DNA of 49,187 bases from Campylobacteraceae bacterium (GTDB lineage: Bacteria > Campylobacterota > Campylobacteria > Campylobacterales > Sulfurovaceae). The position numbers were made by a program, and so were the translations under genes. Location of the stretch: positions 1 to 49,187 of the forward strand of contig JALVUD010000007.1 in assembly GCA_027035765.1 (NCBI GenBank), given 5' to 3'. The notes under the pieces were generated by a model. That model made no database searches and was not told the DNA's origin. It saw nothing but the letters and a program-made list of their open reading frames with translations. Positions 1 through 49,187 of the stretch are shown piece after piece (positions within the stretch are counted from its first letter, which is position 1; each line of letters begins with the position of its first letter).

Positions 1-1
1 C

Positions 2-460
2 ACCAAGATCGGCCCGGTCAATACCGACCACATCCTCTTCATCGCCGCCGGGGCTTTTCACCTGAGCAAGCCCAGCGATCTGATCCCGGAGCTGCAGGGG
101 CGCTTCCCGCTGCGGGTGGAGCTGCAGAGCCTGGACGAAGAGGCCCTCTACCGGATCCTCACCGAGCCCAAAAACTCCCTCATCAAGCAGTATCAGGCCC
201 TGATGGCGGTGGAGGGAGTCACCCTGGAGTTTGAAGAGGAGGCGCTGCGTGCCATCGCCCACTATTCGGCTCTGGCCAACGAAAAGACCGAGGACATCGG
301 CGCCCGGCGTCTGCATACGGTGACGGAGCGGATCCTGGAGGATCTGAGCTTCGATGCCGACGAGCGCAAGGGGGAGACGGTCGTGATCGATGTGGCGCAT
401 GTGGAGAGCAAACTGGAGGCCCTGGTCGAGAATGAGGATGTGACACGGTATATTCTTTGA
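2..460 (+). CDS. hslU: ATP-dependent protease ATPase subunit HslU (3' part)
   Basis: The open frame enters from the left edge and encodes the last 152 residues of HslU (ClpY), the AAA+ unfoldase that feeds substrates to the HslV peptidase in the cytoplasm. Seen: the segment reading [22 protein letters not shown], split here as FIAAGAF and [10 protein letters not shown], which is the sensor-1/arginine-finger stretch of the AAA+ module; then the C-terminal small domain with GARRL (sensor 2); and the end VTRYIL, matching the hydrophobic HslU tail that docks into HslV pockets. The Walker motifs and hslV lie outside the window. The reading frame is intact to a TGA stop. Confidence 0.95.
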
Positions 461-485
461 TCCGAAAGAAAAGAGGAGAGAAGCC

Positions 486-947
486 ATGAGCGGGATCCAG
501 GCGCCTGCCCAGCAGCCGGTTCATCAGGACCTCATGACCTCGGCGCTGCCGGAGGCGGAGGATTTCGCCCAAATGGCGGCGCTGGGTTTCGAAGCGGTGA
601 TCTCTCTGGGGCGTCCGGAGGACAGCCGCTATCTTCGGGACGAGGATATCCTGGTCACGGCGGCCGGAATGCGTTATCTCCATCTCCCCATCAATTTCTC
701 TGCCCCCGCCTTCGGGGATTACGAACTCCTCCGCGATCTGCTCAACGCCCTTTACCCCCGAAAAATCTGGCTCCATTGTGCCGAGAACAAGCGGGTCAGT
801 GCATTGATCTTCCTCTACAACGTCATTGACCGCAGTGTACCTATCGACGAAGCCAGAGCGCGGCTTCATCTGATCTGGCAGCCTGATGGGGTCTGGCAGG
901 CCTTTATTGACGAGGCGTTGGAGAAGTATGTCTATCAGTACATATGA
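486..947 (+). CDS. DUF442/BLH-type protein tyrosine phosphatase-like protein
   Basis: A 153-residue soluble protein with no signal peptide. The centre holds HCAENKR (Cys98 to Arg103), a CX4R loop one residue shorter than the classical CX5R of tyrosine phosphatases and like that of the DUF442/beta-lactamase-hydrolase-like phosphatase family. The preceding AVISLGRPED and LHLPINF segments resemble the early strands of that fold. The start has a GAGGAGAG ribosome site and follows hslU by 25 bp, so it may be cotranscribed. The substrate is unknown. I am confident of the fold class, less so of activity, because the usual Gly/Ser in the loop are replaced by Glu/Asn/Lys. Confidence 0.75.
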   Translation: MSGIQAPAQQPVHQDLMTSALPEAEDFAQMAALGFEAVISLGRPEDSRYLRDEDILVTAAGMRYLHLPINFSAPAFGDYELLRDLLNALYPRKIWLHCAENKRVSALIFLYNVIDRSVPIDEARARLHLIWQPDGVWQAFIDEALEKYVYQYI

Positions 948-960
948 ATCGGTGCTTCCT

Positions 961-1040
961 TCATTTCTTTTTTCTTTGTTTCGCGACAAAGAAAAAGGAA
1001 ACGAAGCAAAGAAAAAAGAAAACGCGAAGGGCTGACGTCC
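961..1040. repeat. Dispersed intergenic repeat, family 1 copy A
   Basis: A purine-rich tract containing an inverted repeat around TTTCGCGACAAAGAAA, followed by GAAACGAAGCAAAG and AACGCGAAGG-CTGACGTCC. A second nearly identical copy lies at 47948-48026 and a fragment at 27981-27999. It sits between genes and encodes nothing convincing. Confidence 0.7.
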
Positions 1041-1110
1041 GGCAAAAGGTACCATGTTACCTGGCGCTTTTGGTGAATGAATAAAGGTGATATATGAGAG
1101 GCGACAAAGA

Positions 1111-2226
1111 GTGATCTGTGTCATCGGAGCCGGGATTGCGGGGGTGATGGCGGCCTATTTTCTCCAAAAAGAGGGAGCGGATGTCCTTCTGGTGGATCGC
1201 AGCTCCGTTCCCGCCGGCGGCGGCAGCGGCGCGGCGGGGGCCTTCATCTCCCCCAAGATCGGCAAGGGAGGTCCCCTTCAGGAGCTGACCAACGAAGCCT
1301 TCGCCTTCGCCCAGCGCTTTTACCGGGAGAATTTTCCGGAGCATTTTCACAGTGACGGGGTGTTGAGGATCCCAAAAAACAGCGAGGATGAGAAGCGCTT
1401 CGAACTCTACGAAGCTTTCAACTACCGCCCCTACGAGCGCTGGGATGCGGTCCGCGCCGAGGCGGTGGGACTCAGAAATGTACCGGGGGGCTTCTATTTC
1501 CCGGAAGCGGGCGATGCCGATGCCCAGGAGGTCTGCCGGGTCGCGGCGGAGCGGTTGAATTTTCGGCAGATGGAGGTGGAGCATCTGGAGTTTGCCGGAG
1601 ATTTCTGGCGGATCATCGGTGCCGGGGAGTTCATCGAGGCGGAGTATGTCGTTCTGGCGACCGGATACGAGAGCGATCTGCTGGATCTGCGCTATATGGG
1701 GATTCGGGGGCTTTGGGGCAGTCGGGGGGACTACGCCACATCGCGACAATTCCCCATCAGTCTGCACAAGGATTTTTCCCTCTCCTCCACCCGTAACGGC
1801 CGGGTCAAGCTGGGGGCCACCCATGTCAAATCTCCCCAGCCCTGCCGCATCTGCGACGGACGGCCCCTGGCGACGCTGGAGGCCAAAGCGGCCGAGATCA
1901 CCGAAACCTCGGATTTTCGCCTCATCGAAACCTACTGCGGGATGCGTTCGACGAGCCGGGATCACTTCCCCATCGTCGGGCCGGTGATCGACGTGCCGAG
2001 GATGCTGGCGGAGACCCCGGCGATCACCCGGGGAGCCAAAGCTCCGCTGATCCATTACGACAAACTCTCGATCCTCAACGGCCTGGGGGGAAGGGGTTTC
2101 GTCTTCGCTCCGTTGATGGCCCGCTCACTGGCCCGGCATATTCTTCAGGGTGAAGCCCTCGATCCGAGAGTCCACCCCGACCGGCTCTTCTGGAAGTGGG
2201 TGCGGCGCCACGATCTCGTAGTATAA
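1111..2226 (+). CDS. Stand-alone MnmC2-type FAD-dependent oxidoreductase
   Basis: A DAO-superfamily flavoprotein. The N-terminus VICVIGAGIAGVMAAYF is a Rossmann GxGxxG FAD site. GSGAAGAFISPKIGKGG and the C-terminal block GLGGRGFVFAPL...HPDRLFWKWVRR match the oxidoreductase half of MnmC, which removes carboxymethyl from cmnm5(s2)U34 in tRNA. In many bacteria this half is fused behind a methyltransferase domain; here only the oxidase is present. I chose GTG 1111 because GAGAGG lies 9 nt upstream and it begins directly at the flavin strand; GTG 1087 in the same frame is possible. The tRNA role is inferred from the family. Confidence 0.8.
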   Translation: MICVIGAGIAGVMAAYFLQKEGADVLLVDRSSVPAGGGSGAAGAFISPKIGKGGPLQELTNEAFAFAQRFYRENFPEHFHSDGVLRIPKNSEDEKRFELYEAFNYRPYERWDAVRAEAVGLRNVPGGFYFPEAGDADAQEVCRVAAERLNFRQMEVEHLEFAGDFWRIIGAGEFIEAEYVVLATGYESDLLDLRYMGIRGLWGSRGDYATSRQFPISLHKDFSLSSTRNGRVKLGATHVKSPQPCRICDGRPLATLEAKAAEITETSDFRLIETYCGMRSTSRDHFPIVGPVIDVPRMLAETPAITRGAKAPLIHYDKLSILNGLGGRGFVFAPLMARSLARHILQGEALDPRVHPDRLFWKWVRRHDLVV

Positions 2227-2266
2227 TGTACCCATTCAGGATCCCTGACGAGAGCAAAGGAGACCG

Positions 2267-4147
2267 GTGAAGATCAAAAAACTCTTGATGATACTCGTGG
2301 CCTCTCTTCTGCTGTTGTTGGCGGGAGCGGTTCTCTACTCCTCCTTCCGGGAATATTTGGTGGTGGCACCCGATTTTGTCTATAACCTGAAGACACGGCC
2401 GGCCAAACCGGTTGATTACCTTCCCGAGAGGCAGAGCAGGCGCATGGCTCCGGATGCCTCCACCGTGGCCTATTTCTCGGACAGGCACCCTTTTCAGACC
2501 GGAGAGATTCTGCAGACGATGGGCATCCCTTCCTATCGATGCCGGCGGATCACCGACGCCAACGGTACCCGGATACTGCTGCTGGATATCGATCCTGATC
2601 ATCCGCACCGTTTCGATCGGGCCACCTTGCGTTTTCTCTCCACTTATCTGAAGGAGGGGGGCATCATCGTTGGGGACAGCGGACTTTTTGCCTCGGGGGA
2701 GAAGGAACTTCTGCGTCTTTTCGGCTTGAAGGATTACCAACCGAATCGGAAACATACCGGGCTGGTTCTTGGGAAAAGCCCCTACTTTCACGCCTATCTG
2801 AACCGACCGGAGGAGCGGCGATATCGTCTGGCGGCGAAGCCTGGCGGACTCTGGACCAACACGCTGGTGCCGGCAGAGGCCGTGCCGATCGCTTTCTACG
2901 AGGACCGATCCCCCGCTGTCACGGAGCATCGCGTAGGAAAGGGTGAAGCGATCGCTTTCGGAATGAGTCTCTACGATCTGCGCTTTCGTAATCTGGTGGG
3001 GAGGGATTTTCAGGCCAATCGACAATATATCAACCACTTCGAACCTTTGAGCGATCTGATTCCTCTCTTTCTCAAGGGACTCTATCGGCAGCGTGTCGGT
3101 CGGGGGTTTACCCTTTCGACCGCTCCGGGGAGTTCCCGGGCTACCTTGATCGTCACCCACGATGTGGATTTTGTCGAATCCATTACCAATATGAAACGAT
3201 TCTATCTCCTTGAACGGTCCGAAGGCGCTCCCGCCACCTACAATATCTGGGTCAAATATCTCAAAGATGACAAAGATGTCCCATTTTTCACCCCGGAACA
3301 TATGAAGAATATTCTCGAAGCCCAGCGGCTTGGCTTCGAAATCGGCTCCCACACGGTGGAGCACACCGCCAATTTCAACAAGCTGCCTCTAGGGAGCTGT
3401 CAGGAGTCCTATCCCACTTATCGTCCCTATTCGGTGGATTATCGGCGGGACAAAGGCCATCCGACTCTCTGCGGCGAAGTCAAGGTCTCCAAAGAACTGC
3501 TGCTGGGTGCCGGCGTCAAAAAAGTGGTCTCCTTCCGCAGCGGAGAACTCCTCTATCATCCTCTCCTGCCGCAGGTTCTGGAGCGTTTCGGCTATCGCTA
3601 CTCTTCCTGCCTGAGTGCCGAGGATGTGCTGAGCTATTTCCCCTATCGCTATATGCATGACTACTATCGCCTGCAAGATCCCAGCAAGATCTGGGAATTT
3701 CCCCTCGTCTACGAGGATGAGAAGTTCCCGCCGTTGATTTTTCGCCTGGATCAGGCAAAAGAATTGCTTGACAAAGTGGCGGAGAACGGCGGAGTCTTTA
3801 CGCTCCTGATCCATCCCGATCTGACCTGGTGGAAACTGAAAAATTTCGATCTCTATTTTCTGAAGAGGTTTCTGGAGGAACTCCCCAAAGGGATCGCGGT
3901 TTCGACAATGGAGAGCTTCGGCCGGTTCTGGGATCGGCGGGATCGGGTGGTTTGGCGTTATCGGAGAGCGGAGAAGGAGGTGGAGATCACTCTCTGGAGT
4001 CCCGCAGCCTTTACCTTGGCACTTGAGCCTTTCGGCTGGCACTGGAAAGAGGGATCGGGGGAGGGCTACAGCATCCGCAACGGCCGGATTCTTCTAAACC
4101 TGAAACCGGGAATGAACCGATGGATTTTCGCGCTTCCCTCCTCCTGA
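2267..4147 (+). CDS. Membrane-anchored polysaccharide deacetylase (NodB/CE4-like)
   Basis: A 626-residue protein with an N-terminal hydrophobic segment (about residues 6-25) that exports or anchors it. Residues about 70-270 look like a glutamine-amidotransferase/flavodoxin-like sensor region (LLLDIDPDHP, GGIIVGDSG). The NodB domain follows: THDVD (first Asp about 299) and GSHTVEHT (His362 and His366) supply the metal-binding Asp-His-His set; FRSG and LLIHPD are later motifs. Such enzymes de-N-acetylate secreted polysaccharides, as YaiS and PgaB do. It overlaps the next gene by 28 nt and faces a convergent glycosyltransferase operon, which supports a role in exopolysaccharide modification. Confidence 0.85.
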   Translation: MKIKKLLMILVASLLLLLAGAVLYSSFREYLVVAPDFVYNLKTRPAKPVDYLPERQSRRMAPDASTVAYFSDRHPFQTGEILQTMGIPSYRCRRITDANGTRILLLDIDPDHPHRFDRATLRFLSTYLKEGGIIVGDSGLFASGEKELLRLFGLKDYQPNRKHTGLVLGKSPYFHAYLNRPEERRYRLAAKPGGLWTNTLVPAEAVPIAFYEDRSPAVTEHRVGKGEAIAFGMSLYDLRFRNLVGRDFQANRQYINHFEPLSDLIPLFLKGLYRQRVGRGFTLSTAPGSSRATLIVTHDVDFVESITNMKRFYLLERSEGAPATYNIWVKYLKDDKDVPFFTPEHMKNILEAQRLGFEIGSHTVEHTANFNKLPLGSCQESYPTYRPYSVDYRRDKGHPTLCGEVKVSKELLLGAGVKKVVSFRSGELLYHPLLPQVLERFGYRYSSCLSAEDVLSYFPYRYMHDYYRLQDPSKIWEFPLVYEDEKFPPLIFRLDQAKELLDKVAENGGVFTLLIHPDLTWWKLKNFDLYFLKRFLEELPKGIAVSTMESFGRFWDRRDRVVWRYRRAEKEVEITLWSPAAFTLALEPFGWHWKEGSGEGYSIRNGRILLNLKPGMNRWIFALPSS

Positions 4148-5472
4148 TTCTGCTTGTCTGTTCTGCTTCTCTGAGAGCGGAAAAGCTTCGGAGAGTCCCT
4201 TTCGCCGTCCACGAGGGGGAACAGATCGAACGGGTGATCACCCGGAGCGGTGAGTCGATCCGTCCGGCGGGGGAAAAAGAGGGATTCTATCGGGGAAGCC
4301 TCCCGGAAATTCTCTTCAGAAATGCCCGCCGATTCCGGGGAAGGCACGGGGGCTTCTATCTGCTGGATCTCTCTCGGGAAGGGAAGCCTCTTGACGCGCT
4401 GCCCTATGACGAATTGCTGATCGATACGGATGCCAAGGTCTTCCGTGTGGCTTTGGCAGATGAGACCCTAGCAGGGAAAGAGGCCAATCGGATCATCGGC
4501 CGTAACCGTCATAGAATCGCCTTGAGACCTCACCTTCGTGGCGTGGATATGCAGCGTCTGAAATATGTCGTGATCCTGACGGATACGAATCCTTCCCGAC
4601 TCCGGGTTCTCTTTCGAAAACGGGCACTCCCCGGTGGGGCAAAAGGCCCACAGCGTCTGTCGGTCTGGGCATGGCACCCCGGGCAGGTACAGCCCGGTAT
4701 TGTGCGGAGGAGAGGGATTGGACGGATCTATCTGCAGGTGGGTCCGGCGTTCTCCGTAACGCTTAAGCGGCTGAAGGCGATGAAGATCCCCCCACAAGTC
4801 TATGCGCTGGACGGGTCACCGGGAGATATCCGTCAGGCAGGGAAACTGATCCGCAAGCTCTCCCGTCTGCCCTTGCAAAAGCTACGGGGTGTCCAGCTGG
4901 ATGTGGAACCCTATCTGCTGCCGGAGTATTTCTCAGACTCCGAAAGGACGTTGAGACACTATCTGGAGATGCTGAGACGTGTCGGCCGCTGGTGCCGTCG
5001 ACACGGGTTGCGCTTTTCGGTAGTGATTCCCTACTGGTTTGACGGTGTGCGGATCGCGGGGAAACCGCTGTTGCCCGAAGTGCTGCGTCTGGTTGACGAG
5101 GCGGTGGTGATGAGCTACCGTTCCGATCCGGCAGCGGTGCTGAGGATCTCGGCAGATACGCTACGGTGGGGAGAAGCGCTCAATAAGCCGATCGCTTTGG
5201 GGGTGGAGCTGCGGCCGGTGGAGAACGAACGGCACGTCCTCTATCGGGTCGGTCCTGCCGGTCCCTGCATCACTCGTCGCTTTTTCCATCTCAAATGTCG
5301 GGAATTGACGGAACTGAGACGGTATACGGTTTCGGGAAGCCGTCTGAGCTTCGCCGGCCGTCCGGCAGCGCTGAGACGGCTGTTGCGTCGTCATCCGCCC
5401 TACCGATCATTCGACGGGTTTGTGCTTCACGACTATTCGATGCTTCAGCGTTTTGAGCCGGTGGTCAAATAG
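4120..5472 (+). CDS. Exported TIM-barrel-like protein, possible glycoside hydrolase
   Basis: A 450-residue protein beginning MDFRASLLLILLVCSASLRAE, a clear signal peptide. The second half alternates hydrophobic strands and helices: RIYLQVGPAF, VYALDGSPGD, VQLDVEPYLLPEY, RFSVVIPYWFDG and AVVMSYRS. This resembles glycoside-hydrolase TIM barrels, with the Asp/Glu of LDVEPY a candidate catalytic pair. No family is assigned with certainty. The start overlaps the end of the deacetylase gene, so the two are probably translationally coupled and act on the same periplasmic polysaccharide. Its last 66 bp overlap, on the other strand, the end of the phosphatase-like gene. Confidence 0.7.
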   Translation: MDFRASLLLILLVCSASLRAEKLRRVPFAVHEGEQIERVITRSGESIRPAGEKEGFYRGSLPEILFRNARRFRGRHGGFYLLDLSREGKPLDALPYDELLIDTDAKVFRVALADETLAGKEANRIIGRNRHRIALRPHLRGVDMQRLKYVVILTDTNPSRLRVLFRKRALPGGAKGPQRLSVWAWHPGQVQPGIVRRRGIGRIYLQVGPAFSVTLKRLKAMKIPPQVYALDGSPGDIRQAGKLIRKLSRLPLQKLRGVQLDVEPYLLPEYFSDSERTLRHYLEMLRRVGRWCRRHGLRFSVVIPYWFDGVRIAGKPLLPEVLRLVDEAVVMSYRSDPAAVLRISADTLRWGEALNKPIALGVELRPVENERHVLYRVGPAGPCITRRFFHLKCRELTELRRYTVSGSRLSFAGRPAALRRLLRRHPPYRSFDGFVLHDYSMLQRFEPVVK

Positions 5473-5889
5473 ATAGGTATGGATATAGATCGGTTTTTTT
5501 ACGGAAGGGGTCTGCAGCAGGCTGAGAAGGTTGGCATAGGCTCCGGGGTCTTTGGAGAAGAAAGAGACAGGAATAGAGAGGAAGCGGATGCCCAGTTTCC
5601 GACAGCGTTCCCGTTCTGCCTCCACCAGCTCCCGGGAAAAGGGGAGCCTCGGATTGAGCAGTGAAACGACCGTGGCGGGTTTGAGACGTTTGAGCATCGT
5701 TTCATCCGGGTAGGTCCCCAGGCAGATCTTCCCGTTGTCGAGGCACTCTGTCCGCTCCAGATGGAAACGTTCCAGCGGATGGATCCAGAGCTCCAGGCGG
5801 CTCGTGTTGACGAAAACGGCTACGATAAAATAACTGATAAAGACGAGGAAAAGCCCGACGCGCAGGAGAAGAGCGAGTAGCCGTTTCAT
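5407..5889 (-). CDS. Membrane-anchored phosphatase-like protein lacking the catalytic Cys
   Basis: A 160-residue protein, start fixed by an ATGA overlap with the glycosyltransferase stop. Residues about 4-26 form one membrane helix. The rest is laid out like a small dual-specificity phosphatase: CLGTYPDE, ATVVSLLNPR, GIRFLSIPVSF and the P-loop position IHTYLFDHR. In an active enzyme this loop is HCX5R; here it is HTX5R (Thr138, Arg144), so the nucleophilic cysteine is missing. I infer a pseudophosphatase that binds a phosphorylated or anionic ligand, or a partner of the glycosyltransferase. It is the last gene of the minus-strand polysaccharide operon. Confidence 0.75.
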   Translation of the reverse strand: MKRLLALLLRVGLFLVFISYFIVAVFVNTSRLELWIHPLERFHLERTECLDNGKICLGTYPDETMLKRLKPATVVSLLNPRLPFSRELVEAERERCRKLGIRFLSIPVSFFSKDPGAYANLLSLLQTPSVKKPIYIHTYLFDHRLKTLKHRIVVKHKPVE

Positions 5890-7334
5890 CCTTTCACCTC
5901 CGGAATCACCTGCGTGTCTGCGGCCCCCTCTGAAGGGGTCTCTCCGATCTCGTGGCGGCGGGCCTTGCCCCATTTCTGGTTCAGGAAGGTAAAGGTGGCG
6001 ATCAACTGTTCCATTTTGACCAGAGGCTTGTAATAGAAGGGCTCCAGCATGCTGTCGGCCAGAAGCCGGAAGATCCTGCGGGTTGGATAGCTGTGCCGGA
6101 CAAAGATCTCAAGCCAGAAGGAGAAGATGTTCAGGGCCATTCCCCAGATGAACTCCAGCATAAAGAAGAGGATGATCGTATCCTGGTTGACCAGTCCGGC
6201 GAAGTAGAGGATGATGATGGAGATCGATCCCATGAAAGTGATCAGAGGATTGAGCGCTTCGATCAGCAGGTAGTAAGGCAGCGTCAGCAACCCCACAACT
6301 CCGTAGCGCGGATTGAAGAGCATCCTCCGGTTGTGATAGAGACTCTCGATCAGTCCCCGGTGCCATCGGTTCCGCTGCTTCAACAGCGAAGTGTAGTCCG
6401 AAGGGGCCTGGGTCCAGCACATGATGTCGGGAAGAAAAGAGACCCGGTGGGGGAGTTTCTGCTCGTAGCAGTGGCGACGCATCCGCATGAGCAGATCGAG
6501 ATCCTCACCCGTGGTCCGGCGGTAGCCGTGGATCGCCATGACGATATCTTTGCGGAAGATCCCGAAAGCCCCGGAGATAATCAGCATGCCGTTGACGGCG
6601 GACCAGAAGGTCCGACCCGCCAGAAAAGCACGGGTATATTCGATGATCTGCATACGCTCGAGCAGGCGGCGGGGAAGCGAGAGACGGATACGACCCTGCT
6701 CATCGAAAGAGGAGCCGTTGGAGATGCCGATGCTGCCGCCCGCGGCGATGACCCGTTCATCCCGCGTGAAGAGCAAAACAGCTTTGAGGATCGCGTCCCG
6801 ATTCAGAAGGGTATCGGCGTCGAGGCTGCAGAGAAGCGGATAGCGGCTCAGGTTGATCCCGGCGTTGAGTGCATCGGCTTTGCCGCCGTTTTCCTTGTCG
6901 ATGACCGTCAGATTCTCATGGCGGTGGGAGTGGTAGACCTGGCGGATCCGTTCATGCTCCAGGGGCAAATAGGGAGGTGTAGGGGCGGGATAGAGGTCGA
7001 AAGCCTCTTTGAGTTTCTCCAGGGTATTATCCTCGGAACCGTCGTTGATGATGATGATCTCATACTCGTTGAATTCGATACCCAGGAGTGACCGGGCCGA
7101 ATTGAGGATGGTGGTCTCTTCGTTGTAGGCGGGCATGAGGATCGAAACAGGCAGGTGAGTCTGACTGCGGACGAAATTCCGGATCAAACCGGTCCGTTCG
7201 GTGAAGTAGCTGACGATCACGCCCGGCAAAGTGTAGAAGATGAAAAACATCGAGGAGACGTTGGTGACTACCAGATTGATCAGGTAGATCACCTGGGAGA
7301 GAATGAGAATCTGGATGAGATAGTGACCGATCAT
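5886..7334 (-). CDS. Processive family-2 glycosyltransferase, membrane-bound
   Basis: A 482-residue inner-membrane glycosyltransferase of the PgaC/YaiP/cellulose-synthase type. N-terminal helices (residues about 5-45) precede the GT-A domain: MPAYNEE, NDGSED (Asp98), SLDADT (the DxD pair Asp172/Asp174), TGEDLD (277-280) and QRNRW (320-324, the QxxRW acceptor motif). Three or more membrane helices follow (about 340-430). It would polymerise a sugar nucleotide and move the chain across the inner membrane. The start overlaps the upstream helical-repeat gene (ATGA) and the stop overlaps the pseudophosphatase, so the three are tightly coupled. Confidence 0.9.
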   Translation of the reverse strand: MIGHYLIQILILSQVIYLINLVVTNVSSMFFIFYTLPGVIVSYFTERTGLIRNFVRSQTHLPVSILMPAYNEETTILNSARSLLGIEFNEYEIIIINDGSEDNTLEKLKEAFDLYPAPTPPYLPLEHERIRQVYHSHRHENLTVIDKENGGKADALNAGINLSRYPLLCSLDADTLLNRDAILKAVLLFTRDERVIAAGGSIGISNGSSFDEQGRIRLSLPRRLLERMQIIEYTRAFLAGRTFWSAVNGMLIISGAFGIFRKDIVMAIHGYRRTTGEDLDLLMRMRRHCYEQKLPHRVSFLPDIMCWTQAPSDYTSLLKQRNRWHRGLIESLYHNRRMLFNPRYGVVGLLTLPYYLLIEALNPLITFMGSISIIILYFAGLVNQDTIILFFMLEFIWGMALNIFSFWLEIFVRHSYPTRRIFRLLADSMLEPFYYKPLVKMEQLIATFTFLNQKWGKARRHEIGETPSEGAADTQVIPEVKG

Positions 7335-8440
7335 GCGGAGACCCCCCCTTCGACATCGTAGGTTTCCATCATCTCCCGGAAAAAGCGGTCGGAGGCCTTT
7401 TCCGGAAAGTGCTGTTTTACCAGTGTCAGAATCGTCTCTTTGGCGATCCGGTGCCGCAGGCAGGCCCGGTAGATATTTTGGCGGACAAAGTGGTTTTCGT
7501 CAAAGAAATAGCGGAGCATCTCTGCCAGAATATCGGCGGCAGAGGGGCAGAGATCCAGGCCGAATTTGGCGCAGGTGATCCGGATGGGAAGCTCTTCGCG
7601 TCGGAGGGCTTCCCGGACGAGACCACAGGCCTCCGCCCGGGAGAGAAAGAGAGAACGGATTGCCGCGGCGACGAGTTCCGGGTTGTCGGAATGGGCCTGA
7701 TAGATCCGTAAAATCAATGTACTCATCCCCGGTTGGCGGAAACGTCCAAGCGCTTCAGTGATACAGTGGAGGAGGTGAACCCGGATCGGGGCGGCCAGGA
7801 TCTGATCGATTGTCGCAGCCAGGGCATCGGATTCCAGATGCCGAAAGGCGACAAAGATCAGCATCTCGCAATAGTTGCGTCCCAGATGATGACGGGGGCC
7901 GGTCTCGGCAAGGACCTGGAGAAACTCCTCCGCTTCTTCGGGGCTGCCCACCGTTTTGGAGAGAGCGTAGATCGCCAGGCTGTAGAACCGTTGATCGCTC
8001 TCTTCCCGGATGATCTTCAGATAGAGAGGACGCTGATGGCTGCAGGGAAGGTCGGAGAGAAGCGAGAGGAAAAAGGCACGGCGATATCCAAAAAAAGCGT
8101 GCTGATAGGCCTCGGCCAGCCGTTCGTCGATCTTCTCCTGCCGGATCAGACGGCAGAACTCCCGATACTCTGCCGGCGTGGCGGCAGTGAACTCTCCCAG
8201 TGCCAGAGCACAACCGATGATCTCCCGCCGGGACTGCGGCGAGGGGTCGATCCGTGTCGCATGGGTCTCGACGGCTTTGCGGAGGAGGTCCCGCCAGCGT
8301 TTTTTCTCCCGTTCCATGCGCGCGAAGTATCGGTCAATCAGTTTTTTGACCCACGCCAGCAGGATCAGTCCCCCGACCGAGAGGATGAGAAAAAGGAGAA
8401 TCCCCAGCTCCGCATAGTGAATGATCAAATCGCTCTGCAT
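7331..8440 (-). CDS. Membrane-anchored HEAT-like repeat protein
   Basis: About 369 residues: a short periplasmic start, one membrane helix (IIHYAELGILLFLILSVGG, trailing into LILLAWV), a basic coiled segment (ARMEREKKRWRDLL) and then mostly paired helices with HEAT-like spacing, for example EEAEEFLQVLAETG and PELVAAAIRSLFLSRA. HEAT arrays are protein-binding scaffolds; here it probably connects the glycosyltransferase with the outer-membrane exporter or regulates it. ATG 8440 is preferred over GTG 8449 because AGGAAGAGG sits at a good distance. It lies 15 bp after the barrel gene and overlaps the glycosyltransferase start. Confidence 0.75.
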   Translation of the reverse strand: MQSDLIIHYAELGILLFLILSVGGLILLAWVKKLIDRYFARMEREKKRWRDLLRKAVETHATRIDPSPQSRREIIGCALALGEFTAATPAEYREFCRLIRQEKIDERLAEAYQHAFFGYRRAFFLSLLSDLPCSHQRPLYLKIIREESDQRFYSLAIYALSKTVGSPEEAEEFLQVLAETGPRHHLGRNYCEMLIFVAFRHLESDALAATIDQILAAPIRVHLLHCITEALGRFRQPGMSTLILRIYQAHSDNPELVAAAIRSLFLSRAEACGLVREALRREELPIRITCAKFGLDLCPSAADILAEMLRYFFDENHFVRQNIYRACLRHRIAKETILTLVKQHFPEKASDRFFREMMETYDVEGGVSA

Positions 8441-8455
8441 CTCCACCACCTCTTC

Positions 8456-9904
8456 CTACCAGTAGCTCCGGAAAAAGAGCGAGAGGCCCCGGGTGGTATA
8501 CCGGGTCGACTGAAGGCTCTGCTGCCAGAGGAGCCGTCCCCCCACACTCAGATGTCGGGTCAGAGGATACTCCAGCTCCAGCTGAAGATTGTGGCCCCGT
8601 TCCCGAAGGATCCGGCTGTCGGTGAGAAGTTCGTTGGAGGAGGAGTAGACATAGGTGGCTTTGATCTCCAGGTGGCAGGGAGTGGAGTAGCTCGCCTCCG
8701 CCTGAAGCGCGTAGGAGTGGGAGGAAAACTCGTAGTAATAGGCTCCTTTGAGACTCAGATAATCTGAAAAGAAGTGGGTGTACTCCAAATGGGCCAGGTG
8801 GCTGTCCTGCAGATCATAGTGGCTGTAGAGGTAGCCGACTCCGATCTCTTCGCTGCCGAAATCCCGGTAGAGATTGACACCGGCGGAATAGTGGCTGTAG
8901 AAGTCGGCATCGGGGGTGACCGAGAGGGAGAAGTAACCCCAGTACTCTCCCACACCCGGCGGATAGATCTCCAGGGAGAGTCGGGTATCGTGAAGACCGT
9001 AACGGTCTGTCTTCTCTACTTTCCCGTAAACTGTGAACCGTTGGATGGGCAGGGTGAATTCCAGGTAGTCGGTGTGATCCCGGTACCGGTGGTCACTGTA
9101 GCTTACATGGTCGAAGCCGATTCCGAGCATTCGGGTGCTTTCGACCCGGCAGGCGTTGTCCCGGTATCGGCGGCGGTAGAGCTTTTTGGCTCCGGAATCG
9201 AGATGCTCAAAGATCTTCCGGGCGCGTTCTTTGTCTGAACGTTTCCAGGCTTCGGTGATTTTGCGATCGGTTCGGGCCAGCCGCTCCTCCAGAATGATTT
9301 TCTGGAGCTCTTTTACTTTTTCCCGATCTCCAAGCTGGCGGAAACGTTTCAGGCTCTCCGGATACCGTTTCATCCACAGGAGCAGATTGGCCTGGTACTC
9401 CAGCGCCTCTTTGGTGTGGTAGAGTTTGTAAAGCCTCCGGCTCAGACGGTAGGCATGGGAAAAATTCCCTCGCCGGATCTCGGCGTCGATCCGGGCGGAC
9501 AGTACGTCGTAATCCTTTTCCAGGAATGGAGGGATAGCGGGACGGCCTCCGTGCTTCAGATCCCGGATGATTCTGGCGGCGTAGATCTGACGGTAGAGTT
9601 TTTCGTTCGGATCGAAAGCGTCGATCAATCGGTAGGCGGTAGAGAGATCCTTGCTCCAGAAGGCGAGTTTGGCATAGAGGCGACGATGGGGACGGTCGTG
9701 GCAGCGGGCATAGAGTGTTTTGGAGAGGGCATAGGCCGCGGGGATCTTCCCCTCACGAATCAGTGTATTGATGGGGTCCAGGGCACAGGAATCGGCCGCT
9801 GCGGTGACATTGCTATCCTTTCCCTCCTTTGTGGTTTCCGCATGGAGCCCGGTGACAGCGAGAGGGAGTATCAGGCATATTCCAAACATTGATATTCGTT
9901 TCAT
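8456..9904 (-). CDS. YaiO-like outer-membrane beta-barrel with N-terminal TPR region
   Basis: A 482-residue protein with a signal peptide (MKRISMFGICLILPLAVTGLHA, cut after residue 22). Residues about 35-230 are helical with TPR-like spacing (AYALSKTLYARC, AYRLSRRLYKLYHTKEALEYQ, KRYPESLKRFRQLGD). From about 255 to the end there are alternating amphipathic strands rich in Tyr and Ser, and the last residues FFRSYW give the C-terminal aromatic typical of outer-membrane barrels. The TPR-plus-barrel design matches YaiO and PgaA, which guide secreted polysaccharide through the outer membrane. It is the first gene of the minus-strand operon. Confidence 0.85.
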   Translation of the reverse strand: MKRISMFGICLILPLAVTGLHAETTKEGKDSNVTAAADSCALDPINTLIREGKIPAAYALSKTLYARCHDRPHRRLYAKLAFWSKDLSTAYRLIDAFDPNEKLYRQIYAARIIRDLKHGGRPAIPPFLEKDYDVLSARIDAEIRRGNFSHAYRLSRRLYKLYHTKEALEYQANLLLWMKRYPESLKRFRQLGDREKVKELQKIILEERLARTDRKITEAWKRSDKERARKIFEHLDSGAKKLYRRRYRDNACRVESTRMLGIGFDHVSYSDHRYRDHTDYLEFTLPIQRFTVYGKVEKTDRYGLHDTRLSLEIYPPGVGEYWGYFSLSVTPDADFYSHYSAGVNLYRDFGSEEIGVGYLYSHYDLQDSHLAHLEYTHFFSDYLSLKGAYYYEFSSHSYALQAEASYSTPCHLEIKATYVYSSSNELLTDSRILRERGHNLQLELEYPLTRHLSVGGRLLWQQSLQSTRYTTRGLSLFFRSYW

Positions 9905-9945
9905 AAATGCGATGATAACACACCTCCGTCTCTTCGTCTTTTTAC

Positions 9946-9951
9946 ATTATA
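9946..9951 (-). promoter_or_regulatory. -10 box of the polysaccharide export operon
   Basis: Reading the minus strand, TATAAT lies 42 bp before the YaiO-like start and within an A/T-rich stretch. No clear -35 is seen. Confidence 0.5.
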
Positions 9952-10005
9952 GGATAATTTTACCACCCGCTCTCTTTTCGGCTAGGGCGGTGTTTTGGAT
10001 CACTT

Positions 10006-10665
10006 CTACAGAAGCTCTTTGACCTTCAGCAGATCTTCCCACGCCTCTTTCTTTGCGGAGGGGTTGCGCAGCAGGTAGCTGGGATGGAAGGTGGGGACAA
10101 GGATATAGTTGTCGGTATGGATGATATGGCCCCGGACGCGGCTGATGGGAGTCTCATCGTTGGTCAGGTAGCGGTAGGCGGTGGCGCCGAGGGTCATGAT
10201 GATTTTTGGGCGGATCAGTTCGATCTGCTTCAGGAGATAGGGGCGGCAGGTGAACGCTTCGGTGGGGGTGGGGACCCGATTGCCCGGCGGTCGGCATTTG
10301 ACGATATTGGCGATATAGACCTGTTCCCGGCGTAGATAGAGGACATTCTCGATCATCCGGGTCAGGAGCTCGCCCGCCCTTCCCACGAAGGGGCGTCCGG
10401 TGCTGTCCTCCGTGGCGCCGGGTCCTTCGCCGACGAACATCAGCCGGGCATGGGGGTCCCCCTCGCCGAAAACCACTTTGTGGCGGCTCTTGCTCAGGTC
10501 GCAGAGATGGCACTGTTCCACCATCTTACGCAGGCTCTCCAGATCATCGGGGAGCTGGGCGGGATCGGGTTCCAGATCGGAGGGCTGGATGTCGGTGTAG
10601 CGATATCCCATCTGTTTGAGAAGATGAAGCTGTTTGAGCTGAAGGGCATTGTGGAGGTTTTTCAT
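10006..10665 (-). CDS. Family 4 (Fe-S) uracil-DNA glycosylase
   Basis: A 219-residue DNA repair enzyme that removes uracil from DNA. Seen: CHLC (two Fe-S cysteines), GEGPGATEDSTGRPFVGRAG (active-site motif with GEGPG), NIVKCRPPGNR (further Cys ligand), and HPSYLLR (the C-terminal catalytic/DNA-binding loop). A non-catalytic 50-residue N-terminal helical extension precedes the domain, common in bacterial members. Start: ATG with a weak ribosome site (GAGGAA). The gene stands alone, followed and preceded by A/T-rich spacer DNA. Confidence 0.92.
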   Translation of the reverse strand: MKNLHNALQLKQLHLLKQMGYRYTDIQPSDLEPDPAQLPDDLESLRKMVEQCHLCDLSKSRHKVVFGEGDPHARLMFVGEGPGATEDSTGRPFVGRAGELLTRMIENVLYLRREQVYIANIVKCRPPGNRVPTPTEAFTCRPYLLKQIELIRPKIIMTLGATAYRYLTNDETPISRVRGHIIHTDNYILVPTFHPSYLLRNPSAKKEAWEDLLKVKELL

Positions 10666-10679
10666 AGAGGAATTTTATC

Positions 10680-10765
10680 AGAATTTTGGATGTTGGATTT
10701 GGGATTTTGAATTGTAGGTTTTGAATTTTGGATGAGAAGTTTGAATTGAAATTTTAGATTTGAGA
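10680..10765. repeat. Low-complexity GGATTTTGAATT-like tract
   Basis: Imperfect reiterations of GGATTTTGAATTTT-type words fill the gap upstream of the glycosylase gene. A comparable tract of GAAGATGGA words occurs at 25143-25175 and GAGAATGGA at 46624-46650. They look like slippage-generated filler, not genes. Confidence 0.4.
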
Positions 10766-10791
10766 GCTGAGGGGAGGGGTCCCCTCGCAGC
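10766..10791 (-). terminator. Hairpin after the superoxide reductase gene
   Basis: GAGGGG and CCCCTC pair around a six-base loop, extended by GCT/AGC with a small bulge. It begins 4 bp past the stop codon. There is no strong T run, so it may act as an mRNA 3' stabiliser or a weak terminator. Confidence 0.4.
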
Positions 10792-10794
10792 GTC

Positions 10795-11181
10795 TTAGTC
10801 TTCGACGGTGACTTCGACGGGATCGCTCTCCCAAAGGCCGTGCTTGGTGCAGTAGCTCATGGCAGTGAGCTTCATTTTACTCTTGGTGGGCACGACGTAG
10901 AAATCGACTTCGGCATGGGCACAGGCGTTGCCCATGGTACCGGGCTGCCAGTTGGTCTGAGCCAGAAGAGTCTCACCGTCCCAGAGCTGGACATAGGCGA
11001 TGTAGTGGTCGAAATCATCGGGGTGGCAATATTCGTTCCCCATTTTCACTTTGACCTTGAACGGCTCACCCTTCTTGGCGGTGCTTTCGCAGTGGACGAA
11101 GGGAGAGTGACGGTCGATATAGTCTTTTTTGGCTTCGCGGTCGATGGTAGAGATATCTACATAACGGTTGATCTTGGGCAT
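10795..11181 (-). CDS. Superoxide reductase (neelaredoxin/desulfoferrodoxin family)
   Basis: A 128-residue cytoplasmic protein of the class II (single iron centre) type. Seen: HSPFVHCE early, CHPDDFDHYIAY in the middle and SYCTKHGLWES near the end, which supply the histidines and the cysteine of the Fe(His)4(Cys) site. The N-terminal rubredoxin-like Cys4 domain of desulfoferrodoxin is absent. It reduces superoxide to hydrogen peroxide without making oxygen, a typical defence in microaerophiles. The ATG is preceded by GGAGCTGAA; the longer upstream frame has no ribosome site. Confidence 0.88.
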   Translation of the reverse strand: MPKINRYVDISTIDREAKKDYIDRHSPFVHCESTAKKGEPFKVKVKMGNEYCHPDDFDHYIAYVQLWDGETLLAQTNWQPGTMGNACAHAEVDFYVVPTKSKMKLTAMSYCTKHGLWESDPVEVTVED

Positions 11182-11296
11182 TTCAGCTCCTTTTTCTTGA
11201 TTTGTGTCAAGAAGTATAACATAAAAATGTGCAATGCTGATAAAAATTGTCTGAATTAGAGGATCCGGATCGGTGACTTCCCGGCAAGAAGAGAGG

Positions 11297-11749
11297 TCAG
11301 TAGGGGCTCTCTTCCTTTTTGATGTGGGATTGGGCCCACGCTTTGATCGCCTGGCGCTCCTGGGGAGTGAGGCGTGCATCCTTGTGGATCCACATGTAGT
11401 CGGCGGGAGGCATCTTCCAGTCGATGGATTTGGCGATCCCTTTGTAGAGCTTCTGCTTTTTCTCCTCGCTGTATCGGTTCCAGATAGAGAAGTTGAGCCA
11501 GTCTCTGCCGTCTCGTACGTGGGAGTCGACCTCCCAGGAGACCGGCGCGATATGACTGTACCAGGGCCAACGAGTATGGTTGGAGTGGCAGTCGTAGCAG
11601 GATTTTTTCAGCAGGGCCATGATCTCCTTGGGAGCTTTGATCTCATCCTGGGGACCGGCCTTGGGAGGTTCGGGGACTTTGATCTGGATGAGCTGAATGA
11701 CCAGCAGTCCGCCGATCAGCCAGCCCAGAAAGATCTTGAGGGTTTTCAT
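11297..11749 (-). CDS. Haem-binding domain protein (monohaem, CxxCH)
   Basis: A 150-residue exported protein: one N-terminal helix (LKIFLGWLIGGLLVIQLI) anchors it, followed by a haem site CYDCH and the family signature HTRWPWYSHIAPVSW. The C-terminal part contains MPPADYMWIH, where Met may be the distal haem ligand. Proteins of this haem_bd family are periplasmic, of unknown electron partner. The start overlaps the stop of the upstream 68-residue membrane protein (ATGA), so the two form an operon. Confidence 0.85.
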   Translation of the reverse strand: MKTLKIFLGWLIGGLLVIQLIQIKVPEPPKAGPQDEIKAPKEIMALLKKSCYDCHSNHTRWPWYSHIAPVSWEVDSHVRDGRDWLNFSIWNRYSEEKKQKLYKGIAKSIDWKMPPADYMWIHKDARLTPQERQAIKAWAQSHIKKEESPY

Positions 11750-11952
11750 GCCTCTTTGTCCTTTCCGAAGATCGTGCATTGTCCCGTGATGGCGCAGGCG
11801 GGGCAGAAGCCTACGATTCCGGCTATGAGGGGAATGATGCCCAGATAGAACCATTTGATCCCGGTATAGACTCCCAGTCCGATGAGAACGAGTCCCAGTA
11901 CGATGCGGAAGGGACGACAGAATTTCCTCATTTTCTTTGCGTTGATGGCCAT
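11746..11952 (-). CDS. Small DUF2892/YgaP-like membrane protein
   Basis: 68 residues with two hydrophobic helices (FRIVLGLVLIGLGVYTG and YLGIIPLIAGIVGFCPAC). The second contains FCPACAITGQC, the Cys-rich end seen in DUF2892 and the membrane part of the rhodanese YgaP. It may handle sulfur or persulfide at the membrane. ATG 11952 is chosen over GTG 11958 because AGGAG lies six bases away. Confidence 0.75.
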   Translation of the reverse strand: MAINAKKMRKFCRPFRIVLGLVLIGLGVYTGIKWFYLGIIPLIAGIVGFCPACAITGQCTIFGKDKEA

Positions 11953-12012
11953 GATCACTCCTTCATTGATATCTTCGGACGCAACTATATCGAAAATATT
12001 GGTTAGGAACTG

Positions 12013-12954
12013 TTAGGGATTTTGGATTTTCGTCGCTTCGAGAAACAGGTATTCCCGTCCGGTGATGACGACCCGGTAGCGGTGCTGCTGGAGATACTTT
12101 TTGATCCAGAAGAGATCCTTGATGACCAGAGAGAGTTCGCTGAAAGAGTAGTGTCTGGGGCGGGCGCCGTAGATCAGTTCGCCCTCTTCCCAGCGGGCGT
12201 TGGGCCAGCCCAGCAGGAGGGCTCCGCCAGAGCTCAGGCGTTGCTGCACCAGGTGCATAATGAGGGGTTTGAGTTCGATGGCGGGGCTTTGCAGCGTTCC
12301 GATGGAAAGAATCAGGTCGAAGCGTTCCGGCGGAAGTTCTGCGAGACGGTTGAGGTCCTGGACACAGGTACGAAGGCGGCTGCCGAATCTCGTCTGTGCC
12401 TCCCGGAGGGCCGGCGCTGAGAGGTCGATGCCGAGGATTTCCCCCCGAAAACCGGAGGCAAAGATCGGTTCGAGCTCGTCGCCGCGGTTCGGCCCCAGCG
12501 CGAGGATCCGTTCCCGGCTTTCGACCCCCAGCCGATGGAGTGCCCGAAGATAGGGGAGGTAAAAGGCCGGTTCCTCGTTTTTGCGGATCCGGGCGAAGGT
12601 GCTCTCCGGGTCATACTTTTCGCTCTGCTTTTCCCGGTGAAAGCTGCTTTCATGCCGAAGCTTTTCGATACGCAGCACTAGCCGCTGCGTATCGTGACGC
12701 TCCGGAGTGAGCAGCCGGCACCCCAGCTGGGCGGCCAGATCGTTCCAGGCACGCCAGGAGCGGCAGCGATACGTTTTACCTCCCACGGTGAGGGCCTCAC
12801 CGGCGTAGGATCCCCGGCAACGGTCGGGATCGAGGATCAGAAAAGCGGCGGTGTTTGCGCTTTGAAGCTGTCGTTCAAGCTCCGTAATGATCTGGGAGAG
12901 GGGAGTGTCGGAGAGATCGGGAATCGGCATCGTGTCGCTCAGGATATCCGACAC
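12013..12954 (-). CDS. SAM-dependent methyltransferase-like protein
   Basis: 313 residues. The C-terminal half reads as a class I methyltransferase: ILALGPNRGDELEP (motif I, with Pro-Asn in place of a Gly), GEILGIDLSAPAL (acidic end of strand 2), RFDLILSIGTLQS (motif post-I/II) and SSGGALLLGWPN. The N-terminal 120 residues are unrecognised (ITELERQLQSANTAAFLILD). The substrate is unknown. The gene starts 4 bp after the outer-membrane barrel stop, so they probably share a promoter, but a functional link is not evident. Confidence 0.75.
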   Translation of the reverse strand: MSDILSDTMPIPDLSDTPLSQIITELERQLQSANTAAFLILDPDRCRGSYAGEALTVGGKTYRCRSWRAWNDLAAQLGCRLLTPERHDTQRLVLRIEKLRHESSFHREKQSEKYDPESTFARIRKNEEPAFYLPYLRALHRLGVESRERILALGPNRGDELEPIFASGFRGEILGIDLSAPALREAQTRFGSRLRTCVQDLNRLAELPPERFDLILSIGTLQSPAIELKPLIMHLVQQRLSSGGALLLGWPNARWEEGELIYGARPRHYSFSELSLVIKDLFWIKKYLQQHRYRVVITGREYLFLEATKIQNP

Positions 12955-12958
12955 CCGA

Positions 12959-13879
12959 TCAGAATTTGGCGATACTGAAGCTCACGCTGGCCTTCCAGCC
13001 CTTCAAATCATTGTCTCCGGTCGTTCCATGGAGATTGAAGGCCAGCTCGGTATCTTTGAAGGCATTGTCAAAAAGAGGAATCATCGGACCGACCTTCCAG
13101 AGCAGACTGGCGCCGGCATGGTAAGCGTGGTCGAAACCGGTGACGTCGGAGAGTTCGTCGTCCAGGAAAGTGGCGGCGAGATAAAATTTGGCCCGAACCG
13201 GCAGATCCATCCAGGTCGTCAGCGTGGGGGTATAGACTCCGGCGCTCAGATCGGTACTCCAGCCGTCGGTATCGGGGAGATCAAAATCGTAGTCGATGCT
13301 CAGATAATGGAATGTCGCTTTGGCATAGGGTTTGTAGCCGTTGATCTCTGTGTGATAGAGGGCACCGGCAAAGAGGTCATAGAGTGCGGTATCGCTGTCG
13401 TGACCGAAGTAGTGTTCCATAGCGGCGTCGGTTCCGGAGTAGTCGCTGTCACTTCGCATCCAGAGGCCGGAGGCTCCCAGGATCAAGGAGATTTCGGGGC
13501 TGGGGTTGTAGTTGATCCCACCGCCCAGTTTGGCGTAGGTGGCGTCGAGTTTGATATCTCCCAGATCTCCGCTTCCCAGATCGACATGATCCTGGGTGAT
13601 TTTGCTGAATCCGAAGCCCCCCAGGACAAAGGGGCGCCAGGTATCGCCGATCTCTCCGAAGTAGTAGCTGCCGACAAAGTTGGCATTGCTCAGATCGGGG
13701 TCGTCACCGGATCCGTCGCTGTCCAGGCTGTACCATCCGGTCTCGAGATAGGTATTGTCGGCGCTGAAGATCTGGGTACCGGTGAGGTGTCGGTAGTGTT
13801 GTGCCGCTGTTTCGGCCATGGAGAGGCTGCTGAGCAACACCGAAGCGGCGACCAGACTCGATAGAGAGAATTTTTTCAT
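12959..13879 (-). CDS. Outer-membrane beta-barrel protein
   Basis: 306 residues starting with a signal peptide (MKKFSLSSLVAASVLLSSLSMA). The mature part is a series of alternating strands with aromatic girdles, loops rich in Asp, Gly and Ser (GSGDDPDLS, HVDLGSGDLGD), and a terminal Phe (SFSIAKF) expected for assembly by the BAM complex. It resembles the solitary barrels common in sulfur-oxidising Campylobacterota. The function is unknown; a porin or adhesin is possible. An extended -10 promoter lies upstream. Confidence 0.8.
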   Translation of the reverse strand: MKKFSLSSLVAASVLLSSLSMAETAAQHYRHLTGTQIFSADNTYLETGWYSLDSDGSGDDPDLSNANFVGSYYFGEIGDTWRPFVLGGFGFSKITQDHVDLGSGDLGDIKLDATYAKLGGGINYNPSPEISLILGASGLWMRSDSDYSGTDAAMEHYFGHDSDTALYDLFAGALYHTEINGYKPYAKATFHYLSIDYDFDLPDTDGWSTDLSAGVYTPTLTTWMDLPVRAKFYLAATFLDDELSDVTGFDHAYHAGASLLWKVGPMIPLFDNAFKDTELAFNLHGTTGDNDLKGWKASVSFSIAKF

Positions 13880-13928
13880 CCAATTCCTTCGGAGAATGCA
13901 GAATCGTCATGAACTGCAGGTTTGTAGG

Positions 13929-13937
13929 ATTATAACA
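13929..13937 (-). promoter_or_regulatory. Extended -10 promoter of the barrel gene
   Basis: On the minus strand TGTTATAAT (TG-N-TATAAT) lies 50 bp before the start codon. Confidence 0.6.
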
Positions 13938-13998
13938 GAAACATCGTTTCAGACAGAGCCGGCTAAAGTCGGATCCCTCCCGTGCAGACGTCGAGGAG

Positions 13999-15216
13999 TC
14001 ACTCCGCCTTGAGTGCCTCGGGACTCTCCAATTCCATCACTTTCCAGGGGAGCCCCTGGCGGTTGAGCTCCTCCATGAAGGGATCGGGATCGAACTCCTC
14101 CATGTTGTGGACACCCACCTCGTACCAAACCTTCTGAAGCATCAGTTTCGCCCCGATCATCGCCGGAACGCCGGTGGTGTAGCTCACCCCCTGGCTCATC
14201 ACCTCGGCGTAGCACTCTTCATGATCCTTGACCTGGTAGATGTAGACGGTGCGCTCTTTGCCGTCTTTGAGGCCGTGGACCACGACGCCGATGTTGGTCT
14301 TGCCTTTGGTGCGGGGCCCCAGGGTCGCCGGATCGGGGAGCAGGGCCTTGAGCACGTGCAGAGGGATCACCTCACAGCCGTCCACTTCGATGGGGTCGAT
14401 ACGGGTGAGTCCCACGTTGTCCAGCACCTTCAGGTGGGTCAGGTAGCTCTCCCCGAAGGTCATCCAGAAACGGATCCGCTCGAGGCTCGGGATGTTTTTG
14501 ACCAGAGACTCCTCCTCTTCGTGGTAGAGCAGATAGCTGTCCTTGGGCCCCACTTCGGGGTAGTCCCAGACCATTTTGATCTCCATCGGTTCGGTTGTTT
14601 TCCACTCCCCTTTTTCCCAGTAGCGCCCTTTGGAGTTGACCTCCCGGATGTTGATCTCGGGGTTGAAGTTGGTCGCGAAGGGGTAGCCGTGATCCCCGGC
14701 GTTGCAATCAAGGATGTCGATGGTTTTGATGGTGTCGAAGTAGTGCTTTTGGGCGTAGGCGACGAAGACGTTGGTCACCCCCGGATCGAAGCCGCTTCCC
14801 AATAGCCCCATGATCCCGGCTTCCCGGAAGGCTTTGTCTCTGGCCCACTGCTCCTTGTACTCGAATTTGGCGGTATCGGGGTGCTCGTAGTTGGCGGTGT
14901 CGAGGTAATCAGCCCCCGTGGCGACGCAGGCGTCCATGATGGTCAGATCCTGGTAGGGCAGGGCGACATTGATGACGATGTCGGCCTCGGTCTTGCGGAT
15001 CAGGTCGATCACCTCGTCTTTGTGGTCGGCGTCGACCCGGGCGGTTTTGATTTCTACGCCGGTTTTCTCTTTGACGTTTTCGGCGATGGCGTCGCACTTT
15101 GCTTTGGTCCGGCTCGCCAGGGTGATCTCGCCGAAGGTATCGGCGTTCATGGCGCATTTGAAGGCGACCACGTTTCCGACCCCTCCGGCGCCGATGATGA
15201 GGGTTTTGGGGGACAT
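13999..15216 (-). CDS. Carboxynorspermidine dehydrogenase (saccharopine dehydrogenase family)
   Basis: 405 residues. The start TLIIGAGGVGNVVAFKCA is an NAD(P) Rossmann motif. INVALPYQDLTIMDAC, ADYLDTANYE and GSGFDPGVTNVFVAY are hallmarks of the Lys9/CASDH group. It condenses aspartate semialdehyde with putrescine or diaminopropane and reduces the product to carboxy(nor)spermidine, the route to spermidine used by Campylobacterota in place of SpeE. The decarboxylase partner is not in the window. Transcription runs away from lepB; a TATAAT box lies in the 52-bp divergent gap. Confidence 0.88.
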   Translation of the reverse strand: MSPKTLIIGAGGVGNVVAFKCAMNADTFGEITLASRTKAKCDAIAENVKEKTGVEIKTARVDADHKDEVIDLIRKTEADIVINVALPYQDLTIMDACVATGADYLDTANYEHPDTAKFEYKEQWARDKAFREAGIMGLLGSGFDPGVTNVFVAYAQKHYFDTIKTIDILDCNAGDHGYPFATNFNPEINIREVNSKGRYWEKGEWKTTEPMEIKMVWDYPEVGPKDSYLLYHEEEESLVKNIPSLERIRFWMTFGESYLTHLKVLDNVGLTRIDPIEVDGCEVIPLHVLKALLPDPATLGPRTKGKTNIGVVVHGLKDGKERTVYIYQVKDHEECYAEVMSQGVSYTTGVPAMIGAKLMLQKVWYEVGVHNMEEFDPDPFMEELNRQGLPWKVMELESPEALKAE

Positions 15217-15245
15217 CTTGGGCTCCTCTGGGTAAAATTTGGATA

Positions 15246-15251
15246 ATTATA
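15246..15251 (-). promoter_or_regulatory. -10 box for carboxynorspermidine dehydrogenase
   Basis: TATAAT on the minus strand, 30 bp before the start codon, in the short gap shared with divergent lepB. The plus-strand TAAAAT at 15233-15238 could be the lepB -10. Confidence 0.5.
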
Positions 15252-15268
15252 TCCCGAAAGAGGCAAAA

Positions 15269-15967
15269 ATGGGACAAAAAGTGTGGCACTACGGCGGAGT
15301 CCTGCTGGGGGTGATCCTCATCCTCTCCATCGTTCGCCCCTACCGTGTCAGCGATATCAGCATGAACGATACGCTGATGGATGGTGATTGGGTCTGGGTG
15401 GAGAACCTGACGGCGGGGATCCACGTTCCCTCCTGGGGCTTCTATATCGACCGGCATCTTCATAAGCGGGAGGAGGGGATCCACCGGGGGGATCTGCTGG
15501 CTTTTCGTCATCCGCTGGATCGGCGACTCTATCTCAAGCGCTGCGTCGCCCTGCCGGGAGACCGGATTTTCGAGCAGAACAAAGATCTCTATCTTCAGAT
15601 TGCCGGTGATTCCCGGCGTACGAAAGCCTATGCCCGGGCTCTACATCTGCCGCTGGCCCGGATCGGGAACGAGTGGTGGCTGAAAAATCCCTACGAACGC
15701 TATTACAACATCATGCACGATCCCGAGGTGGTGGGGCCCAAGGAGCTGATCGACATGCCGGTGATGCGAATCCCTCCCCATCACTATTTTCTCATGGGGG
15801 ACTACCGGGACAACTCCACCGACAGCCGTTTTTTCGGACCGGTCCCCTACGACTACATCTACTACCGGGTCTTCTGGATCTGGCATCGGCCGTTGGATCT
15901 GGAGGCTGTGGGAAAGATCCGACGCTATGACCTGCTGCACCCCATGGTGATCCGAAAAAAATATTAA
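15269..15967 (+). CDS. lepB: Signal peptidase I
   Basis: 232 residues with one N-terminal membrane helix (YGGVLLGVILILSIV). Box B is DISMNDTLMDGD, whose Ser is the nucleophile; box D is LYLKRCVALPGD, whose Lys is the general base; box E is GDYRDNSTDSRFFGPV. It cleaves signal peptides of exported proteins on the periplasmic face. ATG 15269 is chosen because AAAGAGG lies six bases upstream; the 10 codons before it lack a ribosome site. Larger than minimal type I peptidases because of an insertion rich in charged residues between boxes D and E. Confidence 0.93.
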   Translation: MGQKVWHYGGVLLGVILILSIVRPYRVSDISMNDTLMDGDWVWVENLTAGIHVPSWGFYIDRHLHKREEGIHRGDLLAFRHPLDRRLYLKRCVALPGDRIFEQNKDLYLQIAGDSRRTKAYARALHLPLARIGNEWWLKNPYERYYNIMHDPEVVGPKELIDMPVMRIPPHHYFLMGDYRDNSTDSRFFGPVPYDYIYYRVFWIWHRPLDLEAVGKIRRYDLLHPMVIRKKY

Positions 15968-16042
15968 TTACTATTAAACTCTTTTTCTGTTATACTCTGG
16001 CAAGAGAAATCGCCGGTGAAAGGCGAGAAAAAAGGAAATGCC

Positions 16043-16561
16043 ATGAAAAAGATCCTTCTAGCACTCTGTGCGGTCTGGAGCCTGCAGGCTGCCGATCACG
16101 ACCTCTACAATCACTCGGTGGAAGCGGTAGGCAGCTACTCTTTCAACGATGACGACATGCTCCTCAAAGACAATTGGGGATGGGGTCTGCGCTACAACTA
16201 CAACCTGCCCACCGAGAATTTCTGGGAAGTGGGAGCCTATCAGTTTTCTTTTGACTATCAGTTCAACGAAGACTATATCGGCGGCGGAGACAGCTCGGTC
16301 TACCGCTGGGGACTCAACGCTCTCTGGTATGCGGACAACGCCAGCGAGATGACCCCCTACGCCCTGTTGGGAGTCGGAGCACAATTTTTCTCCCACAACG
16401 AACACGGAACCGATGACGGTCTTTTCGCCGCTATCGGCGGCGGGGTAGAGTACCAGCTCCGAGGAGACGTCTCTCTGGTCGGTGAAGCCAAATACCTCTA
16501 CGGCGGAGACGAGAGCGCGCTGGTCACCTCCGTCGGCATCAAATACAGCTTCGGCCAGTAG
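16043..16561 (+). CDS. Small outer-membrane beta-barrel protein (OmpA-N/OmpX-like)
   Basis: 172 residues with a short signal peptide (MKKILLALCAVWSLQA). The mature protein is eight or so alternating strands (YNHSVEAVGSYSF, WGWGLRYNYNL, VGAYQFSFDYQF) with ALLGVGAQFF and AAIGGGVEY, as in OmpA-like/OmpW-like barrels, but there is no peptidoglycan-binding domain. The ATG follows AAAGGAA. A -10 (TATACT, 15991-15996) lies upstream, so it has its own promoter rather than sharing that of lepB. Confidence 0.8.
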   Translation: MKKILLALCAVWSLQAADHDLYNHSVEAVGSYSFNDDDMLLKDNWGWGLRYNYNLPTENFWEVGAYQFSFDYQFNEDYIGGGDSSVYRWGLNALWYADNASEMTPYALLGVGAQFFSHNEHGTDDGLFAAIGGGVEYQLRGDVSLVGEAKYLYGGDESALVTSVGIKYSFGQ

Positions 16562-16580
16562 TAAACTCCACGGCTGAATC

Positions 16581-17048
16581 TTGGAAGAGATCCTTCACAA
16601 TCTGGCCCTCTACGGCTATATCATTCTCGCCTTCTATTCCTTCGGGGGAGGGATGCTGGCCCTGGCGGGGGCAGGAATCCTCTCGGCGCTGGGCAAGATG
16701 GATATCGGCCTCTCGATCCTCGTGGCGACCGTCGCCAACTTCGTCGGGGATACCTTCCTCTTCTATCTGGCGCAGACCAACAAAAAAGAGGTCCTGAAGT
16801 ACCTTCGCAAACATCGCCGCAAGATCGCCTACACCAATCTTCTGATGCGCAAATACGGCTGGATGGCGGTTTTCCTTCAAAAATACATCTACGGGGTCAA
16901 GACTCTGGTCCCTATCGTGATGGGCCTCTCCCGCTACGATTTCAAGAAGTTCGTGGTGTTGAACTTCTTCGCTTCGATTCTCTGGGGACTGGTGGTCGGA
17001 CTGGGAAGTTACTACTTCTCGGCGGCAGTCAGAGCCTGGTTTGCCTGA
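16581..17048 (+). CDS. DedA/SNARE-associated family membrane protein
   Basis: 155 residues, mainly membrane helices. GGGMLALAGAG, NFVGDTFLFYLA and KYGWMAVFLQKYIYGVKTLVPIVMGLSRY match the DedA core, including the conserved Arg/Lys-Gly-Pro-like region, although it is shorter than full DedA proteins (about 200). DedA proteins act as undecaprenyl-phosphate or phospholipid flippases or in membrane homeostasis. The start is TTG, only 20 bp after the barrel gene, which suggests cotranscription. A paralogue sits at 46059-46625. Confidence 0.82.
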   Translation: MEEILHNLALYGYIILAFYSFGGGMLALAGAGILSALGKMDIGLSILVATVANFVGDTFLFYLAQTNKKEVLKYLRKHRRKIAYTNLLMRKYGWMAVFLQKYIYGVKTLVPIVMGLSRYDFKKFVVLNFFASILWGLVVGLGSYYFSAAVRAWFA

Positions 17049-17169
17049 GAACGATCCCCGACAGCTTTCAGCAGTCTTTTCTCTTTGGAACAGTTGACAA
17101 TATATTGATACGGTAGATGGGAGTCTGGCAGGATGGGGTGTTGAGCCCCCGTTGCGAGAAAGAAGAGGA

Positions 17170-18342
17170 TCAGCCCTGAAGTTCCCGGACAAATTTCTCG
17201 ATCCGGCGGATCCCCTCGCGGATAGTGACGATATCGGCAGCATAGGAGAAGCGGAAATACCCTTCACTGCCGAAGCCGATTCCGGGGACCACCGCCACAC
17301 CGTAGCGTTTGAGCAGCTCCTGGCTGAAGTGCATGGAGTCGTTGCTGATATCCTTGATATTGACGAAGAGGTAGAAAGCCCCCTGAGGTCTCAGGACGCT
17401 GATCCCTTCGATATCGTTGAAGAGGGCCACCGCCTCATGCATACGGGATTCGAAGGCTTGGCGCATGGTCTCGATCTCTTCGTCAACCTCTCCCAGCAGG
17501 GGAGGGATGGAGGCATATTGGGTGGGCGTGTTGATATTGGAGGTGCTCTGGGACTGCAGAGAGATCATCTTTTTGACCAGCTCCACATCCGGGGTCGCCA
17601 GATAGCCCATTCTCCAACCGGTCATGGCGACCGATTTGCTCAGACCGTTGACGGTCACGGTCCGCTGATAAAGATCCTCGCTGACAGAGGCTGTGGCGGT
17701 GAACTCGGTCCCGTCGAAGACCAGCTTTTCGTACATTTCGTCACTGACGACTTTGATGGCGGTTCCCTTGAGAACTTCACCCAGGGCTTCCAGCTCTTCG
17801 CGGCTGTAGACCGAGCCGGTCGGATTGGAGGGGGAGGTGAGGATCAGCATTTTGGTCCGTGAGGTGATAGCTGCCTCCAGCTGGGCCGGCGAGATCTTGA
17901 AGCCGCTGCGGTCGTCGGTTTCGATGATGACCGGCTTGCCCCCGGCATATTTGACCAGTTCGGGATAGGTGACCCAGTAGGGAGCGGGGATAATCACCTC
18001 GTCTCCCTCGTCGATCAGGGTCTGGGTAAGATTGAAAAGTGACTGCTTGGCTCCGTTGCTGACGAGGAGATGCTCCCGTTCGTAGTGCAGGCCGTTCTCC
18101 CGCCGAAACTTCTCCCGGATGGCATCGAGCAGTTCGGGAATCCCCGCGACAGAGGTGTATTTGGTGTGTCCCTGGCGGATCGCTTCGATGGCGGCCTCTT
18201 TGATCCGCTCCGGCGTGTCAAAATCGGGTTCTCCCGCGGAGAAGCTCAGGATATCCTTGCCCTGGGCTTTCAGCTCCCGGGCAAGGGTGGAGACTGCGAT
18301 GGTCATCGAAGGCGAAAGTGCCTGGATTCGTCTGGAAAACAT
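17170..18342 (-). CDS. aspC: Aspartate aminotransferase (class I, PLP-dependent)
   Basis: 390 residues. FSAGEPDFDTP (substrate-binding), SNGAKQSLFN, TSPSNPTGSVYSREEL, and VNGLSKSVAMTGWRMGY, where the Lys of LSKS carries the PLP Schiff base, define the I-gamma aspartate aminotransferase group. It interconverts aspartate/oxaloacetate and glutamate/2-oxoglutarate, and in Campylobacterota may also serve aromatic amino acids. ATG 18342 is used; the longer frame starts inside the promoter region. A full promoter lies upstream on the minus strand. Confidence 0.93.
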   Translation of the reverse strand: MFSRRIQALSPSMTIAVSTLARELKAQGKDILSFSAGEPDFDTPERIKEAAIEAIRQGHTKYTSVAGIPELLDAIREKFRRENGLHYEREHLLVSNGAKQSLFNLTQTLIDEGDEVIIPAPYWVTYPELVKYAGGKPVIIETDDRSGFKISPAQLEAAITSRTKMLILTSPSNPTGSVYSREELEALGEVLKGTAIKVVSDEMYEKLVFDGTEFTATASVSEDLYQRTVTVNGLSKSVAMTGWRMGYLATPDVELVKKMISLQSQSTSNINTPTQYASIPPLLGEVDEEIETMRQAFESRMHEAVALFNDIEGISVLRPQGAFYLFVNIKDISNDSMHFSQELLKRYGVAVVPGIGFGSEGYFRFSYAADIVTIREGIRRIEKFVRELQG

Positions 18343-18374
18343 CAATAGACCTTTTTGTTCTGTTGGATGCTGCA

Positions 18375-18402
18375 ATTATACACAAAGAGTTATCACAAGC
18401 AA
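18375..18402 (-). promoter_or_regulatory. Promoter of the aspartate aminotransferase gene
   Basis: Minus strand: TTGCTT, 16-bp spacer, TATAAT, with TG just upstream of the -10. The distance from -10 to the ATG is 32 bp. Confidence 0.65.
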
Positions 18403-18687
18403 CCGGAATTTGGAGGGGAGGATTGCGACGCTCCCGGCTTGTCATTTTCCCGAAGAATTTTTGTTCCGATATGACCTTGGATCTCCACACAGAGCAGGTT
18501 AGACTTGTGGAGTAATAAAGGTTCCAAGTGCGATAAAAAGAGTTCTGAAAAGGAGGAACGCATGACACGAAGTGGAAAGAGCGGGTTATCCTTACTTTTT
18601 TCCCCTGAAAGGTATTTCGGGAAACTGAAAGAAAACATGAAAGTTTGTTCAAAGGAGTTTAAAGGAAACTATGTCAAGATGAAATGT

Positions 18688-18785
18688 TTGCATGACAAAG
18701 CCAAACCCGCCGTGAGACGGGGACGGAAAGCCATGGGTCTCTCCCGGAGAGGGAGAGATCGCCAGGTTGCCAAAGCCGGAGAAGG
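18688..18785 (+). ncRNA. Cyclic-di-GMP-I (GEMM) riboswitch aptamer, probable
   Basis: The tract shows in order the GEMM-I landmarks: GCCAAACC, a GNRA-type loop (GTGAGAC), GGGACGGAAAGCC (consensus GGACGCAAAGCC), ATGGGTCT, a long hairpin and GCCAGGTTGCC. The hairpin is GGTCTCTCCC pairing with GGGAGAGATC around GGAGA, ten pairs with one G-U, in the position of P3. Only a few consensus bases differ. It lies about 160 bp before the first PilJ-type gene, in a 600-bp gap with no other gene. Recognition is by eye; a covariance-model search would settle it. Confidence 0.8.
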
Positions 18786-18811
18786 ATGGACGACGATCGG
18801 TGTCCATTTTC
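18786..18811 (+). terminator. Candidate riboswitch expression platform (hairpin plus T run)
   Basis: ATGGAC pairs with GTCCAT across a 10-nt loop and is followed directly by TTTT. It sits immediately 3' of the aptamer, where a ligand-controlled intrinsic terminator would be expected. The T run is short, so this is tentative. Confidence 0.4.
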
Positions 18812-18891
18812 TCGCAGATCTTTTTCCGCCCTCTTTCTCTGCTCGCGCACGTTCCGATGGCCTTTTGCGAACCAGTTTATTACATCTTTTA

Positions 18892-18900
18892 TGATACAAT
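18892..18900 (+). promoter_or_regulatory. Extended -10 (TGATACAAT) upstream of the PilJ operon
   Basis: TG-A-TACAAT, 45 bp before the first start codon. The same box precedes several other genes here. It is downstream of the aptamer, so the operon may have a riboswitch-controlled and a riboswitch-independent transcript. Confidence 0.5.
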
Positions 18901-18944
18901 CAATTAAGTTGATCTTATACAGATCGACGTGGAGAGGAGAGACA

Positions 18945-19724
18945 ATGAGAGGATTGAAACGCGCTACCGGTGTGATACTCGCCTTTTGTCTGGCGGTCAC
19001 GTTTTCCTATGCCATCGAGATAAAAAGTCTCGCCCAGGCTGTCAACGAAGCGGGCCGTCAGCGGATGTTGACCCAGCGGATGCTCAAAGATTACGCCATG
19101 ATCGGGATCGGCAATACCTTCGGCCATCCCAAAGAGGATCTGAAAAAAACCATGGAAATGTTCGAGGACCATCTGCAGGGCCTGACGGCTTTTGCCACCG
19201 ATCCCGAGACCAAAAAGAGCCTTGAAGAGCAGCGCCGGCTCTGGGAATCTATCAAAAAGATGCTCTCAGAACCACCCAGCAAGGAGAAGGCTGCCGAACT
19301 GCAGGGAAAACTGGACGAGCTGCTCAAAGCGGCGGACCGAACCACCAAGCTTTTCGCCAAGCAGACGGGCAAGAAGTCGGGGGAGATCATCAACATCTCC
19401 GGACGGCAGCGGATGCTCTCCCAGCGCATGGCCAATCTCTATATGCTCAAGGTCTGGGGGATCGACGATCCCAAATTCAAAGAGAAGATGGATGCGGCGA
19501 TGAAGCTCTTCGATGATTCCCTGAAACGCCTGATGAAATCGGATCTGAATACCCCGGAGATCAACAAGCTTCTGGCACGGGTGAAGAACAACTTCATGTT
19601 CTTCCAGGTGATGAACAAGTCCCAGTCCAAGTTCATCCCCTCGCTGATCTATAAAAAATCCAACGAGATCCTGAAAGACATGAACACCGTGACCGGCCTC
19701 TATGCGGCCCAGAAAGTGCAATAA
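18945..19724 (+). CDS. Exported PilJ-type (type IV pili MCP N-terminal) sensor protein, copy 1
   Basis: 259 residues: signal peptide MRGLKRATGVILAFCLAVTFSYA, then two all-helical PilJ/NarX-like modules. Each begins with the ligand-site motif: AGRQRMLTQRMLKDY (about residue 37) and SGRQRMLSQRMANLY (about 150). In NarX/PilJ proteins this GRQRMLSQR helix lines the anion (nitrate/nitrite) pocket. There is no transmembrane or signalling domain, so it should be a free periplasmic sensor. Start: ATG after GGAGAGGAG. It heads a four-gene unit ending in a hybrid kinase. Confidence 0.85.
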   Translation: MRGLKRATGVILAFCLAVTFSYAIEIKSLAQAVNEAGRQRMLTQRMLKDYAMIGIGNTFGHPKEDLKKTMEMFEDHLQGLTAFATDPETKKSLEEQRRLWESIKKMLSEPPSKEKAAELQGKLDELLKAADRTTKLFAKQTGKKSGEIINISGRQRMLSQRMANLYMLKVWGIDDPKFKEKMDAAMKLFDDSLKRLMKSDLNTPEINKLLARVKNNFMFFQVMNKSQSKFIPSLIYKKSNEILKDMNTVTGLYAAQKVQ

Positions 19725-19753
19725 ACCCAACCAACCACATAAGGAGTGATCGA

Positions 19754-20566
19754 ATGAAACAGATACTGAAACGAATCGGCCTGGCACTGGGGATCCTGCT
19801 CCTGGCCGGCAGTCCGGCTGTTCTGGCCGCCGAGACAGGGAAACCGGTCAACGCACTGGTCAAAAAGGATGCGATCCAGTTGATCAATATCGCCGGGAAA
19901 CAGCGGATGCTCTCCCAGCGGATCGCCAAGGACTATCTCTATCTCGGCAAAAAGATCGCCACGGACAAAGCCCGCAAAGAACTCGAAGTTTCGCTGAAAG
20001 AGTTCCGGGCCAATCAGAAAAAGCTGAGTGAGATGATCAACGATCCGGAGATCAAAAACCTCCTCGCCTTCGTCAATATGAGCCTCGAAGAACTGGAAGG
20101 CATCGTCAAGAAGCCTTTCAGTCTGGACAACGCCCAGCTGGTCCTGGACCTGAGCGAATCGATGCTGGAAGGGAGCCAGTATGTGGTCGACTCCCTCAAG
20201 AAACTGGCCAATATCAAAGAATCCAAAGTGGTCGCGACTGCCGGAAAACAGCGGATGCTGGCCCAACGGATCGCCAAATACTATATCGCCTATCAGGCCG
20301 GAATCAAGGACAAAAACACCATCGATCAGATGAAGGCGGCGGTCTCGGAGTTTGACAAGAACCTCAAGGCCCTGATGCAGAACAAAGACAACACCGCGAC
20401 CATCAACCAGAAGCTGGCCAAGGTCGATCGTCTCTGGAAGATCGTCTACAAGTTCTATCTCAACATTGAAAAAGGCGGTCTTCCTTTCATTGTCTATACC
20501 ACCACCAACGATATCACCAAAGAGATGGATGCGATCACCAAGCTCTATGTGGAACTCTACAAATAA
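19754..20566 (+). CDS. Exported PilJ-type sensor protein, copy 2
   Basis: 270 residues: signal peptide (LALGILLLAGSPAVLAAE), then the same two-module layout as its upstream neighbour with AGKQRMLSQRIAKDYLY (about residue 53) and AGKQRMLAQRIAKYY (about 165). The second module ends with a long helix ITKEMDAITKLY as in copy 1 (LKDMNTVTGLY), so the two are tandem paralogues. AAGGAG precedes the ATG. Probably secreted to the periplasm to bind a small anion and report to the membrane kinase encoded downstream. Confidence 0.85.
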   Translation: MKQILKRIGLALGILLLAGSPAVLAAETGKPVNALVKKDAIQLINIAGKQRMLSQRIAKDYLYLGKKIATDKARKELEVSLKEFRANQKKLSEMINDPEIKNLLAFVNMSLEELEGIVKKPFSLDNAQLVLDLSESMLEGSQYVVDSLKKLANIKESKVVATAGKQRMLAQRIAKYYIAYQAGIKDKNTIDQMKAAVSEFDKNLKALMQNKDNTATINQKLAKVDRLWKIVYKFYLNIEKGGLPFIVYTTTNDITKEMDAITKLYVELYK

Positions 20567-20617
20567 AATGGCATACATCGGAGAGATTATGAAGCAAGAC
20601 GAAGGGAGAGGAGATCA

Positions 20618-21376
20618 ATGAAACGACTCATAGCGATATGGCTGCTGGCGGCGGGATTGCTGCTGCCGCTGTCGGCGGCGACACGGACGGATGTCAACAT
20701 CATCGAGGCGACGGAGGATATCCGTTTTCTCAGCCAGGAGATCACCAAGAACTATCTCTATCTCTATGCCAATCCCCGGAAAAAGGACATCGCACGGGAG
20801 ATACGCAAAGAACTGGACCGGCTGGTCAAAAGTATCCGGACCATCTCCATTTCCACGGACAGCGAAGATACCAAGAACATTCTGGAGTTTCTGATCTACA
20901 GCAAAAACCAGATTGAGGAGCTCATCAAAGCCAAGCCGGACAAGGAGAAGGCGGCTCTGATGCTCGATTACAGTGAAACGCTGCTGGAGGGGGCCAACTC
21001 CATCGCCCATGAATACACCTACCAATTCACCGAGAGCGAGAAGATGCTGATCAAGAGCAAGCAGATCGAATTTCTCGTGGAGCGGAGTGCCAAATATTAT
21101 ATGGCGTTGGAGATCGGCCTGAATGACGAAGTCAACCGCCGGCAGATGATGCAGGCGATGGAGGAGCTTGAGGCTGATCTGCAGACGGTGGAGCACTATC
21201 CCTATCCCAAAACAATGGCTCCCTACAAAAAGCGCCTCTCCCGCGCCTGGAGTGTCACAAAGAGCCTTATCGACCGTCGGAAGAAACTCTTCGCCTCCAA
21301 CCTGCTGGTCCTGGCAGGCAACGAGACGGAGCAGGTCGCCCAGCAGTTCGTGCTCTATCACCGCAAAGCCAAATAA
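20618..21376 (+). CDS. Exported PilJ-type protein, divergent copy 3
   Basis: 252 residues with a signal peptide (LIAIWLLAAGLLLPLSAA). The helical pattern of copies 1 and 2 is kept, but the motifs have drifted: TEDIRFLSQEITKNYLYLY in the first module and SKQIEFLVERSAKYYMAL in the second. The Gly-Arg/Lys-Gln-Arg-Met core is lost in both, so the anion site is probably gone or changed. It ends 15 bp before the kinase gene. I infer a non-binding or altered-specificity subunit. Confidence 0.75.
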   Translation: MKRLIAIWLLAAGLLLPLSAATRTDVNIIEATEDIRFLSQEITKNYLYLYANPRKKDIAREIRKELDRLVKSIRTISISTDSEDTKNILEFLIYSKNQIEELIKAKPDKEKAALMLDYSETLLEGANSIAHEYTYQFTESEKMLIKSKQIEFLVERSAKYYMALEIGLNDEVNRRQMMQAMEELEADLQTVEHYPYPKTMAPYKKRLSRAWSVTKSLIDRRKKLFASNLLVLAGNETEQVAQQFVLYHRKAK

Positions 21377-21391
21377 AGCAGAGGAAACGAA

Positions 21392-24559
<3,168 letters not shown>

Positions 24560-24638
24560 GCCTCCTTGCGGGGCGACGAGGCGTCGATTTCCTCTTCCGA
24601 ATGCAACCCAGGTAGAATTTTTCTTTTCAAAAGATCGT

Positions 24639-24644
24639 TATAAT
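24639..24644 (+). promoter_or_regulatory. -10 box of trxC
   Basis: TATAAT 49 bp before the start codon, in A/T-rich DNA after the kinase gene. Confidence 0.45.
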
Positions 24645-24693
24645 CCTCCAAACCCGGCGGAACATTTCCGCCCCGAAAAACAGGAGGTAGAAA

Positions 24694-25119
<426 letters not shown>

Positions 25120-25202
25120 CGTCACAAAGGCAACGCCTTTTTGATGGAAGATGGAAGATTGAAGATGGAGGATTTTTGATGGCATTGCTTTGCGACGCTC
25201 TA

Positions 25203-25211
25203 TGCTACAAT
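25203..25211 (+). promoter_or_regulatory. Extended -10 (TGCTACAAT) of the two-component operon
   Basis: TG-C-TACAAT, 25 bp before the regulator start codon, so the leader is very short. Confidence 0.55.
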
Positions 25212-25235
25212 TTTCCAAACTGACCAGGGAGAATC

Positions 25236-25913
25236 ATGGCGGCGAAACGACTTTTGCTCCTCGAAGACGACAGTAATCTGAGCGAGACGCTCTGCGACTA
25301 TCTGGAGAGCGCCGGCTACGAGGTGGTACCGGTCTATGACGGGGAAGCGGCCCAGGACCGGCTCTATGAGGAGCGTTTCGATCTGCTGCTTCTGGATGTC
25401 AATACCCCCGGAATCAACGGCTTCGAGTTTCTTCGGGATGCCAGGGAACGGGGGGTGGAGACGCCGGCGATCTTCATCACGGCCCGGCGGAGCGTCGAAG
25501 ATCTGGAAGAGGGCTTTCGCAGCGGGGCGGACGACTATATCCGCAAACCCTTTGAGCTGCGGGAGCTGAAGGTCCGGGTCGAGACACTGCTGGGACGGGG
25601 AGTCATCCACCCCAAAGATCCCGGCATCGACCTGGGCGAAGGCCTGCACTACGATCCTGCCTCCCAGCGACTGAGTGGCCCCGAGGGGGAGGAGATCCTG
25701 GGGCGAAAAGAGGCGCGGCTTCTGGAGCTTTTTCTCCGCCATCCGGGAGAGGTGCTCTCCCATGAGCGGATCTACGAAACGCTCTGGGGGTATGACGAGG
25801 AGCCCAGCGACAGCGCCCTGAGAACCTACATCAAAAACCTCCGCCGGCGCATCGGCAAAGAGCGTATCGTCAGCCTCAAGAAGCAGGGGTATCTCTACCG
25901 TGCTCCGGAGTGA
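25236..25913 (+). CDS. OmpR-family response regulator
   Basis: 225 residues. Receiver domain: LLLEDDSNLSETL (acidic pair), LLLLDVNTPGINGFEF (phospho-acceptor Asp54), ITARRS and DDYIRKPF (Lys). The C-terminal winged helix has GRKEARLLELFLRHPGEVLSHERI and RTYIKNLRRRIG (recognition helix). It binds DNA as a dimer at direct repeats. The stop overlaps the kinase start by 14 bp, so the pair is translationally coupled. Confidence 0.92.
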   Translation: MAAKRLLLLEDDSNLSETLCDYLESAGYEVVPVYDGEAAQDRLYEERFDLLLLDVNTPGINGFEFLRDARERGVETPAIFITARRSVEDLEEGFRSGADDYIRKPFELRELKVRVETLLGRGVIHPKDPGIDLGEGLHYDPASQRLSGPEGEEILGRKEARLLELFLRHPGEVLSHERIYETLWGYDEEPSDSALRTYIKNLRRRIGKERIVSLKKQGYLYRAPE

Positions 25914-27069
25914 ACGCAAGAGCCTGCGCCGTTTCCTGGTACTCTACATGCTTCTGATGCTGGGGCTCTTCGCTCTGGGGAGCCTTCTCTATTACCGTTC
26001 CCAGGAGCAGGTGATGCTGCTGCAGACCAAGAGTCGGCTGATGGACTATGCCGCCGAGCAGATCCGGCGTCTCAAACGGCTCCACGAGCACTTCCCCCAA
26101 CAGAACCGCTATCCCAGAGATCCCCGATTCCGCAGTGCCATCTACGACCTGGAGTATGTCAAGATCTTCTCCACCCTGCGGGACGGACGGGTCGATTTTC
26201 TGGGGGATATCTACAGCGTGGGGGATGTGATCCACTACGTGAAGATCCTGGACAACTACTATCTGGGGGCCAAATATCTCTTTGTCGAGGTTCCCAGAGA
26301 CCGAAGCTGGCAGCAGGCGGTGCTGGGGCGGATCGCCCTGGCCGGAACGGTACTGGGGATTCTCCTGGCGCTTCTGGGTTACTCCCTGGCGAGGCTCTTT
26401 GTCCGTCCCATGCGCCAGTCGATCCGTCTGCTGGACGACTTCATCCACGACACGACCCATGAGCTCAACACGCCCCTGAGCTCCATCCTGGCCAATATCG
26501 AGATGATCGACCCTGCCGCCATGAAGGAGGGCGACCGCCGCCGGCTGGAGCGGATCGGTGTGGCGGCGCGCACCGTCTCGACCCTCTACGAGGATCTCAA
26601 GTTCCTGACCCTGGAGCGCCATCGGCCGGTAAGGGACGAGCGCTTTTCCCTCGATCGGCTGCTGAAGGAGCGTCTGGACTATTTCGAGGTGATGCTGCGC
26701 TCCAAGCAGCTGGAACTGCGAACCGACATCGCGCCGGTAACGATTCGGGCCGACCGCCGCCTGCTGGCACGGCTCATCGACAATCTCCTCTCCAACGCGA
26801 TCAAGTACAACCGCCGGGGCGGTCGGATCGAAGTGAGCCTTCGTCCGGGGAGCCTGCGGATCGCCGATACCGGGGTGGGGATCGATGAAGAGGCCCTTGA
26901 GCAGATCTTCGAGCGCTACCGCCGCTTCGACTCCAGCGAGGGGGGGTTCGGTCTGGGGCTGGATATCGTCAAGCGGATCGCCGACCGTTACGGCTTCGTG
27001 ATCGACATCCGCTCCCGCAAAGGGGAGGGGACGGAGATCACCCTGTCATGGAAAGCGGAAGAGGAATGA
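25900..27069 (+). CDS. Sensor histidine kinase
   Basis: 389 residues: helix 1 (LVLYMLLMLGLFALGSLLYY), a small periplasmic sensor (about 40-140), helix 2 (IALAGTVLGILLALLGYSL), HisKA with DTTHELNTPL (His187), N box LIDNLLSNAIKYN, G1 IADTGVGID and G2 GGFGLGLDIVK. The start is GTG, inside the end of the regulator gene. Signal unknown; the next genes encode c-type cytochromes, which hints at a redox or respiratory cue, but that is inference. Confidence 0.9.
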   Translation: MLRSERKSLRRFLVLYMLLMLGLFALGSLLYYRSQEQVMLLQTKSRLMDYAAEQIRRLKRLHEHFPQQNRYPRDPRFRSAIYDLEYVKIFSTLRDGRVDFLGDIYSVGDVIHYVKILDNYYLGAKYLFVEVPRDRSWQQAVLGRIALAGTVLGILLALLGYSLARLFVRPMRQSIRLLDDFIHDTTHELNTPLSSILANIEMIDPAAMKEGDRRRLERIGVAARTVSTLYEDLKFLTLERHRPVRDERFSLDRLLKERLDYFEVMLRSKQLELRTDIAPVTIRADRRLLARLIDNLLSNAIKYNRRGGRIEVSLRPGSLRIADTGVGIDEEALEQIFERYRRFDSSEGGFGLGLDIVKRIADRYGFVIDIRSRKGEGTEITLSWKAEEE

Positions 27070-27140
27070 CATGGTAGAGAGTTATTGGTATATTGGTGTA
27101 TTGGCGTATTGGGAGAATTTTCGATCCGGAAGGGTGTCAG

Positions 27141-27464
27141 ATGCGTAAAATGGTGCTGTTGTTTCTTATCGGAGCGCTCTGGGGCGGGAGTTTCGACCGA
27201 AACTGCATCCCCTGCCACCGCAAAGAGGGGGTCTCCCTGCGCCTGACCTTCATGAACGCTCTGCTGATCTACAGCGGAGAGCACAACATGAAAGCGGGTC
27301 TGAAGTATTTTCTGCGCCACCCTTCCCGGGAGACTTCGGTGATGGGAGAGGAGTATTTCCGCACCCACCGGCTCAAGGCGCCGCTGACGCTTCCGGAGCG
27401 GGAGCTGGACGAAGCGCTGGACGAGTACTGGGAACGCTACAAGGTGATCGGTCGGCTTCGCTAG
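27141..27464 (+). CDS. Small exported c-type cytochrome-like protein
   Basis: 107 residues with a short signal peptide (MRKMVLLFLIGALWGG) and a single haem site CIPCH near the mature N-terminus. The remainder is helical (LRLTFMNALLIYSGEHN). It does not look like a standard c553; similar small proteins accompany c cytochromes in Campylobacterota. ATG 27141 follows GGAAGGG; the upstream codons are low-complexity DNA. The distal haem ligand is not clear; a Met in NMKAG or VMGEE is possible. Confidence 0.7.
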   Translation: MRKMVLLFLIGALWGGSFDRNCIPCHRKEGVSLRLTFMNALLIYSGEHNMKAGLKYFLRHPSRETSVMGEEYFRTHRLKAPLTLPERELDEALDEYWERYKVIGRLR

Positions 27465-27483
27465 GAGGAGAAGTATTACCTGG

Positions 27484-27504
27484 ACTTCACAATAACTTCA
27501 CAAT
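27484..27504 (+). promoter_or_regulatory. Tandem ACTTCACAAT direct repeat (candidate operator)
   Basis: Two perfect copies of ACTTCACAAT with an 11-bp period, directly upstream of the -10 of the cytochrome gene. The spacing places both on one helix face, as OmpR-type dimers prefer. Confidence 0.5.
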
Positions 27505-27509
27505 TTTTC

Positions 27510-27518
27510 TGCTACAAT
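27510..27518 (+). promoter_or_regulatory. Extended -10 (TGCTACAAT) of the cytochrome c gene
   Basis: TG-C-TACAAT, 30 bp before the start; no consensus -35, its place being taken by the tandem repeat. Confidence 0.55.
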
Positions 27519-27548
27519 TATCTCTGTAATCACATACAAGGAGTTTCC

Positions 27549-27848
27549 ATGAAAAAAATCGCATTGACCATGATCTTTGCCGGTGCTACTCTGATGGCAG
27601 CCGACGGTGCTGCACTTTTCGCCAAGTGTGCAGGATGCCACGGACAAGACGGCAAGACCAAAGCTCTGGGCAAATCTGCTCAAATTGCCGGAATGCCTGC
27701 CGCTGATATCGTTAAAAAACTGCAGGGCTACAAAGCCGGCACCCTGAACCAGTACGGTATGGGTGGGGTCATGCACGGTCAAGCCGCTTCTCTGAGCGAC
27801 GACGACATGAAGGCCCTGGCTGACTACATCAGCAAGCTCGGCAAGTAA
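27549..27848 (+). CDS. Cytochrome c553-type class I monohaem cytochrome
   Basis: 99 residues: signal peptide MKKIALTMIFAGATLMA, haem site CAGCH in FAKCAGCHGQDGKTKALG, distal Met in GGVMHGQA or YGMGG, and the closing helix MKALADYISKLG. This is the small periplasmic electron carrier of Campylobacterota that links the bc1 complex with terminal oxidases and periplasmic reductases. ATG after AAGGAG. Its own promoter and a strong terminator frame the gene. The codon use, rich in simple high-expression codons, fits an abundant protein. Confidence 0.92.
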   Translation: MKKIALTMIFAGATLMAADGAALFAKCAGCHGQDGKTKALGKSAQIAGMPAADIVKKLQGYKAGTLNQYGMGGVMHGQAASLSDDDMKALADYISKLGK

Positions 27849-27856
27849 TGGCCATC

Positions 27857-27890
27857 TCACCGCTGCGGCGGTGAACTTTTCTTCTTTTTC
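27857..27890 (+). terminator. Intrinsic terminator of the cytochrome c gene
   Basis: TCACCGC pairs with GCGGTGA around TGCG, followed by ACTTTTCTTCTTTTT. It begins 8 bp after the stop. Confidence 0.8.
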
Positions 27891-28177
27891 TCAATTTCTT
27901 CAATAGTTTTTTTTGTTTTTTATAACACCATCAAAAATACGATAGATCGCATTCCCAGAATCCCCATCCTAACCTCCTCCAACGCGAAGGACTTACGTCA
28001 CACAGGCTGCGCCTTTCCCCCTCGTTTCCACCATCCTGGTGGGAATGCGTTCCCTGAAATATCACGGCATATAATGCGTGACACAAATGTGAAAGTACCG
28101 TAGGCGGTGTCCCACCGAGGACGGACGGGAATGAGAAAAATATCTTTATCGCGCTACACACTGGATACCGATCCTTA
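27891..28177. other. Gene-free spacer with a repeat fragment
   Basis: No convincing frame. It contains a fragment of dispersed repeat family 1 (AACGCGAAGGACTTACGTC, 27981-27999) and GGTGGGAATGCGTTCC with a nearby CGCATTCCCAGAATCC, a loose inverted pair. Confidence 0.5.
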
Positions 28178-28186
28178 TGATACAAT
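28178..28186 (+). promoter_or_regulatory. Extended -10 (TGATACAAT) of the YyaL-like gene
   Basis: The same TTATGATACAATC box found before the PilJ operon; 24 bp before the start codon. Confidence 0.55.
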
Positions 28187-28210
28187 CCATCAATTGACGA
28201 AGGAGAACGG

Positions 28211-30280
<2,070 letters not shown>

Positions 30281-30396
30281 TGGGGGAATTGTGGGTCAAT
30301 ACATCATGCCGATATGAGTTAAATTCAGGATAAAATCCTGATATTTTTTGAAAAATTAGGAATATAATCCGAATTTTGCTAGTTTAGAGCCATATC

Positions 30397-30434
30397 CATA
30401 ATACCGTGGATCCTGAATCAAGTTCAGGATAACG
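30397..30434. repeat. Dispersed palindromic repeat, family 2 (divergent copy)
   Basis: CCATAATACCGTGGATC followed by CTGAATCAAGTTCAG, an inverted repeat. It is a relative of the longer elements at 31605-31682 and 48052-48128, and forms the last codons of the HIT gene. Confidence 0.5.
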
Positions 30435-30810
30435 AGACGGCATCGAGTCTGACCCTGAGCGCTTCAGCAAAGGGGGCGAAAGGGGGCAGGTCGAGCTGCG
30501 CTTCTCTTTGACGCGTTCCCCACATAGGCTCGGGGAAGTAGCTGTCCTCCCGGAAGCGGGCCATGATGTGCCAGTGTTGCCTGGGCAGATAGTTGCCGAA
30601 GGAGGCGATATTGATCTTCTCAGGCCGGTAGTAGGCCAGCATCTCCTCCTCGATGGCCGCCAGCAGGTCCATCGTGCGGATCCGCAGGGCTCTGGGCATC
30701 CGGGAAAACTCCCGATACTCCGCCTTGGGGTGAAGGATCAGCCAGGGGATTTCGCTCTCGTGGCGCACCAGGCGAAAGTCGCCGTCTTTCCATATCGTCT
30801 CTTCGGTCAT
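30424..30810 (-). CDS. HIT-family nucleotide-binding protein
   Basis: 128 residues. NIASFGNYLPRQHWHIMARF contains the HIT motif in the form QHWHIMAR: two of the histidines are present, but the third is replaced, so catalysis may be altered. The early strands FRLVRHESEIPWLILHPK match the family. HIT proteins hydrolyse or transfer nucleotidyl groups. It is translationally coupled by ATGA to the downstream methyltransferase-like membrane protein. The C-terminus runs into a dispersed repeat. Confidence 0.8.
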   Translation of the reverse strand: MTEETIWKDGDFRLVRHESEIPWLILHPKAEYREFSRMPRALRIRTMDLLAAIEEEMLAYYRPEKINIASFGNYLPRQHWHIMARFREDSYFPEPMWGTRQREAQLDLPPFAPFAEALRVRLDAVSLS

Positions 30811-31553
30811 GATCGCTCCTTGGGCTTGAAAAAAGGAAGCAGCATCGGCACCCGTCGGCGGTAGTCGGCGTAGGGGGTGCCCAGAGTGCGGATCAGGTCC
30901 CGCTCTTCGAAGTAGAGGCCGATGAGGATGTAGAGGGTGAAGCCCAGGGCAAAGAGCAGATGCCCCGTGCTCATCACCGGCGTGGCCCAGAGCCCCAGGA
31001 GGGTTCCCGCCTGGATGGGGTGGCGCACCCAGCGGTAGAAGCCCCGCTCCTGGAAACGGGTCTCAGGCTCGGGGATCTGCCGCCAGCTCCGCCAGGCCTG
31101 GTGGAGCCCCAAGAGTCCGAAGTGGTCGATCTGAAAGGTGGCGATAACCGCGACGGTCCAGCCGAAGAGGTAGAGCGTCGTCATGACCCACCATCCGAGA
31201 CTCCCCTGGGGAAAGCTCCAGAGCGTTCCGGGCAGGGGCTGCCAATCGATCAGGATCGATGCCAGGAAAAAGGAGGAGATCAGGGTATAGGTGGCCCGCT
31301 GGGCGCCGGTGGGGATGTAGCGGTCCATCCAGGCTTTGAAGCGGGGCCGCACCATCAGGGAGTGTTGGAGCCCGAAGAGCAGGATCAGCCCCAGATCGAT
31401 GAGCAGAGCGGGGAGGGGAGCATCGGAGGTGCCGCTGTCGATAGTGCTGGGCATCCAGCTCCAGGGATAGACCCAGAGCAGCATATAGGTCAGGGTCCCC
31501 AGGCCGATCAGATAGCCGACGATCCCGTAGAGCAGTAGCAGATGGCGTTTCAT
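30807..31553 (-). CDS. NnrU/MddA-like membrane methyltransferase family protein
   Basis: 248 residues with six or so membrane helices (LLLYGIVGYLIGLGTLTYML, ALLIDLGLILLFGLQHSLM, LLFALGFTLYILIGLYF). The C-terminal GFYRWVRHPIQAGTLLGLWA and YFEERDLIRTLGTPYADYRRRVP are the SAM-binding signature of the isoprenylcysteine/phospholipid methyltransferase superfamily, closest to methanethiol S-methyltransferase (MddA) and NnrU. Likely an inner-membrane thiol or lipid methyltransferase; the substrate is not deducible. It precedes HIT with an ATGA overlap. Confidence 0.8.
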   Translation of the reverse strand: MKRHLLLLYGIVGYLIGLGTLTYMLLWVYPWSWMPSTIDSGTSDAPLPALLIDLGLILLFGLQHSLMVRPRFKAWMDRYIPTGAQRATYTLISSFFLASILIDWQPLPGTLWSFPQGSLGWWVMTTLYLFGWTVAVIATFQIDHFGLLGLHQAWRSWRQIPEPETRFQERGFYRWVRHPIQAGTLLGLWATPVMSTGHLLFALGFTLYILIGLYFEERDLIRTLGTPYADYRRRVPMLLPFFKPKERS

Positions 31554-31604
31554 CGATCGTTCCTTTTATCGGTTGAGTAAGAAAAATATCAAGGACAAAT
31601 TTTT

Positions 31605-31682
31605 GTCATGCCAAACCTGATTCGGAATCCACGGTATTATAGGCAATTAAGGCCCTGGATTCCGGGTCAAGCCCGGAATGAC
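31605..31682. repeat. Dispersed palindromic repeat, family 2 copy
   Basis: Starts GTCATGCCAAACCTGATTCGG, split here after 20 bases, and ends CTGGATTCCGGGTCAAGCCC-GGAATGAC. The two ends are each inverted repeats and related to each other. A close copy lies at 48052-48128. Confidence 0.75.
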
Positions 31683-31725
31683 GGGTTCAATCCGCGAGGA
31701 AATAATTTGCCTCTGATCCTATTCG

Positions 31726-32322
31726 TTAGGAAGCGACGAGCCTTTCGAAAAGGGCGCTGCCCAGGACTTTGTAGCGGATAGGGGGTGCGAAGCGATCCTC
31801 CCAGCGCACTCCGCCGATGATGGCCACGGGGTGGCGGGAGTGCCGGGCGATGCTTAGCAGCTCTTCGCCCCGCACTTCGGCGTCACTTTTGGTGGCAGTA
31901 GGGCGGTAGGCTCCCAGGCCGATGTAGTCCAGCTTCAGGGTGTTGGCGGTCTCGATCTCGGAGAGGTTATGGGTGGAGAGCCCCAGGATCTTCTCCCCGA
32001 TCCGCTCCCGCACCCGGCTCACCGCCTCGGCGGGATCGGGGGCGACGGCGGCCAGGTCCTCCTGCCCCAGATGGAGCCCGTCGGCCAGAGGGACGAGGTC
32101 GAGGCGGTCGTTGACGATGAGGGTGCCGCCGTAGCTTCGGCGCAGCGCTTCGAGCGCCTCGGCTACCGTTTCATCGCTTGCGCTTTTGTCCCGGTACTGG
32201 GCGATAGGGATCTTCTCGCTCTCCAGGAAGCGCCCCACCTGCTCGGGGGAGAGGGTGTAGCGTTTCAGCAGCTCGGCATCGATGAGGGCATAGACGGCGG
32301 TCTCGTCCGGCATAGGCGGCAT
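31726..32322 (-). CDS. thiE: Thiamine phosphate synthase
   Basis: 198 residues. QYRDKSAS, GTLIVNDRLDL, GLHLGQEDL, GLSTHNLSE, YIGLGAYRPTATKS and VAIIGGVRWE reproduce the order of phosphate- and pyrophosphate-binding motifs of ThiE, which joins hydroxymethylpyrimidine diphosphate to thiazole phosphate. Two M codons at the start (MPPMP) leave the first three residues uncertain. No other thi gene is adjacent. Confidence 0.88.
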   Translation of the reverse strand: MPPMPDETAVYALIDAELLKRYTLSPEQVGRFLESEKIPIAQYRDKSASDETVAEALEALRRSYGGTLIVNDRLDLVPLADGLHLGQEDLAAVAPDPAEAVSRVRERIGEKILGLSTHNLSEIETANTLKLDYIGLGAYRPTATKSDAEVRGEELLSIARHSRHPVAIIGGVRWEDRFAPPIRYKVLGSALFERLVAS

Positions 32323-32426
32323 AGGGATCTCCCTGAGCGATTTTTGGCATTATAGCAGGTATAGAGAGATGTCAGAGGGGTGTTGGTCGCTGCCGGGATC
32401 GGCAGCGGAGGCGGCGGAAGGCCGGC

Positions 32427-32648
32427 TTACTTTTTCTTCTTGCCGGTTCCGACGACAAAGGAGATCTTGGCGACGACTCGGTAGGTGGTGATCTTGCCGC
32501 CGTCGACTTTGGCGCTCATGTCTTTGATGTAGATGGATTTGATGTTGTCCACGCTTTTGGAGGCCTCTTTGACCGCATTGGCCGCGGCATCCTCCCAGCT
32601 CTTTTTGGATTGGGCGATCACTTCGATCACTTTGACGACACTTGACAT
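32427..32648 (-). CDS. Dodecin family flavin-binding protein
   Basis: 73 residues. VVKVIEVIAQSKKSWEDAAANAVKEAS and SIYIKDMSAKVDGGKITTYRV are typical: one beta-strand, one helix, then two strands that assemble a hollow dodecamer storing flavin. The usual flavin-stacking Trp is present in SWEDA. A Lys-rich tail (GTGKKKK) ends it. Preceded by AAAGGAG. Confidence 0.92.
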   Translation of the reverse strand: MSSVVKVIEVIAQSKKSWEDAAANAVKEASKSVDNIKSIYIKDMSAKVDGGKITTYRVVAKISFVVGTGKKKK

Positions 32649-32825
32649 TTTGTCTCCTTTCGATGGGGATAGTTCTATTATAGCTCAGAAATCTCTGCGC
32701 TGTTTATTCCCTCACATTTTCTTCTACCGGGAACGCACTGCAGGGGCCGCCGGAAGGGCGTTGAACCGAGGGCGGAATCATACACCGGATATGGAACCCA
32801 GGTCACAATCCACGCCATCGATACG

Positions 32826-32834
32826 TGCTACAAT
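32826..32834 (+). promoter_or_regulatory. Extended -10 (TGCTACAAT)
   Basis: TG-C-TACAAT, 30 bp before the small membrane protein start. Confidence 0.55.
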
Positions 32835-32863
32835 CTATCCATCATCCCTCCAAGGAGAGCTTT

Positions 32864-33301
32864 ATGAAAACCTTCGTGATCCTTGTTTCGACTGCAGTAG
32901 CACTCGGCGCGTTGCTTGCGGGTATCTATTTCATTCCCGTCGGCTGGGTATTGTTGATCGCGCTTGCTTTTATGGGTGCCTTCATCATTACGGACCAAAA
33001 AACGCTGGCGCTCGGCGTGGTGCTCGCGATGTTCCTTTTCGGCGCCATTTTGCCCTTCAAGCACAATATCTACCACATCTCTCAGCATGTGGCGCTCCAA
33101 GGCCGCCAGGTCATCGATCTGGATACGAAAACGACCTACCGGATCGTCTCCGACCTTTTCGAGCAGAGCAAACCGGATGCCAATGCAAGCAAAAAAATCG
33201 CTTGCCAACACGCGACCCTCTTCGGACGTACCCTTGCGGATCATTTCTGTTATTTCATCGACGGAGACAAGATTTACGAACTCAAAGTGGCGAAAGAGTA
33301 G
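32864..33301 (+). CDS. Small membrane protein of unknown function
   Basis: 145 residues: three hydrophobic stretches in the first 65 (FVILVSTAVALGALLAGIYF, VGWVLLIALAFMGAFII, LALGVVLAMFLFGAILPF), then a soluble tail with strands VIDLDTKTTYRIVSDLF and a cysteine pair (IACQH, HFCYF). I do not recognise a family. ATG after AAGGAGAG with its own promoter, so it is probably a real gene. It is the last gene before the CRISPR trailer end. Confidence 0.65.
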   Translation: MKTFVILVSTAVALGALLAGIYFIPVGWVLLIALAFMGAFIITDQKTLALGVVLAMFLFGAILPFKHNIYHISQHVALQGRQVIDLDTKTTYRIVSDLFEQSKPDANASKKIACQHATLFGRTLADHFCYFIDGDKIYELKVAKE

Positions 33302-33640
33302 TACGAAGTAGTGGAAGAAAAGAAAGAATTATCATCTTTTACAGTGATAAGAGTGATAAGAAGGTAGAGGAGGGAGGGCAATCACGGATCCCAATTACTT
33401 CAACCTCCTCTAACAAAAAAATTTAGTACAAAACATGAATGGCGTCAAGATAGGTATCTTCTCTGGGCGTGTTCCACATTTTACCCTTGTCGAGTCTCTG
33501 CGCCCGGCGGGAGCCTTGAAGATCTATAACCTGACTCAGAAGGGTGGACTGATGTGGCGAGCGTTTGTCAGCAGGTGTTGCATAGATTCAATCCTCACCC
33601 GCCAGAGACGGCGCGTGAACTGGTCAGATGCGAAACGTAT
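33302..33640. other. Gene-free spacer at the CRISPR trailer end
   Basis: No supported gene. It is A/T-rich near 33302-33435. GGCGCGTGAAC at 33610-33620 looks a little like the end of a CRISPR repeat but is too short to count. Confidence 0.5.
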
Positions 33641-36600
33641 TTTCTAAGCTGCCTGTGCGGCAGTGAACGAAGCGACCGGGGCTTCCTCGGTACAGGGTTG
33701 TTTCTAAGCTGCCTGTGCGGCAGTGAACCACATGACAGCGTGAGAGGTGCGCGGGAGCAGTTTCTAAGCTGCCTGTGCGGCAGTGAACGATCAGGAGCCC
33801 CGATATCAGCACAATAGATATTTCTAAGCTGCCTGTGCGGCAGTGAACTTGCAGCACTTGTTGGAATGGTTGTAAATTATTTTCTAAGCTGCCTGTGCGG
33901 CAGTGAACACGGGGGGCAGCTGCAATGCAATTACGACACATTTCTAAGCTGCCTGTGCGGCAGTGAACGGTACATGTCGTTGTGAGGCCGGTAAAGTAGA
34001 TTTCTAAGCTGCCTGTGCGGCAGTGAACACCCATAATGTAACTCAACTGGCAATAGTACATTTCTAAGCTGCCTGTGCGGCAGTGAACGGAGCGTTTTGG
34101 CGACGCCGGCGGACGGCGCGTTTCTAAGCTGCCTGTGCGGCAGTGAACGCCCATTAGATCGTCCTGCGGGACGGTCGTGTTTTCTAAGCTGCCTGTGCGG
34201 CAGTGAACACGATCACCAAGTCTCGGCGGGGATACAACGTTTTCTAAGCTGCCTGTGCGGCAGTGAACCCGGCCCAGCTCCGAAAGCTCCGTCTCCTTCA
34301 TTTCTAAGCTGCCTGTGCGGCAGTGAACGAAGCGACCGGGGCTTCCTCGGTACAGGGTTGTTTCTAAGCTGCCTGTGCGGCAGTGAACCCCAAGGGGCTC
34401 TTTGCCGAAATGGACAGGGATTTCTAAGCTGCCTGTGCGGCAGTGAACTTTTCCTTTCGTTGCTGTTTTGAGTCTATTTATTTCTAAGCTGCCTGTGCGG
34501 CAGTGAACTCCAGGAGCGTCAAAAATTCAAATCAGAAAAATTTCTAAGCTGCCTGTGCGGCAGTGAACGTTCCGGTTCGTCACCATCTCGGTTTCGATCT
34601 TTTCTAAGCTGCCTGTGCGGCAGTGAACCACATGACAGCGTGAGAGGTGCGCGGGAGCAGTTTCTAAGCTGCCTGTGCGGCAGTGAACTTGACGATTTTG
34701 GGGAGCATTTTGTCGTAGAATTTCTAAGCTGCCTGTGCGGCAGTGAACACGACGACCGGCCGGGCCGCCTCGACGGCGATTTTCTAAGCTGCCTGTGCGG
34801 CAGTGAACCCATAGTGTTTGGTCCAACCGTTGCCGCTCAGTTTCTAAGCTGCCTGTGCGGCAGTGAACGAGGTAGAAAACGTTGTTTGCGCTGGCATCGA
34901 TTTCTAAGCTGCCTGTGCGGCAGTGAACTATAGCGTTTGGATTGTTTGTCGTATATGGTTTTTCTAAGCTGCCTGTGCGGCAGTGAACAAAACCGTCTTT
35001 ATTATCTTGATCCAACTGATTTTCTAAGCTGCCTGTGCGGCAGTGAACTGAAAAAGTGGAGCATGAGATCCGGCCTCACTTTTCTAAGCTGCCTGTGCGG
35101 CAGTGAACATCGCCGGGGCGGGGTCCGCGATGATGCTGGCTTTCTAAGCTGCCTGTGCGGCAGTGAACTGGCTATCCTCGGTCTGATCGTTACTGGTTTG
35201 TTTCTAAGCTGCCTGTGCGGCAGTGAACTAGTGGGCGTCAGATCCCCTTGCCACGGTTGATTTCTAAGCTGCCTGTGCGGCAGTGAACAATGAACAGCAA
35301 AATAGGATTTACCGGATCCATTTCTAAGCTGCCTGTGCGGCAGTGAACTCACTCTCCACCTTTTTGTTTAGCGCGGCTATTTTCTAAGCTGCCTGTGCGG
35401 CAGTGAACCCTTTTCGGCCCGCTTGATGATGTCAAGGGCCTTTCTAAGCTGCCTGTGCGGCAGTGAACGATTTGGCCTTTTCCCACCCTTTGCCGATCCA
35501 TTTCTAAGCTGCCTGTGCGGCAGTGAACCCGAGCTGATCGACGCTCAGGCGCTTGGGGTTTTTCTAAGCTGCCTGTGCGGCAGTGAACGCTCTATGTGCT
35601 GATCTTTCGCGGGGTTCTGATTTCTAAGCTGCCTGTGCGGCAGTGAACCACAGAATCCGGTAGGAGAATTGATGCTATCATTTCTAAGCTGCCTGTGCGG
35701 CAGTGAACTGGGCGCTCATCAGTAGAGCTGCCACGGCTGGTTTCTAAGCTGCCTGTGCGGCAGTGAACGAGGACAAGAAAAATCAACACAATAACCATTA
35801 TTTCTAAGCTGCCTGTGCGGCAGTGAACTAATTGCGTCTGTTGCGGTTGTTGCAGTTGTTTTTCTAAGCTGCCTGTGCGGCAGTGAACGGTGCTGTTCTT
35901 GTCGCTGCTGCTGTTATGTGTTTCTAAGCTGCCTGTGCGGCAGTGAACTTTGGCTACAAGCCGGAGCAACAGGTGCTGGATTTCTAAGCTGCCTGTGCGG
36001 CAGTGAACCGTTTGATAAATTCGAGCACATTGATGACTTTTTTCTAAGCTGCCTGTGCGGCAGTGAACAAGTGCGGGGATTACCTCTTTTTCGAGGGTCC
36101 TTTCTAAGCTGCCTGTGCGGCAGTGAACACAAGATTGAACCAATGGTCCGGTTGAGAAATTTTCTAAGCTGCCTGTGCGGCAGTGAACTAAGATAGAGCC
36201 GCTTGGATGAGGATTTGATCTTTCTAAGCTGCCTGTGCGGCAGTGAACCCCAGGTGCTCTTGAGGCGGGTGGGGTGATGGTTTCTAAGCTGCCTGTGCGG
36301 CAGTGAACGACCGGACCACTTTTGAAGTGGACGGCTACACTTTCTAAGCTGCCTGTGCGGCAGTGAACAACGTCAACGCGAAGATCATCGTCGCGTATGT
36401 TTTCTAAGCTGCCTGTGCGGCAGTGAACGCTACGAAAACCAATATAGAAGAAAAATAAGCTTTCTAAGCTGCCTGTGCGGCAGTGAACGGCACTGGGAGA
36501 GGAAAGCGAAGTGTTCAGGTTTTCTAAGCTGCCTGTGCGGCAGTGAACTGGTGATATGCTTCGAGTGAATATTCGCAGGTTTTCTAAGCTGCCTGTGCGG

Positions 36601-37089
36601 CAGTGAACACATCCAAAACTTCACCACGCTTACCATCAGCGTTTCTAAGCTGCCTGTGCGGCAGTGAACTGATCAATACAATGATCCGAAAATCACAGAT
36701 ATTTCTAAGCTGCCTGTGCGGCAGTGAACTGACCAGGTAACGCATTCAACGGCTCCGTTTTTTTCTAAGCTGCCTGTGCGGCAGTGAACTGGTGGATCGA
36801 TCTGTGGGATTCGATCGCCAATTTCTAAGCTGCCTGTGCGGCAGTGAACCCGATCGAGTTCAGCGTCGAATCGGCGCTGGATTTCTAAGCTGCCTGTGCG
36901 GCAGTGAACCCTTCCATCTGCCCGACGAGGAAATCGTAGGATTTCTAAGCTGCCTGTGCGGCAGTGAACCCTGAAGGAGATCACGTATGACGAGGTTGTC
37001 ATTTCTAAGCTGCCTGTGCGGCAGTGAACAATATGAACTACTCCTGCAAGCGGTTGAAGCATTTCTAAGCTGCCTGTGCGGCAGTGAAC
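33641..37089 (-). CRISPR. Type I-F CRISPR array, 58 repeats and 57 spacers
   Basis: A 28-nt repeat recurs every 60 bp and all 58 copies look identical. In crRNA orientation (minus strand) it starts GTTCACTGCC-GCACA-GGCAG and ends CTTAGAAA, the type I-F form with the 5-5-5 Cas6f hairpin. All spacers are 32 nt except one of 33 nt at 36609-36641. Orientation of the hairpin, the cas operon and a promoter at 37115-37123 place the leader on the right, so spacers nearest 37089 are the newest. Spacers at 33669 and 34329 are identical, as are those at 33729 and 34629. Confidence 0.99.
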
Positions 37090-37114
37090 CGCAGAAAAAA
37101 AGAGGTAGAAAGCC

Positions 37115-37123
37115 ATTATATCA
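37115..37123 (-). promoter_or_regulatory. CRISPR leader promoter, extended -10
   Basis: Minus strand TGATATAAT (TG-A-TATAAT), 26 bp before the first repeat, so the pre-crRNA would begin about 18-20 nt upstream of repeat 1. Confidence 0.7.
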
Positions 37124-37168
37124 TAGGGTAAACGGCTTTTGAATTGAAAATACCAAAAAATGAGAGTT

Positions 37169-37203
37169 TTTACAGAAAGCCCATAATATGGGCTTTCTGT
37201 AAA
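37169..37203. repeat. Perfect 35-bp palindrome between cas6f and the array
   Basis: Seventeen-base arms (TTTACAGAAAGCCCATA and its complement) flank one central A. It lies 17 bp after the cas6f stop and about 45 bp upstream of the leader -10. It could be the cas operon terminator, though the nearest minus-strand T run is about 10 nt away, or a protein-binding site in the leader. Confidence 0.85.
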
Positions 37204-37219
37204 GGTGAGAAAAAAAAGG

Positions 37220-37849
37220 TCAAAAATCAGGAAGCGTGGGGCATTTGCTCAAATCAAATTCCTTGGAATTTTTGGCTTGGTCGCATTTGCTTAAACCAAA
37301 GGTAGTAAATTTTCCTTCTCGTGGAAATTCGACCGTCCCTTTGGCAATGAAAATTCGCGTTTTTTGCCCCGTCGAAGTACTATGGAAATTAAAATAGGGG
37401 AGTTTGTTGTTTTGGATTTTTTCGTCGGTATCGAAAGTTGCATATCGTTGCAACGCTTCCTCATAAGAAACTCCGTGTCGCTTGGCATAGCGCCTGGCCT
37501 GGCGTAGGGGATTGGTCTTGAACTGTTTGCGGCGAAAGACGACATGACCGTGTTCAGCCGGGGTTTGTCGGATTTCTGAGATTTTGACATAGTCGGCTAA
37601 GTCGGAAAGCATATTTTCCAAAGACAATTTTTCTAGTGTCGTTTCATCGGGAGCGAATACCCTCAAACGATCACCTAAAGGAAAATCGCCCCCGTAACGG
37701 GGGAAGGTAAATCCCACCGGCACAGCTCCTTCGGCATCCTTGAGAGGCACCAAGGCTTTGTGAAGCCGCTCGTAAAGTTTTTGCCAGATGAATCCCAAGG
37801 AGATTTCGGTGTCATCAAATAGACGGATCTCCCGATAGATCGGCATCAT
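37220..37849 (-). CDS. cas6f: CRISPR pre-crRNA endoribonuclease Cas6f (Csy4)
   Basis: 209 residues (208 from the second Met). YREIRLF begins the fold; YERLHKAL holds the catalytic His (29 from the second Met, as in Pseudomonas Csy4). RRKQFKTNPLRQARRYAKRH is the arginine-rich helix that grips the repeat hairpin, and FHSTSTGQKTRIFI holds the active-site Ser region. It cuts after the CTGCC-GCACA-GGCAG hairpin and stays bound. The end is unusual: where Csy4 normally finishes GLSK plus a short FVPWF-like tail, this protein has a 14-residue in-frame insertion giving two LSKC copies. It overlaps cas7f by ATGA. Confidence 0.95.
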   Translation of the reverse strand: MMPIYREIRLFDDTEISLGFIWQKLYERLHKALVPLKDAEGAVPVGFTFPRYGGDFPLGDRLRVFAPDETTLEKLSLENMLSDLADYVKISEIRQTPAEHGHVVFRRKQFKTNPLRQARRYAKRHGVSYEEALQRYATFDTDEKIQNNKLPYFNFHSTSTGQKTRIFIAKGTVEFPREGKFTTFGLSKCDQAKNSKEFDLSKCPTLPDF

Positions 37850-38874
37850 TTGTCACTCTCCCCGAAGACTCCGCCCCGCACCAGTACGGCCATGACATAG
37901 TGGCGCTGATCTTCATCGATATCTTCACCCGCGATCAGTTGATCAAAAAGGGTGAAAAAGTCCTCTTTGTTTTTGGGGTTGCGAAAGGCGCGCCCCAGGT
38001 TGGTGACCGCTCCGTAGGGTTCGACGGCGATGGGGCGTTGCTCTTCGATGTAGTCGCTGTACCAGGTATCGATGGTACGTAAGGCATTGCCGAGTTTTTG
38101 GGAGTGCATCGCCGCGATGCCGTCAACTTCGTAAAGCACCTTGCTTTTTTTGCCCTGACCTTTGTCCAGCACCAGCTCTTCGCTGGGATAGACCTCCTGG
38201 GCTTTGCCGATCTTGGCGTAGCAGACGATATCCAGAAGTAGGTAATCCTCCGTGGAAGCCAGCGTCTGGGCGATCAGCTCTCCAAGCTCGTTGACTGCAG
38301 CATCATCTTTGTCAAAATCACGGATGGGGTAGGATTTGGCATCGAAACGCCAGGTTTTTTGGTCTCTACCTTCATGATCCATCCGCGTCACGATCACCTC
38401 GATCTTTTCAGCTCCCACTCGGTTGCGCCAGAGGAAGCGGGCATTGGCCAGGTTCATCGCATAGCGGCAGCCCAGCTCTTTGAATCCCTCCTCTTCGATA
38501 TAGTTTTGCACAACCTTTTGATACGCTTTCAAAAATTCGGGTTCGTTACACGCCGACGGTTCCAGGAGATTGCCCAGCACCTTGAGAGTGAAATGGAGCT
38601 TGAGGGTGTCTTGATCCTCACCCAAAGCGCAGCTGTCAACGGTTTGCAGGTTGGGTTTTTCCACTTCGGCGTTGAGTTTGGCAGGATCGTTGGCGACGGC
38701 GGGTTTGAGGCGGTTGCTGATGGTGCCTCGTACCGATTTTTCTACCAGTTTCAGCGGTGTAGTGCTTCCCGTCTCATGCCGATTTTCCCAGGTCGTGCCA
38801 TAGAGATACCCGTCGGAAGGGACCAATTTTTTCTCGAATGCCAGAACGGAAACGGTGTTTTTTTTCTTTGCCAT
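37846..38874 (-). CDS. cas7f: CRISPR backbone protein Cas7f (Csy3)
   Basis: 342 residues. MAKKKNTVSVLAFEKKLVPSDG (first 20 diagnostic), LVEKSVRGTISNR, CRYAMNLANARFLWRNRVGA and SYPIRDFD are characteristic of Csy3. Six copies coat the spacer part of the crRNA in the Csy complex. ATG with AAGGAG; 3 bp after the cas5f stop. Length is normal for the family. Confidence 0.97.
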   Translation of the reverse strand: MAKKKNTVSVLAFEKKLVPSDGYLYGTTWENRHETGSTTPLKLVEKSVRGTISNRLKPAVANDPAKLNAEVEKPNLQTVDSCALGEDQDTLKLHFTLKVLGNLLEPSACNEPEFLKAYQKVVQNYIEEEGFKELGCRYAMNLANARFLWRNRVGAEKIEVIVTRMDHEGRDQKTWRFDAKSYPIRDFDKDDAAVNELGELIAQTLASTEDYLLLDIVCYAKIGKAQEVYPSEELVLDKGQGKKSKVLYEVDGIAAMHSQKLGNALRTIDTWYSDYIEEQRPIAVEPYGAVTNLGRAFRNPKNKEDFFTLFDQLIAGEDIDEDQRHYVMAVLVRGGVFGESDK

Positions 38875-38877
38875 GAT

Positions 38878-39744
38878 TTACTCCTTGGTTGATGTTTTGG
38901 TTTCACACAAATAGAGGGAAGTTTTTGCATCGTAGCGATACTCCCACAGCATTTCATCCAGACTTTCCAGGCGGTGGGGCATCCGAAACTCTCCCGTCGT
39001 CACCACGCTTTCGGCAAAGCGGTGCGGCGTGTCGGGATCGCGCTGGTTTTTTGCCCTGCCGAGCTGGGTGATCCCCATAAAGCCGATGGCGAGGGGGACA
39101 ATCCATCCCTCCTGGGTACGTCCCGACTGCCATACGACTTCATCCCCCTCTTCTTGGCATTGATGATGCACAGCCAGAATGTCAATGAGTGCATCCAGGG
39201 CATCGGCCCCATCTTGCATCTTCGCTTTCATCAGATCGCGCCGTTCGATCAATGCATAGCCGGGGCCGATGATACGCAGAAGTTTCGCAGGCTGATCGAT
39301 TGACGCGATCAGGGGCTTATCGAAACCTAGGATATCCCCGCTTGCCAGTTTCATTCGCCGTAATGTTTCGGAAACGAACGCAACAAGTCGGTCGCCGAGG
39401 TAATCCAGGTATCCTTCGCCTAGTTCAACAACTAGTGACACATCCAGATGGATACGTGCCTCTTCGATGAAGGAGGGACGCTCACCTTTTTGATCCAGCG
39501 GGTTGGCGGTGCCGACGATGGAAGCGACGAAATCCCCGGGACCGCGATAGGTGTGTAGATCGTAATCGTGACAGACGACCCCCACCGATGAAAAACGAAG
39601 CGCTTCGAGTCCGTCGCCAAGTTTTCGCTCCAACGCGTGCACTCCCCCCAGCCACGCCGTCATGGCGGGAAAACCCAGGGTATAGGGGCTGGAAAGCGCA
39701 TTGGCGTTTTGGATACGGATATGGGGAATGATCAGAGAGTTCAT
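38878..39744 (-). CDS. cas5f: CRISPR complex subunit Cas5f (Csy2)
   Basis: 288 residues. IIPHIRIQNANALSSPYTLGFPAMTAWLGGVHALERKL is the typical Csy2 start (the invariant HIxIxNANA and GFPA-TA-LG elements). It binds the crRNA 5' handle CTTAGAAA next to Cas8f. The start is fixed by ATGA overlap with cas8f; the longer frame runs back into cas8f and is not used. Confidence 0.95.
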   Translation of the reverse strand: MNSLIIPHIRIQNANALSSPYTLGFPAMTAWLGGVHALERKLGDGLEALRFSSVGVVCHDYDLHTYRGPGDFVASIVGTANPLDQKGERPSFIEEARIHLDVSLVVELGEGYLDYLGDRLVAFVSETLRRMKLASGDILGFDKPLIASIDQPAKLLRIIGPGYALIERRDLMKAKMQDGADALDALIDILAVHHQCQEEGDEVVWQSGRTQEGWIVPLAIGFMGITQLGRAKNQRDPDTPHRFAESVVTTGEFRMPHRLESLDEMLWEYRYDAKTSLYLCETKTSTKE

Positions 39745-41009
39745 CGTAGGGCCTCCTTGGATGCTTCGACACTTTCGCGGATATCGGCCAACTCTGCAGG
39801 CCCCAGTTTGAGCCCTTTGCGTTTGGTGTTGCTTTCGATCTGGTGCAGGATCCATCGGCTGATACGATCGATCAACTCATCGAGCCACGTATCCTGGGTC
39901 TCTCTTTGCTTCTTGTATTGTTCACAGAGCCAGATCTTTTGGTACTCAGGCAGCCTGGAATCTTCCTCTCGATACTGCTCAAAGCTGACGCTTCGCACCC
40001 GCATCATTTGCGTGATGATCAGATCCATCAACTGCTCGTAGCGATACTTACGTCCGCGGCGGATATCGACATTGTTGTAGTCGGTCGTGATGATCGCATC
40101 GAGGCTTTTTAGAATATCTCGGACTTTACGGTAGGGAAGCGATTCTGTAAAAAAGTCTTTTTTGGGAAAGCGTATCTTGCGCCGCTCGATCTTGGGCGGC
40201 AAGGAAGCCAGCAGATAGGCCTTGCCGCCGTAGCGGTTGTTGAGGACGGAGATGTTTTGGGGTTTTGTGCCGCCGTAGCCAATGACTGTCAGTTCGAAAA
40301 GCTCCTTGTAGTGCGGCGGTTCGATGCATTCGCTCTTTTTGCGGGCTTCACGTGCCGCTTTGGCTTCATCAGAGTAACGCAAATGATCGATACGCTCTTT
40401 GAGCTCAAAGACGATCCCCGAATTGGTCAAGATCGAAAGCAAGTGATATTCACGTCGGGCGATCGGGAAATAGACCTGTTTGATCTTGCTACTGGTAACC
40501 GTCTCGCTTTCACCCGCACCGATCATTGCCAAAAAGCCATCGCGAAGATTTTCGTAACTCTCGGTTGCGATATCCAAAAGCTTTCTGGCCAGAGGAGACT
40601 CATCCCGAATATGCTCGATCACCTTTTTGCCGTCATCAAGGAGCAGGTCGAGGAATTTATGTACATCCAGTACCGCCGCATTGCCCAAGGCATCGGTTTG
40701 TGCGCTTTTGACATTGCCGCAGCGAAGGAAACCATCCGGGGCTGCAGGCGCATCGCAAATGACCGGGGTGACATCTCCATTTTTGTTTTTGCGGCTGGAA
40801 GGGTGGGAAAAGGTACACGGGTGGGTGGCCATCGACATCTGTCCCGCCCGCCTGGCCGCATCGGGGAGCCAATGTTCGGGCAAAAACTTCTCCTCCGCCT
40901 CTTCATGAAGTCGCTGTACAGTCTCTTCGTCCATCGACTTTTTGATTTTTTGCTTGAGCCATGCCTCTTTCCGTTCATGAAAAAAGGCTTCGATGGTCGA
41001 TAAGCTCAT
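39741..41009 (-). CDS. cas8f: CRISPR complex large subunit Cas8f (Csy1)
   Basis: 422 residues. FFHERKEAWLKQKIKK at the start, ATHPCTFSHPSSRKN, SARRS-like YSDEAKAAREARKKS and PHYKELFELTVIGYGGTKPQNIS match Csy1. It recognises the CC PAM and, with Cas5f, holds the crRNA 5' handle. Start ATG with a perfect AAAGGAGG six bases upstream. It is the first gene of the four-gene Csy operon, whose promoter lies in the regulatory gap upstream. Confidence 0.95.
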   Translation of the reverse strand: MSLSTIEAFFHERKEAWLKQKIKKSMDEETVQRLHEEAEEKFLPEHWLPDAARRAGQMSMATHPCTFSHPSSRKNKNGDVTPVICDAPAAPDGFLRCGNVKSAQTDALGNAAVLDVHKFLDLLLDDGKKVIEHIRDESPLARKLLDIATESYENLRDGFLAMIGAGESETVTSSKIKQVYFPIARREYHLLSILTNSGIVFELKERIDHLRYSDEAKAAREARKKSECIEPPHYKELFELTVIGYGGTKPQNISVLNNRYGGKAYLLASLPPKIERRKIRFPKKDFFTESLPYRKVRDILKSLDAIITTDYNNVDIRRGRKYRYEQLMDLIITQMMRVRSVSFEQYREEDSRLPEYQKIWLCEQYKKQRETQDTWLDELIDRISRWILHQIESNTKRKGLKLGPAELADIRESVEASKEALR

Positions 41010-41028
41010 TGTCGACCTCCTTTATAAT

Positions 41029-41056
41029 GGATTTTCATGCCTATTCGGCAGTCGAC
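41029..41056 (-). repeat. Degenerate CRISPR repeat 3, in the cas8f leader
   Basis: 28 nt, 16 identical to the array repeat. On the minus strand it keeps CTGCC-GAATA-GGCAT, a Cas6f-like hairpin with the basal pair broken. It would be the very 5' end of the cas8f mRNA. Confidence 0.65.
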
Positions 41057-41063
41057 TTGTGAA

Positions 41064-41093
41064 AGTATAGCGTATGTATAAATATTAAGTCAA
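41064..41093 (-). promoter_or_regulatory. Promoter of the cas8f-5f-7f-6f operon
   Basis: Minus strand: TTGACT (41088-41093), 18-bp spacer, TATACT (41064-41069). The expected start point is about 41057, at the edge of degenerate repeat 3. This is the best -35/-10 pair in the window. Confidence 0.8.
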
Positions 41094-41097
41094 GTAT
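41078..41097 (-). promoter_or_regulatory. Predicted CreR target over the Csy operon -35
   Basis: ATACTTGACTTAATATTTAT on the minus strand, 18 of 20 identical to the guide at 41158-41177, with CC (41098-41099) directly 5', the type I-F PAM. It covers the -35 hexamer. The mismatches are at guide positions 10 and 18; positions 1-9 match. Confidence 0.8.
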
Positions 41098-41129
41098 GGC
41101 ATTTTATTTTTTGGCCGACCCCATTGAAA

Positions 41130-41157
41130 ACGTTTAGCTACCTATTCGGCAGTTGAC
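41130..41157 (-). repeat. Degenerate CRISPR repeat 2
   Basis: 28 nt, 18 identical to the array repeat. On the minus strand it reads GTCAACTGCCGAATAGGTAG then a diverged tail; the hairpin CTGCC-GAATA-GGTAG keeps five pairs with one G-U. Confidence 0.8.
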
Positions 41158-41177
41158 ATCAATATTAGGTCAAGTAT

Positions 41178-41205
41178 CTTCTAAGCTGCTATTTCTGCAG
41201 TCAAC
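41178..41205 (-). repeat. Degenerate CRISPR repeat 1
   Basis: 28 nt, 21 identical to the array repeat, including GCAGCTTAGAA that forms the crRNA 5' handle. The hairpin is CTGCA-GAAAT-AGCAG, four pairs with an A-A mismatch at the top. It starts where the TATAAT upstream would begin transcription. Confidence 0.85.
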
Positions 41206-41211
41206 GATTCA

Positions 41212-41241
41212 ATTATACCTATTTCTGTTCAAAAAGCCCAA
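41212..41241 (-). promoter_or_regulatory. Promoter of the predicted CreR RNA
   Basis: Minus strand: TTGGGC (41236-41241), 18-bp spacer, TATAAT (41212-41217) lying just past the cas2-3 stop. Start point about 41205, the first base of degenerate repeat 1. Confidence 0.65.
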
Positions 41242-44200
41242 ACTGATCATGATACCGATATTCGATGTTTCCGATATCCGACTCTTTATAAACCTGCCAG
41301 CTGATCTCTCCGAAGCGTAGTGTGAGCCCTTGAGGCGACAGGTTAAAAAGCTCACTGTAGCGCTCGATGATGCTTTCATAGTCTCTTTCAAGCCAAAACC
41401 GCTCGCTTGGTTCGAGATCGATCACCCGGATACCCAGCGCCTCTTCCCGATCGACGGGATGTCCCTCCTCATCCAGCTCGGCGAAATAGATACGATCTTT
41501 CTCTTCGTCGTAGACCCGATAGCATTTGATAGTGGGAGAGCTTTTGCGAAAGGGGTGGTAGTGCATCGGCATGGCCGTCAGGTGCCACTGCCCCCGCAAA
41601 AAGCCTTCCAGTTTCGCGGCGTAGGGGTTGTCGTATTGTGTCAGCCACTGCGCCACGGCGAAATGCTCCAGGTCGGCCAGCCGTTTCGTCGGCTCCAAAG
41701 GTTCGTTTTTTCGGATTCTGGGGATCGCATCGATCGTCGCTCGGATCGCCGCTTCATCGACAAGCTGCTTCATGTCGTGGGTGCTCAGCGTAGTATCCAC
41801 TTCAAATCCGGGTCGAACGAAATAGCGCTTGCCGCTTCGATCCCCGTCCGAGAAGGCTCGATAGTTGTATCGCAAGATAGCGATATTGGGTTTTTCGATT
41901 TCGCCTATGCGGTGCCTGCGTACTCGCCCCGCCAGCTGGATGATGGAGCGGTACGAAGAGGGCTCCACCACCGCCCAGTCGAAATCGTGGTCTCTCCCCA
42001 CCTCTTCTACCGGCGTGGCGACGACGACAAAGAGGATATCGTCATGCCGTGCGCGATCGATATGGTGCCGGAGTATGGGATCGTTCAAAATGGCCGCATC
42101 GCTTTCGTTTTCATTTTTGCGTTTGAGAAGTTTGTCCAGATAGCGCTCCTGATCGTGGCGCATCAGAAGCACCTGCTGGGAGTGATAGACCATAAAACGC
42201 AGATCGAAATCTTTTAACGGAGTGTACAAAAGATGGTATCCCAGCTCCACGCACGGGGTGATGTTGGCCATACGCACCACCCCTACAGAGATCCGTTTGC
42301 CGCTTATCGGATCGACGAGATGGTGATCGCGGTGGAGCCGATACATCTGCGCCACGATGTCGGCGAAGTAGGACTTGGTATCGTGAGGTTCTTCGGGTTT
42401 TAGATCGGTGATGATGCCGCGACGTTTGGGCGGAAGAGCTTGGAGTTTTTTGACCCGTGCATCGATGAAGCGGCGATGGACTTTCCGATACACCTCTTGC
42501 GACTTTGCATCGACGGGTATCGCTTGGTGATCGCTTTTGAACTCGTCACACCAAAAGGCGTCGATCATTCCGTCCGCACCGTCGTGTGAGTCAGCAAAGA
42601 TGCGCCATCCCATGCTGTAGGCATGGAAAAAGCCTTCGGCCAGATCGGGCGGGATCGTCGCCGATGAGATCATCACTTTGCGCCCCAGCATCCCGGCCAG
42701 AAAAACGAGTCGCCCGATGGCGATGAGGTCCGATTCGACAAAATCATCGATCTCGTCGATGACGATGTCCGAACTCATCAGACGCAAAGCCGGCAGCAGC
42801 CAACGTCCTCCTTTGGGGGTATCCACCGCGCCCATAAGATGATCGATCGTCGCTACCAAAACAGGGACGTAGAGAATCTTGCGCTCTTTTTCACCCCGCA
42901 AAACGGTAGAGAGATAGCCTTCATCCACCGGCACGTCGTAGATCACCTCTTCATCCGTCAGCTCCTCCAGAGATTCGCTTCCGGCCGCTTCGGGATCCAG
43001 GGGCGACTTGTCAAGCTCTTCTTTCGATGCGGCATGCAGTTGGATGGTCGCTTTGGAGCCGATCACCACGGCCATATCTTCGCTCTGAAGTCCCAGACGC
43101 GAACGGTACTCATCCCCCGTTTGCAAGGTCAACGTACGCAACCCCAGAGCCAGGATATAGCGCAAACTTTTCGCATCACTCGAGAGCGCACGCATGATTT
43201 TGGCGTTGGCGATCGTTTTTCCCATGCCGGTGCTGGCCATATTGACGGCGAAAAATCCCCGTTTTCGCTCTTTGGGATTGTAAAATTCGGCAATTTTGCG
43301 TACCGCTTTGTCTTGCCAGGCAAAGGGGGCAGGCGAGGGTTTGCGTAGTTTGGCGACCTTCCGGCTTTGCGGCAACTCTTCCCGCAACAGCGGCAATCGA
43401 TAGAGAATCGAAAGCGCGGTTTTACATACACCGCACAGGTGTTCATCGAGCCGCTGATTGAAGGTTTTGTTTTTGCGGTCGGTATTGGCAAAAAGCTCTA
43501 CGGTTTTTGGCCATGTAGGATTTGCAGTTTGAGCGGAGTAGTTGTGATCGCCCAGCATCAAAGCCAGGCGACTATGGTGCAAAATGTAGCGTAGCATTCC
43601 GTTTTCTTCGGCCATTTTCAACCGATCTTCGGCGTTGGTCAGCCGATGCACCCATCGTTTGAGCTCGGCGCGCCATTTGTGCGACTCCAAAAGGAGTCCC
43701 TGGGGAAATTCCAAACAGGGCGCTTCGTTTTCCTTGACGTTTTGATACCCCCAACTTTCGGATACAGTATAAAAAAACGCCTCCAGGTGGGGCAAGGGGC
43801 TCTCTTTGCCCACCTCTCTGTCTTTGTCATTCAATAGCGGCAAACGGTGATGTGAGAGGATCTGCCAGGCGATCAGCTGTGCATCCAAGGGCAGTGTCGC
43901 GAATGCTTCAAAACGAAATGTTTTGAGCTTTTTGAGGATGGAAGCCGTATCCATGTGATCATTGAGAATGCGCTCTTTCCAGGTATCCGGGTCGATGGAG
44001 ACAAAACTACCCAAAAGCATCACGCTGACCCACTCGTGACGCAATGCGTCGGCTTTAATCGATGAATCCCGTAGTTTCTCCTGAAAGCAGCGGCTTGCTT
44101 TGCCCCAATCGTGAAAAAGCGCGGCAACGGCCGTCAGCGCTTTCATCAGATCCATATCTCTCCAGTCGTTCTCTTCGTAGAGTTTGAGCAAATCGATGGA

Positions 44201-44479
44201 GGTGCGATGTACGGGAACAATGCCTTGAGTGTTGAATTTTTCCCGATTGCCCACGATCCACAACAGATCGCTGCGGCTGCGGCTTCGGATCCAGTGGCAG
44301 GCGACGGCGGTGTTTTTGATGGCGGTGCGCCGTAGCAGTTTGTGTACGGTGTTTAGCCCCTCTTTAGTGATGACGGTGCGCCAGGTATTGGTGCCGATAC
44401 GGTCGGCGAAACTATCGAGGATGCGGCGGGTGCGCTTGAGAGCCCCTTTTTCACATTCGGAGACAAAGATCACCATCAT
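41219..44479 (-). CDS. cas3: CRISPR Cas2-Cas3 fusion nuclease-helicase (type I-F)
   Basis: 1086 residues. The N-terminal about 90 form the Cas2 domain (MMVIFVSECEKGALKRTRRI). The HD nuclease follows with LFHDWGKASR (His123, Asp124). The superfamily 2 helicase has ASTGMGKTIANAK (Walker A), VIDEIDDF (DExH-type), MISSATIPPD (motif III), VATPVEEVGRDHDFDW and QLAGRVRRHR (motif VI). It degrades targets recruited by the Csy complex and, through Cas2, joins Cas1 in spacer integration. The start ATG overlaps the cas1 stop in CATGATGG. Length is usual for I-F. Confidence 0.96.
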   Translation of the reverse strand: MMVIFVSECEKGALKRTRRILDSFADRIGTNTWRTVITKEGLNTVHKLLRRTAIKNTAVACHWIRSRSRSDLLWIVGNREKFNTQGIVPVHRTSIDLLKLYEENDWRDMDLMKALTAVAALFHDWGKASRCFQEKLRDSSIKADALRHEWVSVMLLGSFVSIDPDTWKERILNDHMDTASILKKLKTFRFEAFATLPLDAQLIAWQILSHHRLPLLNDKDREVGKESPLPHLEAFFYTVSESWGYQNVKENEAPCLEFPQGLLLESHKWRAELKRWVHRLTNAEDRLKMAEENGMLRYILHHSRLALMLGDHNYSAQTANPTWPKTVELFANTDRKNKTFNQRLDEHLCGVCKTALSILYRLPLLREELPQSRKVAKLRKPSPAPFAWQDKAVRKIAEFYNPKERKRGFFAVNMASTGMGKTIANAKIMRALSSDAKSLRYILALGLRTLTLQTGDEYRSRLGLQSEDMAVVIGSKATIQLHAASKEELDKSPLDPEAAGSESLEELTDEEVIYDVPVDEGYLSTVLRGEKERKILYVPVLVATIDHLMGAVDTPKGGRWLLPALRLMSSDIVIDEIDDFVESDLIAIGRLVFLAGMLGRKVMISSATIPPDLAEGFFHAYSMGWRIFADSHDGADGMIDAFWCDEFKSDHQAIPVDAKSQEVYRKVHRRFIDARVKKLQALPPKRRGIITDLKPEEPHDTKSYFADIVAQMYRLHRDHHLVDPISGKRISVGVVRMANITPCVELGYHLLYTPLKDFDLRFMVYHSQQVLLMRHDQERYLDKLLKRKNENESDAAILNDPILRHHIDRARHDDILFVVVATPVEEVGRDHDFDWAVVEPSSYRSIIQLAGRVRRHRIGEIEKPNIAILRYNYRAFSDGDRSGKRYFVRPGFEVDTTLSTHDMKQLVDEAAIRATIDAIPRIRKNEPLEPTKRLADLEHFAVAQWLTQYDNPYAAKLEGFLRGQWHLTAMPMHYHPFRKSSPTIKCYRVYDEEKDRIYFAELDEEGHPVDREEALGIRVIDLEPSERFWLERDYESIIERYSELFNLSPQGLTLRFGEISWQVYKESDIGNIEYRYHDQFGLFEQK

Positions 44480-45420
44480 GGCCGTACTCCGAAACGCTGG
44501 GCGATCGCTTCGACCTGATCGAAAAGAAAGCTCAACGCCCCGTGCTCGACAAAGCGCTGCAGGCACTGGGTACGGAAGGTCTGGTCTTCCACCCCCTCTT
44601 TGGCGCTGATAAAGGCCTGGGGCAGTACGATGGCATCCTTGATGAGATCGGCGATATCGAATACCAAGGCGCCCCGACGGGTTTTGCCGTGCATCAGGGC
44701 AAAGGCGTGAGGGATACCCAGCGCCCAGAGCGTTGTGGCGGCCATCCCGTAGGCCAGGTAGTTGCCGTGATCCAGAAAGTCGTTGGCCGGATCGGCGTTG
44801 TTGCGCTCTCGGGTAAAGCCCGACATTCCCGTCTGCTTGGCGGCGAATTTGTAGAGTCGCTTGGTCAAATCGGCTTCGAGTTGCAAAAGCTTGCCCGTAT
44901 TGGGTGCTTGATCGATCTTTTTTGAAAACCCATCCACCATCTTTTCGATCGCTTCCGCTTCAAAGCCTTCCATGCGGAAATCGCGATCTTTGCGCCACAC
45001 ACGCAGAATAAAGGCAAGGCGCTCTTTTTGCAGCGCTTTGGCCGCTTCGAGTCGTTTGGCTTCGTCGAACCAAAACGAAAGCCAGCGCTGCACATACTCG
45101 GTGGGGCGGTATTCGCTCTGGGGCGTGAGCCACTCGATCTCGGCACCCATAAACAGCGGCGTCGCCCCTCCTCCGCAAAAACCGACCAGTACGCCGGCTT
45201 GCGAGAGCATCCGCATGGCCGCCTGGGTGACGGAGGTGCCCGTGCCAAGCAGCAGGCAGGTGGTGTTGGCGATGGGGAGGTTCCAGTAGCGATTGTCTTT
45301 TTTGTCTTCGCTCAGATAGACCACGCGCCCATCTTTTTGCATGACGCGGCACATTTCCAGGTAGTAGATATTGGCCCGCTTGGAGTGCAGGATCGCTTTG
45401 AGGTCGGTGAGTTGGTCCAT
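44476..45420 (-). CDS. cas1: CRISPR integrase Cas1 (type I-F)
   Basis: 314 residues. LKAILHSKRANIYYLEMCRVMQKDGRVVYL is the I-F Cas1 start; FCGGGATPLFMGAEIEW, NDFLDHGNYLAYGMAATTLWALGIPHAFALMHGKTRRGALVFDIADLIKD carry the catalytic Glu/His/Asp region (His of HGKTRRG, Asp of FDIADL). It inserts new spacers next to the leader, with Cas2-3. It is the first gene of the cas1-cas2-3 unit, with its own extended -10. Confidence 0.96.
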   Translation of the reverse strand: MDQLTDLKAILHSKRANIYYLEMCRVMQKDGRVVYLSEDKKDNRYWNLPIANTTCLLLGTGTSVTQAAMRMLSQAGVLVGFCGGGATPLFMGAEIEWLTPQSEYRPTEYVQRWLSFWFDEAKRLEAAKALQKERLAFILRVWRKDRDFRMEGFEAEAIEKMVDGFSKKIDQAPNTGKLLQLEADLTKRLYKFAAKQTGMSGFTRERNNADPANDFLDHGNYLAYGMAATTLWALGIPHAFALMHGKTRRGALVFDIADLIKDAIVLPQAFISAKEGVEDQTFRTQCLQRFVEHGALSFLFDQVEAIAQRFGVRP

Positions 45421-45452
45421 TATGTTGTCTACTCTTCCTTGATAGTGAAAAA

Positions 45453-45461
45453 ATTATAGCA
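45453..45461 (-). promoter_or_regulatory. Promoter of cas1-cas2-3, extended -10
   Basis: Minus strand TGCTATAAT (TG-C-TATAAT), 32 bp before the cas1 start. Confidence 0.7.
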
Positions 45462-45532
45462 ATAAACTAAGTTTTTATATACAAGAGATGATTAAAAAAC
45501 TTTGTAAAACTACAATCATATAGGACTGAATA

Positions 45533-45961
45533 TTAGACATCTAGATCCGTAAAATCCGTCAACTCTTTATCTTTAGCGTACTCTTTTTTCATGGACTCTA
45601 CTGCCTTATGTTGATCGCTTTGCTCTTTCGGAGAGGAAGAGCTTCCACACTCCCCATCCACCCACCTCAAATATCCCTCCGATCCGCCGGTCACCGGGAT
45701 CGCCAGGATCTCCGGGGTGTCGTAGGGGTGGTGGCGCAGGAGGAGGGCTTGGAGGGCGTCGTAGCGGTCGGTGCGGGTTTTGATCTCCAGGCGGTATTCG
45801 TCGGCCGATTCCAGCCGGCCCTCCCAGCGGTAGAGGCTGTGTATCGGCACGATCTGGATGCAGGCGGCCAGGCGGGCCTCCAGGATCGTGCGGGCGAGGA
45901 ACTCCGCTTTGGCGCGGTCGTCGACGGTGGTGTGGACGATGAGGTATTCGGAAGCTTTCAT
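45533..45961 (-). CDS. cutA: CutA-like divalent ion tolerance protein with a C-terminal tail
   Basis: 142 residues. EYLIVHTTVDDRAKAEFLARTILEARLAACIQIVPIHSLYRWEG and EIKTRTDRYDALQALLLRHHPYDTPEILAIPV are the CutA1 signature, a trimeric PII-like fold. CutA proteins normally end soon after the YLRWVDGE-like helix (about 105-112 residues); here about 32 charged residues follow (SSSSPKEQSDQHKAVESMKKEYAKD...), probably a disordered tail. The physiological ligand of CutA is uncertain despite its name. Confidence 0.88.
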   Translation of the reverse strand: MKASEYLIVHTTVDDRAKAEFLARTILEARLAACIQIVPIHSLYRWEGRLESADEYRLEIKTRTDRYDALQALLLRHHPYDTPEILAIPVTGGSEGYLRWVDGECGSSSSPKEQSDQHKAVESMKKEYAKDKELTDFTDLDV

Positions 45962-46009
45962 ACCCCGATTGTACCAGCACTTCTCAGGAGATTGTTTACC
46001 CTCCCGAAC

Positions 46010-46015
46010 TATAAT
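46010..46015 (+). promoter_or_regulatory. -10 box of the second DedA gene
   Basis: TATAAT 43 bp before the start codon, in the divergent gap with cutA; no clear -35. Confidence 0.45.
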
Positions 46016-46058
46016 GTCGCGATTTCAATACCCGAGACTTCGGGTGAAGGGCGAGTCG

Positions 46059-46625
46059 ATGACCGATCTGTTGGTGGGGTTTCTCAAAGAGTACAGCTAT
46101 CCGATCCTCTTCCTCTGGAGCATCATGGAGGGGGAGACGGGCCTGGTGATGGCGGGGATTCTCTCCCACACCGGCGATATGAATCTCGGTCTCTCGATCC
46201 TGACGGCGGGGCTGGGGGGCTTCACCGGGGATGCGATCTACTTCTTCATCGGACGCTGGAACCGTAAATATGTCTATCGTAAGTTCAAAAACCAGCGGCG
46301 CAAATTCGCCCTGGCCCACCTGCTGCTCAAAAAGTACGGCTGGCCCATCATCTTCATCCAGCGCTACCTCTACGGCATGCGCACCGTCATCCCCATCGCC
46401 ATCGGCATGACCCGCTACCCCACCTCCAAATTTCTGCTGATCAACTTCCTCAGCGCCATGGTCTGGGCGGCGGTGACGATCCTGCTGGCCTGGTATTTCG
46501 GCGAGGAGATCCTCCATGTCCTCCACTGGGCCAGGGACTACTGGTATATCGCACTGCCCCTGGGCGCATTGACCGCCGGAGGGATCTACTACTATTTCCA
46601 TCGGGCAACGAGAAAAGCTGATTGA
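46059..46625 (+). CDS. DedA/SNARE-associated family membrane protein
   Basis: 188 residues. LFLWSIMEGETGLVMAGILSH, GLGGFTGDAIYFFIGRWNRK, KKYGWPIIFIQRYLYGMRTVIPIAIGMTRYP and NFLSAMVWAAVTILLAWYFGE follow the DedA pattern, with the conserved Glu-Gly near the start and an Arg in YGMRTVIP. Likely a lipid or undecaprenyl-phosphate translocase. ATG 46059 follows GAAGG; earlier in-frame codons overlap the promoter. It is a paralogue of the shorter DedA protein at 16581-17048. Confidence 0.88.
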   Translation: MTDLLVGFLKEYSYPILFLWSIMEGETGLVMAGILSHTGDMNLGLSILTAGLGGFTGDAIYFFIGRWNRKYVYRKFKNQRRKFALAHLLLKKYGWPIIFIQRYLYGMRTVIPIAIGMTRYPTSKFLLINFLSAMVWAAVTILLAWYFGEEILHVLHWARDYWYIALPLGALTAGGIYYYFHRATRKAD

Positions 46626-46651
46626 GAATGGAGAATTGAGAATGGAGAATT

Positions 46652-47833
46652 ATGAGTAATCAGATGAGAACTTCCCGAATCGCCGCCTTTTTTTCCCAGC
46701 CCCATCAGCCCTTTTTCGCCCTGGGGGTTTTCAACGCCATCCTGGTGATGCTGCTCTTTATCCCCGCTTTCAGGGGGATGCTGCCCGTCGATGCGCGGCT
46801 GCTGCACGCCTATGGGATGATCTTTCTGGTCTTTACCAACCTTTTCTACGGCTTTACCTACACCACCTTTCCCCGCTTCAGCGCCCAACCGCCCATCGAG
46901 AACCGGCGCTACCTGCGGGTCTGGCTCCTCAACCTCCTGGCGGCGGTGAGCTTCTACCTCTCCCTCTGGCTGCCGGAGGCCTTTTATGCCGCGGCGCTGC
47001 TCATGGCGGTCTCCTTTGCCCTGACGTTTCGGATCTTTCTGCCGATCTACGCCCGGGCTCCCGAGCCCCGAAGCGATCAGTACTGGATCCTGGTGGGCTA
47101 CGGGATGGGGGTCTTGGCCGATCTGCTCTTTTTGCTGGCGCAGATTCCCTGCAAACACTGCCGGGCCGGGGTCTTTTTCGACTACGGGATGGAGGTGGGG
47201 ATCTATCTCTACCTGATCTTCCTGCCGGCGGTGATCGCCTTTCGGATGGTGCCCTTTTTCAGCCGGGTGATGGGGTATGCCAAGAGCCGGGGGCTGCATC
47301 CGGCGCTCTTCGGGCTGCTGCTGGCGCATGTGCTTCTGGCGGGGTATTGGCCCAAGGGGCTCTTCGCCGTGGATCTGCTCCTGGCCGCGCTGCTGACCCG
47401 GGAGGTGCTGCGGGCGCAGTTGCCTTTTCCCAACCCCGATCCGCTGCTCTGGGGGCTCCATCTGGCACTCTTTTGGCTGCCGCTGGGCTTTTTCGCCGGG
47501 GCGGCGGTGGAGTTTTTCGAAGCCTGGTTCGGCTACGCCTCTCTCTATCTGCCGCTGCATCTGTTGGTGCTGGGCTTTCTGACCACGATCCTGATCGCCT
47601 TCGGGACCCGGGTGACCCTGGGCCACGGGGGCAGGGCGCTGGCGGTGGATCGGATGGGGAAAACGATCTTCCTCTTCACCCAGGTGGTGGTCCTGGGGCG
47701 GCTGGCCCTCTCTCTGGCGGTGGCCAGGGGGACGCTCACCCCCTGGTTCGACATCAGCGCGTCGCTTTGGATCCTGCTCTTTGTGCTCTGGCTGGGGAAA
47801 TATGGGAGGATTCTCTTTCCCTCAGCGAGGTGA
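46652..47833 (+). CDS. NnrS family haem-copper membrane protein
   Basis: 393 residues with about twelve membrane helices. FFSQPHQPFFALGVFNAILVML (the N-terminal PHRPFFL-like element), HAYGMIFLVFTNLFYGFTYTTFPRF, and IPCKHCRAG fit NnrS, which protects against nitric oxide and its iron-nitrosyl products in denitrifiers. In place of the textbook PHRPFF the sequence has PHQPFF. The ATG follows the GAGAATGGAGAA tract. It is preceded by DedA by 26 bp. Confidence 0.85.
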   Translation: MSNQMRTSRIAAFFSQPHQPFFALGVFNAILVMLLFIPAFRGMLPVDARLLHAYGMIFLVFTNLFYGFTYTTFPRFSAQPPIENRRYLRVWLLNLLAAVSFYLSLWLPEAFYAAALLMAVSFALTFRIFLPIYARAPEPRSDQYWILVGYGMGVLADLLFLLAQIPCKHCRAGVFFDYGMEVGIYLYLIFLPAVIAFRMVPFFSRVMGYAKSRGLHPALFGLLLAHVLLAGYWPKGLFAVDLLLAALLTREVLRAQLPFPNPDPLLWGLHLALFWLPLGFFAGAAVEFFEAWFGYASLYLPLHLLVLGFLTTILIAFGTRVTLGHGGRALAVDRMGKTIFLFTQVVVLGRLALSLAVARGTLTPWFDISASLWILLFVLWLGKYGRILFPSAR

Positions 47834-47868
47834 GGGAGTGAGGAGTGAGGAACCGAAGTTTGGGAATT

Positions 47869-47895
47869 AGTAACGAGTAACGAGTAACTAGTAAC
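47869..47895. repeat. GTAACGA/GTAACTA microrepeat
   Basis: AGTAACGAGTAACGAGTAAC, then TAGTAAC: four 7-bp units. A similar block with the same words is at 48850-48880, just downstream of the next gene. Confidence 0.7.
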
Positions 47896-47908
47896 CGAAA
47901 AAGCTTAT

Positions 47909-47932
47909 GTAGCGTGGGATTGCTATCCCACG
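47909..47932. repeat. Short palindrome, family 3 copy A
   Basis: GTAGCGTGGGATTGCTATCC-CACG: CGTGGGAT and ATCCCACG are inverted arms. A near copy occurs at 48890-48913. Confidence 0.7.
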
Positions 47933-47947
47933 ATTTACGCTCCCTCT

Positions 47948-48026
47948 TCATTTGTTTTTCTTTGTTTTCGCGACAAAGAAAAACGAAACGAAGCAAAGAA
48001 AAAGAAAACGCGAAGGACTGGCGTCC
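47948..48026. repeat. Dispersed intergenic repeat, family 1 copy B
   Basis: Near-identical to 961-1040, including the TTTTCGCGACAAAGAAAA inverted core and the AACGCGAAGGACTGGCGTCC end. Confidence 0.75.
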
Positions 48027-48051
48027 ATTCTATGGTGCCAGATGATTTTTT

Positions 48052-48128
48052 GTCATCCCGAACTTGATTCGGGATCCACGGCATAATAGCCATTCCAGAC
48101 CTGGATTCCGGGTCAAGCCCGGAATGAC
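48052..48128. repeat. Dispersed palindromic repeat, family 2 copy
   Basis: Starts GTCATCCCGAACTTGATTCG and ends TCCGGGTCAAGCCCGGAATG-AC; a close copy of 31605-31682. The inner words CCACGG and CTGGATTCC are kept in both. Confidence 0.8.
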
Positions 48129-48176
48129 GAAGGTTTTTCATAACCCTTATTTACGGGCAGTGTAGAAAGGAGAAAA

Positions 48177-48842
48177 ATGCAGGAGCCGCGGCAGGAGGAT
48201 TCCAAGGTTGAGGTGACGGGCTTTGAGGCGCAGTACTACGATACGCTGATGAATCTGATCACCCTGGGGTGGTACCCTGCGTTTATCCGTCGGGCGATCG
48301 CCGATCTGGAGCTGCGGGAGGGGGAGCGGATTCTGGACCTGGGGGCCGGGACGGGGCGCAATGCGCTGCTGATGCGGGAGCATATCGGCAGTGCGGGGGA
48401 GGTGCTGGGGCTGGAAATCGGGGAGGAGATGCAGGCGCAGTTCCGGCGCAAGACGGCGGGCTATCCCAATCTGCGCTTGGAAGAGCACCGGATCGATGAA
48501 CCGCTGCCTCAGGAGTATGCGGGGCGTTTCGATCGGGTCTTCATATCCTTTGTCCTCCAAGGCTTCGTCCAGGAGAAGCGCAATGCCATCATTGCCAATG
48601 CTGCCCGGGCCCTCAGACCCGGCGGGACCTTCGCCGTTCTCGACTACAACAACTTCGACGTGGACCGGGCGCCGGCCTGGGTCCGCTTCGCCATCCGCCG
48701 AGTCGAATGCCCCCTGGCGGAGGATTTCATCCGGCGGGATACCCGGGAGATGCTGGCTAGGCATGGATTCGGGGATTTCAGGCAGACGGAGTATCTGAAG
48801 GGGCATATTCGGCTGCTGCAAGGGAAAAACGGGGGAGAATGA
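48177..48842 (+). CDS. Class I SAM-dependent methyltransferase (UbiE-like)
   Basis: 221 residues. FEAQYYDTLMNLITLGWYPAFIRRA precedes motif I ILDLGAGTGRNALLM, then VLGLEIGEEM (motif post-I), FDRVFISFVLQGF (motif II) and ARALRPGGTFAVLDY (motif III). UbiE/COQ5-like and membrane-quinone-type members have the same layout, but no substrate is implied by the neighbours. ATG after AAAGGAG. Confidence 0.88.
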   Translation: MQEPRQEDSKVEVTGFEAQYYDTLMNLITLGWYPAFIRRAIADLELREGERILDLGAGTGRNALLMREHIGSAGEVLGLEIGEEMQAQFRRKTAGYPNLRLEEHRIDEPLPQEYAGRFDRVFISFVLQGFVQEKRNAIIANAARALRPGGTFAVLDYNNFDVDRAPAWVRFAIRRVECPLAEDFIRRDTREMLARHGFGDFRQTEYLKGHIRLLQGKNGGE

Positions 48843-48849
48843 GGGAAAA

Positions 48850-48880
48850 ACTAGTAACTAGTAACGAGTAACTAGTAATT
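48850..48880. repeat. GTAACTA/GTAACGA microrepeat, second block
   Basis: ACTAGTAACTAGTAACGAGT, then AACTAGTAATT; the same 7-bp words as 47869-47895. Confidence 0.65.
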
Positions 48881-48889
48881 GTAATGGTC

Positions 48890-48913
48890 GTAGCGTGGGA
48901 TTGCTATCTCACG
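48890..48913. repeat. Short palindrome, family 3 copy B
   Basis: GTAGCGTGGGATTGCTATCT-CACG, one substitution from copy A. Confidence 0.65.
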
Positions 48914-49052
48914 AAAGGATGAATGGTGAAGGGTTTTGGTAGGCGTTACTTGGCAACGCCTCCAATACACCAATAACGGCGCCAAAGGCGCCACGACTGA
49001 CGACTGACGACTGCTGACTGCCGACTTCGCTCAAACGACTAACGACGAATAT

Positions 49053-49187
49053 TCAACTCTTAACACTGTCTCCGCAACATTTCTCCATCAGCTGCCGCAG
49101 GCGGGCCACTTCGATGCGGAGCTGTTTCAGTTCCAGGAGCATTGCCTCCTCTCCGGCCTTGGCGGAGTGGGGAGAGGGGGGGTCTTC
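49053..49187 (-). CDS. 3' end of a gene entering from the right edge
   Basis: An open minus-strand frame from the window edge encodes the last 44 residues of a protein: a Pro/Ser-rich linker, then EAMLLELKQLRIEVARLRQL, a leucine-spaced coiled coil, ending MEKCCGDSVKS. The coiled coil has heptads typical of MerR/HspR-like C-termini, but the family cannot be told from so little. Confidence 0.5.
   Translation of the reverse strand, partial: EDPPSPHSAKAGEEAMLLELKQLRIEVARLRQLMEKCCGDSVKS

Follow-up and report, generated by a model that had tools for sequence, protein, structure and literature searches.

A perfect palindrome in the leader of a Campylobacteraceae type I-F CRISPR array: a candidate symmetric DNA-bending site in the slot of the IHF-distal site

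The leader of a type I-F CRISPR array in a Campylobacteraceae bacterium contains a perfect 35-bp palindrome, which we propose, with a probability of roughly 55% judged from sequence comparison, to be the central element of the distal half of the leader, where it would stand in for the IHF-distal site as a symmetric site of DNA bending. It is most likely an elaboration of a symmetric element that is conserved in the I-F leaders of bacteria without a recognisable IHF, and it may have a second role in termination.

Results

A perfect palindrome within the leader of a complete type I-F locus

The window (the whole stretch of DNA analysed, 49,187 nt) carries a complete type I-F locus on its minus strand, in the order cas1f, cas3f, csy1, csy2, csy3, cas6f, leader and array. 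The features of this locus are as follows:

37846–45420, minus strand: csy3, csy2, csy1, cas3f and cas1f, the remaining I-F operon, with cas1f first
37220–37849, minus strand: cas6f (csy4), matching TIGR02563 with 118 bits against a cut-off of 36
37090–37219, minus strand: leader, the 130 bp between the cas6f stop and the first repeat
37115–37143, minus strand: leader promoter-like site TTCAAA-17-TATAAT with TG before the second hexamer (extended -10), between palindrome and array
33641–37089, minus strand: type I-F CRISPR array with 58 identical repeats and 57 spacers, the repeats matching Rfam RF01317

The first repeat occupies 37062–37089, and the ~130 bp that separate it, an I-F repeat, from the I-F cas genes are placed as a type I-F leader is. 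Near the leader-distal end of the array two spacers are duplicated (33669–33700 is identical to 34329–34360, and 33729–33760 to 34629–34660), which suggests an internal duplication of the array. Within the leader, the palindrome and its core were located as follows, with negative positions counted from the first repeat:

37169–37203, no strand assigned: perfect palindrome with 17-bp arms and a 1-nt centre at 37186; leader positions -114 to -80, centre -97
37175–37197, no strand assigned: conserved core GAAAGCCC-ATATTAT-GGGCTTTC, holding the Campylobacterota anchors AAA, CC, GG and TT at offsets 9–11 and 5–6 from the axis

The two 17-nt arms (37169–37185 and 37187–37203) are 100% complementary and 1 nt apart, and on the plus strand the palindrome reads TTTACAGAAAGCCCATA-A-TATGGGCTTTCTGTAAA. 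It starts 16 bp past the cas6f stop, within the 130-bp leader and upstream of the leader promoter. An earlier note on this DNA had placed it between the cas6f stop and the array promoter, and the positions of the stop (37220) and of the promoter-like site (37143–37115) on the minus strand agree with this. The same note had held that a 17-bp arm pair is far beyond chance, which was borne out in three ways. In 449,187 bp sampled from the genome (the window plus 20 stretches of 20 kb, out of 2.03 Mb), no other perfect inverted repeat with a loop of up to 8 nt was as long as the palindrome, the runner-up having arms of 14 bp. The longest arms seen in three first-order Markov simulations of equal size were 13 bp, versus 17 bp for the palindrome. 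Finally, the RNA fold of the 43-nt palindrome stretch (-23.6 kcal/mol, z -8.8) was equalled by 0 of 200 shuffles.

When the 23-bp core was searched against the whole genome, one place matched free of mismatches and the remaining 15 places had 3 mismatches, so that the core is single-copy; a reading of the palindrome as a repetitive element was dropped on this ground. A reading as a known RNA family was likewise set aside, as within 36900–37600 only the CRISPR repeats scored above the gathering threshold and the matches over the palindrome fell below it. A separate palindromic element, TTTTTCTTTG-loop-CAAAGAAAAA flanked by GAAAC/TGAAG, has five copies in the 449-kb sample (window 969–996 and 47954–47984; L087 11438, L096 11515 and L097 15617).

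Outer motifs provide a frame for comparing leaders

I-F loci were gathered by Csy3, which gave 55 loci in named genomes, and also by Csy4, in draws that overlap and that cover 100 relatives, 397 members of the class, 175 members of the family and 398 members of the order. Of the loci in named genomes, we left out those that lacked a cas6f match or a repeat in reach, L001 and L017, which duplicate the window and G002, L034, in which a repeat-like match stands 8 bp past the stop, and L031, whose regular repeats come only after 763 bp. The remaining 39 loci comprise 30 gammaproteobacterial and other and 9 from Negativicutes, and among them L028, L061 and L067 have no outer motif pair by the rule used. 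For Campylobacterota there were 18 complete leaders, reduced to 16 by the removal of G063 (L081) and G641 (L118), which also have no outer pair by this rule; the pair of L118, at -146/-78, lies just outside the rule, and its best dyad at -110.5 is 0.5 bp from the midpoint of that pair. L045 and L114, whose contigs end before the array, were used only for the distance from ACC to dyad.

In many loci the cas6f stop lies 128–131 bp before the first repeat, because a conserved leader motif, TGACC plus an A/T run, overlaps the stop codon; in loci where the stop is further off, TGACC still holds its distance to the repeat. A second leader motif near -63, GGT or GGGT with A-rich flanks, forms an inverted pair with the ACC near -130, and the distance between the two is 67 or 68 bp in 15 of the 16 Campylobacterota leaders and 66 bp in the window. 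The corresponding motifs in the window are:

37209–37220, minus strand: distal outer motif ACCTTTTTTTTC, with its ACC at -131 to -129 and an overlap with the cas6f stop codon
37152–37163, minus strand: proximal outer motif TCATTTTTTGGT (GGT at -65 to -63), complementary to the distal motif at 4 of 12 positions

This complementarity of the window's motifs is the lowest among the leaders scored (a 6/12 pair exists at the wrong spacing), and the outer ACC/GGT inverted repeats are clear in most other leaders of the Campylobacterota group. In P. aeruginosa, IHF folds the leader, and Cas2 residues R55 and N56 contact conserved I-F inverted repeat motifs (PMC12259127). We infer that the ACC and GGT motifs are these Cas2-contacted repeats, drawing on passages of PMC12259127 that describe the repeats without giving their sequence.

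By eye, the proximal motif of at least 8 of the 18 Campylobacterota leaders reads TGGTATAAT at about -64 to -56, which is an extended -10 element, and promoter and integrase motif may overlap in these leaders. The promoter of the window lies further downstream than this position.

A dyad with fixed letters lies at the midpoint of the outer motifs in Campylobacterota leaders

The axis of the window's palindrome, at -97, coincides with the midpoint of its ACC (-131) and GGT (-63). This midpoint is set by the outer motifs alone, so that its agreement with a dyad is a fair test. Of the 16 Campylobacterota leaders, 8 have their best dyad no more than 1 bp from the midpoint, where shuffles predict 1.09; the figures are 2 of 9 leaders (0.62 predicted) for Negativicutes and 1 of 27 (1.76 predicted) for the gammaproteobacterial and other leaders. 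The leaders behind these counts are related by descent and so not independent. The comparison of related I-F leaders, which the earlier note had put forward as a check, supports a dyad core with fixed letters in Campylobacterota, but with the best dyad off the midpoint in the remaining eight. Pairing at offsets 4–8 about the midpoint axis was 0.637 in this group, versus 0.300 on average and 0.487 at most for 28 shifted axes. In the two leaders cut by contig ends, the dyad centre lies 34.5 and 35.0 bp from ACC (34 in the window); the former is L045, the nearest locus, in which the dyad has 9-bp arms. L045 belongs to a genome (G574) of another family of the order, and its Csy3 is 85% identical to that of the window, compared with 72–73% for two loci of the same genus, which likely reflects horizontal transfer of the cas locus.

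Across the 16 Campylobacterota leaders the dyad takes the form AAA..CC-(A/T-rich)-GG..TT. On the left, A is present in 14, 14 and 15 leaders at -11, -10 and -9 from the midpoint, and C in 14 and 16 at -6 and -5; on the right, G is present in 13 and 15 at +5 and +6, and T in 14 and 15 at +9 and +10. No further conserved columns were found between 12 and 24 on either side of the midpoint in these leaders. At offsets 5, 6, 9 and 10 a single Watson-Crick pair type (CG or AT) occurs, in 13 of 16 leaders each and with no compensatory type, a pattern closer to what protein half-sites would show than to a stem maintained by compensatory change. At offsets 4 (CG 5, TA 4), 7 (GC 3, CG 3, TA 1) and 8 (AT 5, GC 4) the pair types change on both sides, as would fit a paired stem.

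Symmetric half-sites with fixed letters would suit any homodimer, including a dimeric regulator that binds the palindrome as an operator and controls the cas genes or the leader promoter ~30 bp downstream. A perfect dyad directly upstream of a good promoter is consistent with such an operator, which we nevertheless consider improbable, as the core is single-copy in the genome and an operator would not account for the spacing relative to the midpoint between ACC and GGT. A second operator half-site was also considered, since GGCTTTCT recurs near the -10 element of the promoter, and was rejected, as 7% of shuffles match that recurrence.

The arms beyond ~11 bp are not conserved, and are found only in the window and in G057, where 14-bp arms flank a 7-nt centre, again giving a length of 35 nt. 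The length of these arms, and the 1-nt centre in the window, would favour extrusion of the dyad as a cruciform under negative supercoiling, which could bring the outer motifs together without sequence-specific bending; HU, moreover, binds cruciforms. The dyads of most other leaders, however, are imperfect and short and would not extrude, yet their letters are kept, and we consider extrusion very improbable.

In three genomes, G099 (L117), G633 (L121) and G511 (L110/L151), other genes lie between cas6f and the leader, and the core letters are still kept; the best dyad is off the midpoint in all three, and the intervening genes still point towards the leader. In G099 and G633 these are two small genes with a by-eye likeness to a nucleotidyltransferase/HEPN pair. 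G063 has neither an outer motif nor a dyad. When arrays at a distance from cas6f, in which a function in the leader could be told apart from termination, were sought in 19 genomes by a junction pattern, which also matched inside arrays and is blind to leaders with other letters, the leader-like matches inspected were all on contigs with cas6f.

The dyad occupies the slot of the IHF site in genomes without recognisable IHF subunits

In leaders of the IHF type, the IHF consensus in the central slot is WATCAANNNNTTR. Of the 27 gammaproteobacterial and other leaders, 18 have a match to this consensus that starts within 1 bp of the midpoint and has at most one mismatch, as do 2 of the 9 leaders from Negativicutes and 0 of the 16 from Campylobacterota. 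The best match in the window's leader has 3 mismatches and lies elsewhere in the leader, outside the central slot. The two Negativicutes leaders with a midpoint dyad (L060 and L062) both keep an IHF-like sequence inside the dyad, and are perhaps intermediates between an IHF site and a dyad.

Models for IHF-beta and IHF-alpha scored over their curated cut-offs in 9 of 9 IHF-type genomes (those of L021, L023, L026, L042, L043, L053, L067, L068 and L069), but in 0 of 19 Campylobacterota and 0 of 5 Negativicutes genomes. The window's genome has no match to TIGR00987 or TIGR00988 above cut-off; it encodes two HU/IHF-family proteins below all cut-offs, so that a heterodimer is possible. At E ≤ 0.001 the beta model has one match in 16 of 19 Campylobacterota genomes, probably a single HU-type gene in each, two in the window's genome and in G012, and three in G055. 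HU has low sequence specificity, which weighs against an HU-type site.

In its place the palindrome resembles the IHF-distal site in the I-F leaders of Pseudomonas, Pectobacterium and their relatives, which also lies between the outer motifs, starting at their midpoint, at a distance of ~97 bp to the first repeat. It differs from that site in being symmetric rather than asymmetric, in having no IHF consensus, and in belonging to a genome with no IHF subunit over cut-off.

A possible terminator could account for part of the evidence

A stable hairpin past the last gene of an operon could also be an intrinsic (Rho-independent) terminator, which would end the cas operon and shield the leader promoter through a 16-pair hairpin past cas6f, with RNA polymerase halting in the T-containing right arm. 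The hairpin, 16 bp past the cas6f stop, is very stable, and ranks third in stability among the 40-nt folds of 174 sampled regions downstream of genes; five of the eight bases after GGGC are T. At the same place the closest locus, L045, shows AAAAGCCCGCAAAAACGGGCTTTT, which has the classical A-stem-T form, and the variation in pair types at offsets 4, 7 and 8, where 7 to 9 of the 16 leaders pair, is of the kind seen in stems. In having a stable stem after the last cas gene, and in its resemblance to L045, the palindrome is like an intrinsic terminator of the form AAAAGCCC...GGGCTTTT.

Unlike such a terminator, it has no uninterrupted T tract straight after the stem; its T tract is broken (TTTCTGTA) and lies inside the right arm, and its position and letters are fixed to the leader motifs. 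The T run had previously been judged poor for a terminator, and the scans concur: the palindrome is absent from the 19 terminator-like sites found in 30000–46000, a count equal to that of shuffles (mean 19.4), and across the 16 leaders the bases right of the core are no richer in T (4.06 of 8) than those left of it are in A (4.25 of 8), so that a T-tract asymmetry in the leader sense is absent. Strict stem-plus-T sites followed 1 of 202 sampled genes (control 1 of 202), though with crude gene calls this says little about the termination habit of the genome. Several cores fold weakly over 55 nt (L117 -1.8, L119 -3.1, L083 -4.0 and L121 -5.0 kcal/mol), and a terminator has no need to sit on the midpoint of distant motifs or to keep its letters at offsets 5, 6, 9 and 10. 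Moreover, 19 of 19 gammaproteobacterial and other loci with the cas6f stop 128–131 bp from the array have no significant best dyad (L056 alone reaches P 0.02 if the core position only is scored), and ending the cas transcript at this place is therefore no general need. The palindrome may also insulate the array from the cas operon, as the earlier note further suggested; the RNA hairpin is very stable, but these equally spaced loci have no such dyad. We regard a terminator as a fairly unlikely main function, and the palindrome may terminate transcription as a second role.

Discussion

The bending site that we favour would work as follows. In Campylobacterota leaders the dyad core sits at a fixed place midway between the ACC near -130 and the GGT near -63, in the slot of the IHF consensus; the outer motifs would act as the inverted repeats that the Cas2 dimer of Cas1-Cas2/3 touches with its two faces. 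Campylobacterota hosts seem to be without the IHF heterodimer, and the DNA would therefore be bent at the dyad by an architectural protein that is itself symmetric, most likely a homodimer of the HU type, allowing both motifs to reach the integrase and spacers to enter at the first repeat. Central to the proposal is the expectation that a homodimer prefers a symmetric site. In the window, the core would have been lengthened into a palindrome that is perfect over 35 bp, perhaps when template switching corrected an imperfect version, and its hairpin in the RNA may contribute to ending the cas transcript. The earlier note had raised an integration-host site that guides Cas1-Cas2-3; position speaks for this (an axis on the midpoint of the outer motifs, the IHF slot, and a fixed-letter dyad in other Campylobacterota), and protein binding is what we infer from it.

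A broader version of the proposal, which we hold more tentatively, is that the distal leader as a whole is two-fold symmetric: an HU-type (or cruciform) bend site would share its axis with the Cas2-contacted repeats, the I-F platform would have been rebuilt on a homodimer in the absence of IHF, and the palindrome described here would be the perfect 35-bp form of that site.

In the I-F leader of A. baumannii, 60 bp gave no detectable acquisition and 80 bp almost none, while at least ~100 bp gave a high rate, and an A-rich leader region was needed, for which IHF binding was suggested (PMC9602844). Set beside this length requirement, the palindrome spans -80 to -114. Our literature search found no paper on Campylobacterota I-F leaders; key papers on leader motifs were outside its reach, and we make no claim that the element is unpublished.

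These results caution against taking each hairpin behind a cas operon for a terminator. In the systems studied, spacer integration by type I-F depends on IHF, but Campylobacterota and Negativicutes also carry I-F loci, in genomes that here showed no IHF subunit over cut-offs. How the leader is folded in those bacteria is a natural question, and a symmetric element of fixed position in the IHF slot opens it to a direct test with a single leader and a single purified protein.

What the first reader, a model, noticed from the sequence alone, without database searches (positions are those of the whole stretch)
41029..41241. Mini-CRISPR in the cas gap encodes a CreR-like guide against the Csy operon promoter
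Seen: degenerate repeats at 41178-41205 (21/28 to the array repeat) and 41130-41157 (18/28) flank a 20-nt spacer. On the minus strand the spacer (ATACTTGACCTAATATTGAT) matches 18/20 with 41078-41097, the -35 region of the cas8f operon promoter. The base pair directly 5' of that target is CC, the type I-F PAM; the guide's own locus has AG there. A TATAAT box just past the cas2-3 stop would start transcription at repeat 1, whose 3' end keeps the handle CTTAGAAG. Known: crRNA-like cas-regulating RNAs in some type I systems use a shortened, imperfect spacer to recruit the effector to its own promoter. Inference: the Csy complex here represses cas8f-5f-7f-6f, so repression is relieved when the array's crRNAs compete for Cas proteins or when an anti-CRISPR blocks the complex.
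Basis: partly seen in the sequence, partly recalled or inferred. Interest (0 to 1): 0.95.

Follow-up and report, generated by a model that had tools for sequence, protein, structure and literature searches.

The report
CRISPR guide silencing its own operon
A tiny decayed CRISPR unit between two CRISPR genes encodes a guide RNA that fits the promoter of the neighbouring CRISPR genes, so the defence complex very probably turns down its own production; dozens of related bacteria have their own version, and the guide-promoter mismatches fall exactly where the protein complex ignores them.

Summary
A type I-F locus from a Nitratifractor-like campylobacterote carries, between cas2-3 and cas8f, two degenerate repeats around a 20-nt guide. 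The guide matches 18/20 bases over the cas8f promoter -35, next to a CC PAM, its only PAM-bearing match in the 2.03-Mb genome. The CreR-like interpretation is supported by comparison, not yet by experiment. In 31 other I-F loci (Campylobacterota, Pseudomonadota) guides differ, but each matches its own cas-adjacent site. In the unbiased scan 50 of 70 mismatches fall at positions 6, 12 and 18, the bases type I effectors flip out. Repeat 1 keeps the crRNA handle, repeat 2 the Cas6f hairpin; the rest decays. CreRs are reported in I-B, I-E and V-A, and a toxin-repressing I-F CreA is known in this same gap in Acinetobacter, so this is an I-F variant of a known kind. New here: a third, covarying repeat-like hairpin at the cas8f mRNA 5' end in all ten campylobacterote leaders examined, possibly a Cas6f sensor. 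In some sister loci the guide instead sits before toxin-like genes (PBECR3-like, TacA-GNAT). RNA expression and repression remain untested.

The parts
41212..41217 (-). TATAAT, predicted -10 box of the guide RNA (CreR); -35 weak (TTGGGC, 18-nt spacing)
   Evidence: sequence; a -10-like hexamer upstream of R1 can also be read by eye in relatives L004, L007, L008, L011, L024
41178..41205 (-). degenerate repeat R1; hairpin plus 5' handle CTTAGAAG (41185-41178)
   Evidence: 21/28 to array repeat; Rfam CRISPR-DR4 19.3 bits, below gathering score; R1 handle near-invariant in 28 loci
41158..41177 (-). 20-nt guide ATACTTGACCTAATATTGAT
   Evidence: 18/20 to target; unique in genome
41130..41157 (-). 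degenerate repeat R2; Cas6f hairpin kept, 3' end decayed
   Evidence: 18/28; hairpin pairs 28/28 in relatives; folds -6.6 kcal/mol
41138..41185 (-). predicted mature 48-nt CreR RNA (8-nt handle + 20-nt guide + 20-nt 3' hairpin)
   Evidence: inferred from the sRNA-seq-defined I-F CreA of Acinetobacter WCHA45 (PMC10097628)
41098..41099 (-). CC PAM of the target
   Evidence: sequence
41078..41097 (-). target ATACTTGACTTAATATTTAT, spans the -35 of the cas8f promoter
41064..41093 (-). predicted cas8f promoter TTGACT-N18-TATACT
   Evidence: consensus scan 10/12
41029..41056 (-). R3, third repeat-like hairpin, at about +1 of the cas8f mRNA
   Evidence: p=0.001 for a repeat-like hairpin; present in 10/10 campylobacterote leaders, covarying stem
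39741..41009 (-). cas8f (csy1), first gene of the repressed operon
   Evidence: TIGR02564 2e-59
38878..39744 (-). cas5f (csy2); start placed at the internal ATG by inference
   Evidence: TIGR02565 1.8e-61 on the ORF 38878-39855
37846..38874 (-). cas7f (csy3)
   Evidence: TIGR02566 2e-124
37220..37849 (-). cas6f (csy4), predicted to process the CreR
   Evidence: TIGR02563 3.4e-34
41219..44566 (-). cas2-3 (cas3f), upstream neighbour
   Evidence: TIGR02562 1.1e-279
44476..45420 (-). cas1f
   Evidence: TIGR03637 2.1e-138
33641..37089 (-). CRISPR array, 58 perfect repeats, 57 spacers (56 of 32 nt, one of 33)

Best explanation
The gap encodes a type I-F cas-regulating RNA (CreR). An RNA starting at about R1 is cut by Cas6f in both degenerate repeats, giving a 48-nt crRNA-like RNA (inferred). 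It loads into the Csy complex, which recognises CC plus the 20-bp target over the -35 of the cas8f promoter (pairing shown by sequence, binding inferred) and blocks transcription of cas8f-5f-7f-6f. The 20-nt guide with imperfect pairing is thought too short to trigger Cas2-3 cutting (inferred from known CreA/CreR). The Csy complex thereby holds its own level down; array crRNAs or anti-CRISPRs that take complexes away would relieve repression (inferred from I-B, I-E and V-A CreR).
For: Guide-target pair with CC PAM, unique in the genome. Own-gap match averages 15.3/18 against 9.2/18 across loci; 28/29 loci match their own gap best; the best match has CC in 28/29. Mismatches at 6, 12 and 18 number 16, 16 and 18, against 0-4 at every other position; after removing similar guides 43 of 59 fall there, p=2e-21. 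This is the base-flipping period of type I effectors, as stated in a type I-F study, PMC7305327. R1 keeps handle and hairpin, R2 keeps only the part that ends in the mature RNA. The window's mismatches, 10 and 18, are positions tolerated or naturally unpaired in the tested I-F CreA (PMC10097628). The promoter leads directly into cas8f with no protein gene between.
Against: No RNA or expression data. The closest relative (L015, 87% identical cas8f) lacks the module, so it is dispensable and turns over fast. The -35 of the CreR promoter is weak. One mismatch (position 10) is not a flipped position.
Confidence: 0.86

Rival explanations
1. CreA of a CreTA module: the guide represses a small toxin RNA (creT) encoded at the start of the cas8f transcript, so loss of Csy would poison the cell.
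For: In Acinetobacter the same cas3-csy1 gap holds exactly such a module with a 20-nt guide and CC PAM (PMC10097628). Relatives of the window carry toxin-like genes beside their guides. By chance or not, a 33-bp mini-ORF (41038-41006) lies in the cas8f 5'UTR.
Against: That mini-ORF has no convincing Shine-Dalgarno site, overlaps the cas8f start, and no equivalent is seen in relatives L007, L011 or L024. Only about 50 nt lie between the predicted start site and the cas8f ATG.
Confidence: 0.07
2. Relic or by-product: a local duplication (spacer-repeat unit copied next to the promoter) left guide and target alike, with no present function.
For: Spacer-R2 and target-R3 are collinear in L004, L007 and L106, as a tandem duplication would give.
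Against: Neutral decay would not place mismatches at 6, 12 and 18 or keep only the RNA-forming halves of R1 and R2. R2 stems stay paired in 28/28.
Confidence: 0.05
3. Ordinary degraded CRISPR array whose spacer self-targets by accident.
For: Repeats resemble the array repeat; decayed arrays are common (general knowledge).
Against: 20-nt rather than 32-nt spacer, and the same layout recurs with different guides in two phyla.
Confidence: 0.02

Closest known systems
CreR, cas-regulating RNAs of types I-B, I-E and V-A (Liu et al. 2023 Cell Host Microbe, as cited in PMC13131331 and PMC12737573)
   Same: Modulatory mini-CRISPR whose short guide partly matches the cas promoter beside a PAM; no toxin gene needed.
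   Different: Type I-F; sits between cas2-3 and cas8f; sense to the csy operon in Campylobacterota and antisense in Pseudomonadota; a third repeat-like hairpin in the mRNA leader. I could not read the paper or its supplement, so I-F cases listed there cannot be excluded.
CreTA of the type I-F system of Acinetobacter WCHA45 (PMC10097628)
   Same: Same intergenic region, two degenerate repeats, 20-nt guide, CC PAM, 8-nt handle, and unpaired or tolerated positions (6, 10-12, 18-20).
   Different: There the guide represses a toxic RNA; here the target promoter reads directly into cas8f and no conserved toxin is seen.
CrePA (CreP toxin repressed by CreA; described in PMC12737573)
   Same: CRISPR-guided repression of a neighbouring gene, relieved by anti-CRISPRs.
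   Different: The window has no toxin gene; relatives L033, L010 and L093 do, but with PBECR3-like or GNAT proteins rather than the KilA-N domain.

Membership tests
CreR (cas-regulating RNA) | Mini-CRISPR: two degenerate repeats around one shortened spacer, apart from the array | tested here: met
   21/28 and 18/28 repeats, 20-nt spacer, 4 kb from the array
CreR (cas-regulating RNA) | Guide partly complementary to a cas promoter next to a valid PAM | tested here: met
   18/20, CC, over the -35; same relation in 31 other loci
CreR (cas-regulating RNA) | Repeats keep what Cas6 and the effector need (hairpin, 5' handle) | tested here: met
   Sequence and fold in the window; constraint pattern over 28 loci
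CreR (cas-regulating RNA) | No associated toxin gene | tested here: met
   Only cas8f follows the target promoter
CreR (cas-regulating RNA) | Processed RNA is made and bound by the effector | not testable with these tools
   No RNA data
CreR (cas-regulating RNA) | Effector plus guide represses the cas promoter; relieved by crRNA excess or anti-CRISPR | not testable with these tools
   Needs a reporter assay
CreTA (CreA antitoxin with CreT toxin RNA) | Target controls a toxin gene or toxic small RNA | tested here: not met
   Promoter reads into cas8f about 50 nt downstream; the 33-bp mini-ORF is not conserved. A toxic untranslated leader cannot be fully excluded.
Canonical CRISPR array | Near-identical repeats with 32-nt spacers | tested here: not met
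   Repeats 21/28 and 18/28, spacer 20 nt; array spacers are 32-33 nt

The most novel reading that the evidence does not exclude
The cas operon is controlled at two levels by CRISPR repeats. A CreR guide shuts the promoter through the whole Csy complex. A third, largely cleavage-resistant repeat hairpin (R3) at the 5' end of the cas8f mRNA is bound by free Cas6f, giving a second, post-transcriptional feedback that reads the balance of Cas6f to crRNA precursors.
Probability: 0.3. Interest if true: 0.75.

Novelty: new variant of a known kind. Interest (0 to 1): 0.62.

Why it matters
Little is established about how I-F systems, the source of much anti-CRISPR work, set their own dose. This gives a short, testable circuit and shows it recurs in two phyla with unlike guides. 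The period-6 mismatch footprint is a natural-selection readout of effector base flipping and a sharp criterion for finding real guide-target pairs by computer. The same gap acts as a cassette site that swaps between nothing, self-regulation and toxin genes, which would link autoregulation and CRISPR addiction as variants of one module.

Tried and rejected
Repeat-like sites elsewhere in the window (8165-8192, 11704-11731) were checked and dropped as chance palindromes. R3-like hairpins were looked for upstream of cas1 (two strong hits there, L070 and L092, are intact-looking repeats about 250 nt upstream in Providencia and were not pursued) and in pseudomonadote leaders, where none stood out. 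A conserved creT mini-ORF was sought and rejected. L083's pair was a false hit (9/18, p=0.86). Rfam gives only a sub-threshold CRISPR-DR4 match. The Csy4 contact paper was not read (one search failed on a search term) and no other open paper was found, so statements on the Csy4 cleavage site are from memory. A terminator scan of L035 with the standard tool found nothing because of the loop limit, whereas my own scan found a hairpin with a T run.

Full report
Setting. The window holds a complete type I-F system on the minus strand: cas1f, cas2-3, then cas8f, cas5f, cas7f, cas6f and an array of 58 perfect repeats. Same-genus genomes in the search are titled Nitratifractor (L003/L016, L011/L028), so the source is a Nitratifractor-like campylobacterote; this is inference from record titles. 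The 210-nt gap between the cas2-3 stop (41219) and the cas8f ATG (41009) is the object.

Observation. R1 41205-41178, guide 41177-41158, R2 41157-41130; target 41097-41078 with CC at 41099-41098. The guide matches 18 of 20, with mismatches at 10 and 18. A pattern search of the whole 2.03-Mb genome with up to three mismatches finds only the target and the guide's own copy, the latter without the PAM. Shuffled guides did not reach the observed match in 2000 trials.

Comparison. I collected 83 distinct I-F loci. In 46 the cas2-3/cas8f gap is under 100 nt. Of 37 longer gaps, 29 score as two repeat-like units around a short spacer; one of these (L083) is a false hit, and L011 has a further one with an odd R1. 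The first 18 guide bases match a CC-flanked site in the same gap at 15.3/18 on average, against 9.2/18 in the gaps of other loci; the own gap is best in 28 of 29, and the best site regardless of PAM is a CC site in 28 of 29. Four further guides of the same kind lie upstream of cas1 (L032, L058, L061, L064). Together these are 33 guide-target pairs in 32 loci, counting the window, and they fall into 23 groups of unlike guides.

Footprint. Mismatches are not random. In the unbiased set they number 16, 16 and 18 at positions 6, 12 and 18, and 0 to 4 at every other position; leaving out L083, 50 of 70 lie at those three positions. With one pair per guide group, 43 of 59 lie there (p=2e-21). Four pairs in that second count had been found while ignoring those positions and L011 was added by eye, which favours the pattern slightly, so one search is the cleaner test. 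Over the 15 other positions, 32 of 33 pairs match at 14 or 15. Type I effectors flip out every sixth guide base, and pairing there matters little (stated in a type I-F study, PMC7305327). The pattern indicates that selection acts on these pairs as R-loops in a Csy complex. The window's mismatches (10, 18) are positions whose disruption was tolerated or which are naturally unpaired in the tested I-F CreA of Acinetobacter (PMC10097628).

Repeats. Over 28 loci R1 keeps the CTTAGAAA handle and the 3' side of its hairpin almost without change, while its first five bases are free. R2 keeps all five stem pairs in 28 of 28 and G20 in 28 of 28, while its last eight bases decay. These are the parts that remain in a mature 8+20+20-nt RNA, the form found by small-RNA sequencing for Acinetobacter CreA. 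In many pseudomonadote loci the guide is antisense to the operon and a strong hairpin-plus-T terminator abuts R2; in Campylobacterota the guide is sense to cas8f and no strong terminator was seen, so read-through from cas2-3 could also feed the guide (inference).

CreR or CreA. The nearest experimental case in this very gap is a CreTA module whose guide represses a toxic RNA. In the window the promoter under the target reads into cas8f within about 50 nt. A 33-bp reading frame at 41038-41006 exists but overlaps the cas8f start and is not conserved. CreR is therefore preferred. CreRs are reported for I-B, I-E and V-A; no open paper on an I-F CreR was found, but the key paper's full text was not available.

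R3. All ten campylobacterote loci with a readable cas8f leader behind such a promoter (nine with a guide in view, plus L017, a contig that starts inside the leader) have a third repeat-like hairpin there (each p at most 0.01); among 18 pseudomonadote-type loci none stands out (lowest p 0.027). The four inner pairs form in 10 of 10 while three of them change on both sides; the covariation score exceeds all 500 shuffles and all slid versions. The outer pair at the cleavage site is broken in half the loci, and G20 is kept in 3 of 10. In the window R3 starts at about +1 of the predicted mRNA, and its 5' GUCGAC can pair with GUCGAC beside the Shine-Dalgarno site. In L004, L007 and L106 target-R3 is collinear with guide-R2, suggesting origin by duplication of a spacer-repeat unit. 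I read R3 as a Cas6f-binding, poorly cleavable leader hairpin; this is inference. A relic or a plain mRNA-stabilising hairpin is possible.

Turnover. On a Cas8f tree the module comes and goes (24 label changes). Near-identical Cas8f proteins differ in it (L065/L067, about 0.005 changes per site), as do the window and its sister L015. In place of a bare cas promoter, some sister loci hold guide plus toxin-like gene: a PBECR3-like nuclease directly downstream of promoter-target-R1-guide-R2 (L033, L010) and a TacA-like antitoxin plus GNAT (L093). The gap is thus a cassette site for CRISPR-controlled modules.

Limits. All functional steps (transcription, processing, binding, repression, relief) are inferred. 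Csy4 cleavage-site details are from memory. The tree and survey are samples, not a census.

Noticed in passing
L033 118-532 of the gap and L010/L041 142-550 of the gap: A roughly 136-aa PBECR3-like nuclease gene (PF18812, E=6.7e-7 and 5e-5, just under the gathering score) whose 5'UTR contains the R1-guide-R2 unit and whose promoter holds the guide's CC target: a likely CRISPR-repressed protein toxin.
   Followed up: partly
L093, cas2-3/cas8f gap (minus strand): A TacA1-like antitoxin (PF08681, 6.5e-18) plus GNAT acetyltransferase pair with a mini-CRISPR and target (16/18, CC) in its upstream region: a conventional toxin-antitoxin operon apparently under CRISPR control.
   Followed up: partly
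L056, L058, L059, L063, between the guide's target and cas8f: Small ORF of 58-75 aa sharing a KRYV/KKYV..ET.T start, no convincing Pfam match; could be an unknown toxin or Cas accessory protein behind the guide's target promoter.
   Followed up: partly
L083, L090, L091, cas2-3/cas8f gap: Other toxin-antitoxin-looking gene pairs (RelE/HigA-like, RHH/ParE-like by eye) inserted in the same gap without a recognisable guide.
   Followed up: no
L058: Two separate guides: one upstream of cas1 and one in the cas2-3/cas8f gap, each matching its own CC-flanked site.
   Followed up: no
L070 and L092, about 250 nt upstream of cas1: A well-preserved repeat-like hairpin (CTGCCGCATAGGCAG / CTGCCGTATAGGCAG) upstream of cas1 in two Providencia loci; array end or ectopic repeat, not resolved.
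   Followed up: no
window 33641-37089: Two spacers occur twice in the 57-spacer array (CTGCTCCCGCGCACCTCTCACGCTGTCATGTG and CAACCCTGTACCGAGGAAGCCCCGGTCGCTTC), a sign of internal array duplication.
   Followed up: no
window 41056-41051 and 41016-41011: GUCGAC at the start of the predicted cas8f mRNA can pair with GUCGAC next to the Shine-Dalgarno site, a possible RNA switch around R3 (fold z-score -2.25).
   Followed up: partly
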